Shown one piece after another: positions 1 through 44,580 of a stretch of DNA of 44,580 nt. The stretch is from Candidatus Kapaibacterium sp. (lineage in GTDB: Bacteria > Bacteroidota > Ignavibacteria > Kapaibacteriales > WFXC01), in NCBI GenBank assembly GCA_027082775.1, contig JALWUI010000159.1, positions 1 to 44,580 of the forward strand. Reading direction: 5' to 3'. A model generated the notes under the pieces. It did no database searches. It was not told where the DNA came from and saw only the letters and a list, made by a program, of their open reading frames with translations. Made by a program: the position numbers and the translations under genes. How positions within the stretch are numbered: position 1 is the first letter of the stretch; each line of letters opens with the position of its first letter.

Positions 1-282
1 CACTTCGGGACGCCGAATCGCTTCCGACACATCTTCATCGTTGAGAAACGTTCGTTGTTCCCCATTGACCATTGCCAGTCGGACGGTGTATTTCTGAAGA
101 ATCTGACGGGCATGAGCTTCATCGATGGGGAAATGCTCCCGCAGAAACGCTAATGCCAGGGCGCGATACATCGCCCCCGTGTCGATGTACAAATATCCCA
201 ACCGTTGGGCTAACGCTCTCGCCGTTGTACTTTTTCCCGATCCTGCCGGACCATCGATAGCAATGATCAATTTCTTTCCCAT
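1..282 (-). CDS. cmk: Cytidylate kinase, C-terminal part cut off by window edge
   Basis: The protein phosphorylates CMP and dCMP with ATP in the cytoplasm (pyrimidine nucleotide salvage). Reading the minus strand from the ATG at 282-280 gives a start [19 protein letters not shown] with a P-loop (GPAGSGKST), then [13 protein letters not shown], the typical CMP-kinase segment after the P-loop. About 94 residues are visible of a family usually near 220; the rest lies left of base 1. The start codon sits inside the last codons of the HAD gene (16-base overlap), so translation is probably coupled. The sequence match to Cmk is clear; only the missing C-terminus limits the call. Confidence 0.9.
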
Positions 283-971
283 AGCGCTTCGACCAGTTGT
301 TGCACACGTTGGCTATTCTCAAGGGAATCCAGCAAAGCATCAGGAGCACTCGCCCTCAGCCGCTGTCGAGGAACCGGACCGGTAGCAACTGCAATGACTG
401 GCATTCCTGCCTGGCGTGCCGCCGCAACATCATTCGGTGAGTCTCCGACCAGCACAAAGGGAATTTTCTGGCCATACCGCGCCTGCAACCGTTGTGCAAA
501 GAGCTGAACCAACCGTGTCCGTTCCGGCGACTCATCTCCATAAGCTCCAAGCTCCACGAATCGGTCCAGAGCAAACAGGGACAATTTCCACCTTGCTACT
601 GGCTGAATATTCCCCGTCACCACCCCAATGCCAATTTCCTGCGCGCGGAGCCTTGCAAAGAGTTCCCGCACACCGGGCAACAGTTGAAACTCTTCGCTGC
701 CATAACGCCGTATCTGACGGGCAAAGTGCCGAAAAAAGGCAGGGCGCTGCTGCTCGCCCACTTGAGCATCTATCTCTGCGATTGCCAGAAGTTCACGGAA
801 CAATTGCCAATCTGTTTTCCCTGCCGCCTGCGGATAACGCGCTTCCGGTATCCGAACCTGAAAGAGCTCCTCAAAAACTTCCACCATTACTCGTAACCCT
901 TTGCCGAAATGCCAGCGCAACAACGTACCATCAATATCAAACGCAACGTATCCCCGCGGCAGAGCAACCAT
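267..971 (-). CDS. HAD-superfamily hydrolase (phosphoglycolate-phosphatase-like)
   Basis: A 234-residue cytoplasmic phosphatase of the haloacid dehalogenase superfamily. Motif I is FDIDGT, with nucleophile D12 and acid/base D14. Motif II is the VVTGN segment near residue 117. Motif IV is [15 protein letters not shown] near residue 180. An alpha-helical C1 cap lies between motifs I and II, as in Gph- and PGMB-like enzymes. The substrate cannot be read from sequence; 2-phosphoglycolate or a nucleotide monophosphate are the usual options. The ATG directly abuts the stop of ychF (no spacer) and the 3' end overlaps cmk by 16 bases, so ychF-HAD-cmk forms one minus-strand operon. Confidence 0.85.
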
Positions 972-2069
972 TTACGAAACATTGAAGCGGATGTACAAAA
1001 TATCCCCATCCTGAACGCGGTAATCCTTCCCTTCAATCCGGTATCGCCCGGCTTCCCTGACCGCCTGCTCCGAGCCCAGTGCCTCCAAATCCGCAAAATG
1101 CATCACTTCGGCTCGAATAAATCCTCGTTCAAAGTCCGAATGAATCTTCCCGGCTGCCTCTGGCGCCGTTGCCCCACGGCGAACGGTCCACGCCCGAACT
1201 TCCCGGGGACCAACGGTAAAAAAGGTAATCAACCCCAGCAACTCATACGCTTTCCGAATCACCCGATGCAATGCAGGTTCTGTTATGCCAAATTCCCGGA
1301 GAAATTCCTGCCGCTCTTCATCCGAAAGCTGTGCCAACTCTGCTTCCAGAGCCGCACAAATGGTGACAACTTCTGCCTGCCGCTGCTCTGCCCACCGCTG
1401 CACCTGCTCAATCCATTGATTACTCTGCCGAAATCCTTCTTCATCGGTGTTCGCAACATACAGAATGGGCTTATCGGTCAGCAAAAAGTACTGTCGCATC
1501 CAGCGCGCTTCTGCTTCACTTCGATCAAAACTCCGGGCAAGATGTCCCTCAGACAAATGGGCAATCAACCGCTCGAGCAATGCAAATTCCTCCTTCGCAT
1601 CTTTTTCCTGCGCCCGCATCCGCTTTATCACTATTTCTTTCCGCCGCTCCAGCGTCTCCAGATCTTTCAGCAATAATTCGGTCTCCACAATCTGAATATC
1701 CCGAAGCGGATCGACTTTCTCATAGACGTGCGTAATATCGGTCGAATCAAAGCACCGCACCACGTGGAGGATTGCATCGACCTCTCGAATGTGGCTCAGA
1801 AATTGATTTCCCAAACCTTCTCCCTGCGAAGCTCCCCTGACCAGTCCCGCAATATCCACAAACTCAATGGTTGTCGGCGTTACTTTCTGCGGCTGGTACA
1901 ACTGCGCCAGCCACGTCAGCCGGGGATCAGGTACAGGAACCACGCCCACGTTGGGATCAATGGTGCAAAAAGGATAATTCGCCGCTTCTGCGGTCGTCCG
2001 GGTCAAAGCAGTAAAAATCGTTGATTTCCCCACGTTCGGCAATCCAACGATTCCTACCTGTAAAGGCAT
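972..2069 (-). CDS. ychF: YchF/OLA1-family ribosome-associated ATPase
   Basis: An Obg-related P-loop protein that prefers ATP to GTP; in E. coli the homologue (363 aa) binds ribosomes and is linked to oxidative-stress response. I start it at the internal ATG giving [17 protein letters not shown] (365 aa). The frame runs open to 2096, but the extra nine residues do not fit the family. Visible elements are the G1 loop GLPNVGKST (residues 9-17), switch segment [19 protein letters not shown], a coiled-coil arm near residues 130-200, the altered G4 motif NTDEE seen in YchF in place of NKxD, and a C-terminal TGS domain ([20 protein letters not shown]). It is the first gene of the minus-strand operon with the HAD phosphatase and cmk. 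Confidence 0.95.
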
Positions 2070-2207
2070 TTTTCTTGTCTGCTGCATCCGTGCCACATAA
2101 AACCGCTGTGGAGACGTGAGCTCTTAAAAAACCGTGTATACACACTGGCTCATTACCTGCGCTGAAATTATTATTTTGCAATTCTGTTGGCTCGGGGGAA
2201 GGACACA

Positions 2208-2855
2208 ATGCCTGTCGAAGCCCTCAGATACAGGGTCGTAGCAGCCGATGATCATTCTCTGATCCGTGCCGGCATCCGCTCTGTCTTGGATTCCCTCCAC
2301 AATTTCACACTGGTGGCTGAAGCCAGTTCCTGGGATGAGGTGTTCCGTCTCTTACAAACGCAACCGGTGGACATTTTAATTGCGGATCTTTCAATGCCGG
2401 GTCCGGGGGGCATAGAGACCATCAAGCAATTGAAGGAACAATTCCCTAACCTGAAGATTCTGGTTTTGTCAATGCACCCAGAACACATCTACGCTGTCCG
2501 CTGCCTCCGAGCAGGGGCATCCGGGTACCTCAACAAAGAGGAAGACCTGGACCAACTCCAGCAAGCACTGCAAACGATCGCCTCCAACCAGCCATTTCTT
2601 ACCCCTAAGGTACAGCAATTGCTTCTGGATGCCTCCCAAACCACCGAACCGCACCATAACCTCTCAGATCGCGAGTTTGAAATTCTTCTCCAATTGGCAC
2701 AAGGGAAAACAACTGGAGAAATCGCCGAAAGCACCCAGCTCAGCGTCAAAACGATTTCCACCTACCGACGTCGCATCCTGGACAAATTGGGACTGCAAAC
2801 AAATGCCGACATTATCAAATACGCCCGTGCCCACAGGCTTACCTCAGAATTCTGA
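2208..2855 (+). CDS. NarL/FixJ-family response regulator
   Basis: A 215-residue two-component DNA-binding regulator. The receiver domain shows the acidic pair D14-D15, phospho-acceptor D60 in ILIADLSMPG, and K110 in GYLNKEED. A LuxR-type helix-turn-helix follows at about residues 148-212 (LSDREFEILLQLAQGKT, then SVKTISTYRRRILDKLGL). The start at 2208 is chosen because GGGGAAGGA lies just upstream; a longer frame from 2187 lacks a ribosome site. No histidine kinase lies beside it, so its partner is elsewhere. It is divergent from ychF across a 138-base gap. Targets cannot be inferred. Confidence 0.92.
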   Translation: MPVEALRYRVVAADDHSLIRAGIRSVLDSLHNFTLVAEASSWDEVFRLLQTQPVDILIADLSMPGPGGIETIKQLKEQFPNLKILVLSMHPEHIYAVRCLRAGASGYLNKEEDLDQLQQALQTIASNQPFLTPKVQQLLLDASQTTEPHHNLSDREFEILLQLAQGKTTGEIAESTQLSVKTISTYRRRILDKLGLQTNADIIKYARAHRLTSEF

Positions 2856-2972
2856 ACAAACTCTGTGGATTCCAGCACTTCCTTAGAACCGCAGCGTTTC
2901 AGGAGCACGCTATCGGGAAGTCAAGTCCCGGCAAAGAAAAGAGCGAAAGGATAAGTTTACCGACCATCACGT

Positions 2973-3146
2973 TTAAGGCGGAGAAATGAGGAAAAGCACC
3001 GCAATGATGACAAGCAGAACAATTATTGCCACACTGGCTTTGATCACGCGGCGGAGAACGGAAAATGCCACACCGAAGAGAACCAGTACTACGATCACAA
3101 GGTAAAATGGTGGCAACGAAAAGAGAAAATCAATCCACTGCTGCAC
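2973..3146 (-). CDS. Small two-helix membrane protein, 57 aa, GTG start
   Basis: I do not recognise the family. The GTG at 3146 is preceded by AGGAG at seven bases spacing, an excellent ribosome site, and the frame stays open for 57 codons to TAA. The product starts with QQWIDFLFSLPPFYL. It has two hydrophobic stretches (about residues 14-31 and 38-54) split by a basic turn (VLRRVIKAS) and ends LFLISPP. Composition and topology suggest an inner-membrane hairpin. It lies immediately downstream of the initiator tRNA on the same strand, just beyond the tRNA terminator, so it probably needs its own promoter. The gene is shorter than common cut-offs and easily missed. Confidence 0.6.
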   Translation of the reverse strand: MQQWIDFLFSLPPFYLVIVVLVLFGVAFSVLRRVIKASVAIIVLLVIIAVLFLISPP

Positions 3147-3175
3147 TTTTACGCTCCTGAACCACTGCGATCCAT

Positions 3176-3200
3176 AAAAAAAGCCCCTTTAACGGGGCTT
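3176..3200 (-). terminator. Rho-independent terminator of the tRNA gene
   Basis: Minus-strand hairpin AAGCCCC-GTTAAA-GGGGCTT (arms 3194-3200 and 3181-3187) runs directly into a T tract (3176-3182). It begins five bases after the 3' end of the tRNA. Confidence 0.85.
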
Positions 3201-3205
3201 GCTTG

Positions 3206-3278
<73 letters not shown>

Positions 3279-3359
3279 ATATGCTTGCTCTTCGCCGGGT
3301 TTTGACGAAATTTGCAGTTTGCTTATTGTAGCTGTCAGAACAACTGAAGGTTTGCTGCT

Positions 3360-5786
3360 ATGCAGGTATCCCTTCAATGGTTGCGAGAATTTGTCGAGAT
3401 CCAGGAATCACCCGATGTTCTTGCCGACGTGCTCACCAATCTGGGACTGGAAGTGGAAGAGTGGCATCATTTCGGAGAAGAATACGAGGGGTTTCTGATA
3501 GGAACAATCCGCGACATCACGCCGCATCCCGAAAAGCCGAATTTGCAGGTATGTCGCATCGATCTTGGCGATCGCCAGATCACCGTCGTTTCTGGAGCGC
3601 CGAATCTTTCCGCTGGGAGTAAAGTCGTTGTAGCGTTGCCCGGAACAACTTTGCCGGGAACAGGGGAAACGATTGAATCCAGATCGTTTGGCGAAATCGT
3701 ATCGGAGGGGATGATCTGTAGTCGCTACGAACTGGGATTGGGCGATAGCGAAGAAGATCGGTCAACAATCTGGATTTTGCCCGACGATGCACCGGTTGGA
3801 AGCACGCTTCGAACATACCTTCAGTGGGAGGACACCGTCCTTTCAGTCGCTTTGACACCGAACCGAGCAGATTGTCTCAGCCACATCGGCATTGCTCGAG
3901 AAATTGCTGCTTATTACCAGCGTCCGCTGCAACAGCCATCGGTGGTTGTCAACGAACAACCACCTTCCACAAAAGAAGCCATCCGCATTGAGATTCAGGA
4001 TCCGGAGTTATGTCCCCGGTATGCCGGGAGATTGATCCGGAACGTTACCATCGGTCCCTCTCCTCTGTGGCTCCAGCAACGGTTGTTAGCGGTTGGTCTA
4101 CGTCCCCGCAATGTGGTTGTCGATGTCACCAATTACGTTCTAATGGAGCTGGGGCATCCACTTCACGCCTTTGATTACGACAAATTAGCCGGTCCGGCAA
4201 TCATCGTCCGGCCCGCTGAACGGGAAGAACCTTTTGTGACCTTGGACGGGAAAACCCGCTTGCTGCAACCCGGAATGTTGCTGATTTGCGACGCGGAGAA
4301 ACCAGTCGCAATTGCAGGGGTAATGGGAGGAGCAAATTCCGAGATCACGGAACAAACAACCAACGTATTCCTGGAATCCGCCTATTTTCACCCCTCCTCC
4401 ATCCGCCGTACAGCAAAGCAATTGGGACTCAGCACGGAAGCTTCTTATCGCTTCGAGCGTGGAACGGACATCGAAAATGTCCCCAGAGCGCTGGACCGGG
4501 CTGCTGCTCTCATTGCAACCCTGACTGGGGGTACGGTAGCCTCGGATATCTACGACGTTTACCCTTCTCCGCCAATTCCGAAACAGATTCGCCTCCGCTA
4601 CCAGCGGGTTCGTCGGATTCTGGGCGCAGCCATTGACCCGGACACTATCGACCAGATCTTACAACGCCTCTCCTTTACGCCGCTCCACAAAGATCCGGAA
4701 GGGATTGTTGTTGGCGTTCCCAGCTTCCGCGTCGACATCGACGAAGAAATCGATCTCATCGAAGAAATAGCACGTCTCTGGGGGTATGACGCCATTGAGC
4801 CTCAAACCACCTCGAAATTACTCTACACTGCCCCAAAGCTTCCGCCTTCGCTTTTGCCGCTACCGGACAAACTGCCGTTAGCCCAGCACCTGATTCATTC
4901 AGGGTTTACGGAAACAGTGAACCCTCATATGATCGACCCATCGACTGCCAGCCGCTTTACGGATGCGGTGGTTCGCATTGCTAATCCCTTAGGAGAAGAA
5001 CTTTCTGCTCTGCGCCCCTCCCTGATCCCATCGATCATCCGCGTTATCGATCGCAACATCCGGGTACAACGGACAGATCTCCGAATCTTTGAAATTGGAA
5101 AAATTTTCCTGAAAGTGAACTCCGAGCAAAGCTTCATTCCGGGATACACGGAAAAAGAACACCTGATTTTCGCCCTGACGGGACACCATTACCCGAAACA
5201 CTGGGGAGTCAAGCGTCGTCCTTACGACTTTTTTGACGCTAAAGGGATGCTGGAACATCTCATCAAGTTGCTCCATTTAGCCGATGTCCAGCTTCGTCCC
5301 TTTGTAGATCTCCCGTTCTACTACACCGGCAACGCTTTGCAAGCGGTATGGAACGACGAGGAAATTGGATCGGTGGGAGAGCTACATCCGGACTTGCTGC
5401 GCCGCACGGAAATCCAGCAGCCTGTGTTCACTGGGCTGCTCTATTTAGACAAAATCGCTGCCATTCCCCGGCGACAGCCGCGCTACACCCCGGTTTCCGC
5501 TTTCCCAACAGTGGAACGCGATCTGGCGTTTATCGTGGATGCCGCCATCCCTGCCGGAGATATTGAAGCGGTCATCCGCCAGAGCGCCGGTCCCTTTCTG
5601 AAGCACCTCACCATCTTTGACGTTTTCACCAATCCTAAGGTGCTCGGTGAAGGCAAAAAGAGCATTGCCTTCACGCTCCAGTTCAATGCGCCAGACCATA
5701 CGCTCACGGATGAAGAAGTCCAGCAGTTCATCGATCAGATCATCGCTGCTGTTCAGGAAAAATTCAATGCGCAATTGCGCGCTTAA
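3360..5786 (+). CDS. pheT: Phenylalanine-tRNA ligase beta subunit
   Basis: The 808-residue beta chain of the (alpha-beta)2 enzyme that charges tRNA-Phe. It has the full bacterial domain set. A tRNA-binding EMAP-like domain lies at about residues 40-150 (GTIRDITPHPEKPNLQVCRI). A B3/B4 editing domain follows near 205-375 (NVVVDVTNYVLMELGHPLHAFD). A B5 domain is near 400-475, a catalytic-like core near 490-690, and a C-terminal ferredoxin-like anticodon-binding domain at about 715-808 (FPTVERDLAFIVD). Length is normal. pheS is not adjacent, unlike the usual pheST operon. The start is the first ATG of a sequence matching the family N-terminus; GAAGG lies 11 bases upstream. Its leader resembles that of the universal stress gene. 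Confidence 0.97.
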   Translation: MQVSLQWLREFVEIQESPDVLADVLTNLGLEVEEWHHFGEEYEGFLIGTIRDITPHPEKPNLQVCRIDLGDRQITVVSGAPNLSAGSKVVVALPGTTLPGTGETIESRSFGEIVSEGMICSRYELGLGDSEEDRSTIWILPDDAPVGSTLRTYLQWEDTVLSVALTPNRADCLSHIGIAREIAAYYQRPLQQPSVVVNEQPPSTKEAIRIEIQDPELCPRYAGRLIRNVTIGPSPLWLQQRLLAVGLRPRNVVVDVTNYVLMELGHPLHAFDYDKLAGPAIIVRPAEREEPFVTLDGKTRLLQPGMLLICDAEKPVAIAGVMGGANSEITEQTTNVFLESAYFHPSSIRRTAKQLGLSTEASYRFERGTDIENVPRALDRAAALIATLTGGTVASDIYDVYPSPPIPKQIRLRYQRVRRILGAAIDPDTIDQILQRLSFTPLHKDPEGIVVGVPSFRVDIDEEIDLIEEIARLWGYDAIEPQTTSKLLYTAPKLPPSLLPLPDKLPLAQHLIHSGFTETVNPHMIDPSTASRFTDAVVRIANPLGEELSALRPSLIPSIIRVIDRNIRVQRTDLRIFEIGKIFLKVNSEQSFIPGYTEKEHLIFALTGHHYPKHWGVKRRPYDFFDAKGMLEHLIKLLHLADVQLRPFVDLPFYYTGNALQAVWNDEEIGSVGELHPDLLRRTEIQQPVFTGLLYLDKIAAIPRRQPRYTPVSAFPTVERDLAFIVDAAIPAGDIEAVIRQSAGPFLKHLTIFDVFTNPKVLGEGKKSIAFTLQFNAPDHTLTDEEVQQFIDQIIAAVQEKFNAQLRA

Positions 5787-6142
5787 CGGCGGGATACTCC
5801 CAATAGAGAACAACGTTCTGGAACAACGAATCGTTGCTTTTCAGCTCCCTTTGTCATCTCAGCATACAAGTAAAATCGTACCGGCTCCTGTTAACGACCA
5901 GCGTGCCTGCTGCTTTGTTTACCCTCTGCCTGTTTTTATCCAGACACCACTCCTTCGTTTTCCCGCTGGACCGTACTGAAACCTTTAGTGATCAAAGCAA
6001 CTTTGAGCTCCGGTGCAAGAAGCTTACCTCATGCAAGAAACTCACCTCAACTGTGTAACAGCCATTCACCTGTGTGAAGATCCCGCAGAGTTTCGTAATT
6101 TGCAATTTGCTTAGGAAACTGTCGAACAAAGTGCTACAAAAA
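5787..6142 (+). other. Intergenic region between pheT and the stress-protein gene
   Basis: No convincing gene. It contains the 18-base tandem repeat at 6014-6049. Near the right end is an AT-rich leader, AATTTGCAATTTGCTTAGG, followed by CTGTCGAACAAAG, which is probably the promoter and leader of the downstream gene and is nearly repeated ahead of pheT. Confidence 0.5.
6014..6049. repeat. Tandem 18-base repeat, two copies
   Basis: TGCAAGAAGCTTACCTCA is followed directly by TGCAAGAAACTCACCTCA (16 of 18 identical). It lies in the untranslated region upstream of the universal stress gene and does not belong to an open frame that looks coding. Confidence 0.75.
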
Positions 6143-6625
6143 ATGATCCGCATTCAGCGCATCTTAGTTCCCATTGACTTCTCCGAACATTCGCAATACG
6201 CTCTGCAATATGCAGCGGAAATTGCTCAACAACTGGGTGCAAAGTTAACACTGCTTCACATTGTAGAACCTATCGCTTATCCAGCAGATTGGGGATTTTC
6301 ACAGGTCGGATTGGTAGATCTGGAAAAAGAGCTGATCGACACGGCAACCAGCGAGTTAGAAAAAATCACGCAGGAACTACGCGCCAAAGGCATACAGGTA
6401 GACTTCGAGGTGCACAGCGGGGCACGAGCATCGGACGAGATCGTGCAGTTTGCCAAGGAACACAATGTGGATATCATCAGCATTGGAACGCACGGCAGAA
6501 GCGGATTAGAACACTTTCTGTTTGGAAGCACTACCGAGCGTGTGCTGCGGAAAGCGCCGTGTCCGGTCTTAGCCGTTCGACTGCCGGAATACTTAAACAA
6601 AGAAAACGCTGGCGAATCGGAGTGA
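6143..6625 (+). CDS. Universal stress protein (UspA family)
   Basis: A 160-residue single-domain Usp, cytoplasmic and ATP-binding type. The N-terminal strand RILVPIDFSEHSQYAL and the C-terminal nucleotide-binding motif GTHGRSGLEHFLFGSTTERV (G-x2-G-x9-GS) are intact, followed by APCPVLAV. The start at 6143 is chosen because MIRIQRILVPIDFS matches the family; the longer frame from 6074 adds 23 residues unlike any Usp. The ATG is preceded by an A-rich stretch and not by a classical ribosome site. It is probably co-transcribed with fbp, which begins 32 bases later. Confidence 0.93.
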   Translation: MIRIQRILVPIDFSEHSQYALQYAAEIAQQLGAKLTLLHIVEPIAYPADWGFSQVGLVDLEKELIDTATSELEKITQELRAKGIQVDFEVHSGARASDEIVQFAKEHNVDIISIGTHGRSGLEHFLFGSTTERVLRKAPCPVLAVRLPEYLNKENAGESE

Positions 6626-6657
6626 GTCAAACAAAGCATTCCAGACAGGAGATGGCA

Positions 6658-7689
6658 ATGAAAGTTCGGAAGCTGGTAACGATCGAACGACACATTGCAG
6701 AAAATCAGGCACTGTCTCCAGAAGCCAGCGGGGAATTCTCCCGCCTGCTGCGTGATCTTACCTTAGCAATCCGGATCATCGCCCGAGAAGTTCGGCGCGC
6801 CGGGCTGGCGGATATCCTGGGAATCACCGAAGCCACGAACGTTTCCGGGGATGTCGTCCGCAAACTGGACGTCTTTGCTCACGACACGATCGTCCGCGCA
6901 ATGGACCACGGCGGTCATCTCTGCATTATGGCATCGGAAGAAGCGGAAGAGCTGATTCGCATCCCTGAGCAGTACGAACGCGGTAAGTATGTGCTCATTT
7001 TCGATCCGCTGGATGGATCCTCCAACATCGACGTGAACGTGACGATCGGCACCATTTTCTCTGTCTACCGGCGAGTCTCTGACAGCGGCGATGGCACGCT
7101 GGAAGATGTCCTGCAACCGGGGTACAAACAGGTTGCAGCAGGGTACGCCTGCTATGGAAGCAGCACGGTGTTGGTCTACACCACAGGCAACGGGGTGGAC
7201 ATTTTCACCTACGATCCCACCGTCGGTGAATTTTTCCTCACGCACGAAAAAGTCCAAATCCCGAAGCGGGGCAAGTATTACAGCATCAACGAAGGCAACG
7301 CCGCATATTGGTCCCCGCAACTTCAGCGATATGTGCAGTATCTGAAAACGCCGTCGGAAGACAAGCAGCGTCCCTACAAACTCCGCTATGTTGGAACGGC
7401 TGTCGCAGATGTTCACCGAACCTTGTTGTACGGCGGGATTTTTATGTATCCGGGTGATAAAAAGAGTCCAAAGGGTAAACTTCGCCTCATTTACGAAGCC
7501 AATCCAATTGCAATGCTGATCGAGCAGGCGGGAGGACGGGCGACGGACGGAGAACATCGCATCCTGGAGATCCAGCCGACAGAGGTGCATCAACGAACAC
7601 CCCTGTTCGTCGGCAGCCCGGAAGATGTGCTGGAAGCAGAAGCATTTCTGCGCGGTGAGCAACAACCCGTTGCGACCGTAGCCTCGTAG
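6658..7689 (+). CDS. fbp: Class I fructose-1,6-bisphosphatase
   Basis: A cytoplasmic Mg-dependent enzyme that removes the 1-phosphate of fructose 1,6-bisphosphate, the committed step of gluconeogenesis. The 343-residue protein shows SEEAEE (metal-binding acids, about residues 93-98), the signature FDPLDGSSNIDVNVTIGTIF (D116, D119), and C-terminal GGIFMYPGDKKSPKGKLRL with the substrate-binding lysines. Two ATGs are possible, at 6652 and 6658. AGGAG ends at 6651, so 6658 has the correct six-base spacing and is preferred. Family length is normal. It follows the universal stress gene on the same strand. Confidence 0.96.
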   Translation: MKVRKLVTIERHIAENQALSPEASGEFSRLLRDLTLAIRIIAREVRRAGLADILGITEATNVSGDVVRKLDVFAHDTIVRAMDHGGHLCIMASEEAEELIRIPEQYERGKYVLIFDPLDGSSNIDVNVTIGTIFSVYRRVSDSGDGTLEDVLQPGYKQVAAGYACYGSSTVLVYTTGNGVDIFTYDPTVGEFFLTHEKVQIPKRGKYYSINEGNAAYWSPQLQRYVQYLKTPSEDKQRPYKLRYVGTAVADVHRTLLYGGIFMYPGDKKSPKGKLRLIYEANPIAMLIEQAGGRATDGEHRILEIQPTEVHQRTPLFVGSPEDVLEAEAFLRGEQQPVATVAS

Positions 7690-7707
7690 ATCAAAGCGGT
7701 GTGGAGA

Positions 7708-8454
7708 ATGCCAGACAGTCGAAAACATCGTGGCAAGCATCCCTCGGACGACAAATTGTTTGCGCCAGACCAGCACAGCACGCTGCGGAACGCCGTCTAT
7801 GATCTCTCGTACCTTCTGACCCGCGGCTTCAGCGAAACGGCTGCTCTGAAAACAGTCGGCGATCGTTACCGACTAACGCAGCGGCAACGGCTGGCGGTCC
7901 AGCGCGCCAGTTGTCCCCAGCAGGCATTGAATCAACGGCTGCATTCGCAACTGGATCTGGAGGATCTGGCGGGGCAAACCATCGCAATTGATGGGTACAA
8001 CCAGCTCATTGCTTTAGAAAGCGCGCTGGGCAATGCGTATCTGTTCATCGGGCGAGATGGCTGCTACCGGGACCTTGCCAGCTTACACGGTACGTATCGC
8101 AAAGTGGAAGAAACCATCCCTGCTTTGCAGCTTTTAGGCACAACCTTAAATCAACTTCAGATCCAGCGTGCCATTATCTACCTGGATGCTCCGGTATCCA
8201 ACAGCCGCCGCCTGCAATCGCTGATGATGGAGCTGGCAAAAGAAAACCAATGGAACTGGCAGGTAGAAGTCCAGTTGCAGCCCGATCCACTGCTGGCACG
8301 TGCGCCGTACCCAGTGATCACGACCGATAGCTGGATTCTGGATCGGTGCCATCAATGGGCAAATTTGTTCCCAACGGTGCTCCTGATGGCGCAGCTTTCG
8401 CCGCCCATTGTAGATCTGCAAATTCGACAGGTCTGCGCCGCTGAACCATTTTAA
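7708..8454 (+). CDS. DUF434 domain protein
   Basis: A 248-residue protein matching the DUF434 family found in archaea and scattered bacteria. The N-terminal segment LRNAVYDLSYLLTRGFSETA is followed by ALKTVGDRYRLTQRQRLAV, typical of the domain. The C-terminal half has IAIDGYNQLIALESAL and DAPVSNSRRLQ, and looks like a nucleotide-binding or nuclease-like fold. The function is not established. The start is uncertain: a GTG at 7699 and the ATG at 7708 are both possible, each with only a weak GGAG nearby. It lies 18 bases after fbp and seven bases before the IF-2B-like gene, so the three are probably co-transcribed. Confidence 0.8.
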   Translation: MPDSRKHRGKHPSDDKLFAPDQHSTLRNAVYDLSYLLTRGFSETAALKTVGDRYRLTQRQRLAVQRASCPQQALNQRLHSQLDLEDLAGQTIAIDGYNQLIALESALGNAYLFIGRDGCYRDLASLHGTYRKVEETIPALQLLGTTLNQLQIQRAIIYLDAPVSNSRRLQSLMMELAKENQWNWQVEVQLQPDPLLARAPYPVITTDSWILDRCHQWANLFPTVLLMAQLSPPIVDLQIRQVCAAEPF

Positions 8455-8461
8455 ATTTGCA

Positions 8462-9208
8462 ATGTCTCCACAGCTTCAGCAACGGCTGGAATCTATCCGC
8501 ACCAATACAACTGCCGGGAGCCGACAGTTGGTACTTTTTGCCCTCGATGCACTGGCAGAATGCCGGTTTTCTTCTGAAGCTCTTTCCCATTTTCTGACCC
8601 AACTCCGGTGGATCCGTCCTGCAATGGCAGCATTTCGCACGATCAGTCGTTTCCTCTCCGATCAACTCCAGCACATCTCCTGTCCAACTGCTGTCGAGAA
8701 AACCAGAGCGCTCATACAACGCAGTTCCCGTGAAACGATCCAGACCGCTTTACAGCAGCTTCCGCATCACGGCACCGTTGCCACCATCAGTTACAGCTCC
8801 CTCATTGAACAAATTCTGGTCGAAGGAATCCACGAAGGAAAACAGTGGAACATCTACTGCTTCCGTTCCGGCACTCCTGCTTATGGCGAATTTTTCCAGC
8901 AACGACTCCATCGGGCTGGCATTCCCGCCACCGTACTTCCAGATGCTGTGCCATCGCACCCCATCGATTTTGTTCTGATCGGTGCTGACACAGTCTCCCC
9001 GTCCTATGGACTTATCAACGGACACCCCAGCTATTCGCTCTGCGCTCTACTCTTCTACCAGATTCCCATTTATTGCTGCGCCGAGTCTTTTAAATATGAC
9101 GCATCGCTTGTACTGGAACCCGGCTTCGACTTTCTTCCTGCTTCCTTCGGTATTCACCAAATTTCCGACTCCGTCTGGATCGATTCTTTAGCAGAACATC
9201 GCTCATAA
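8462..9208 (+). CDS. IF-2B (eIF2B alpha/beta/delta)-like protein
   Basis: A 248-residue protein of the IF-2B/MtnA superfamily, which includes ribose-1,5-bisphosphate isomerase and methylthioribose-1-phosphate isomerase as well as eukaryotic eIF2B subunits. A helical N-terminal domain is followed by a Rossmann-like half with VATISYSSLIEQIL and FVLIGADTVSPSYGLING. The family's AESxKxD-like segment appears as CAESFKYD. A sugar-phosphate isomerase role is plausible, but the substrate cannot be told. It lies in the same direction as fbp and the DUF434 gene, and ends at the edge of the DnaA-box region. Confidence 0.75.
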   Translation: MSPQLQQRLESIRTNTTAGSRQLVLFALDALAECRFSSEALSHFLTQLRWIRPAMAAFRTISRFLSDQLQHISCPTAVEKTRALIQRSSRETIQTALQQLPHHGTVATISYSSLIEQILVEGIHEGKQWNIYCFRSGTPAYGEFFQQRLHRAGIPATVLPDAVPSHPIDFVLIGADTVSPSYGLINGHPSYSLCALLFYQIPIYCCAESFKYDASLVLEPGFDFLPASFGIHQISDSVWIDSLAEHRS

Positions 9209-9708
9209 AGAGCCGTGTTTCCGGACATCGGGCTCCATTCAGCTCTTTTCTTAACATAACGGACAGCCAACTCGCTCCGACCTCCCCTTAAAAGATTTTT
9301 CCTGCAAATTCTTCCTTAGTTTTCCAGGTCAGCGGTTATGTTAAACAAACCTCTTCCCGTTTTCCACAATCATCCACAAATCGAGTGTTTCTGAACTGTG
9401 GAAATCCGTGGAAAACTTACCACTTTGTCCACACTTTTACTGTGGAAAACTTGTTTATCCACAACGCTGTGGATAACTCCGCACTTTTCCACATCATTTT
9501 CCACATACGACCAGTGTTCGCTCTCCCCTTGATTCCGTAGGAACGAGCACTTCTTCCATCCCGGCTTTTCCACTTTTCCACATCTCCTGAAACTACAACC
9601 AGAGAAGAGAAAGCTCAATTCCTGTAACGGAAAATGAAGAGCAACCGCTTCTCTCACGGGTTTTCCCTATATTCGCAACATTGTAGAACAAAGTGGAGCA
9701 AACAGAAA
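9209..9708. other. oriC: Candidate chromosomal replication origin (oriC) with DnaA-box cluster
   Basis: A gene-free region with at least twelve DnaA boxes or one-mismatch boxes in about 220 bases. Perfect TTATCCACA is at 9455-9463 and its inverse TGTGGATAA at 9468-9476, a back-to-back pair separated by four bases. TTTTCCACA (fits TTWTNCACA) is at 9360-9368, 9485-9493, 9497-9505 and 9574-9582, and inverted at 9441-9449. Near matches start at 9370, 9397, 9407, 9425 and 9566. An AT-richer stretch near 9288-9346 to the left could be the unwinding element. The strand composition changes sign here. dnaA and dnaN are not adjacent, as is common in Bacteroidota. No other function explains this box density. 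Confidence 0.8.
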
Positions 9709-10338
9709 ATGAAACGGTTTAGCCTAATTCTGCTTCTCAGCCTTGGAGTGACCATTGCACATGCGCAGTTATTCTATCCGCTTGGTGTCGGAATTGGTCT
9801 AACAGGACAGATGGGAATCAACGCTGGCGATATTCCGCAGGGAGAAAAAACAGAGCTTGCAATTGCGCCTCTACCGAATTTCTTCGCTTCTGCGTGGTAC
9901 ATTGTTTCGCAGAAGGAAGACTTCGGATTTGCGCTGGATGTGGGATACACCACGAACACGTTCATAATGAAGCCGTACCAGAATGTCACGGACCAAAACC
10001 GCTTCCAGTATGTTCTCAGCTACCTGAGCGTTCATCCGTACATCCAGTTCAAAATGTTTAACCTGGGCGTTGGGCTGGGATTCCCGCTAAGCGGCAAAAG
10101 AGAGAACGTTGCCGGAACAATCTCACAAGAACTATCAAACCTTGCAACGGCGATAGAACTCCGGTTCAAACTCTCGGTTCCCGTGTACCGGGATGCAACG
10201 GGTAAGGTGAGTTTCTGGATTACCGGAGCGTACCAGCTTAATGGGATTTATGCATCGGACATTCCCAACAATCCCAAAGTTGCCTCCGCAGGCATTGGGT
10301 TCAGCTATCACTTTCACTTCCGCCTGTGGGAATACTAA
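9709..10338 (+). CDS. Predicted outer-membrane beta-barrel protein
   Basis: A 209-residue secreted protein. A signal peptide (MKRFSLILLLSLGVTIAHA, cut before QLF) is followed by alternating hydrophobic and polar strands rich in Gly, Tyr and Phe (for example FGFALDVGYTTNTFIM, VGLGFPLSG). It ends in an aromatic residue (FHFRLWEY), as outer-membrane barrels usually do. The start is the ATG at 9709; the longer frame from 9634 has no signal-peptide logic and runs into the origin region. The leader carries TATATTCGC followed by GTAGAACAAAG, similar to leaders of other genes here. The family was not recognised. The next gene begins 11 bases downstream. Confidence 0.7.
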   Translation: MKRFSLILLLSLGVTIAHAQLFYPLGVGIGLTGQMGINAGDIPQGEKTELAIAPLPNFFASAWYIVSQKEDFGFALDVGYTTNTFIMKPYQNVTDQNRFQYVLSYLSVHPYIQFKMFNLGVGLGFPLSGKRENVAGTISQELSNLATAIELRFKLSVPVYRDATGKVSFWITGAYQLNGIYASDIPNNPKVASAGIGFSYHFHFRLWEY

Positions 10339-10349
10339 GTCCGGTGGTT

Positions 10350-12062
10350 ATGCACCGGCAGGTGTGGAACGTCCTTTTTGCGGGCATTCTCGGATTTTTC
10401 AGCATATTTTCCCTTTTCCGATGCGCGCATCCTCTACCGCCACCGGGAGGACCGCGGGATACCATTCCGCCGACTGTTTTGCAGACAATTCCTACCAGTG
10501 GAACCGTTCGATGGGAACGTCCACAGATTTCCATCGTTTTCAGTGAGGAAATCGCCGTTCAATCTCCCGCCAGGTACATTACCATTTTTCCCCCCACGAA
10601 TTTTCGTGCTGAGTGGGTTGAGGATGACGAGTTGGAAATTCATCTGGATTCGCTCCGGAGCAATCAGACCTATGTTGTTACTGTGAGTCCGGCGTTTCGG
10701 GATGTTGAAGGCAATACGCTGGAAAAGGCGGTAACGCTGGTTTTTTCGACTGGTGACACGATCAGTCAATACGGCGTTGTGGGCAGGATATGGGGGAGAC
10801 ACCGTGGGAGTAAAACCATCGTGTTGTTAACGCAGGAAGGCACGAAGTGGCAGGATTCATTGTGGTATCAGCAGCCGGACTACTGGCTGGAGGTGGGAGC
10901 AGACGGAACGTTCCAGTTTCCTGCTTTGCTTCCGCGGCGATACCGTATCGCTGCTTTTGAAGATCGGAACGGCAATGGTCGGTACGATCGTGGATGGGAG
11001 GCAGCGACGGTTGGATGGAGAGAAGTGGTGCTGGGACCGGTGGTGACTGATACTATTGAGCTGTGGATGTCACCCGTTCCAGACCGGGAGCCGCCGAAGC
11101 TCATTGGAGCAACGCCGCTGACTGCTCGATTGCTCCGGCTGCGGTTTTCTGAACCACTCGATACCGCTTCGATTCAACCGGCAGCATTCTGGTGCCGGGA
11201 TACCGCAACAGGACGGATGCTCAAACCATCGGGAGCAGGGCTGGAGCCGGGAAAACAAACAACTGTTTTGCTGGCATTTGCTACCCCGCTGGCATCCAGC
11301 ATCTGGGATGTTGGCGCCAGCACCGTAGCAGACACCGCAGGAAATGTGCTCGACACCCTCCAGAATCAGGTGCAGTTTCGAATGCCCATACTCGCCGATA
11401 CGCTTGTACCACGCATCGCTGAACTTCCCCTCAAGGGCGACAGTTTGCAGCTTCTGCTCCCGTTTTTTCACTGGATCTTTGCTTTTTCTGTTCCAATGGA
11501 TACGGGGGCAACGGCAGCGGCAATTTCACTTCATCGATTGGACAGTGGGCAGACGGTACCATTGCAGAAACGATGGAAAAGCCAGACCCACATTGAACTT
11601 CAGCCGGTGGATACCCTTTTACCACAGCAGTGGTATGAGCTGCGCATTGATACGGTCGCCATCGCTGTTGGAGGGGTATCGTTGCCCTCTCCGGTTCGCA
11701 TCCGTTTCCGCACGCCCGATCTTCGGGACTTTGGAGAATTCGTCGGGGAGATTCAGGATGCGCATCCCGGAGGACCGTATATCCTGATCGTTCAGGGAAT
11801 CGGTTACGGTATGCAGTATCGGCATACGCTTCAGCAGCCGGGCACGTGGCGTATTCCATCGGTGGTGCCCGATCGGTATCAACTGTGGTGCTTTGAAGAT
11901 GCCAATCGCAATGGACGGTTCGATGTTGGACGCATCGATCCGTATCAACCGTCAGAGCGCTTTACGGGGTGGCAAACGGTCGTGCGGGTAGCACCACGGT
12001 GGACTACCGAAGGAATTCAGATCCGGATGCCGGGACATCCCGCCGCTTCTCGATCAGAATAA
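10350..12062 (+). CDS. Ig-like domain lipoprotein
   Basis: A 570-residue predicted lipoprotein. The signal peptide ends at a lipobox (SLFRC), then a Pro-rich tether APLPPPGG-like stretch and RDTIPPTV. The first 100 residues form a bacterial Ig-like (Big_5/SbsA) domain of the kind common in Bacteroidota, and a second begins at DREPPKLIGATPLTA. Two copies of an acidic motif, FEDRNGNGRYD and FEDANRNGRFD, look like calcium-binding loops within carboxypeptidase-regulatory-like modules. The start at 10350 follows the preceding stop by 11 bases. The 3' end overlaps mnmM (opposite strand) by 59 bases. It probably faces the cell surface or periplasm; its precise role is unknown. Confidence 0.78.
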   Translation: MHRQVWNVLFAGILGFFSIFSLFRCAHPLPPPGGPRDTIPPTVLQTIPTSGTVRWERPQISIVFSEEIAVQSPARYITIFPPTNFRAEWVEDDELEIHLDSLRSNQTYVVTVSPAFRDVEGNTLEKAVTLVFSTGDTISQYGVVGRIWGRHRGSKTIVLLTQEGTKWQDSLWYQQPDYWLEVGADGTFQFPALLPRRYRIAAFEDRNGNGRYDRGWEAATVGWREVVLGPVVTDTIELWMSPVPDREPPKLIGATPLTARLLRLRFSEPLDTASIQPAAFWCRDTATGRMLKPSGAGLEPGKQTTVLLAFATPLASSIWDVGASTVADTAGNVLDTLQNQVQFRMPILADTLVPRIAELPLKGDSLQLLLPFFHWIFAFSVPMDTGATAAAISLHRLDSGQTVPLQKRWKSQTHIELQPVDTLLPQQWYELRIDTVAIAVGGVSLPSPVRIRFRTPDLRDFGEFVGEIQDAHPGGPYILIVQGIGYGMQYRHTLQQPGTWRIPSVVPDRYQLWCFEDANRNGRFDVGRIDPYQPSERFTGWQTVVRVAPRWTTEGIQIRMPGHPAASRSE

Positions 12063-12609
12063 GGTACGGAGAACGGTCTGAACTGTTGAGTCGGCGATAT
12101 TGCACTGCTATAGCGATATCGCGGGGAAAGCGACGACTCCAGTGGATGAGTGCTTCGGATTCCTCTGTCCCTGCAGGATGACCGGGATACACCACAATGC
12201 TGATGCGTCCCCCGACGTTCAGCAGGTGGAAAGCCGATCGCACCGCCGCCATCGTGGTTTCAACATCGGTTGTGATACTGCGGTCTCCGCCGGGAAGATA
12301 ACCCAGGTTGAACATTACCGCACGGATGTGTTTGTGCAGAGAAGCGGGAATATGATCCAGAAGTTTGCTATGGCAAGCGCAGATAAGAGTGCAGCGATGG
12401 TTGAGGTGGAATTCCTGCAAAAGCCTGCGGGTCCGATCTAAGGCGATCTCCTGAATGTCAAAAGCGTACACGTGTCCCGTTTCACCCACGTGCTCTGCTA
12501 AGAAAATCGTGTCTTTGCCGTTGCCAGCCGTTGCATCAATGGCGATGTCGCCTTCGTTAAGGACCTGACCGATAAACAGTTGTGCAATGTAAGTGACCGT
12601 TTCCAGCAT
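12004..12609 (-). CDS. mnmM: tRNA mnm5(s2)U34 methyltransferase, MnmM (YtqB) family
   Basis: A 201-residue class I SAM-dependent methyltransferase. SAM motif I is DATAGNGKDT (residues 25-34). The family hallmark NLGYLPGGDRSITT and the downstream VVYPGHPAGTEES closely follow the Bacillus YtqB pattern. MnmM methylates nm5(s2)U34 of tRNAs to mnm5(s2)U34, the step done by the N-terminal half of MnmC in E. coli. The ATG lies one base after the stop of the FAD oxidoreductase gene (TAA-A-ATG), so the two are translationally coupled. The 3' end overlaps the convergent lipoprotein gene. Family assignment is strong; activity is inferred. Confidence 0.88.
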   Translation of the reverse strand: MLETVTYIAQLFIGQVLNEGDIAIDATAGNGKDTIFLAEHVGETGHVYAFDIQEIALDRTRRLLQEFHLNHRCTLICACHSKLLDHIPASLHKHIRAVMFNLGYLPGGDRSITTDVETTMAAVRSAFHLLNVGGRISIVVYPGHPAGTEESEALIHWSRRFPRDIAIAVQYRRLNSSDRSPYLILIEKRRDVPASGSEFLR

Positions 12610-12610
12610 T

Positions 12611-13666
12611 TTATCCGAACCGATTCAGATGGACTTCCGAGGGAATGGAATCTTTACCGGATAAAGCCTCAGCCAGCACGGACGCTAAGAAAGGAGCGTA
12701 CCCCACGCCTTTGGTTCCCAGCCCTGTAAAGAGCCAGAGTTGGGGATACTGAGGATGGGGACCAAGAGCTGGCAGGTGGTCGGGAAAAGTGATGCGAACA
12801 CCTGAATGGTGCGCCAGAATCGTTACTGGAACAGTGGCAAAGTTCTGGAGCGCAGAGCGGAGTTGACGGTAGCCTTCAGCCGTTGGCAGAGCAGTTGCAT
12901 CGTCCCATCGGTAGGTGGCACCAAACCGGAATATGTGATTCCCCAGGGGTGCCCAGTGGACACCCCGATTGAAAATCAAATTCTCTGGTAGCGATTCAGC
13001 AGCAAAGGTCAGCGATTCGCCTTTGGCAAACTGGAACGGCAACAGGGAGTTCCAGAAATGAGAATGGAGGATAGAGTCGCCGGGACAAAAAACGGCGAAC
13101 CGTGCTCGCACCTGACGATTCCAGCGAACGCTCCGGTGATCTAATTCGAGTTGAGCGTCGGTGTAGCGACTTTCGATCAGAGCATCGTGGTGGAACAGAA
13201 ATTGCCGCCAGGAGTGTAGAAATTTCTCTGTCTGGAGAAGAAAACTCTGGCGGGTTAGGAATCCACCCAGCGGAGCAGAAACCCATTGGGCAACTTCTTC
13301 GGGAGAAAGAAAGCGATCGATGAACTCCGCAAGAACCGTTTCCAGCTTCCGCTGCTCCCACCGCTTCTTCTGTTCTTCATCTCTGAAGAAACGAGCAATG
13401 GGCAGCGGAAAGAGAAATTGCATATTGAAGAACCGCTCAATCTCCGTAACTGCTTCAATGAGAGCGTCCCGGCAATCGGGAAAGTTCCAGAAGGGCGTAA
13501 AGCGGTATCCGGCGATGGGATTGAAGGTCCCGGTGCCGGTCGCAGAAGCCGGAAGGATTTGAGGGGAGTCCACAACCAGCACGTCCACGCCGCGACGAAT
13601 CAACCAGAAGCTGAGAAAAGACCCTGCAAGCCCCTGTCCAATAATGAGGACGTCCACCGAGCGCAT
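12611..13666 (-). CDS. FAD-dependent oxidoreductase (DAO family), possible MnmC(o)-like enzyme
   Basis: A 351-residue flavoprotein. The N-terminal dinucleotide-binding motif is VLIIGQGLAGSFLSFWL (GxGxxG) with acidic VVDS at the end of strand two. The C-terminal part, LWLFTGLGTKGVGYAPFLAS, is the FAD-contact segment of DAO-fold oxidases such as glycine oxidase and the MnmC C-terminal domain. In MnmC this domain removes the carboxymethyl group from cmnm5(s2)U34. Coupling to mnmM suggests it does the same here as a separate enzyme; a DAO-type protein filling this role beside MnmM has been described in Gram-positives. An amino-acid oxidase of other function remains possible. Confidence 0.75.
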   Translation of the reverse strand: MRSVDVLIIGQGLAGSFLSFWLIRRGVDVLVVDSPQILPASATGTGTFNPIAGYRFTPFWNFPDCRDALIEAVTEIERFFNMQFLFPLPIARFFRDEEQKKRWEQRKLETVLAEFIDRFLSPEEVAQWVSAPLGGFLTRQSFLLQTEKFLHSWRQFLFHHDALIESRYTDAQLELDHRSVRWNRQVRARFAVFCPGDSILHSHFWNSLLPFQFAKGESLTFAAESLPENLIFNRGVHWAPLGNHIFRFGATYRWDDATALPTAEGYRQLRSALQNFATVPVTILAHHSGVRITFPDHLPALGPHPQYPQLWLFTGLGTKGVGYAPFLASVLAEALSGKDSIPSEVHLNRFG

Positions 13667-13689
13667 TGTGCATTCTTTTGCTACTGTGT

Positions 13690-13724
13690 ATAAAACACAG
13701 AAGCGGCGCCGGGCGCCGCTTCTG
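13690..13724 (-). terminator. Terminator downstream of the bacilliredoxin gene
   Basis: Long G+C-rich hairpin: arm CAGAAGCGGC (13698-13707) pairs with GCCGCTTCTG (13715-13724). On the minus strand it is followed by TGTTTTAT. It separates the bacilliredoxin gene from the FAD oxidoreductase gene. Confidence 0.65.
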
Positions 13725-13760
13725 GCAAGCAGGAGGTTTCGAGTTTATTGTGAAACACTG

Positions 13761-14201
13761 CTACGCATTGGACGGTTCTTCTTTTCTGCAAAAACGTTCA
13801 AAAGCTTCAACCAGTGTATCGGCAATTCCTTCCGGATCGAGCATTTCAATGTGATGGCGGTGCATCATAAAGACTAGCTTTCCATCTTTCAGCAGGGCAA
13901 ACGAAGGAGAAGATGGCGGCTGATTGGTAAAGTACTCCCGTGCCCGCGCCGTTGCTTCCAGATCCTGTCCGGCAAAGACGGTAACCAGCCGGTCCGGTAA
14001 TACCGTCGCTTTTTGAAGAGCTAAAGCAACGCCGGGTCGGGCAGCGGCAGCGGTGCATCCGCATACGGAGTTCACGACAACAAACGTTGTGCCCGGCAGC
14101 GGCAGAACCTGATCGACCTCCTCTGGTGTTCGGAGTTCCTGAAATCCGATCCGGGTCAGTTCTTCTCGCATTGGCTGGACTAAAAGTTCATCGTATGGCA
14201 T
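13761..14201 (-). CDS. Bacilliredoxin, BrxA/BrxB family
   Basis: A 146-residue thioredoxin-fold protein with the CGC active site (C47-G48-C49) in NSVCGCTAAAARPG, diagnostic of the YphP/YqiW (DUF1094) family. In Bacillus these remove bacillithiol from oxidised proteins; in this lineage the low-molecular-weight thiol partner is not shown by the sequence. The C-terminal segment SPSFALLKDGKLVFMMHRHH is the conserved cis-Pro strand region. It is transcribed alone, with a hairpin terminator downstream. The start at 14201 gives MPYDELLVQPMREELT, matching the family N-terminus; no strong ribosome site is seen. Confidence 0.92.
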   Translation of the reverse strand: MPYDELLVQPMREELTRIGFQELRTPEEVDQVLPLPGTTFVVVNSVCGCTAAAARPGVALALQKATVLPDRLVTVFAGQDLEATARAREYFTNQPPSSPSFALLKDGKLVFMMHRHHIEMLDPEGIADTLVEAFERFCRKEEPSNA

Positions 14202-14460
14202 CGATGCTTATCACCGTTTGTGGAACACAAAGTCGAATTTCCAAAGGACGATTCATCGGGAACGCCAGTGCGTTGGAAGAGGCGTTTCTCAGAGGGAAGC
14301 TCCCCAGTTCCTCGAAAGTACCGACGATAGGGGTCCCACCTCCCGCCGGTATATCCTGGGAGCGCCGGCTTTAGCCGGCAAAAGAAATGTAGGCTGGCAA
14401 TGCGCGGCGGTATATGAAACAGTGTGGTTTCTACTTTTTCTTTCGCATTCCGTGCAGCGC
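14202..14460. other. Intergenic region upstream of the subtilase operon
   Basis: No gene seen. It holds the upstream region of the bacilliredoxin gene at the left, one degenerate copy of the nested palindromic repeat at 14358-14379, and ends at the -33 element of the subtilase promoter. Confidence 0.5.
14358..14379. repeat. Intergenic palindromic repeat, left half only
   Basis: GGGAGCG followed by the hairpin GCCGGC-ttta-GCCGGC. This is the same left half as in the complete elements at 20065 and 20129, but no matching CGCTCCC is found to the right, so the copy is truncated or decayed. Confidence 0.7.
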
Positions 14461-14491
14461 TTGACTTTTTGCAAAGTTTTTTGTATATTTG
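14461..14491 (+). promoter_or_regulatory. Bacteroidota-type promoter of the subtilase operon
   Basis: TTG at 14461-14463, a 20-base spacer, and TATATTTG at 14484-14491, matching the TTG/TAnnTTTG consensus of Bacteroidota primary sigma factors. The ATG at 14536 follows a short leader containing GGAACAAAAAAGG. Confidence 0.8.
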
Positions 14492-14535
14492 CACTGTTCT
14501 CATCAGCGGTTCGTGGAACAAAAAAGGTGAGAGCG

Positions 14536-16876
14536 ATGAGAAAACTGCGCCTGTTTTTGTTCTTTCTCTTCCTGTTTGGGGGGGGGGGATATAGTTGCCC
14601 AACTCCAGTTACCCGTTTTCCTTGATACCCGTGGAGATACCATTGATTACAATTTTCCGCCACCGGATACGGCTTACGCGCCGGGAAAGCTCATCGTGCG
14701 ATTTTATCCCCACGCTTTGTACCTTGACTCACTGTGTTACGCTTATCCGGCTCCGATCACGGAGGGAGCGCCGGGTGAAGGGGTTTTGATGTTGCCTCCG
14801 TCGCTGCGCCAGCATTTGTTATCGCAGCAGTTTTCCGTTGCTTCCATCATCCGGGATTCGGCACTTCGAGTGACGCTTGAAAATCTGGGGGTTGATTTCC
14901 TGCAGCGAATGACGGTAGCCAACCCGTGTGCTGATACGATTTCCATCACGCGCTACGGTGATACGGTCCGATGCACTGATTACCTGTGGATGGTGATGAA
15001 GTTTCGGAGTGATACCATCGATATCATTGATGCAGCGGATCAGATTTTAAGCAATCACTGGGATGTGGTGGAGATTGTGGAGCCTAATTACTATCTGGAG
15101 CTTTTGGACCGGACACCTTCTCGAGATCCGAATTTCCCCTTGCAGATCAGCCTGCATCGGGAGATGACGGGAGTAACACGGGCGTGGGACTTTGAGGTTG
15201 GAGATTATGCGATCAAAGTCGGGGTCATAGACGATGGGATATGGTATTATCATTGCGATTTGGGTGGTGGTAAGGGATGGGGATACAAGGTTGCTGGTGG
15301 CTGGAATTGGACGGAAGATACGACAGATTTCAGTATAGGTTCCAGTCATGGAACTCCTGTGGCTGGCATTGTTGGGGCGTTGACCAATAGAGGATGTGTG
15401 GAGCAGGGAGTTGCCGGGATTGCTGGTGGATGGGGACCGGATAACAACTATAGCGATGAGGGAATAGGGTGTGCACTATATGGCTTTCGTGTTGCTCATC
15501 CGCAGTGGTCGGGGTATTTATCTCTTGCTTACGCTATTGCTGCTATTCTGGAAGCCAGCAGTCGTAATCCGAACACCGGGTATGGATATGGAGTGCACGT
15601 CATTAATGCCAGTTGGGGAGGTTCATTCTACAGCTTTGCGTTGAGATCCGCGATATTGTATGCATTTGAAAATGGGGTCAGCTTTGTTGCAGCAAGGGGG
15701 AATAGCTATGATGATCGATTGCATTATCCTGCGTGCTACGACGAGTGGTGGGTGTCCAGTGTGGGGGCATCTGATAGGTCCAGGAATCGGATTGATTATT
15801 CTTCGTATGGCAGGGGGATGGATTTCCTGGCTCCGGGAGGATATTATTCAGGTCCGAACGCTATAGTGTACACTACTCAATACGGCGGAGGGTTTGGATA
15901 TTTTGCAGGAACCTCTGCGGCAGCGCCCCACGTCAGTGGTCTGATTGCACTGTTGTGTTCTGAAGCCCGGGAGCACCAGTGGGATCTGGTGGTGGAGGAT
16001 TACGAAGGAATGATTAAGGCTGCTTGTGAAGATAAGTTGTCACGTTTCTATGACGATCAAACTGGATGGGGACATATCCGGGCAGATACGTTGTTTGATA
16101 TGCTCCAGCGAGGATACAGGGTGAGCCATTTCTCTGTTGATTCAGTGGCAATCGACTCTGTTGGAGAATGGAGTCCGACTTTTTTGCTGCTGGTGCTTAA
16201 TGCTGGAGGGCGACCAAAGCCGTTAGCTTCGGGACCTTACCTGGCACAGCGCCGATGGGTCTATGGTACGATTCATTTGCCTCCACATCGGTGGATAGTG
16301 GATAGTGCAAATCCCCTGTTCGTGTGGGGGCGGAGCGGTGAAGGAGCGCCCAGTGGTTGGTCGCTGGCAAATCCGTGCCTTCAAGCTGGTGCGACGTATG
16401 TTCTTTCAGGACGGGGTGGCAACGGGAAGACTGATGGCATCTACCATAGCCATTCCTTCCAGGTTCGGGTTGCCAACCTGCAGTATAAGCTGGTGTCGCT
16501 ATTGAATGGGAGGCGATCGACGCGACCAAAGAAGCTTGGATTCCATATTTCGGTTTTTGGAAGGGAGAAGGTAACCGATGTAGAAGACCGGGATGGACGG
16601 ACCCGGCATACGGCTGAGGGGCGTCGGTGGGCATTCCGGTGTGTGGTGCAGGATCGGAAGCTCAAGGTGTGGGTGAGCTCCTCAGTCCCGGGAAGTGAGG
16701 AAATGACGGTACGGATTTTTGATGCGCAGGGCAAGATGTTGTATGCTGGATCTGGCGTGTTGCGCCGGGGAGGAGAACCGCAGGAGTTTCTGGTTCCCCG
16801 TCTTTCCCGTGGGGTTTATTTTGTCCAACTGCGGATCGGAGCGGATGTGGTCACGCAGCCGGTATTTGTCTGGTAG
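14536..16876 (+). CDS. Secreted S8 (subtilisin-like) protease, signal peptide out of frame at a G11 tract
   Basis: A predicted extracellular serine protease. The catalytic triad is present: Asp in VGVIDDGIW (codon at 15230), His in SSHGTPVAGIVGA (codon at 15347) and Ser in FAGTSAAAPHVSG (codon at 15914). The C-terminus (VRIFDAQGKMLYAG, then LSRGVYFVQL) resembles a T9SS type A sorting domain. The signal peptide starts at the ATG at 14536 (MRKLRLFLFFLFLF), preceded by AAGGTGAG. As sequenced, a run of 11 G (14578-14588) puts it in a different frame from the protease body. With ten G the reading becomes LFGGGDIVAQLQ, a normal cleavage site. Without the shift the body has only a TTG start inside the tract. 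It is the first gene of an operon with three lipoproteins. Confidence 0.85.
14578..14588 (+). repeat. Homopolymeric G11 tract within the signal-peptide coding region
   Basis: Eleven consecutive G residues, by far the longest homopolymer in the window. The tract length decides whether the signal peptide and the protease body share a frame (10 or 13 G in frame, 11 or 12 out of frame). Confidence 0.9.
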
Positions 16877-17894
16877 CATTGTCTGGATGCTGCTTTTGCT
16901 GCTGAGTGGTGGGTGGGGTGGATGCCAGGATGTTCCCGTGCAGCCGTCCCCGCCGCCGTGTGAATGGAATAATGGATATCGATTTATTGTACCACCATCG
17001 GGACATATTGTCAGAGGAGCATCGCCGGATGGAATGATGGTGGCATATGAGGACGTACGTGATGAAGGTCCTTTACACATTATCGACGTGAGCACTTATG
17101 AAATATACAAGATTGAGCTTCAGCCATATTTGCCAGAGGGAGAGATTTCTGCTGGAGCAGGAAGGATCTTATGGTGTCCGTATGATCACCGGCGCCTGAT
17201 GGTATTGGCCAAGTCGATAGATCAAGAGGGAAGATTCCGTGACTATGCATTTGTGATCGCTCTTTCAGACGGTATGGCGGTTCGAGTGGAGAAGGTGATA
17301 CCGGAAAGTCCGGGGGATCAGGTGTTTCTGCACTGGATGGCGACTTCAAAGCCTGGAGCAGATTACTTTGTGTTGTCAGGAGAGCGGATGTACTGGTTGC
17401 AGCAGGATACGATTTTGCCGCTTCCGGAGAAGTATCGCGGAGAGCCGCAGCGACGGGTATGGAGTCCCGGCGATCAGCACTGGTTTGGTATCGTAGAGGA
17501 TGGGAACGGTCAGCGACGATTTTTGCTGGATGGAGTGGAGATACAATTACCGAGGGAAACTGGTAGGGCAAGCTGGGCACCCAATGGGCGGAGTTTGATT
17601 TTGTCGCTCTATTATAATGATGAGAGTTGGGAGAATAAAGGTCCGGGCATTGACCGATTCTGGGTTATTACGGATGTCAGTCAGGTGTTGAAAAATTCGT
17701 CACCTGAAGTGGAGCCAGATTATGTGATTGATCCATCAGAGCAGTGGTGTATGTATTCGATGGACCCAGTGCCGCGGTTTACCGGTGATACGACCTTTGC
17801 GGTCTCCCTGTTTCCGCCGGGGTTTTTCACCTGTTACATATATGAGGTTTCGGTTGAAGGACGGATTTTGCGGCAGTTAACATTCGAGTTGTGA
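16845..17894 (+). CDS. Predicted propeller-like lipoprotein, first of three
   Basis: A 349-residue predicted lipoprotein. The N-terminus MWSRSRYLSG is basic, followed by LLLLLSGGWGGC with the lipobox Cys, then QDVPVQPSPPP. The body contains spaced motifs typical of WD40/TolB-like propellers (RVWSPGDQHWFGIVEDG, ASWAPNGRSLILSL) and ends YEVSVEGRILRQLTFEL. The start at 16845 overlaps the protease 3' end by 32 bases and is chosen for its basic n-region; ATG 16887 is an alternative. It is paralogous to the next gene (shared last 15-20 residues and layout). No enzymatic motif is seen. It may work with the secreted protease at the cell surface. Confidence 0.75.
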   Translation: MWSRSRYLSGSIVWMLLLLLSGGWGGCQDVPVQPSPPPCEWNNGYRFIVPPSGHIVRGASPDGMMVAYEDVRDEGPLHIIDVSTYEIYKIELQPYLPEGEISAGAGRILWCPYDHRRLMVLAKSIDQEGRFRDYAFVIALSDGMAVRVEKVIPESPGDQVFLHWMATSKPGADYFVLSGERMYWLQQDTILPLPEKYRGEPQRRVWSPGDQHWFGIVEDGNGQRRFLLDGVEIQLPRETGRASWAPNGRSLILSLYYNDESWENKGPGIDRFWVITDVSQVLKNSSPEVEPDYVIDPSEQWCMYSMDPVPRFTGDTTFAVSLFPPGFFTCYIYEVSVEGRILRQLTFEL

Positions 17895-17901
17895 GGGAGC
17901 G

Positions 17902-19065
17902 ATGGGAGTTGGGAAGAGGAGGCAAGGCGGAGCAGAGCGATGGTGGTTTGTGATTGTGGGGCTCATCGGGCTGATGCTCGGAAGTGGGGGGTGTGGGGAG
18001 GTGGTGGCGCCGAGACCGTGCTTTTTCCCGCACAGTCTGGGGGATAAAAATGCGCAGTTTCCGGAAGAGGGATATCATCAGGTGCTGCGGGTGTCGCCGA
18101 AGGAACGACACATAGGGTTTATTGTACGCCGGCAGCAGTTTTATTTTGGAGTCCGGAGTCTGGACCCGGCGAATTTGCAGTGGGACGATGGACGAATGGA
18201 TGCAGCGATTCGAGCACTGGGGTTCGGCATCAGGGATGTGTTGTCAATGCACTGGGCACCGTATTCCGATCGGTATGTCTTGATAGAGGCACAGACAATG
18301 GTGGATACAGGGAGATGGGTGGCATTCGGGCGGAATTATTTTCTGGTGGACCGGCAGCAGGGGAAAGCCTATCGGATAGCACCATCGGGATATAGCACAG
18401 CATTTTCGGTGGATGAAACGCTGCGGTTCTACCGATGGATGGAGCAATCCGAGCCGGGGAAGAATTTTCTGGATGCGGGGGACAAGGGGATGTATTATCT
18501 TGAGGGCGATGAGTTTTTGCCGTTTGAAAATGATCCGGTGGAACGATGGCGGCGGCAGGTGATGGGAGAAGGGAAATGGGAGCGGCGGTGGTGGCAGGAA
18601 GTGTCGCCGGATGGGGAGAAGGTGTTTCTGGCAGTAGAGCTTTCGGGGCGATATGGGGGATATGCGTACTACGTGAACGGCTACCGGTTGTGGTTTGAAC
18701 GTCGGGCGAGGTATCCGATCATCGTCAGGCGGGCACGATGGTCGCCGGATGGGAAGCGGCTGGCACTGGTGGTGATGCCGGTGCCGCCGAGGCTGTTTCC
18801 GCAGATCTGGATCTGGGACGATGTGGATCGGCTGCTTCGGGAGCGGCCGGTGGTGGCAAAGCCGGATCGGGTGGTGGATTTGTGGCAAACGGCGTGCGGG
18901 TATCGGTTTTTGCCGGGCGGGGATTTTCTGAGCAAAGATCGGCTGGTGGTGACGATGGTGCCGCCGAGGGATACATTGCCGTTTGCGTATGGGTATCTGT
19001 ACGAAGTGGATTTGCAGGGACAGATTCTGCGGCAGTTGACGATGACCCCGTTGCCATATAAGTAG
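17902..19065 (+). CDS. Predicted propeller-like lipoprotein, second of three
   Basis: A 387-residue predicted lipoprotein. A basic n-region (GVGKRRQGG) and hydrophobic core lead to the lipobox GSGGC, then GEVVAPRPC. The body has repeated RxxRWSPDGKRLALVV- and EVSPDGEKVFLAV-type blades, as in TolB/WD40-like propellers, and ends YEVDLQGQILRQLT, almost the same as the upstream gene. It begins seven bases after that gene, so it is a tandem paralogue in the same operon. It is very rich in Trp and Arg, and its coding strand is unusually G-rich. The function is unknown; a substrate- or partner-binding surface protein is the simplest reading. Confidence 0.75.
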   Translation: MGVGKRRQGGAERWWFVIVGLIGLMLGSGGCGEVVAPRPCFFPHSLGDKNAQFPEEGYHQVLRVSPKERHIGFIVRRQQFYFGVRSLDPANLQWDDGRMDAAIRALGFGIRDVLSMHWAPYSDRYVLIEAQTMVDTGRWVAFGRNYFLVDRQQGKAYRIAPSGYSTAFSVDETLRFYRWMEQSEPGKNFLDAGDKGMYYLEGDEFLPFENDPVERWRRQVMGEGKWERRWWQEVSPDGEKVFLAVELSGRYGGYAYYVNGYRLWFERRARYPIIVRRARWSPDGKRLALVVMPVPPRLFPQIWIWDDVDRLLRERPVVAKPDRVVDLWQTACGYRFLPGGDFLSKDRLVVTMVPPRDTLPFAYGYLYEVDLQGQILRQLTMTPLPYK

Positions 19066-19090
19066 CTGTTTCACAAAGAGGAGTGAGGAG

Positions 19091-19852
19091 ATGCAGCGAT
19101 GGTGGATGGTGGTGATCGTGGCAGTTGGGATCATTGGTGGAGGGATGATCGGGGGATGTGAGGATGTGACTGGACCGCGGGAGACATCGTGGATGATGCC
19201 GCTGGATTCGGGGAATTGGTGGGAATACGAATGGGTAGCGGGGAGCCTTGATACCCTGAAGTTTACAAAGCGGGTGCGGATCGAGGTAGCAGGAAGGCGG
19301 AGGGTTGATGGTCGAGCGGCGGCGATGGTGGTGTGGCGGTGGCAGTCGGAAGGTGGGGAGTTTCGGGATACGGTGTTCTGGGAGGAACGGAATGGGCAGT
19401 TGTGGGAGTATAGAAACTGGTGGATTTTGAGATTTTGGGGGATATCCCTTCGGTGGTTACCAGTGGCAGATTTTGGAAAGCCGAGTTGGAGTTATCGTTT
19501 TCAGTTCTCGGGCGCAGATACAGTAGAGTTGGTAGGAATGAAGCTCGTTGCGGACTGGATAGAGTATGGAGCCCGGTATGAAGGACGCCAGACAGTAACT
19601 TTTCTGGATACTTCTGCTGTTGCTTTGCAATATCGTTGTAGTGTGCGAGATCAGTTTTCATCGTATGGCTCAGGAGAGAGAGTGTATCCGGGATGCGAGG
19701 GGCAATGGTTGTGGATCTGGGTTGTTCGAGGGATCGGGATCGTGCAGTTTCAGGTAGCAGATGACTGGTCGTGGGAGTTTATGACCGATTATGAGCCGTG
19801 CGAGCCGAGGGATCCGGTTATGTGGCGCTTGCGGCGGTATTCGATTCGGTAG
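19091..19852 (+). CDS. Predicted lipoprotein, third of three
   Basis: A 253-residue predicted lipoprotein. The signal MQRWWMVVIVAVGIIGGGM leads to the lipobox MIGGC, followed by EDVTGPRE. The pattern GGC-x-[DE]-V is shared with the two genes upstream. The body is beta-rich with many Trp residues (GNWWEYEWVAG, YRNWWILRFWG) and no recognised domain; it resembles the DUF-type beta-sandwich lipoproteins frequent in FCB bacteria. GAGGAGTGAGGAG directly precedes the ATG, a strong ribosome site. It is the last gene of the protease-lipoprotein operon; a 450-base repeat-bearing gap follows. Confidence 0.7.
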   Translation: MQRWWMVVIVAVGIIGGGMIGGCEDVTGPRETSWMMPLDSGNWWEYEWVAGSLDTLKFTKRVRIEVAGRRRVDGRAAAMVVWRWQSEGGEFRDTVFWEERNGQLWEYRNWWILRFWGISLRWLPVADFGKPSWSYRFQFSGADTVELVGMKLVADWIEYGARYEGRQTVTFLDTSAVALQYRCSVRDQFSSYGSGERVYPGCEGQWLWIWVVRGIGIVQFQVADDWSWEFMTDYEPCEPRDPVMWRLRRYSIR

Positions 19853-20064
19853 TGGGAGGTAAGCCGGTGTGAGCAGTGTTGTGATTTGCCCCGTTCGAGC
19901 ATAGCGTTGACCTTTGGGTGTTGGAGCGCAAACCTGCTGCGTTTGATACTGCACTACGGGTTTGCCAGGCTGAAATCTTCAGGTGCTGTGAGGCAGTTCT
20001 GCTTTGAGGGAATTCCTTTCTTTACAGCACAGCGGAATATCCGTTGTTGCGGAAGTGCCGAGGT

Positions 20065-20115
20065 GGGAGCGCCGGCTTTCGCCGGCAGAGGTTGCACGCA
20101 GAAGCGTGCGCTCCC
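20065..20115. repeat. Nested palindromic repeat, complete copy A
   Basis: Outer arms GGGAGCG (20065-20071) and CGCTCCC (20109-20115) enclose two hairpins, GCCGGC-tttc-GCCGGC (20071-20086) and GCACGC-agaa-GCGTGC (20094-20109). A transcript or single strand could fold into a three-way junction. Confidence 0.8.
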
Positions 20116-20128
20116 AGTAAACCCCACA

Positions 20129-20215
20129 GGGAACGCCGGCTTCAGCCGGCAAACGGTGGAACAAGGCTGCGGGTTGTCCTGCTGAAGGGAGTTGCGCACT
20201 GGAGCGTGCGTTCCC
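20129..20215. repeat. Nested palindromic repeat, complete copy B
   Basis: Outer arms GGGAACG (20129-20135) and CGTTCCC (20209-20215) enclose GCCGGC-ttca-GCCGGC (20135-20150) and CGCAC-tggagc-GTGCG (20195-20210). Compared with copy A the outer stem carries a compensatory change (G-C to A-T), so base pairing is preserved while the sequence differs. Confidence 0.8.
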
Positions 20216-20304
20216 GGTGGGTATGCCGTGGATCAGGGAGCAACATTATGGGGGAAAGAGCGTTAAACAGGCTGGAAAGGTAAAGAAAACAGGAGCGATA
20301 CTGA

Positions 20305-21852
20305 ATGCACTGGCAGCGATGGATGTGGCGTAGTGCCCTGTGGATCATTTTCGTTTCCCTGGCGTGGGGCATTGACCCGATTCCACCAGCGTTGTTCAAA
20401 CCAGTGACACCAGAGCGGGCAAAGAAGCATTTGCAGTTTTTGGCTTCAGATGAGCTTCAGGGACGGTCGACTCTGCGCCCGACTATCTGGATTGCGGCGC
20501 GCTACATTGCTGAACAATTTCGCCGTTTTGGACTGGAGCCGTTTCGCGATACCAGCTACTTTCACCTGTACGAACTTCGTCGTCGGTATTTGGCTTCCGT
20601 TCCGATACTGTACGTTCACCACCGTAGTGGAAAAACCGATACGCTTGCCGCCGGTCGGAACTGGCGTCCGTACTATTTCACCGCTGCGATAGCAGTGGAT
20701 TCCCTGCCGGTGGTGTTCGCTGGTTATGGAGTGTCGCTGCCCGATAGTGCCTATGATGATTATGCGCATCTGGACGTGCGGGGGAAAGCGGTGCTGGTGC
20801 TGGATGGATTGCCGGCGCCGTTGCGGCAGCGGATGAGCCGGCGAGAACAGCGACGGTATGGGGTGCGGTATAAGGCGGAGCTGGCAGCGCAATTGGGGGC
20901 AAAAGCCCTGCTGGTCGTTCGGATTCGCCGAGGGCGGGTGCGGTTAGGGGGATTTCCGTGGCCCCTGCTAAGCCATCGCATTTCCCGCCGGGCAGTACCA
21001 GCCGTTCCAGCAATGAGCATTTCACCGATCATCGTTGTCAGCTTTGGCAAAAAAGCAGCGGAAGCCGTCGTTGGCAGCCTGGATTCCTTGAGAAGCTGGC
21101 AGCGTCGAATCGATTCTACTGGAGTGCCATACACGACCACTTTCAACGGCGTCTGGCTTTCCCTGTCGGTCAGGGATACGGTGGAAAAAATTGTTGTGCC
21201 GAACGTTGTTGGTGTCCTGCGAGGAACGCTTCGTCCTGAGGAATACGTGATCGTCGGTGCACACTACGACCACATTGGAACAGGGGGGACCAAAGCAGAT
21301 ACGATCTACAATGGAGCGGATGATAATGCTTCGGGAACCACTGGGTTGCTGTTGTTAGCAGAAGCGTTTGCACAGGTCAAACACCCACCGCTGCGCAGTA
21401 TCCTGTTTGTCGCCTTTAGCGGTGAAGAGATGGGCTTGCTGGGCTCGAGAGCGTTTGTCAACGACTCCACCGTCCCCGTTGATCGGATTGTTGCGATGCT
21501 GAATATGGATATGATTTCGCGCAACCATCCGGATACCCTGCACGTGGGCGGTGTAGATCTTGCGCCGACGTTGCAAAAGATACTGGAGACAGAAAATCAG
21601 CATCTGACTCGCCCCTTTGTGCTGCTTTACGATATCGATGCGTTTATGGGACGCAGCGATCAGGCGAATTTCATCGAGAAAAACATTCCTTCGTTGTTTT
21701 TCTTTACCGGACTCCACGAGGATTACCATCAGGTCGATGATGAGGTGGACAAAGTGAATTTTGAGAAATTGGCTCACGTGGCGCGCCTGGTGGGGCGAGT
21801 GCTGTGGCAAATTGTTCACAATGCAGCGCCCATTCCATTTGGTGGGCAGTAG
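20305..21852 (+). CDS. M28-family zinc aminopeptidase with PA-domain insert
   Basis: A 515-residue secreted or surface metallopeptidase. A signal peptide (WIIFVSLAWG) is followed by AKKHLQFLASDELQGRST, the common N-terminal segment of these enzymes. A protease-associated domain occupies about residues 120-270 (VVFAGYGVSLPDSAYDDYAH). The M28 core shows zinc ligands in GAHYDHIG and NGADDNASGT, the catalytic Glu in FSGEEMGLLGS, then MLNMDMISR and FTGLHEDYHQVDDEVD. It would release amino acids from peptide N-termini. CAGGAG lies nine bases before the ATG. It appears to be a single-gene transcript between the repeat region and the Spy-like gene. Confidence 0.9.
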   Translation: MHWQRWMWRSALWIIFVSLAWGIDPIPPALFKPVTPERAKKHLQFLASDELQGRSTLRPTIWIAARYIAEQFRRFGLEPFRDTSYFHLYELRRRYLASVPILYVHHRSGKTDTLAAGRNWRPYYFTAAIAVDSLPVVFAGYGVSLPDSAYDDYAHLDVRGKAVLVLDGLPAPLRQRMSRREQRRYGVRYKAELAAQLGAKALLVVRIRRGRVRLGGFPWPLLSHRISRRAVPAVPAMSISPIIVVSFGKKAAEAVVGSLDSLRSWQRRIDSTGVPYTTTFNGVWLSLSVRDTVEKIVVPNVVGVLRGTLRPEEYVIVGAHYDHIGTGGTKADTIYNGADDNASGTTGLLLLAEAFAQVKHPPLRSILFVAFSGEEMGLLGSRAFVNDSTVPVDRIVAMLNMDMISRNHPDTLHVGGVDLAPTLQKILETENQHLTRPFVLLYDIDAFMGRSDQANFIEKNIPSLFFFTGLHEDYHQVDDEVDKVNFEKLAHVARLVGRVLWQIVHNAAPIPFGGQ

Positions 21853-21966
21853 GGTATTTAAACTTTTTCGGGCTGAATAAGAGTCTAATAGTAACGCTTT
21901 CAGAAAATTGGGGATTACTCCTGGTGATTTCGGGTTTTGTTCAACAAACAAATGGAGCGTAGCGCG

Positions 21967-22707
21967 ATGAAAAGGTACAGGAAATGGGTATTCGCCGTTT
22001 TTAGCATCCTGGCTTTGTTAGTGTGGGGTGGGATTACCAGTTGTGATCGCCTGCCGACGCAGCCTCAGCAGACGTTCGTGGGAGATGAAGAAATCGCTAA
22101 TGTTGTCGTTGAAGATTGGGAGATCCCAAATCCTGAGGTCAAGGTGGATCTTGCCAGAGGCGATGGTTCCATCCTGCATCATCCTCGATATGTTCCTTTT
22201 CGTCTGGGATGTATTCTCCGGAAATTGCACCTGACGCGTGAGCAATGGGATTCGGTCAAAACGTATTTGCGCGAATATCGCGCCTGCACCTGGGAAGTAC
22301 GCGATTCCGTGCGGCGAGCAGCGCGTCCGATTCTGGAAGAATATCGCCAGCAACTCCGGGAAATTCTCCAGCAATACCGCAATGGCGAAATTAATCGGGA
22401 TTCGCTGTTTGCCCTGATTCGAGAGTTGCGCCAATCGCTGGTTGAAGCTTTCTCAGATCTGCGGCAGTGGGCACGTCAGCAGATGGAAAATTGCAAGGAA
22501 GTGCTCTTTGAAAAGATTCGGTCGATTCTTACCGATGAGCAGAAGGAAATCTGGGATGAGTGGGTGGATAACGGCGGCAGTTGCGGCGATCACTGGCGCC
22601 GATGGCGGCGGGATCACGGTCGATGGGGACACGGCGGCGACCATGGTCGGTGGGATCGTGATCGGGACCACGGTCGGCACGGTGGACACTGGCGTCGCGG
22701 CGGATAA
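21967..22707 (+). CDS. Spy/CpxP-like lipoprotein with His/Asp/Arg/Gly-rich tail
   Basis: A 246-residue predicted lipoprotein. A signal peptide with basic start (MKRYRKWVFAVFSILALLVW) leads to the lipobox GITSC. The middle is long amphipathic helices with LTREQWDSVKTYLREYRA and ILTDEQKEIWDEW, which resemble the LTxxQ motifs of Spy/CpxP periplasmic chaperones and metal sensors. The last 45 residues are a low-complexity tail of His, Gly, Arg, Asp and Trp (for example DHGRWGHGGDHGRWDRDRD) that may bind metal. It starts at 21967 (ATG AAA AGG). A clear hairpin terminator follows. The role is probably envelope stress or metal handling, by inference only. Confidence 0.75.
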   Translation: MKRYRKWVFAVFSILALLVWGGITSCDRLPTQPQQTFVGDEEIANVVVEDWEIPNPEVKVDLARGDGSILHHPRYVPFRLGCILRKLHLTREQWDSVKTYLREYRACTWEVRDSVRRAARPILEEYRQQLREILQQYRNGEINRDSLFALIRELRQSLVEAFSDLRQWARQQMENCKEVLFEKIRSILTDEQKEIWDEWVDNGGSCGDHWRRWRRDHGRWGHGGDHGRWDRDRDHGRHGGHWRRGG

Positions 22708-22740
22708 TTCAGTAAAAAAGTTGCTGGCGTAAAGATTGAT

Positions 22741-22774
22741 AGCCTCGGGAAGCGAGCTTCTCGAGGCTTTTTTG
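22741..22774 (+). terminator. Rho-independent terminator after the Spy-like gene
   Basis: Arms AGCCTCG (22741-22747) and CGAGGCT (22762-22768), with a possible inner stem, followed by a T tract (22768-22773). It lies between convergent genes and may also slow transcription reading out of cdsA. Confidence 0.85.
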
Positions 22775-22780
22775 TTTCCA

Positions 22781-23644
22781 CTATCGAAGAAAGAGCCATA
22801 TGTAGCCAAACGTTGCGGGGGCGCAGAACAGCGCGCTATCAAAACGGTCCAGAAATCCGCCGTGTCCCGGAAAGAACTGGGAACTATCTTTGACCCCCGC
22901 TTTGCGCTTGAGGAGAGATTCTGTAAGATCACCGATCGGACCGATAACGCTAACCATTGCGCCTAAAACAAACCAGTGATACTGCGGTAGTGCAGGGAGG
23001 AGAAGGGAGCCAGCAATCCCAAAAGCGAGGGTGCCGCCGATGAAACCGGCGATTGCGCCTTCCCACGTTTTTTTGGGACTCACCGCAGGTGCTAATTTCC
23101 GCTTCCCCCATTGCCGACCGGCGAACTACGCAGCGGAATCACTGATCCAGATAGTGGCAAACAGTGCGATGATGAGCTTTGCCCCTGCGCGGTCAGGGGA
23201 GCCAATCATTGCAAGCATTGCCGCATCAGAGAGCTCAAAAACGAAGCGGAGCACCAGAAGGAGGGAAAGCGAAAGACCAACATAAAGAACACTGAATACA
23301 GATCCAGCGACAGCAAGAGCAGCATTTCGGTGGGGCTTGTATAGCACGAACGTGGCAGAGAGGATCACACTTCCGGAGAGGAAGAAAGCCAGTGGTTCGA
23401 GAGAGTGATCTGTGATCGACAGTTCGGGAAAGAACAGAAGTGGCAGGAAGAGGTTCCAGGCAAGAACCGGAAAGGAAGCGATGCGGATGTCCATTTTGCG
23501 GAACAGGGCTATCAACTCCAGAGAGCTTCCCAGAATCAGCAGTTCTACGGCGACAAACCAGAGCCATCCGCCGGTCCAGACGATCCAGACAAAGATCGGG
23601 ATTCCAACAACAGCGGTCAGAATTCGTATCCATAGTTCCCGCAT
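22781..23644 (-). CDS. cdsA: Phosphatidate cytidylyltransferase, interrupted by an in-frame TAG
   Basis: CdsA makes CDP-diacylglycerol from phosphatidate and CTP in the inner membrane, a step needed for all phospholipids. The frame from the ATG at 23644 (MRELWIRILTAVVGIPIF) gives several membrane helices and the CDS signature KDSSQFFPGHGGFLDR near the C-terminus. Codon 173 is TAG (23126-23128) in WISDSAA-stop-FAGRQWGKRK, where homologues usually have Tyr. The frame resumes without any shift. One base change from TAC or TAT explains it. The gene is therefore a pseudogene, an amber-suppressed gene, or carries a sequence error; the coding signal on both sides is intact. A longer upstream frame (to 23857) lacks family similarity. 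Confidence 0.85.
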
Positions 23645-23730
23645 TGGTACTGCTGGATTGTTGAACAAGTGAAGCGCAAAAGTACAGATTTCCGGGCAAC
23701 AGAGCATAATGAACAAGGGAAAGGAAGAGG

Positions 23731-24474
23731 ATGAGGGTTTCAACACTCCTGGTTTTTGAAGGAACAGAGCCGCATCGGGCGTCGATCGAGGAATGGTTTC
23801 ATAAGCAGCAGGTGCCTTTTCAGAGTGTAAACGCTCAGGAGTTTGGGAAGCGAGCACAGGAGATTGAACAATGGCGTCGCGCGGCTGAGCAACCGGTCGT
23901 TCTCGACTTTCGATGGAACCTTGCCCTGCAATACGGTGCTTTGTCCGATCCTGTGCTGAATCAGTTTGCTACGACTCCAGAATCTGTCTGGATTCTTTCC
24001 AGTTCCCCGTTGCTCCTTACAGCGGAGCTGGCAGCCGCACTACGGTCTCCGTTTGTTGCTCGATTCAACGGGCTACCGACGTTTTTCCCGGATGCTGCCG
24101 TGGTCGAAGTGATGCTCCCCGACGCCGATGCAGCAAAGGTTCGGTTTCTGGAAGAATACTTTAAGCTGCTGGGGAAAGAGGTCGAAGTCGTGGGTGATAC
24201 GGTCTGTTTTACCGGTCCTCGAGTGCTGGCAATGATCATCAACGAAGCCTACTTTTGTTTGCAGGAGCGCGTTGCATCGGCGGCGGATATTGACACGGCG
24301 ATGAAGCTGGGGACGAATTATCCCCGGGGACCAGTGGAATGGGGAGAGCAAATAGGGCTGGATTGCGTCTGTGCTATGCTGGACGCGCTGTATGCTTACT
24401 ACCATCAGGAGCGGTACCGTTGTGCACTCCTGCTGCGGCGTCAGGCGGTGCAAAAGAATGGACGGATGTCGTAG
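23731..24474 (+). CDS. 3-hydroxyacyl-CoA dehydrogenase C-terminal-domain protein
   Basis: A 247-residue protein. The C-terminal 100 residues match the 3HCDH helical domain: INEAYFCLQERVASAADIDT, then AMKLGTNYPRGPVEWGEQIG and ERYRCALLLRR. The N-terminal half takes the place of the NAD-binding Rossmann domain but lacks a GxGxxG loop, so it is unlikely to bind NAD in the usual way. It may act as a partner or have lost catalysis. GGAAGAGG precedes the ATG. It is divergent from cdsA across 86 bases and convergent with the exporter operon. Confidence 0.75.
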   Translation: MRVSTLLVFEGTEPHRASIEEWFHKQQVPFQSVNAQEFGKRAQEIEQWRRAAEQPVVLDFRWNLALQYGALSDPVLNQFATTPESVWILSSSPLLLTAELAAALRSPFVARFNGLPTFFPDAAVVEVMLPDADAAKVRFLEEYFKLLGKEVEVVGDTVCFTGPRVLAMIINEAYFCLQERVASAADIDTAMKLGTNYPRGPVEWGEQIGLDCVCAMLDALYAYYHQERYRCALLLRRQAVQKNGRMS

Positions 24475-24488
24475 ATTGCTTTTGCCGC

Positions 24489-25733
24489 TTATTCATATCG
24501 AAGGGCTTCCACCGGATCGAGTCGAGCCGCTTTCCACGCCGGATAAGATCCAAAGATCACACCTAACAGCGTACAGATGAGCACGCTACCAATGATCCAG
24601 TTCAGTGGCAGGACCAGTTGGAATCCTAAGGAAGAGCCCACAAGGGCAGCGGCAATGCCGCCCAGCACAATGCCGGCAATGCCACCCAGTTGAGAGAGAG
24701 TTAATGCTTCCAGCACGAACTGGGTCAGGATGTGACGAACCTTTGCCCCCACGGCTTTACGGAGACCAATTTCCCGTGTCCGTTCCTGCACGGCTACCAG
24801 CATAATGTTCATAATCCCAATGCCAGCCGCCAGCAGGGCAATGATCCCGGTTCCAAGTCCGAAAATCTGGAGGTATTGCATAAAGCTGTCAAACTGCGAG
24901 CCGATCGCTTCGTTTGTTTGCACTTCAAAGTTGTTTTCTTCCCACGGTTTCAAATTTCGCAAGCCGCGCAAAATTGCGATTGCCTGGTCGATCATTTCCT
25001 GTAAGCTCTCCGCAGAGGGAGCTTCCACGTAGAGTGCGAATGAGCGCCATCGTGCCGGAACATTCTGGCTAAAGTAGCGGAGGAAAATGGTTGCGGGGAC
25101 AAAGACGACTTTATCGAGACTTTGTCCCATCACATTCCCACGCGCTTTCAGAACGCCGACCACTTGCAACCGTCTTCCCCGGATGAAAATGTGCTGTCCC
25201 AGCGGGGAAGAAGCGGGAAAGAGCGATCGGACTACATCGGCGCCGACCACAGCAATTGGGCGGTTCAGCAGCAGATCTTCATCCGTGATGGGACGTCCTT
25301 CTTCAATATCCAGCCGGTTTGCAAGGAAAAAGCCGCCATCCACGCCGTAGAGGGTGAAATCATTGTCTGTGGTCTGTTCTTCATACTTGATCCGAACCCC
25401 TGAAATATCGGCAGCGAAGCCAACGGCGCGGGCATACGGTTGCATTCGTTCTTTGAATTTCATCGCTTCTTGAAGGGTAATGGGCGGGCGATTCCGGTAT
25501 CGCCGCCACGCTCGATGCCCAACGACAAAGGAAGGACGGCGGTCGATCCGAAAAGTGTTTTGTCCAAGTTCCAGGATCTGAGAGGATACCGTGTGCTCCA
25601 GGGAGGTCACTAAGGTTCCGGACCCCATCAGGGCAAAAATACCGATGGCAATGCTGAGGAGTGTCAGGAACGCTCGCAATTTGTTCGAGCGGATGGAAAA
25701 AAGTGCCTGCAAAATGCTTTCTCGTAAAACCAT
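24489..25733 (-). CDS. MacB-type ABC transporter permease
   Basis: A 414-residue inner-membrane protein of the MacB/FtsX (type VII ABC) family. An N-terminal helix (FLTLLSIAIGIFALMG) is followed by a large periplasmic MacB_PCD domain. Three C-terminal helices carry the FtsX signature, with [19 protein letters not shown] between helices two and three. It ends [10 protein letters not shown], as does its neighbour. The start at 25733 (MVLRESILQALFSIRSNKLR) follows GGGA; the longer frame has no family match. It is the last gene of the five-gene export operon. Having two different permeases suggests a heterodimeric membrane part. Confidence 0.9.
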   Translation of the reverse strand: MVLRESILQALFSIRSNKLRAFLTLLSIAIGIFALMGSGTLVTSLEHTVSSQILELGQNTFRIDRRPSFVVGHRAWRRYRNRPPITLQEAMKFKERMQPYARAVGFAADISGVRIKYEEQTTDNDFTLYGVDGGFFLANRLDIEEGRPITDEDLLLNRPIAVVGADVVRSLFPASSPLGQHIFIRGRRLQVVGVLKARGNVMGQSLDKVVFVPATIFLRYFSQNVPARWRSFALYVEAPSAESLQEMIDQAIAILRGLRNLKPWEENNFEVQTNEAIGSQFDSFMQYLQIFGLGTGIIALLAAGIGIMNIMLVAVQERTREIGLRKAVGAKVRHILTQFVLEALTLSQLGGIAGIVLGGIAAALVGSSLGFQLVLPLNWIIGSVLICTLLGVIFGSYPAWKAARLDPVEALRYE

Positions 25734-25764
25734 CGATTGTGTTCCCTGTGACTTTCCAGACCGG

Positions 25765-27030
25765 TTATTCGTACCGCAATGCTTCCACCGGATCGAGCCG
25801 GGCAGCGCGAAGTGCTGGGGCGAAGCCTGCCAGAACGCCGACCAGCACCGCGACCAGAAGCGCAATCCCCATCAAATGGGGCGGAATGATGGATGCTGTA
25901 AAGCCCAGATCGCCGGGGAAAAGGAGAAATTTTGCTCCGGCGATCGCGCCCTGAGACAAAAGCAGAGCAATGACAGCACCGGCAGTACTCAGCAGTGCTG
26001 CTTCGATCAGAAATTGCAGTAAGATTGCTCGCCGCTTTGCCCCTACGGCTTTACGCAGCCCAATTTCTCGCGTCCGTTCCACCACCGAAACGAACATAAT
26101 GTTCATAATGCCGATGATACCTACCAGGAAAGATAGACCGGTCATTCCAATCCCGATACCCCAGATCGCAATGCGGATGGTTCGCACCTGTTGTTCGAAA
26201 GCATCGATGGAGTTGATCGAGAAATTGTCTGGTTCCCATGGAGCCAGATTGCGAACTTTGCGCATCACCATTCGCGCTTCTTCCGTAACCTCTGGCAGCA
26301 ACGATTGCGACGGGGCTTTTACCACCAGCGTGTAATTGGAGAAGTTGGTACTGTGTAACAGTTGGAACACTCGAAAGGGGATATAGACCGCATTGTCCCC
26401 CCAGTCGCTGATCAGCGTTCCCCGCTTTTTGAGAATTCCGATGACCCGGAATTTTTTGCCTCTGTAGAAAATCGTTTGTCCCAGAGGATTCTGGTTCGGA
26501 AAAAGCTCTTGCCACACATTGTATCCCAGAACGGCTACGTAGCTGGCAGTCAGGTCTTCAATGGGGGCGAGAAACCGTCCTGCTTCGATGCTGTTTGCCA
26601 CTTCCCAGTCGTTGTCACTGGTAGTGCCGATAATCCCAATGCCACTGATGGAGTTTTCTGCTGATCGAACGGTCTGTCCCCAGGCGTTACCCCGCGGATA
26701 TGCTCGCTCTGCCAGGGTCAACTGCGCAATGGCAGCTCGAATCTGCCGAATGGTAATCGGCGGGCGCTTGCGCGCCTCCCGCCACGGCGTTCGTCCCGTC
26801 CAGTCGAATTTGTGAATGTAAATGACTTCGTAGCCAAGACTGCTAATCGTTCGTTCCCACGCAGAATCCAGTCCATCCAGAAACCAGCCCATCAGGACGA
26901 CAAAGGTGACACCGATAACAACGCCCAGCGTGGTGAGCAGGGAGCGAACCCGGTTGGCGGCAATGGCAGCGACAGCAATACGGATGCTTTCGCCAAATTC
27001 TGCCAGAATGTTCAGTGTGCGTTGCATCAT
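25765..27030 (-). CDS. MacB-type ABC transporter permease
   Basis: A 421-residue paralogue of the downstream permease. It has N-terminal helix [20 protein letters not shown], a periplasmic domain, and C-terminal FtsX helices with [20 protein letters not shown]; it ends [10 protein letters not shown]. Two ATGs are adjacent (27030 and 27027). The first overlaps the stop of the ATPase gene, giving tight coupling. MacB-family pumps move substrates from the periplasm through an outer-membrane TolC duct using ATP hydrolysis in the cytoplasm. The substrate (lipoprotein, peptide, siderophore or drug) is not shown by the sequence. Confidence 0.9.
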
Positions 27031-27728
27031 ACCGGTATGCTGCTGGTTTTGCTTTCTTCTTTCTGAATTTGACCATCCAGAATGTGGATAATGCGGTTAG
27101 CGTGTTGGGCAACGTGTGGTTCGTGGGTGACGAGAATGATGGTATTTCCCTGACGCCACAGTTCATCGAACAGCGCTAAGATTTCAGCGCCTGTACGACT
27201 ATCCAGGTTGCCGGTAGGTTCGTCGGCTAAAAGAAGCGAGGGATTGTTGATTAACGCGCGGGCAATAGCAACTCGCTGCCGTTGTCCCCCCGATAGCTCA
27301 TTGGGTTTGTGAAAGAGCCGATCTCCTAATCCCACTTTTTCCAGCATAGCCACAGCGCGCTCGTAACGTTCGTCGGCTGGAACTCCTGCATAGATAAGGG
27401 GAAGTTCGACATTGCGCACCGCCGTATAGCGCGGTAGCAGGTGGAAGGTCTGGAAGACAAAGCCGATTTTTTTGTTCCGGATTTCTGCCAGTTCATTGTC
27501 GTCCAGATCGCTGACGTCCTCGCCTTCCAGAAAGTATCGTCCCGAGGTAGGGGTATCCAGACAGCCGATGATGTTCATCAGGGTAGATTTACCGGAGCCT
27601 GATGGACCCATAATCGCGACGTATTCGTTGGGTTCAATCGAAAGTGTAACGCCGCGCAGCGCCCGGACCACCTCTTCTCCCATCTGGTATTCCCGGACGA
27701 TATTTTCCAGGTGAATGAGCGTGTTCAT
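27027..27728 (-). CDS. ABC transporter ATP-binding protein (MacB/LolD type)
   Basis: A 233-residue cytoplasmic ATPase. Walker A is GPSGSGKST (residues 41-49), the Q-loop is [13 protein letters not shown], the signature is [15 protein letters not shown], Walker B is [13 protein letters not shown], and the H-loop is ILVTHEP. The NLDS after Walker B is typical of the LolD/MacB/FtsE group. It overlaps the adaptor gene by four bases (ATGA) upstream and the first permease downstream, so subunits should be made in fixed ratio. Together with the two permeases it forms the motor of the export system. Confidence 0.95.
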
Positions 27729-29053
27729 TGTTCACTCTTTCGTTCGTTCCGCTTTGCTTGTTGCCATCGCTTTCTGGACTTGCGTCCGGATTTGTTCTGA
27801 ATAATCAATTTGCTCCCGTCTTTGAGTCGCCGGGCAATGGCGGTGAAACTGCCCGTTACCACCTCTGTTCCTTCCTCCAGTCCCTCCACGATTTCAATGT
27901 AGTTCCCATCGCTGATGCCAGTAACCACCCGAACCATTTTCGCATAACCGTTGTCATTAACAAAGACGACCGTCGGCGGATGCTGCTGTTGCGGTTTTTT
28001 GTTTCCCGGACCACCTTTTTTCCCTTGCCACATCGGTCGTTGGGACCGGCGCACCGTAACCGCCTGGAGTGGCACTGCCAGCACGTTTTCTTTCTTTTCA
28101 GTTTGAATTTCCGCCGTGCAGGTCATACCGGGACGCATCCGGGGATCAGTTTCCAGCAGACGAATTTCTACCTTGAACAGCACCAGATCTTCGTTGCTTC
28201 CGCCGGGACCCTGCGAAATGGGGGCGTTGCCAACGTGCAATACCACCCCCCGGAACTTCTGGTTGGACAATGCGTCCAGTTCCACGAAGGCGGTATCGCC
28301 TGGCTCAATAAGCACAACGTCGTTTTCATCAACCTCCACTTCGGCATTGATCGTGTGGAGATCGGCGATCCGCATAATTTCCGTTCCCTGCATTTGAGCG
28401 GTTCCCACCACTTTTTCCCCTTTTTCAACGGGAAGAGCAATCACTACTCCGTCGATAGGGGAATAGATCTGGGTGCGCTGGAGACTCAGTTCTGCTTGCT
28501 TGAGCGATGCCCGAGCACGTTCATACTGCTTCAAACTGGCCTGGTACCGGGCTTGTGCCTGCTGGAAACGCGCCTTTGCCTGATCCAGCTCTTCCTGCGA
28601 GGCAAATTCTTTTTTGTAAAGCTGGAGTGTGCGGTCCAGCATTGCCTTAGCGTTTTCCAGCTCGGCTTTCGCAACTTCAATGTCCGATTTTGCTGCTTCT
28701 GCTGCTGCCCGAAGTTGTTCCACCTGGGTTTCCACAATGTCAGGTTTGATCCGAACTAACAGTTGCCCTTTGCGGACGGTGTCTCCCTCTTCAACTCCCA
28801 GAAAAATAATTTCGCCGCTGGTTTCCGAAGAAATTTTGACTTCCGTCTCCGGCTTAATGGTTCCAGTCACCGTCACCGTCTGAATGATGGTACGGCGCTG
28901 CACCGGTTCGACGGTAACCGGGGTTCCCTCTTCCCGGTGGGCGGAGACGTAGAAGATAAAGCTGAGAATAAGGAGTATGATGACACTGAGTCCAATCCAG
29001 AGTTGCCGCTTTTTCCGACGTTTGCGTACGCGTTTGTTTTCTGCTGTTGCCAT
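27725..29053 (-). CDS. Periplasmic adaptor (MacA/HlyD family)
   Basis: A 442-residue membrane-fusion protein. A very basic N-terminus ([11 protein letters not shown]) precedes one membrane helix (residues about 18-37). Then come the barrel-sandwich hybrid halves ([20 protein letters not shown] and [14 protein letters not shown]) flanking a coiled-coil hairpin at about residues 110-200, and beta-barrel and membrane-proximal domains. It ends in a basic tail. It should bridge the permeases to the TolC-like protein encoded just upstream (29-base gap). Confidence 0.92.
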
Positions 29054-29082
29054 CGTTCGCTCGCTTTATTGGGACTTCGTTT

Positions 29083-30435
29083 TTACGGTTCAGTTCCGGT
29101 GAGCATCTTCAGTTGGTATTGGGCTTTTAGATAGTTGAACAGAGCAGTCAGGTAGTTCACTTTTGCGGATGTGAATTGCGAGTTTGCCTGTGCGTATTCT
29201 GCTAAGGAAATTTTACCCACATCCAGGCGCTCCTGAGCACTGGCATAATTCAGGCGAGCAGCATCTAAGGCAAGGGTTGCTGCCTGAAGTTCTCGTTCGC
29301 TGGCGTCCAGTTGCAGGAATGCCTGTTCAATATCCGCAGCGATTTGTTGCTCGATCTGTCGCAGTTCCAGTTCTCGCTGCATCCGCTGAACATTCGCTGA
29401 TTGAATCTGTTCATTGGTGCGGAAGTTATCGAAGATCGGTACGCGCAAAGATAGTCCAACGAAGGTGCGTCCTAAGCGGTCGAAATCTCGAAGCTCGCTG
29501 TTTGCCCACGACCAGGAAAGCGCAGCAGAAAGGCTGGGGAAGTAACCGCTGCGCGCTACGGTCAGCGATGCGTTGGCAATTGCCAGTTGCTTTTGAGCTG
29601 CAAGGTAGTCCGGACGACGGCTCAATGCTTGCTGATAGACCGTCTGGAAAGTTCCTATGCGCTGACGGAAATCCTGCATCATCGCTGCAGTTACCGTATC
29701 TGGCAAGCCGGCGGATGAAAATTCCACCGGTAAAGTGGGAGAAAGACCGATGAGACTGAGCAGCTTTGCTTTCGCAAGGGTGAGCTGGTTTTTGGCTTGA
29801 ACCAGTGCTAATTGTTTCTGCGCTACCTGCGCCTGTTGCTGATACAAAGCCGGTTTGGCAATGCGACCGGCTTCGTATTGCGCCTCCAGTTTGCGAAGCT
29901 GCGTTTCCGCTGTTTCCAAGTCCGCTTTGCGAAGATCGATGAGTCGGTAGGATTTCTGGACTTCGAGAAACTGGTCATAGACCTGCTGAAAAACGCGCCG
30001 GCGAGTGTCAGCCGCTTGTAACTCCGTCGCCTGAAGCTGGTCCTGTGCCTGCGCAAATTGGGCTTCGCGAGCAAAGCCGTCGAAGAGCGGAAGAGAAGCG
30101 TTGACACTGAGCGAATAGGAATTGGCAGGTGAGCGTGGAACCGGGATCAATTGCCCGCCGATATTTACGAATTGCTGTTGCTGTTGATCCAGGCGGCGGG
30201 AATACCCGGCGCTGAGAGAAAGACCGGGAAGATACCGCCCGAAAGCGGCGGTGAGACGGGCACCGGCGCCCAGTAATTGGGCTTCTGCCCGCTGGATGTC
30301 CAGATTGTTTTCTCGCGCTAATTGGAGGCATTCTTGCAGGGTTAAAACCTTTGGACCTTTACCCTGAATCTGTGCGCTGCTACCGGCAACGCTCAGCAGC
30401 ATTCCTGCGACGATCGCAATAATTCTCTGAATCAT
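29083..30435 (-). CDS. TolC-family outer-membrane efflux protein
   Basis: A 450-residue protein with signal peptide (IAIVAGMLLSVAGSSAQ cut before IQG). It has two OEP repeats of long helices with heptad patterns and short beta-strand insertions, such as LSLSAGYSRRLDQQQQQF and ALSWSWANSELRDFDRLG. This is the trimeric outer-membrane channel of the export system and the first gene of the operon. A divergent promoter region of under 90 bases separates it from the endonuclease gene. Confidence 0.93.
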   Translation of the reverse strand: MIQRIIAIVAGMLLSVAGSSAQIQGKGPKVLTLQECLQLARENNLDIQRAEAQLLGAGARLTAAFGRYLPGLSLSAGYSRRLDQQQQQFVNIGGQLIPVPRSPANSYSLSVNASLPLFDGFAREAQFAQAQDQLQATELQAADTRRRVFQQVYDQFLEVQKSYRLIDLRKADLETAETQLRKLEAQYEAGRIAKPALYQQQAQVAQKQLALVQAKNQLTLAKAKLLSLIGLSPTLPVEFSSAGLPDTVTAAMMQDFRQRIGTFQTVYQQALSRRPDYLAAQKQLAIANASLTVARSGYFPSLSAALSWSWANSELRDFDRLGRTFVGLSLRVPIFDNFRTNEQIQSANVQRMQRELELRQIEQQIAADIEQAFLQLDASERELQAATLALDAARLNYASAQERLDVGKISLAEYAQANSQFTSAKVNYLTALFNYLKAQYQLKMLTGTEP

Positions 30436-30521
30436 CGTTTATGCCTTCATCGTCTTCGTTCTTTCTGGCGGTGACTATAAACGTACCGCCGTGTGAATAT
30501 GTTTCACTGGGGTGGAAGCAG

Positions 30522-32195
30522 ATGCGATTCTGGTGGTGGGGCGTTCTCTGGATATGCGCCGTCGGGTGGGGCAGCGCTCAGCCGATGGTTCCGGTTGTAC
30601 GGATGGATACTGTGTGGGTGGGGCAGGGGCGGATAGATACCGTAGCAGTAACACTGTCGCTCCCGTCAGATGAATCCTATCGCATCGTGGCAGTACGGGT
30701 TGTGGATGAGCGTCAGCCATTTACGGTCGCTGTACTGGATGGGGATTCGACGATTGTTCCGGGAGAACCCGTCCACCTGGTGATCCGCTGTTTGCCCAGG
30801 CATAATCTGTGGTATCAGACATTTGTGAACCTTACCGTTCGTTCAACGACGCAGCTCATTGCCCGCCCGGTTCGGCTGGAGGCTCGATGCTACTATGCGG
30901 ATTCTACCTATCGGTTTACCTGGAATCTTCAGGGATCGGCGTTGGTCAATGCCCTGTACGATTATGTGAAGGTGCATCGCGCACTGTTCTATTCCGACGC
31001 TCGCCGGCAGTTGTTCGAGTATGTGGCGAAGGGACCGGGCGATACGATCGAGTGCGTGTATTCGGGGCGGAAAATCGTTGCAAAGCGATATGAGGATGCT
31101 TATGCTCAGGGATTTAATACCGAGCACGTGTGGCCCCGAAGCTACGGCGCAGATCGGGAACCGGCAAAGTCTGATCTCCACCATTTGTTCCCGTCTGATC
31201 AGCAGATCAATGAGAAGCGGGCAAACTATCCATTTGGTCTGGTAAGTCGGCAGGTGTTGTACGAGCAGGGGGGATCCAGGCTTGGATATGATGCCGCCAA
31301 TCATATCGTTTTTGAAGTGCGACCGAAGACCCGGGGCGATATTGCCCGCGCAATGTTTTATTTTGCCCTCCGGTACCGCAATCCGCAGAATTTTCTGGCT
31401 CAGCAGGAGGCGATCCTGCGGCAGTGGCATCAGGAAGATCCGGTGGATTCGGTGGAACGGCGTCGCAATCAGCGCATTCGAACGATCCAGTATCGCCCCA
31501 ATCCATTTATCGATCATCCGGAGTTCCTGGAGCGTATTTATCAGCTCGGTGGGAATCCGGACTTTCCACCAGTGCCTGTTGTGCAATTTGCCGATTCGAT
31601 CTACCACGTGGTTGTGGATCGGCTTCCTGATACTGCCTGGTTTCCCCTGTTTAACATTGGCACGACGGCAGCAATTGCAAAAGATGGGATCGTGAAAGGG
31701 TATCGGGATACTGCAACGGTGGCGACGGCATGGATTTTGAGTGACACCATTCCAGCAGGGGGAATGGAGTTCGTCGCTCTCCGCATCGATTCCAGACAGA
31801 GGACAACAAAACAGTGGCAATCGAGGTTTGCGCAGGAAGACACGATCACGCTCCAGGTGCGATTTCGCAATGGCATACGCCCGGTGAAGGTGCCGGTGGT
31901 TATTCATCAGGCAGTTCCAGCATCGGTACCTTTGTGGTCTCAGCAGATGCCGGTCGTTACAGCGTACGGTCGTACGGCTGTCATCTATCTTCCAGATGCG
32001 TATGTTCCCTCGCCTCCAGCGGCACTTCGGGATCTGCTGGGACGGCGCTGGCAGGTTACGGCAATGGTGCAACCACAGGCAGGTGGCAGCCGAATCGTCC
32101 TGCAATGGAACGCGCCGCTGCCCTCAGGACTCTACTGGTACGTGGTTTCCTGGAATCATCGTTTGTGGATCATACCGGTTGACATTCATCCGTAA
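30522..32195 (+). CDS. Secreted endonuclease I (EndA/NucM family) with T9SS-like C-terminus
   Basis: A 557-residue secreted nuclease. The start at 30522 gives signal peptide MRFWWWGVLWICAVGWGSAQ. A beta-domain of about 130 residues precedes the endonuclease I core, whose His-Me finger motif reads FNTEHVWPRSYGA, followed by KSDLHHLFPSDQQIN. The C-terminal region ends LRDLLGRRW, then LPSGLYWYVVS, resembling a T9SS sorting domain. It would digest DNA (and perhaps RNA) outside the cell. The deacetylase-like gene starts six bases after it. A longer frame from 30441 lacks a signal-peptide match. Confidence 0.88.
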   Translation: MRFWWWGVLWICAVGWGSAQPMVPVVRMDTVWVGQGRIDTVAVTLSLPSDESYRIVAVRVVDERQPFTVAVLDGDSTIVPGEPVHLVIRCLPRHNLWYQTFVNLTVRSTTQLIARPVRLEARCYYADSTYRFTWNLQGSALVNALYDYVKVHRALFYSDARRQLFEYVAKGPGDTIECVYSGRKIVAKRYEDAYAQGFNTEHVWPRSYGADREPAKSDLHHLFPSDQQINEKRANYPFGLVSRQVLYEQGGSRLGYDAANHIVFEVRPKTRGDIARAMFYFALRYRNPQNFLAQQEAILRQWHQEDPVDSVERRRNQRIRTIQYRPNPFIDHPEFLERIYQLGGNPDFPPVPVVQFADSIYHVVVDRLPDTAWFPLFNIGTTAAIAKDGIVKGYRDTATVATAWILSDTIPAGGMEFVALRIDSRQRTTKQWQSRFAQEDTITLQVRFRNGIRPVKVPVVIHQAVPASVPLWSQQMPVVTAYGRTAVIYLPDAYVPSPPAALRDLLGRRWQVTAMVQPQAGGSRIVLQWNAPLPSGLYWYVVSWNHRLWIIPVDIHP

Positions 32196-32200
32196 CGGCG

Positions 32201-33130
32201 ATGAGAAAGGCGATTTTTTATACGCATCACTACGAAGTGCGGCTTCCGCCGGGACACCGGTTTCCAATGCAGAAATATCGAATGCTGCACCAGGCGCTGG
32301 TGCAGTCTGGATTGGCAGCAGAAGACGAGTTACTTCCTGCGCCGCTGGCAGCGCTATGGGAAATTGAGCGGGTACATACGCCGGCGTATGTGCGGGCATT
32401 TGTGGATGGATCTCTACCACCGTCTCTGGAGCGACGCATAGGGATTCCGTGGAGTCCGGTGTTTGTTCAACGAACCCTTGCCTCTGTTGGGGCAACCTTG
32501 GAAGCGGCGAGAACAGCGATGGTCACCGGCTTTGGCGCTGCTCTGTCAGGGGGAACGCACCATGCGTTTCCCGATTATGGCGAAGGGTTCTGTGTTTTTA
32601 ATGATCTGGCAATTGCCGCAACGATGTTGCTGGAGGAATATGGCGTTCACCGCATTGCCATTGTTGATCTGGATGTGCATCAGGGAAACGGTACAGCAGC
32701 GATTTTCCAGGATCATCCGGCGGTGTTTACCCTGAGCATCCACGCGGCGAATAACTATCCATTCCGCAAGGAACGTTCTTCGCTGGACATTGCGCTGCCC
32801 GATGGATGCGGCGATGGGCAGTATCTGGAAGCCTTAGATCGGGCACTGGAGGGAGTAGCACAATTCGAGCCTGAAGTCATCCTGTATCAGGCGGGCGTCG
32901 ACGTCATCCGGGAAGATCGACTGGGACGATTGAATCTCAGCTTGGAGGGAGTATACCAGCGGGATAAAAAAGTTTTGCAGTTTGCCTATATCCGAAACAT
33001 TCCAATTGTGCTGACAATGGGCGGAGGATATGGCAACCCACTGGAACAAACAATCGCAGCGCATTTGCGGACATATTCAGCGGTAGCGGAGATTTTTTAC
33101 AGGTGCTCCAGCGCAGAACGAATCTGCTGA
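32201..33130 (+). CDS. Histone-deacetylase-family hydrolase
   Basis: A 309-residue zinc enzyme of the arginase/deacetylase fold (class similar to AcuC, polyamine and acetoin-utilisation deacetylases). It has the tandem His in SGGTHHAFPDYGEGFCVFND, zinc-binding D and H in VDLDVHQGNGT, the third ligand Asp in QAGVDVIREDRLG, and the Gly-rich MGGGYGNP near the end. The substrate is an acetylated amine, but which one is not clear. It lies just after the nuclease gene on the same strand and overlaps the 3' end of the convergent small gene by 34 bases. Confidence 0.92.
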   Translation: MRKAIFYTHHYEVRLPPGHRFPMQKYRMLHQALVQSGLAAEDELLPAPLAALWEIERVHTPAYVRAFVDGSLPPSLERRIGIPWSPVFVQRTLASVGATLEAARTAMVTGFGAALSGGTHHAFPDYGEGFCVFNDLAIAATMLLEEYGVHRIAIVDLDVHQGNGTAAIFQDHPAVFTLSIHAANNYPFRKERSSLDIALPDGCGDGQYLEALDRALEGVAQFEPEVILYQAGVDVIREDRLGRLNLSLEGVYQRDKKVLQFAYIRNIPIVLTMGGGYGNPLEQTIAAHLRTYSAVAEIFYRCSSAERIC

Positions 33131-33453
33131 CCGGTATTGTACACGATTTTCTTGATGGTGTCGAAACTCAATTCCTTGAACTCGCTCATAATGATCTCTA
33201 AGGCATCGCCAGAAGAAAGACGTTGCGATCGGAGTTGATAGTAGCGGTGATGAATGTACCAGTTGCGCAACATTCGTTCGTTGAAAAAGCCGTGTTTCAA
33301 AAGAAAGAAATACACTTTGTCCGGCATAAAATCCCGAAAAATATTCACCTGGCAGTAAGGCGGAAGATTCTGCTGCGAAGAACTCTTTTGACAACGCTCT
33401 TCACCTGGTGAATTTTCAGCGCCTCGTTCAACGTTAATCAGTTGTACTCCCAT
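33097..33453 (-). CDS. Small conserved-looking protein of unknown function
   Basis: A 118-residue protein I do not recognise. AGGAG lies seven bases before the ATG at 33453, a strong ribosome site, so I think the gene is real. The first 30 residues are polar (NVERGAENSPGEERCQ). The rest is helical and aromatic (VYFFLLKHGFFNERMLRNWY, then RLSSGDALEIIMSEFKELSF) and could form a helical-bundle or winged-helix fold. It is convergent with, and overlaps, the deacetylase gene by 34 bases. It is the only minus-strand gene between two plus-strand secreted-enzyme genes. Confidence 0.55.
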   Translation of the reverse strand: MGVQLINVERGAENSPGEERCQKSSSQQNLPPYCQVNIFRDFMPDKVYFFLLKHGFFNERMLRNWYIHHRYYQLRSQRLSSGDALEIIMSEFKELSFDTIKKIVYNTGQQIRSALEHL

Positions 33454-33784
33454 TGTTGGCTCCTGCCCCTTCGTTGGACTGTTTCAGACCTTTGTTGCGA
33501 ACACTGGGACGATAGAAACGAACATTCCGTCAGGAAATTTGATAGAAAGTTGTTCTGTCTGTGAAGGTGTCGTTCAGGGGACAATGGTATTGCGGAAGCT
33601 TGCGTTTGAGTATGAGAAAAATTTCCCTCTTTTTTAGCGAGCCGCTGCTGGCAGTAAGGTCCTTGATTGCGTGGCGGAGCAGGGGGCAGGCGTTCAGTCG
33701 ATGGATGGTCTGGACCTGGTGGTTGCTTCAGGAGTTGTATTTTTGTACCAGAACAGGGGAAGAACAAACAGGCAGGATGTGATG
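33454..33784. other. Intergenic region upstream of the secreted EEP nuclease
   Basis: No gene found. It must contain divergent promoters for the small minus-strand gene and the nuclease, but no match to TTG/TAnnTTTG with good spacing was seen. Confidence 0.4.
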
Positions 33785-35440
33785 ATGAAGAGGATTTTTT
33801 GCTTTATTTCAGTGCTTGGCATTTGGATGGGAGTGCTTCGAGCACAGGTACTGGACATTGCCGATGCGCGGCAGCAGCCGCCCGGCAGTGTGGTAACCGT
33901 CAGTGGGGTTGTGACCGTCGCGCAGCAATTTGGGAATCCCGCTTTTATCCAGGATCGGACTGCGGGCATTGCTGTTTATGACTTTGATTTTATCCAGCAG
34001 GTGCAGATTGGAGATTCCGTGGTAGTGCGAGGCACGCTGTCGGAGTTTGGGCAGCAGAATGGGCAGCCGGGAAGTGGATTGTTGGAGTTAACCGATGTGA
34101 CCCTGATGCAGAAAGTGTCCGGAGCGCGGATTGATACGCTTGCAGTATCGCTCGCGGCCATTGATGAAACGATCGAAGGACGATTGGTGCGCATTGATTC
34201 GGTCTTCTGGACGCTGTTGCGGGACGATTTTTTCCCTGCGGAATCGCGCAATTATGGGATTTTTGATCCAACGGGAGCGGGCGAAATTCGGGTGGATAAC
34301 AATACGGAGCTGGGAGGAAAACGGATTCCCCACACACCCTTCGATTTGATTGGCGTAGTGTCGCAGTATCGAGGGCAGTATCAGATTATGCCACGATTTG
34401 TAACCGATTTGCAGCCGCTTCCGCCGCGGCAGGCAGTGCCTGATTCCCAGCGGTTGACACTGGTGACCTGGAATTTGGAATGGTTTGGAGATCCCAATCG
34501 AGAACCATCGGATGATGCTGCCCAGTTTGCGGGTGTCTATGCGCTGATTGACAGTGTGAATGCGGATATTTACCTGCTGCAGGAAGTTGCAAACCCGACG
34601 GTATTTCAGCAGTTGGCGGATTCGCTGGCGCGCTATGACGGGTATCTGGCGCCGTACGATCAGGAGCTGCGCACGGGGTATCTGGTAAAGCGGTCGGAAA
34701 TTACAGTGCTGGACACGAATCTGCTTTTTACCGCGGCACCATCTGACGCCTGGGCGTGGGGACGGTATCCGTTCCATCTGGTGTTCCGCTGGCGGGGAGT
34801 CCGGCTGCACGTGCTCAATCTCCATATGAAGTCGGGAACCAATCTGGAGGATCAGCAGTTGCGGTGGCGGGATGCGATGATTCTGTACAATGGACTCTCC
34901 AGCCGGTGGAGCGATTCGTTGCTCATTGTTGGCGGCGACTGGAACGATGATTTCGACGAAAGTATTGTGCCGGGAGTACCATCGCCGTACGAAGCATTCG
35001 TTGCTGATTCAGGGAATTTCATCGTGCCGGATTACTGGTTGAGTGTGCGGGGCGTTGGCACCCATCGAGGAGGCTCGTTTCTGGATCATTTTGTGATGAT
35101 GGGAGTGATGCGGACTTTGCCAATTCAGTGGCAGGCAGGAGTTGTGCTGCCATCTTCTGTGGAACGGAACTTTGCAACGGTTTCGGATCATCTCCCTTTG
35201 CAACTGGAGCTGGTGTGGCAACCATCGACGGTTATCCCGGAGTGGGAAGCGGCGAAAATCCGGGTTCTCCATAAACAGCTTCTGCTGGAGCGTCCAGCAA
35301 CGATCCGGATTTATACGTTATGGGGACAGCACATTGGCACGTGGCGGCGGGTTTATCGGGTCGATCTCTCATTTTTGCCCCCGCAACCGGTCGTGTATGT
35401 GCTCAATGGGCGTCAGCGGGGGATTCTGATGGTACGGTAG
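33785..35440 (+). CDS. Secreted endonuclease/exonuclease/phosphatase-family nuclease with T9SS-like C-terminus
   Basis: A 551-residue secreted protein. The signal peptide is MKRIFCFISVLGIWMGVLRA, cut before QVL. An OB-fold domain (about residues 20-200; VVTVAQQFGNPAFIQDRTAG) is followed by the EEP nuclease domain with LVTWNLEWFG, LLQEV, GGDWND and SDHLPL, the metal- and catalytic-residue motifs. The C-terminus (IRIYTLWGQHIGTW) is T9SS-like. It could act as a DNase or a phosphodiesterase outside the cell. AGGA lies seven bases before the ATG at 33785; ATG 33782 is an alternative. The stop is one base from a parS site and the 3' end overlaps mnmG. Confidence 0.85.
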   Translation: MKRIFCFISVLGIWMGVLRAQVLDIADARQQPPGSVVTVSGVVTVAQQFGNPAFIQDRTAGIAVYDFDFIQQVQIGDSVVVRGTLSEFGQQNGQPGSGLLELTDVTLMQKVSGARIDTLAVSLAAIDETIEGRLVRIDSVFWTLLRDDFFPAESRNYGIFDPTGAGEIRVDNNTELGGKRIPHTPFDLIGVVSQYRGQYQIMPRFVTDLQPLPPRQAVPDSQRLTLVTWNLEWFGDPNREPSDDAAQFAGVYALIDSVNADIYLLQEVANPTVFQQLADSLARYDGYLAPYDQELRTGYLVKRSEITVLDTNLLFTAAPSDAWAWGRYPFHLVFRWRGVRLHVLNLHMKSGTNLEDQQLRWRDAMILYNGLSSRWSDSLLIVGGDWNDDFDESIVPGVPSPYEAFVADSGNFIVPDYWLSVRGVGTHRGGSFLDHFVMMGVMRTLPIQWQAGVVLPSSVERNFATVSDHLPLQLELVWQPSTVIPEWEAAKIRVLHKQLLLERPATIRIYTLWGQHIGTWRRVYRVDLSFLPPQPVVYVLNGRQRGILMVR

Positions 35441-37313
35441 ATGTTCCACGTGGAACATTGCGGAGGTAGAGTGCCAGGATGGAAAGATCCGCAGCCGTCA
35501 CGCCAGCAATGCGCGAAGCCTGTCCCAGCGAATGTGGTCGGATCTTTGCCAGCTTTTCCCGGGCTTCGGTCGAGAGCGAAGGAATAGCGGCATAGTCGAT
35601 GTCCGGCGGAATCCGTTTTTCCTCCATCGCCCGCAGCCGCTCCACTTCCCGACGCTGCCGCTCGATGTACCCCGCATATTTGATTTCCAGTTCTACCTGT
35701 TCCCGAACGGCTGCTGGAAGGGAGGTGAGATCCCAGCCAAGCGCTGTCAACAGTTCCTCCAGTGTTACTTTGCCCCGCCGCAACAGCTTTTCCAGTGACG
35801 TGGCTTCCGTAATGGGAGCTTCGCCAATAGCGGTCAGATAGGCGTTGATAGCGTCGGGCGTTGCTTTCGTTGTTTGAAGCTGCTGGTGGAGTTGCGCGAT
35901 GGCTGCTTCTTTGGCAAGCAGTTGTTCGTACAATTCTGGTTCAATCAATCCTAATTCGTAGCCATAACGCAGCAGGCGTCGGTCTGCATTGTCCTGCCGC
36001 AGCAGCAGTCGATATTCTGCCCGCGAAGTGAACATTCGGTACGGTTCGTCGACGTCTTTGTTGATGAGATCGTCGATCAAAACGCCAATGTAGGCTTCCG
36101 ATCGCTGGAGTTTGAATTCGCCCTCACCACGTACCAGCAGTGCCGCATTGATTCCGGCAATGAGTCCCTGGGCAGCGGCTTCTTCATATCCCGACGTTCC
36201 GTTGATCTGTCCAGCGAAAAACAGCCCCCGGATTGCTTTGGTTTCCAGGGTAAAGTGGAGCTGGTAGGGGTAGAAAAAGTCGTACTCGACGGCGTAGCCG
36301 TAGCGGAGAATGCGGGCGTTTTCCATACCGGGAATGGTGCGCAGCGCCCGCTCCTGAATATCCCGCGGTAAGCTGGTGGAGAATCCGTTGACATACACCG
36401 AGTTTGTGCCCAAGCCTTCGGGTTCGAGCACGATCCGATGCGATTCTTTGTCTGCGAATCGGTACACTTTATCTTCGACCGAAGGGCAGTACCGCGGACC
36501 TCGCCCCGTGATCTTGCCCGTGAACATCGGGGAGCGATCGAAGCCTTCCGCGATAATTTCGTGTGTTTCTGCGGTCGTGCGGGTCATATAACAGAGAATC
36601 TTGTTTTCGACGGATTGGGTACGCAAAGAAAATGGCTGGGGAGGCTCATCCCCGGGATGGATTTCCATCTTGCGGAGATCGAGTGTTTCCAGAGCAACCC
36701 GTGGTGGCGTACCGGTTTTGAGCCGTCCGCGCTGGAGACCGTAACTTTCCAGCAGATCCGAGATTTTGGTGGCACTCTTTTCACCAAAGCGTCCTCCGGT
36801 TGTCGCTTCCAGTCCGGTGTACATTACTCCGTTGAGGAAGGTTCCGCCACACAGCACGACGGCTGTGGTTTTGAGCTGTTCGCGGTCGTCCAGGAGCACT
36901 CCAACGACCCGATCGTTGCGGACCAGAATTTCCGTCACCGTACCCTCAATCAGGGTTAAGCTGGGCAGGGATTGGAGCAGTTGTCGAGCGAACAGCGGAT
37001 AGAGAGCTTTATCATTTTGCGACCGGGGCGACCACACGGCAGGACCGCGGGAGCGGTTCAGGAGTTTGAACTGAATGCCGCTCCGGTCTGCTAAGACACC
37101 CATCACGCCGCCCAGGGCATCAATTTCTTTCACCAGATGCCCTTTTGCTGTTCCGCCAACGGCAGGATTACACGAAAGCCGTCCAATGGTGTCAAGGGAC
37201 ATCGTCACCAGCGCAACACGGCATCCCATCCGGGCAGCCGCCGCTGCTGCTTCGATGCCAGCGTGCCCACCGCCGATGACAATGACATCGTATGTATCCG
37301 ATCGATTGCGCAT
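35403..37313 (-). CDS. mnmG: tRNA uridine 5-carboxymethylaminomethyl modification enzyme MnmG
   Basis: A 636-residue FAD/NADH enzyme that with MnmE installs the (carboxymethyl)aminomethyl group on U34 of tRNAs. FAD motif VIVIGGGHAGIEAAAAAARM is at the N-terminus. The signatures LSCNPAVGGTAKGHLV and GLFFAGQINGTSGYEEAAAQ are intact, with the C-terminal helical tRNA/MnmE-binding domain (RPHSLGQASRIAGVTAADLS). Length is normal. parS copies lie just upstream of the start codon and within its last codons (NVPRGT). mnmE is 576 bases upstream with a GNAT gene between them. Confidence 0.97.
   Translation of the reverse strand: MRNRSDTYDVIVIGGGHAGIEAAAAAARMGCRVALVTMSLDTIGRLSCNPAVGGTAKGHLVKEIDALGGVMGVLADRSGIQFKLLNRSRGPAVWSPRSQNDKALYPLFARQLLQSLPSLTLIEGTVTEILVRNDRVVGVLLDDREQLKTTAVVLCGGTFLNGVMYTGLEATTGGRFGEKSATKISDLLESYGLQRGRLKTGTPPRVALETLDLRKMEIHPGDEPPQPFSLRTQSVENKILCYMTRTTAETHEIIAEGFDRSPMFTGKITGRGPRYCPSVEDKVYRFADKESHRIVLEPEGLGTNSVYVNGFSTSLPRDIQERALRTIPGMENARILRYGYAVEYDFFYPYQLHFTLETKAIRGLFFAGQINGTSGYEEAAAQGLIAGINAALLVRGEGEFKLQRSEAYIGVLIDDLINKDVDEPYRMFTSRAEYRLLLRQDNADRRLLRYGYELGLIEPELYEQLLAKEAAIAQLHQQLQTTKATPDAINAYLTAIGEAPITEATSLEKLLRRGKVTLEELLTALGWDLTSLPAAVREQVELEIKYAGYIERQRREVERLRAMEEKRIPPDIDYAAIPSLSTEAREKLAKIRPHSLGQASRIAGVTAADLSILALYLRNVPRGTSTVPSESPADAH
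35442..35457. promoter_or_regulatory. parS: parS site, ParB-binding palindrome (left copy)
   Basis: Perfect 16-base palindrome TGTTCCACGTGGAACA, extendable to 18 bases (35441-35458). It is the same type as the GTTCCACGTGGAAC parS of pseudomonads and other bacteria. It overlaps the mnmG C-terminal codons and lies one base past the nuclease stop. Confidence 0.9.
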
Positions 37314-37329
37314 TGTTCCACGTGGAACA
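37314..37329. promoter_or_regulatory. parS: parS site, ParB-binding palindrome (right copy)
   Basis: A second perfect TGTTCCACGTGGAACA, identical over 16 bases to the left copy and 1.87 kb from it. Its last base abuts the ATG of mnmG (37313-37311), so it occupies the ribosome-binding zone of that gene. Confidence 0.92.
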
Positions 37330-37331
37330 CT

Positions 37332-37880
37332 TTATGGTTTGAGAAACTTCACGTACAGGACGTAGTCTTCATACACATCGTCATCCAGCTTCACAGCCCG
37401 TGGTTCAGTTCCATACTGCTGGAAATCCCATCGCTGGTACAATCGACGTAAAGGGACGTTCGAGCTTGCAACCGCAGTGTGAAGCTGCTCGATAGCAGGG
37501 AGCTCAGCCCGTATCAGCTCAAACAGCGTGCGCAGCAGTTGATGAGCAATTCCCAGGCGACGAAACGTTGGATCCGTATACACCCAATCGATCGCGCCAC
37601 GGTGGTGCACTCGATGGTTGTTCGCCGGTTCGGATCGGAACCGGAGCATCGAAACCAGCTCGTTTTCGAAAAAGGCGCCCAGCAGGAAAGAAGCTGGAAA
37701 GCGGAGCAGCCGATGAAATGGCTCAGGCGAATGGCGGAATTGCTCGACGAAATACGGCAGATCGAATGGAAAGGCTTCCGGATGTTCTCGCAGCGCCTGT
37801 TCCATCAGGCGTAAGTACTCAAAGCGGTCGGTGTTGCGCAGAGGACGAATGGTAATGATGTCGAAAATGGAACGATGCAT
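37332..37880 (-). CDS. GNAT-family N-acetyltransferase
   Basis: A 182-residue acetyltransferase fold. IRPLRNTDRFEYLRLMEQAL begins strand one. AIDWVYTDPTFRRLGIAHQL holds motif A, the acetyl-CoA pyrophosphate loop (R-R-x-G-I-A). The C-terminal VASSNVPLRRLYQRWDFQQYG is the usual motif B and end segment. The substrate cannot be told; small amine, antibiotic or protein N-terminus are all possible. The gene sits between mnmE and mnmG on the same strand, nine bases from the mnmE stop, so it is probably co-transcribed with mnmE. Confidence 0.88.
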   Translation of the reverse strand: MHRSIFDIITIRPLRNTDRFEYLRLMEQALREHPEAFPFDLPYFVEQFRHSPEPFHRLLRFPASFLLGAFFENELVSMLRFRSEPANNHRVHHRGAIDWVYTDPTFRRLGIAHQLLRTLFELIRAELPAIEQLHTAVASSNVPLRRLYQRWDFQQYGTEPRAVKLDDDVYEDYVLYVKFLKP

Positions 37881-37889
37881 TTCTGATGC

Positions 37890-39263
37890 TCATTTGCCAA
37901 TACAAAACCGTGAAAAAATGGCTTGCAGCACTTCGTCTGTATAAACTTCGCCAGTGATCTTGCCGATGGCGTTCAGCGCTTCGCGCACCTCAACAGCGAC
38001 AAATTCATTGGACAGACCGGCACGGAGTGCGTCGATTGCCGCTGCTAAGGAACGAGCAGCCGCAGCTAACAACGTTGCCTGACGTTCATTGATCAGGCCA
38101 TCGGTGACGCGCTGACTGTCCTCTTTTGCAATCGTTGCCAGTGTGCGCTTGAGCTGGCCAAGCCCTTCCCCCGTTCTGGCAGAAATGCCAAGGGTCTGAA
38201 CCGATCCGTTCGAGGGAAATGCTGAAGGAGGATCCGGGATCAGGTCCAGCTTGTTGTGGACCAGTAAATACCGCGACTGCGGATAGCGTTGCTGCAGCGC
38301 GGCAAGTAAAGAGTTTGAGTGATCAAATCCCAGCGAGGCATCGTTAAGGACCAGGACCAGATTAGACTGTTGCAAGATCGAGTGTGCCAGCTCGATCCCT
38401 TCCAGCTCAATGCGATCCGCCGGTTTGTCACGAAGACCGGCGGTGTCTACCAGTTTAATGCTCATTCCGTCCAGAAACAGCACTTCTTCAATGTAGTCGC
38501 GAGTGGTGCCCGGCAGGTCGCTGACAATTGCCCGCTGCTTGCCCAAAAGCGCATTCAGCAGAGAAGATTTTCCCGCATTGGGATATCCTACGATACCCAC
38601 AACATATCCCCCACGGAGAATTTCTGCTGCAACGACGCTATCAGCTAATTCGGAGCAAATGTGGTGAACTGCTTTTAATTGCTGGATCACGGTTTCACGG
38701 TCGATCAGCTCAATGTCTTCCTCTGCAAAGTCCAGCTCCAATTCTAATAGACCAGCGATGTCAATCAGTTGTTGCCGCAACTGTTGCAGCCGACGGGTCA
38801 GCCCACCAACCAGTTGCCGGGCGGCTGCCTGTGCGCCCGGAATGGTCTGAGCGTGGATTAAGTCGGCGACTGCTTCAACCTGCGTCAGATCCAGCTTGCC
38901 ATTGAGAAATGCCCGCTTGGTGAATTCTCCCGGCTCTGCGTGGCGAGCGCCAGCCGTGATCAGTGCGTTGAGAATCTGTTGCGTGACCAGCGGTCCCCCG
39001 TGGCAGCCAAATTCCACCACATCTTCGCCGGTGTACGAATGAGGAGCGCGGAACACTGAAGCCGTGACCGTATCAATGAGCTGCGGACCGTCGTAGAACT
39101 TCCCATAGTGAATGGTGTGGGTGGGCACTGTTGCCAGCGCCGCTTTGCCACGGAAGCAGCGATCGGCAATGATGAAAGCATCCGGTCCTGAGAGCCGGAC
39201 AATTGCAATACCCCCAATGCCGGGTGGCGTTGCCACTGCGCAAATAGTGTCTTTGCTGATCAT
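37890..39263 (-). CDS. mnmE: tRNA modification GTPase MnmE
   Basis: A 457-residue GTPase partner of MnmG. An N-terminal tetrahydrofolate-binding domain (TICAVATPPGIGGIAIVRLS) is followed by a helical domain carrying the inserted Ras-like G domain: G1 GYPNAGKSSLL, G2-G3 DLPGTTRDY and DTAGLRDK, G4 NKLD. It ends in the invariant FCIGK, whose Cys is needed for activity. Length is standard. AGGAGG lies about 20 bases before the ATG, too far for a normal ribosome site. Confidence 0.97.
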   Translation of the reverse strand: MISKDTICAVATPPGIGGIAIVRLSGPDAFIIADRCFRGKAALATVPTHTIHYGKFYDGPQLIDTVTASVFRAPHSYTGEDVVEFGCHGGPLVTQQILNALITAGARHAEPGEFTKRAFLNGKLDLTQVEAVADLIHAQTIPGAQAAARQLVGGLTRRLQQLRQQLIDIAGLLELELDFAEEDIELIDRETVIQQLKAVHHICSELADSVVAAEILRGGYVVGIVGYPNAGKSSLLNALLGKQRAIVSDLPGTTRDYIEEVLFLDGMSIKLVDTAGLRDKPADRIELEGIELAHSILQQSNLVLVLNDASLGFDHSNSLLAALQQRYPQSRYLLVHNKLDLIPDPPSAFPSNGSVQTLGISARTGEGLGQLKRTLATIAKEDSQRVTDGLINERQATLLAAAARSLAAAIDALRAGLSNEFVAVEVREALNAIGKITGEVYTDEVLQAIFSRFCIGK

Positions 39264-39337
39264 CTACAGACGTGCTTCGATGAAACTTCCTCCTGCTGTG
39301 TAAACCACTTATTGACGAACAATCAGCACGAAAAGCG

Positions 39338-39961
39338 TTACTCTCTTGAAAAATATCTTTCCCGGAAAGCTACAGCGGTCGGACGTTGTCGCAAGAGTTG
39401 TTTCCGTATGATCCTTTTGAGGTCGATAGCGAAATCCGCCAGAGATCGGAAAGGGCGAAACGACAGGTGGTGTTCCCGCAGCAGTGCTTCCAGATCCCCG
39501 CGAGCGTAAATAAGATCGGCGCATTCGTAGAGGACAAAAGCTGAGGAATGAGCAGAGACCAGTACCATCGTTGTATTCGCAGTCAGCAGGCTCAGGCACG
39601 AATGCAGCAACGGTGCGGCAGCGTCATTGCCAAGAGAGGCGCTATCGAGTATCCACAGATGGTCGCCGGCGATGCCCACCCGATGCAGAAGTTCCGCCAT
39701 CGGCGAGGCAGGATACCGGGAGAAGAAACAGAGGGAAAGCGGAAAAGTTTCCGTCAACCGGCAAACCGGAAAAACGCCAGTGTCGATCTGGAGGATCCGG
39801 TATCGTTCTTCCGTCTCGGAGGCAGCGGTGTGAAGCGAACGGAGAAAGGATGGAGGAATGTCGGGAAGCTGGAAAACCGTCGACTCCAGTTGGCAGAAGA
39901 TAAGGGTGGAGCGCAGGTGCAGCAGGGTTGATGTGAGATTGCCAGAATGAATAATCCTCAT
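39338..39961 (-). CDS. Hypothetical protein, possibly a degenerate ABC-type ATPase
   Basis: A 207-residue protein without a clear family. The segment WILDSASLGNDAAAPLLHSC, followed by MVLVSAHSSAFVLYECADLI, faintly resembles the Walker B/H-loop half of an ABC ATPase, but there is no Walker A and no LSGGQ, so activity as an ATPase is unlikely. The start at 39961 (MRIIHSGNLTSTLL) is chosen because earlier codons in the frame (to 40054) add only polar, repeat-like sequence. It lies 74 bases upstream of mnmE on the same strand. The evidence is open frame length and plausible composition only. Confidence 0.5.
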   Translation of the reverse strand: MRIIHSGNLTSTLLHLRSTLIFCQLESTVFQLPDIPPSFLRSLHTAASETEERYRILQIDTGVFPVCRLTETFPLSLCFFSRYPASPMAELLHRVGIAGDHLWILDSASLGNDAAAPLLHSCLSLLTANTTMVLVSAHSSAFVLYECADLIYARGDLEALLREHHLSFRPFRSLADFAIDLKRIIRKQLLRQRPTAVAFRERYFSRE

Positions 39962-40316
39962 CGGAAATGGATCTTTTGCCTTACGCGGCAGGTTGTACGA
40001 GTGGCGCTGAGCTTCATTGTGGTGAATGCGGAATCTCAAAGCGTTGCGTTCCAAGGAAGGCGCTCGAATCCATTCGGGTTGACCACATTGCTGATAAGAA
40101 TGAGCGGAAACGGCGCGCTTTGTGAGGTTGAACAGTGACCAGAGCGCCTGCTATTGGTATTCCTAACAGTGGGAGAACAGGAGGGCTCTTCGGGGCAATG
40201 CTTTAGCAAAGGCATTGGCAGGAGAAGGGGCAGGAGGCGACGCGCGGTGTGCAGGCTCAGGGGTCGGACTGGTGGCGCCAGAGCACTCAGGGATATGCTG
40301 AATACGCTGGGCTGGA

Positions 40317-40343
40317 TTGTCATCGGGATTTTCCGTATATTTG
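40317..40343 (+). promoter_or_regulatory. Weak promoter-like sequence
   Basis: TTG at 40317-40319 and TATATTTG at 40336-40343, but with only a 16-base spacer against 20 in the two better promoters. The sequence also codes IVIGIFRIFAK-stop in one frame, so it may be chance. Confidence 0.35.
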
Positions 40344-40344
40344 C

Positions 40345-40383
40345 AAAATAAAAAGAGGTGACCGGGGGCACGGTCACCTCTTT
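40345..40383 (-). terminator. Strong hairpin terminator of an unidentified minus-strand transcript
   Basis: Arms AAAGAGGTGACC (40352-40363) and GGTCACCTCTTT (40372-40383) make a 12-pair stem with an eight-base loop. On the minus strand the stem is followed by TTATTTTG, extending its own T run. No minus-strand gene lies directly upstream. Confidence 0.7.
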
Positions 40384-40730
40384 GCTTGTGGTGAGTTCCA
40401 GGGCGCACTGGCTGCAGGGACGGCTAATTTCCCTCCTGACACAGGGGCGCTGAGGGCATCGGGGTGAAGCGCTGTGCAGAGGGCTCTATGTTGAGAGCGT
40501 TGGCTGCCATTAATCCGTTGCCGTTGCATTCCTTTGTTTTCTGTTCCTTACCGCTCTTGCCATTCATATATCAAACACTGTGCCAAAGGGAAATTACCCT
40601 GCTTGCTATCGCCTTTCAAGGGTTATTGTCGGCAAATCCGATGCTCCTATAACCCACATTTCTCGCAAGAGAACAATCGTTCAAACGGCGTTGTGTTACA
40701 CTATGGTGTCAGGTTCCGTTGGCAGCGTCA

Positions 40731-40762
40731 GGGAAAATGCACACCTCAGAGTGTGCATTCCC
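40731..40762. repeat. Palindromic repeat, hairpin variant
   Basis: GGGAA (40731-40735) and TTCCC (40758-40762) enclose TGCACAC-ctcaga-GTGTGCA (40738-40757). It looks like the right-hand hairpin of the nested repeats with its own GGGAA/TTCCC flanks. Confidence 0.65.
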
Positions 40763-40871
40763 AGCACGATATGGAGGGGCACAACGCCGCTTCGCCCACG
40801 GACGACCCGCCGATGCGATGCAGTGTGAGCGGAGGAGCCGATCTGGAATCTGTTTCGCAAATACGTGATGG

Positions 40872-40899
40872 TAGGGGGCAGACCGATGTGTCTGCCCTA
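40872..40899. repeat. Second palindrome type
   Basis: GGGCAGA (40876-40882), an eight-base loop, and TCTGCCC (40891-40897), flanked by TAG and TA. It resembles dispersed GTAGGGGC-type inverted repeats seen in many environmental genomes. Only one copy is present in this window. Confidence 0.55.
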
Positions 40900-40910
40900 T
40901 GTCAGATGCA

Positions 40911-40993
40911 GGAAGCGCCGGCTTTAGCCAGCAAAGAAAGTGCACCCTAAGGGGGTGCGTTTCCGGTGAATGCACACTGAAGTGTGCGCTCCC
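40911..40993. repeat. Nested palindromic repeat, copy C plus a solo right half
   Basis: Outer arms GGAAGCG (40911-40917) and CGTTTCC (40958-40964, one G-T pair) enclose GCCGGC-ttta-GCCAGC and GCACCC-taagg-GGGTGC. It is followed by GCACAC-tgaa-GTGTGC and CGCTCCC (40972-40993), a right half with no matching left arm. Confidence 0.75.
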
Positions 40994-41021
40994 GGATCCT
41001 CTCCAATCCACATTTTCGGTC

Positions 41022-41052
41022 TTGCCTGTGTCCGGAATTTTTTGTATATTTG
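41022..41052 (+). promoter_or_regulatory. Bacteroidota-type promoter of the propeller-like secreted protein gene
   Basis: TTG at 41022-41024, a 20-base spacer, and TATATTTG at 41045-41052. Spacing and box are identical to the subtilase promoter. The leader to the ATG at 41097 is about 44 bases. Confidence 0.8.
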
Positions 41053-41096
41053 TCCCATCCTTGAAAAGTCTGTTTCACAAATTCTGGAATCCTAAA

Positions 41097-42628
41097 ATGA
41101 TGAAACCGAAAACATTTTCTGCAAATCGTGTGTGTGTGTGTACACACTCCTGTTTCTGATGACCCTCCCGCTGGCAGCGCAGGGATTGTATGTCTGGAAA
41201 CTGCAACTGTATTGGGGGAAGGATTCCACATACGATTTTGATTTGCGGACACCGGCTATCCAGCGATCTGTTGTCGTAGGTATCAATCGCTTTCCGCTCA
41301 AAGGGAGACACGAGGTACACATTGGGGAAGCTGATGGAGGAGGTGGATATGATCAATTTATCCGATTCCGGGACGTAGGCGATCAGCACCTGGAAGGCAG
41401 GAGTGTGGTTCGAACGATTGATGGCATTGGGTATCTTGTAGCAGGGGTACGCTATACGACTGGTTCGCCAGACTCAGTGATGTTTTTATTCCGATGGGAC
41501 ACCAGCCATACGAACGTATGGGCACAACAGGTGCGGTTAGCAGATCCCTATGGTTTGCCGTATGAGACCGTAATGCCTACGAAGGTGATCAATTACCGGG
41601 GGCTGTATTATCTGGTTGGCGGTTATGGACGGATAGGCGGTCGTCAGGATGCGTTTTTGCTGAAGGTCGATGATCAGGGAGCAATTGGATGGGTGATGAT
41701 TTACCGGGATGTTGCAACACCGGATCACGACAAATCGCCGTTGTGGTTATGGGATTTGGAAGCAGCGCAGAGCAGTGGGGAAGTGGTGCTGGTCGGATCG
41801 CGGGTGACACTGTTTCGGAATGCGCTGCCGGATGTGGGATGTTTGAATGAGCGGCAGCAGGCGTGGATGGTGGTAGTTGATGGGAATAATGGGACGTTGC
41901 TGAGCAATGGGATCTATGCGGAGTACAAGGATCAGTGTACAGAGTTAAAGAAGGTGCGCGTCGCAGAGGAGATGGCAACGGGGAAGCAGTATGTATTGAG
42001 CTGTGGGTGGGGGACACATCGGATACCGGGGACCAGTGCGACGATTACACCGTTGACCTACAATGGGGAGTTAGGGAACTTAGCAGGGGGAAATTTGCAG
42101 TTTCAGATGACGCTGGTGGGGATGGGCGGCAATCCGGCGTATGAGCAATTTCGGGATCTGGAATACTGGATGGTACAGGACACGGTGCAGGATATGCTGG
42201 CGTATGTGGGGAGTGTTCGTGACAGCAGTTGGTACACGCCTGTGGGGCAGTGCTGGGACGGGTTCTGGTGGAAAGCAGGGAAAGAGATACACGTGATGCA
42301 GGGATTTTACTATGGTTGGGGGCAACCGCAGCCATATCGGTTGCGGCATATGGAGAAAGTTGAAGCGGATTCAGCATTGTATTTGTTGGGGTATGATGTA
42401 GCGATCTCGCGGGCAGTGTTATGGAAGACAGAGGGGAGGGTCTTTCGACCCAAAGGGGAAGTAGTGCAAGAGTGTCGAACGGAGGTTGCAGGGGCACCGG
42501 ATCGACCGTTTGGGTTGTATCAGGAGTCGATGGAAGCATTGCCGGGGAGCGTGATCGTCGATCCGTTGCAGGTGGAGCTTCTGGATAAGTGGGGATTTGG
42601 AATAGAGTGTTCTGGTACCCTGGATTGA
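41097..42628 (+). CDS. Secreted propeller-like protein, signal peptide out of frame at a (GT)7 repeat
   Basis: The body (from 41132, 498 codons) is a beta-rich secreted protein with recurring motifs such as GIGYLVAGVRY and RGLYYLVGGYGRIGGRQDAF, followed by LLKVDDQGAIGWV. These resemble the Kelch/delta-60-type propeller proteins common in FCB genomes. The promoter-proximal ATG at 41097 begins MMKPKTFSANRVCV but hits a stop after 20 codons. Removing one GT from the (GT)7 run (41128-41141) gives SANRVCVYTLLFLMTLPLAAQ, a normal signal peptide joined in frame to GLYVWKLQLY. As sequenced, the body has only a GTG inside the repeat, with no basic n-region. The next gene follows 45 bases downstream. 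Confidence 0.75.
41128..41141 (+). repeat. Dinucleotide repeat (GT)7 within the signal-peptide coding region
   Basis: Seven GT units. Six or nine units put the signal peptide and protein body in one frame; seven or eight do not. Confidence 0.9.
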
Positions 42629-42673
42629 TCTCAGTAGCGGAGAAGGGTGAGTGATCCCGCAAGGAGGAAGGCA

Positions 42674-44580
42674 ATGAAAAAGGTGGTAGTGATTGCAATG
42701 ATCTGGAGTTTGCAGTGGGCTGGCAGCTGGGGGCAATGCCAGCCGGCAGCGTTCAGTAACAGCTATTTTGGTAAGGAGTTTTGGGTTTTACCTATACCAT
42801 TTACCTGGCAACACGTGCAACCAGTGGATTGGGCAATTGCGCTGATAGCACCGTATGGCGCAGAGGTACGGGTGGATCTTCCAGCACTCCAGTGGCAGCT
42901 TCCTCCGATTCGCCTGGCTCCGGGGGAAGCGAAGATGCTGAATACCGGGGAAGAATTGATCAGAATTGAGCAAATACCCATTGGGGAGATTATATCAAGG
43001 GTTATTCGTATCCGGTCGGATCGTCCGATAGCGGTCATTGTGCATAGTTTTTTCTGGAGCTTTGATGTTCCCCGTCCGACGTATAGTGCTATGCCTTCGC
43101 AATATGTTGCCTATCCTCTGTCGGTGTGGGGGCGACATTACTTGCACGCGGGATATTATGACAGCTATTGGATGAGATCTTATCCGGAAAGTGTAACCGC
43201 GCCAGCGGGATTTATGATCATAGCTAAAGAAGACGGGACAGCCGTGACGATCCGGGTTCGGGGCAAGGGCTGGGGATGGATCCGCTTTCGGGGTAATGAT
43301 GAAAAGCTGGTGTTTCCACGGGATTGGGGAAAAACCTATCAGGTGGTGTTGCGCAAGGGGGAAGTGCTGAATTTTGGGAGTCTGGGACAGAGCTACATTT
43401 ATGACAATGGACAACATACGTTTGGAGGACTGGACTTCAGCGGGACAGAAATTAACGCCAATAAACCCATTGGGGTTATCTCGTACCATGCGAACGTGCC
43501 AGCGCCGTACAACTTATGGCATTCACTGGGGTATGCTATGGGCGATGAGACTATAGCTGAGATGTTACCGCCAGTAGCGGCGTGGGGCAAACAATTTTAT
43601 GCCCGTTCGGTACGGGGGCAACGCCAGTGGGTTCGGCTGGAGAAAGGAGATAATTTCCGGGTAATCGCGCTGGAGGCAAACACAGTCTTTACCGTGCGGT
43701 GGTATGATCCGCAGAGCGGACAATTGAAAGGACAATGGTCGGGACTGCTTCGGCGGGCAGGGGAGTTTATGGATTACGTTGTTTTCGAGAATCTTCCGGA
43801 GTGGATCGAGGGGTACTCGGTCTGGGAAGCAGATAAGCCAGTGATGTTGATCCAGTACGGTGGGAATCAGGCAGATGGGAGCTGGGTATTTCAGTGGGTA
43901 GCATCGCCGGAGCAGTATTTGTGTGAGCACTGGTATTACCAGTGGCAGAGCGGCGGTTTTAGCAATCAGGCGAACATCGTGACGGTATCGGAGCAGGGCG
44001 GAGAAGCGATCAAGGGGATAGAGTATGACGGGGAGCCGTTATGGCAGCGGTATCCGGGGATTGTGGTGCAGCAGATTCCCGGGGAGGCAGTCTGGGGGAT
44101 ACAGGTGAGTGGATTAGAGGCGGGAGGGCATCAGATCAGGGCGCCGGTACCAATGATGGTGCAACCGAATCAGTTGGGTACCGATGTTTCGCAGGCTATG
44201 TTTGCCACCGGCTACACCTTAGCGGCGTGGAACCGATTGGGGAAGCTGGACACGGAAGCGCCACGATTGCAGCGGCAGGATAGCTGCGGTATCGCCACCG
44301 TTACCGCCCGTGATGACTCCCTCGATCTTCCCTACGAAGATACCGGCATTAGCAGAGTGGAACTGCTCAGCGATCGGTCCTATAACTACCGCCTCCGAAT
44401 GGTCTCACCACCGGTGCTGGAAAACCGCGGCGAGGGGTACTGGCGACAGATCCGCTTCCGACTGGAAGTGATCGATCCTGCCCGTGATGGCAAAGCGGTC
44501 TATGGGGTGGTGGACTGGCGGGGCAATGTGCGGCTGGATAGTGTGGTGTACGATGCACCGGAACTGGCACTGAGTGACAC
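42674..44580 (+). CDS. Secreted IgGFc-binding-like protein, C-terminus beyond window
   Basis: An open frame of at least 635 codons from the ATG at 42674 runs off the right edge. AAGGAGG sits six bases before the ATG, the best ribosome site in the window. The signal peptide MKKVVVIAMIWSLQWAGSWG is followed by QCQPAAFSNSYFGKEFWVLP, the start of an IgGFc-binding-type domain as found in many FCB secreted proteins. About 560 residues in, TEAPRLQRQDSCGIATVTAR begins a domain with regularly spaced motifs of Bacteroidota adhesion-type modules. A T9SS C-terminal domain is expected beyond the edge. The function is unknown; surface adhesion or matrix are the usual guesses for the family. Confidence 0.75.
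   Translation, partial: MKKVVVIAMIWSLQWAGSWGQCQPAAFSNSYFGKEFWVLPIPFTWQHVQPVDWAIALIAPYGAEVRVDLPALQWQLPPIRLAPGEAKMLNTGEELIRIEQIPIGEIISRVIRIRSDRPIAVIVHSFFWSFDVPRPTYSAMPSQYVAYPLSVWGRHYLHAGYYDSYWMRSYPESVTAPAGFMIIAKEDGTAVTIRVRGKGWGWIRFRGNDEKLVFPRDWGKTYQVVLRKGEVLNFGSLGQSYIYDNGQHTFGGLDFSGTEINANKPIGVISYHANVPAPYNLWHSLGYAMGDETIAEMLPPVAAWGKQFYARSVRGQRQWVRLEKGDNFRVIALEANTVFTVRWYDPQSGQLKGQWSGLLRRAGEFMDYVVFENLPEWIEGYSVWEADKPVMLIQYGGNQADGSWVFQWVASPEQYLCEHWYYQWQSGGFSNQANIVTVSEQGGEAIKGIEYDGEPLWQRYPGIVVQQIPGEAVWGIQVSGLEAGGHQIRAPVPMMVQPNQLGTDVSQAMFATGYTLAAWNRLGKLDTEAPRLQRQDSCGIATVTARDDSLDLPYEDTGISRVELLSDRSYNYRLRMVSPPVLENRGEGYWRQIRFRLEVIDPARDGKAVYGVVDWRGNVRLDSVVYDAPELALSD

Follow-up and report, generated by a model that had tools for sequence, protein, structure and literature searches.

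A DnaA-box array away from dnaA as the probable chromosomal replication origin of a Candidatus Kapaibacterium lineage

Bidirectional replication of the chromosome of Candidatus Kapaibacterium sp. almost certainly starts in an intergenic region at positions 9209-9708 of the window, the whole stretch of 44,580 nucleotides that was analysed here. In this region, a DnaA-box array that is unique in the genome and conserved in sister species coincides with a turn of the GC skew, and it shares its contig with a parS/mnmG domain; together, these features point to an ordinary DnaA-type oriC that does not lie beside dnaA. The first-pass annotation, made from this stretch of DNA by itself, had read the region as an oriC, a reading that is now supported by the unique cluster, its 12 conserved boxes, the skew turn and a pair of parS sites. 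Our literature search found no report on a Kapabacteria origin; judged by the papers it covered, the location, an overlapping tandem of boxes, the two parS sites framing mnmG and a layout shared with relatives are new for this lineage. The kind of origin is already known, since origins away from dnaA occur in other bacteria and are not unusual per se (PMC10225481).

The DnaA-box array and its conservation

The region is delimited by the stop codon of an IF-2B-family gene at 9208 (8462-9208, + strand; Pfam PF01008, E = 2e-13) and by the likely ATG of an outer-membrane-protein-like ORF at 9709 (9709-10338, + strand), which has a signal-peptide-like start and is without a Pfam match. These ORF limits bear out the earlier description of a gene-free gap between an IF-2B-like and an outer-membrane gene. 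Within the gap, a box scan places the array at 9360-9582, where seven exact and five one-mismatch TTWTCCACA boxes are found in 223 bp. Two TTATCCACA boxes, at 9455 (+) and 9468 (-), are separated by a gap of four bases and form an inverted pair at the array centre, TTATCCACA-N4-TGTGGATAA (9455-9476). Five TTTTCCACA boxes are located at 9360 (+), 9441 (-), 9485 (+), 9497 (+) and 9574 (+), and the one-mismatch boxes at 9370, 9397 (-), 9407 (-), 9425 and 9566. The TTTTCCACA boxes at 9485 and 9497 constitute a direct pair (9485-9505, +) with a start-to-start distance of 12 bp, a spacing that also occurs in the relatives G009, G010, G011 and G007. At the right end of the array, the boxes at 9566 and 9574 form the tandem TTTTCCACTTTTCCACA (9566-9582, +), in which the two boxes start 8 bp apart and overlap by one base; this signature is shared within the order.

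The whole 44.6-kb window contains eight exact boxes, compared to 0.63 expected by chance. Dinucleotide shuffling of the gap, repeated 1,000 times, gave a mean of 0.02 exact boxes (maximum 1, versus 7 real ones) and of 0.55 boxes with at most one mismatch (maximum 3, versus 12). Our rescan is in exact agreement with the box counts of the first-pass annotation (two perfect boxes, one of them inverted, five of a second type and at least five with one mismatch), but its estimate that chance would give 'perhaps one' was overgenerous, given the average of 0.02 exact boxes in the shuffled gap. The search for equal box density at other intergenic regions, a finding that it had named as a possible refutation, was run across the draft genome and does not refute the origin reading. 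The draft genome (2,744,381 bases in 215 contigs) has 76 exact boxes, and those outside the array are all more than 300 bp apart. The array is the sole box cluster of the draft genome, and thus the dense, unique intergenic cluster that characterizes a DnaA-type oriC. Isolated overlapping box tandems are found elsewhere in the genome, at G000:C46:7014 (L168) and G000:C35:23297, with apparent sister-genome counterparts at G002:C35, G001:C13 and G002:C68; these are perhaps DnaA-controlled promoters or titration sites.

For the analysis of conservation, we mainly compared the window with G001, a sister species of the same genus, and additionally with a second sister, G002, in which only part of the region is present. 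Between the window and G001, none of the 107 alignment columns within boxes is changed, as opposed to 88 of the 395 other columns of the gap (p = 8e-11). All 12 boxes are identical in G001, and all 12 are also kept in the part available from G002, which is the pattern that would be expected from selection on the boxes. Synteny around the array is maintained in the sister species. The IF-2B-like gene, when searched in relatives, is close in one sister species only and is therefore not a conserved origin neighbour. It was not found in the G002 genome, where the contig in question (L021, G002:C24:1) has its first bases within the origin, in the arm GTTATGTTAA of an inverted repeat; this may reflect a rearrangement or a gap in the assembly. 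Beyond the genus, a DNA search with the gap returned nothing apart from a 28-bp, 93 % match of 9283-9310 in G036 (L023), which is located upstream of an apparent ATP-synthase operon. There is no box cluster at that place, and the match is probably due to chance.

GC skew and the parS-mnmG domain

With the contigs of the draft genome unordered, GC skew was measured locally on individual stretches. In the window, it changes from -0.103 left of the array to +0.124 right of it (p = 9e-5, 1-kb bins), and in G001 from -0.078 to +0.069 over 87 kb (p = 3e-8). The cumulative skew reaches its minimum at 10,597 in the window (array at 9360-9582) and at 98,584 in G001 (array at 97,346-97,568), so that the minima are 1.0-1.2 kb from the respective arrays. 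On the local scale, both the window and the sister species thus show the turn from negative to positive skew that is expected of an oriC, and its position at the array in both marks the array as an origin. Consequently, the GC-skew check proposed in the first-pass annotation, in this local form, leaves the oriC reading unrefuted. Further to the right, at 14.2-20.2 kb, a subtilase-like gene and three ORFs for secreted or lipoprotein-like products make up a block in which the GC skew is strongly positive (to 0.38). In G001, the genes that flank this block are direct neighbours, and no counterpart of the subtilase-like gene is found between them; the block raises the distance between the origin and mnmG from 20 to 26 kb.

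The same window harbors further origin landmarks, which had been overlooked previously: mnmG, mnmE and a pair of parS sites. The genes mnmG (gidA; 35403-37313, - strand; Pfam PF01134, E = 7e-155) and mnmE (trmE; 37890-39263, - strand; Pfam PF12631 and PF10396) are located 26-30 kb right of the array. The genome has no parS sites other than two perfect copies of TGTTCCACGTGGAACA, which frame mnmG at a distance of 26 kb from the array, one within the mnmG 3' end, where it encodes VPRGT (35442-35457), and the other immediately upstream of the gene (37314-37329). As parS sites are generally found near origins, the presence of this pair on the contig of the array provides independent support for an oriC in this region. 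A parS site at mnmG is also present in G001, G002, G005 and G012, and one at or near mnmG in most of the 20 further mnmG neighbourhoods that we inspected in relatives. The genome encodes a DnaA with all three expected domains, including the box-reading domain with its DHTTV motif. Its gene is found on another contig (C125), adjoining thrS; this bears out the earlier placement of the array away from dnaA and sets it apart from origins of the dnaA-adjacent type. For ParB, one gene was found, on contig C77.

Recurrence of the layout across the order

Across the order, the origin is tied to mnmG/mnmE and parS. In the closed genome G005, the skew turns at a box cluster 1.2 kb from mnmG, and in the closed genome G012, a local skew minimum is found 9 kb from mnmG; boxes near 2.32 Mb in G012 were also considered as its origin and rejected because the skew disagrees. 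Among the 20 further mnmG neighbourhoods, strong box clusters are found in G011, G009 and G033, at 2-6 kb from mnmG. These clusters score 11-13 and that of the window 19, whereas 38 control stretches, each 20 kb long, scored at most 5, with a single exception at 7. In several mnmG regions of relatives, no box cluster was found within 20-60 kb. With 26 kb, the distance between origin and mnmG is larger in the window than in many relatives, where it is 1-6 kb.

The window, G009 and G005 have in common a 17-mer, TTWTCCACTTWTCCACA, which consists of two DnaA boxes with a one-base overlap. When we searched 123 genomes of the order for this 17-mer, allowing one mismatch, we found it in 55 of them, compared to nine for the reversed pattern. 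In 25 of the 26 genomes with both features on one contig, a count that takes in the genomes that defined the 17-mer (the window, G001, G005, G009 and G011), it lies at most 58 kb from mnmG. The sole exception, the closed genome G103 (genus g24), served as a prediction test: here, the 17-mer at 292.4 kb is 2.5 kb from a local skew turn at 294,823 and 48 kb from mnmE with its parS, while the skew is scrambled elsewhere in the genome. Both in family f5 (G035, G006, G022) and in G103, the signature is 48-57 kb from mnmG or mnmE, and in G103 the two genes are widely separated, with parS remaining by mnmE; this suggests that rearrangements have shifted mnmG/mnmE relative to the origin in these groups. 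In family f2 of the order, the 17-mer was not found. The tandem is not unique to the order, since exact matches also turned up in a broader set of genomes from the phylum; there, a minority of the genomes from other orders have it, and most of these belong to a small number of families.

The inner arrangement of the array recurs as well. The box order +,-,+,+ with steps of 13-17-12 (9455, 9468, 9485 and 9497) is found exactly in G010 (family f9), and with steps of 14-17-12 in G011 (f10). The distance from this core to the tandem is 69 bp in the window and 78-80 bp in G010 and G011, about one helical turn longer.

DnaA boxes also accumulate at sites that are not origins, and the array could in principle titrate or recycle DnaA, like datA or DARS in E. 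coli, which have several boxes as well and can be located at any position. This is very improbable, given that the array coincides with the skew turn in both species and lies within the parS domain, that its box number is far above that of any other locus in the genome, and that the 17-mer follows the skew turns in relatives. Even less credence is due to a DnaA-controlled promoter of the outer-membrane gene or a neighbouring operon. While the array is indeed upstream of a + strand gene, and isolated tandem boxes occur at other places in the genome, a promoter would need far fewer than the 12 boxes, in both orientations, that are spread over these 223 bp, relatives with the same layout have different neighbour genes, and the skew turn would be left unexplained. 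Some plasmids likewise carry DnaA boxes, but an origin that came in with an integrated plasmid, or with another mobile element, is just as hard to reconcile with the data, as the neighbours are chromosomal (pheT, fructose bisphosphatase, ychF, mnmG, mnmE), their synteny is retained in the sister species, and none of the window's ORFs was recognised as a plasmid initiator.

Helix opening and comparison with known origins

Beside the boxes, the chromosomal origin proposed here has two candidate unwinding elements. The first, left of the array (9284-9327), stands out in the stability profile: no 40-mer of the gap is less stable than the one starting at 9287, and across the window only 0.02 % of 40-mers fall below it. 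It is flanked by a perfect inverted repeat with 10-bp arms, TTAACATAAC (9251-9260, +), which is conserved in the sister species, and GTTATGTTAA (9335-9344, +), and its positions 9284-9314 are identical in the sister species. The second, right of the tandem (9583-9640), is moderately unstable: in the stability ranking of the window, the 40-mers starting at 9580-9600 are among the lowest 1.4-3 %; here, positions 9600-9622 are identical in the sister species. Its place is that of the least stable DNA in most relatives: in 24 of 35 origins, the least stable 40-mer comes right after the tandem. Going by the relatives, the most likely opening site is predicted at 9583-9640, with 9284-9327 as the alternative.

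In the mechanism we propose, DnaA, encoded elsewhere, would fill the array, and the tandem pair would guide it onto the adjoining unstable DNA. The helix would open there, helicases would be loaded and two forks would leave, and ParB would load at the distant parS pair for the segregation of the new origins. DnaA-trios are part of the basal unwinding system, BUS (PMC8287927), for which we required at least three trios within 16 bp of a box. The window has the tandem DnaA boxes of such a system (9566 and 9574), but the two trios at the tandem fall short of this number and are not above those in shuffles; the box at 9425 formally satisfies a lax trio rule. Tentatively, the overlapping pair, at about 65-80 bp from the fixed +,-,+,+ core, might be an order-wide platform from which DnaA is pushed onto the unwinding element even though clear DnaA-trios are missing, and this element might have been shifted or doubled in the genus of the window.

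For a lineage known here from draft genomes alone, an origin placed in this way allows drafts to be oriented and growth rates to be estimated from the ratio of origin to terminus coverage in metagenomes. Together with parS at mnmG, the 17-mer provides a quick origin finder for many related genomes. The overlapping tandem is a test case for the generality of box-spacing rules in origin unwinding.

Several known systems resemble this origin in part. E. coli oriC, between gidA/mnmG and mioC, is likewise away from dnaA and near mnmG, and it also combines many boxes in both orientations with an unstable element (PMC10225481); in the window, by contrast, mnmG is 26 kb away, and overlapping tandem boxes and paired parS sites at mnmG characterize this lineage together with its relatives. 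Similarly, the BUS of B. subtilis and others has tandem DnaA boxes beside the presumed unwinding site, but these are up to 3 bp apart (PMC8287927), whereas the boxes described here overlap by one base and are accompanied by DnaA-trios at chance level. Finally, the oriC-parS-mnmE/mnmG domain of many bacteria likewise brings parS and mnmG/mnmE close to the origin; here, however, dnaA and parB are found on other contigs, and the parS pair frames mnmG itself.
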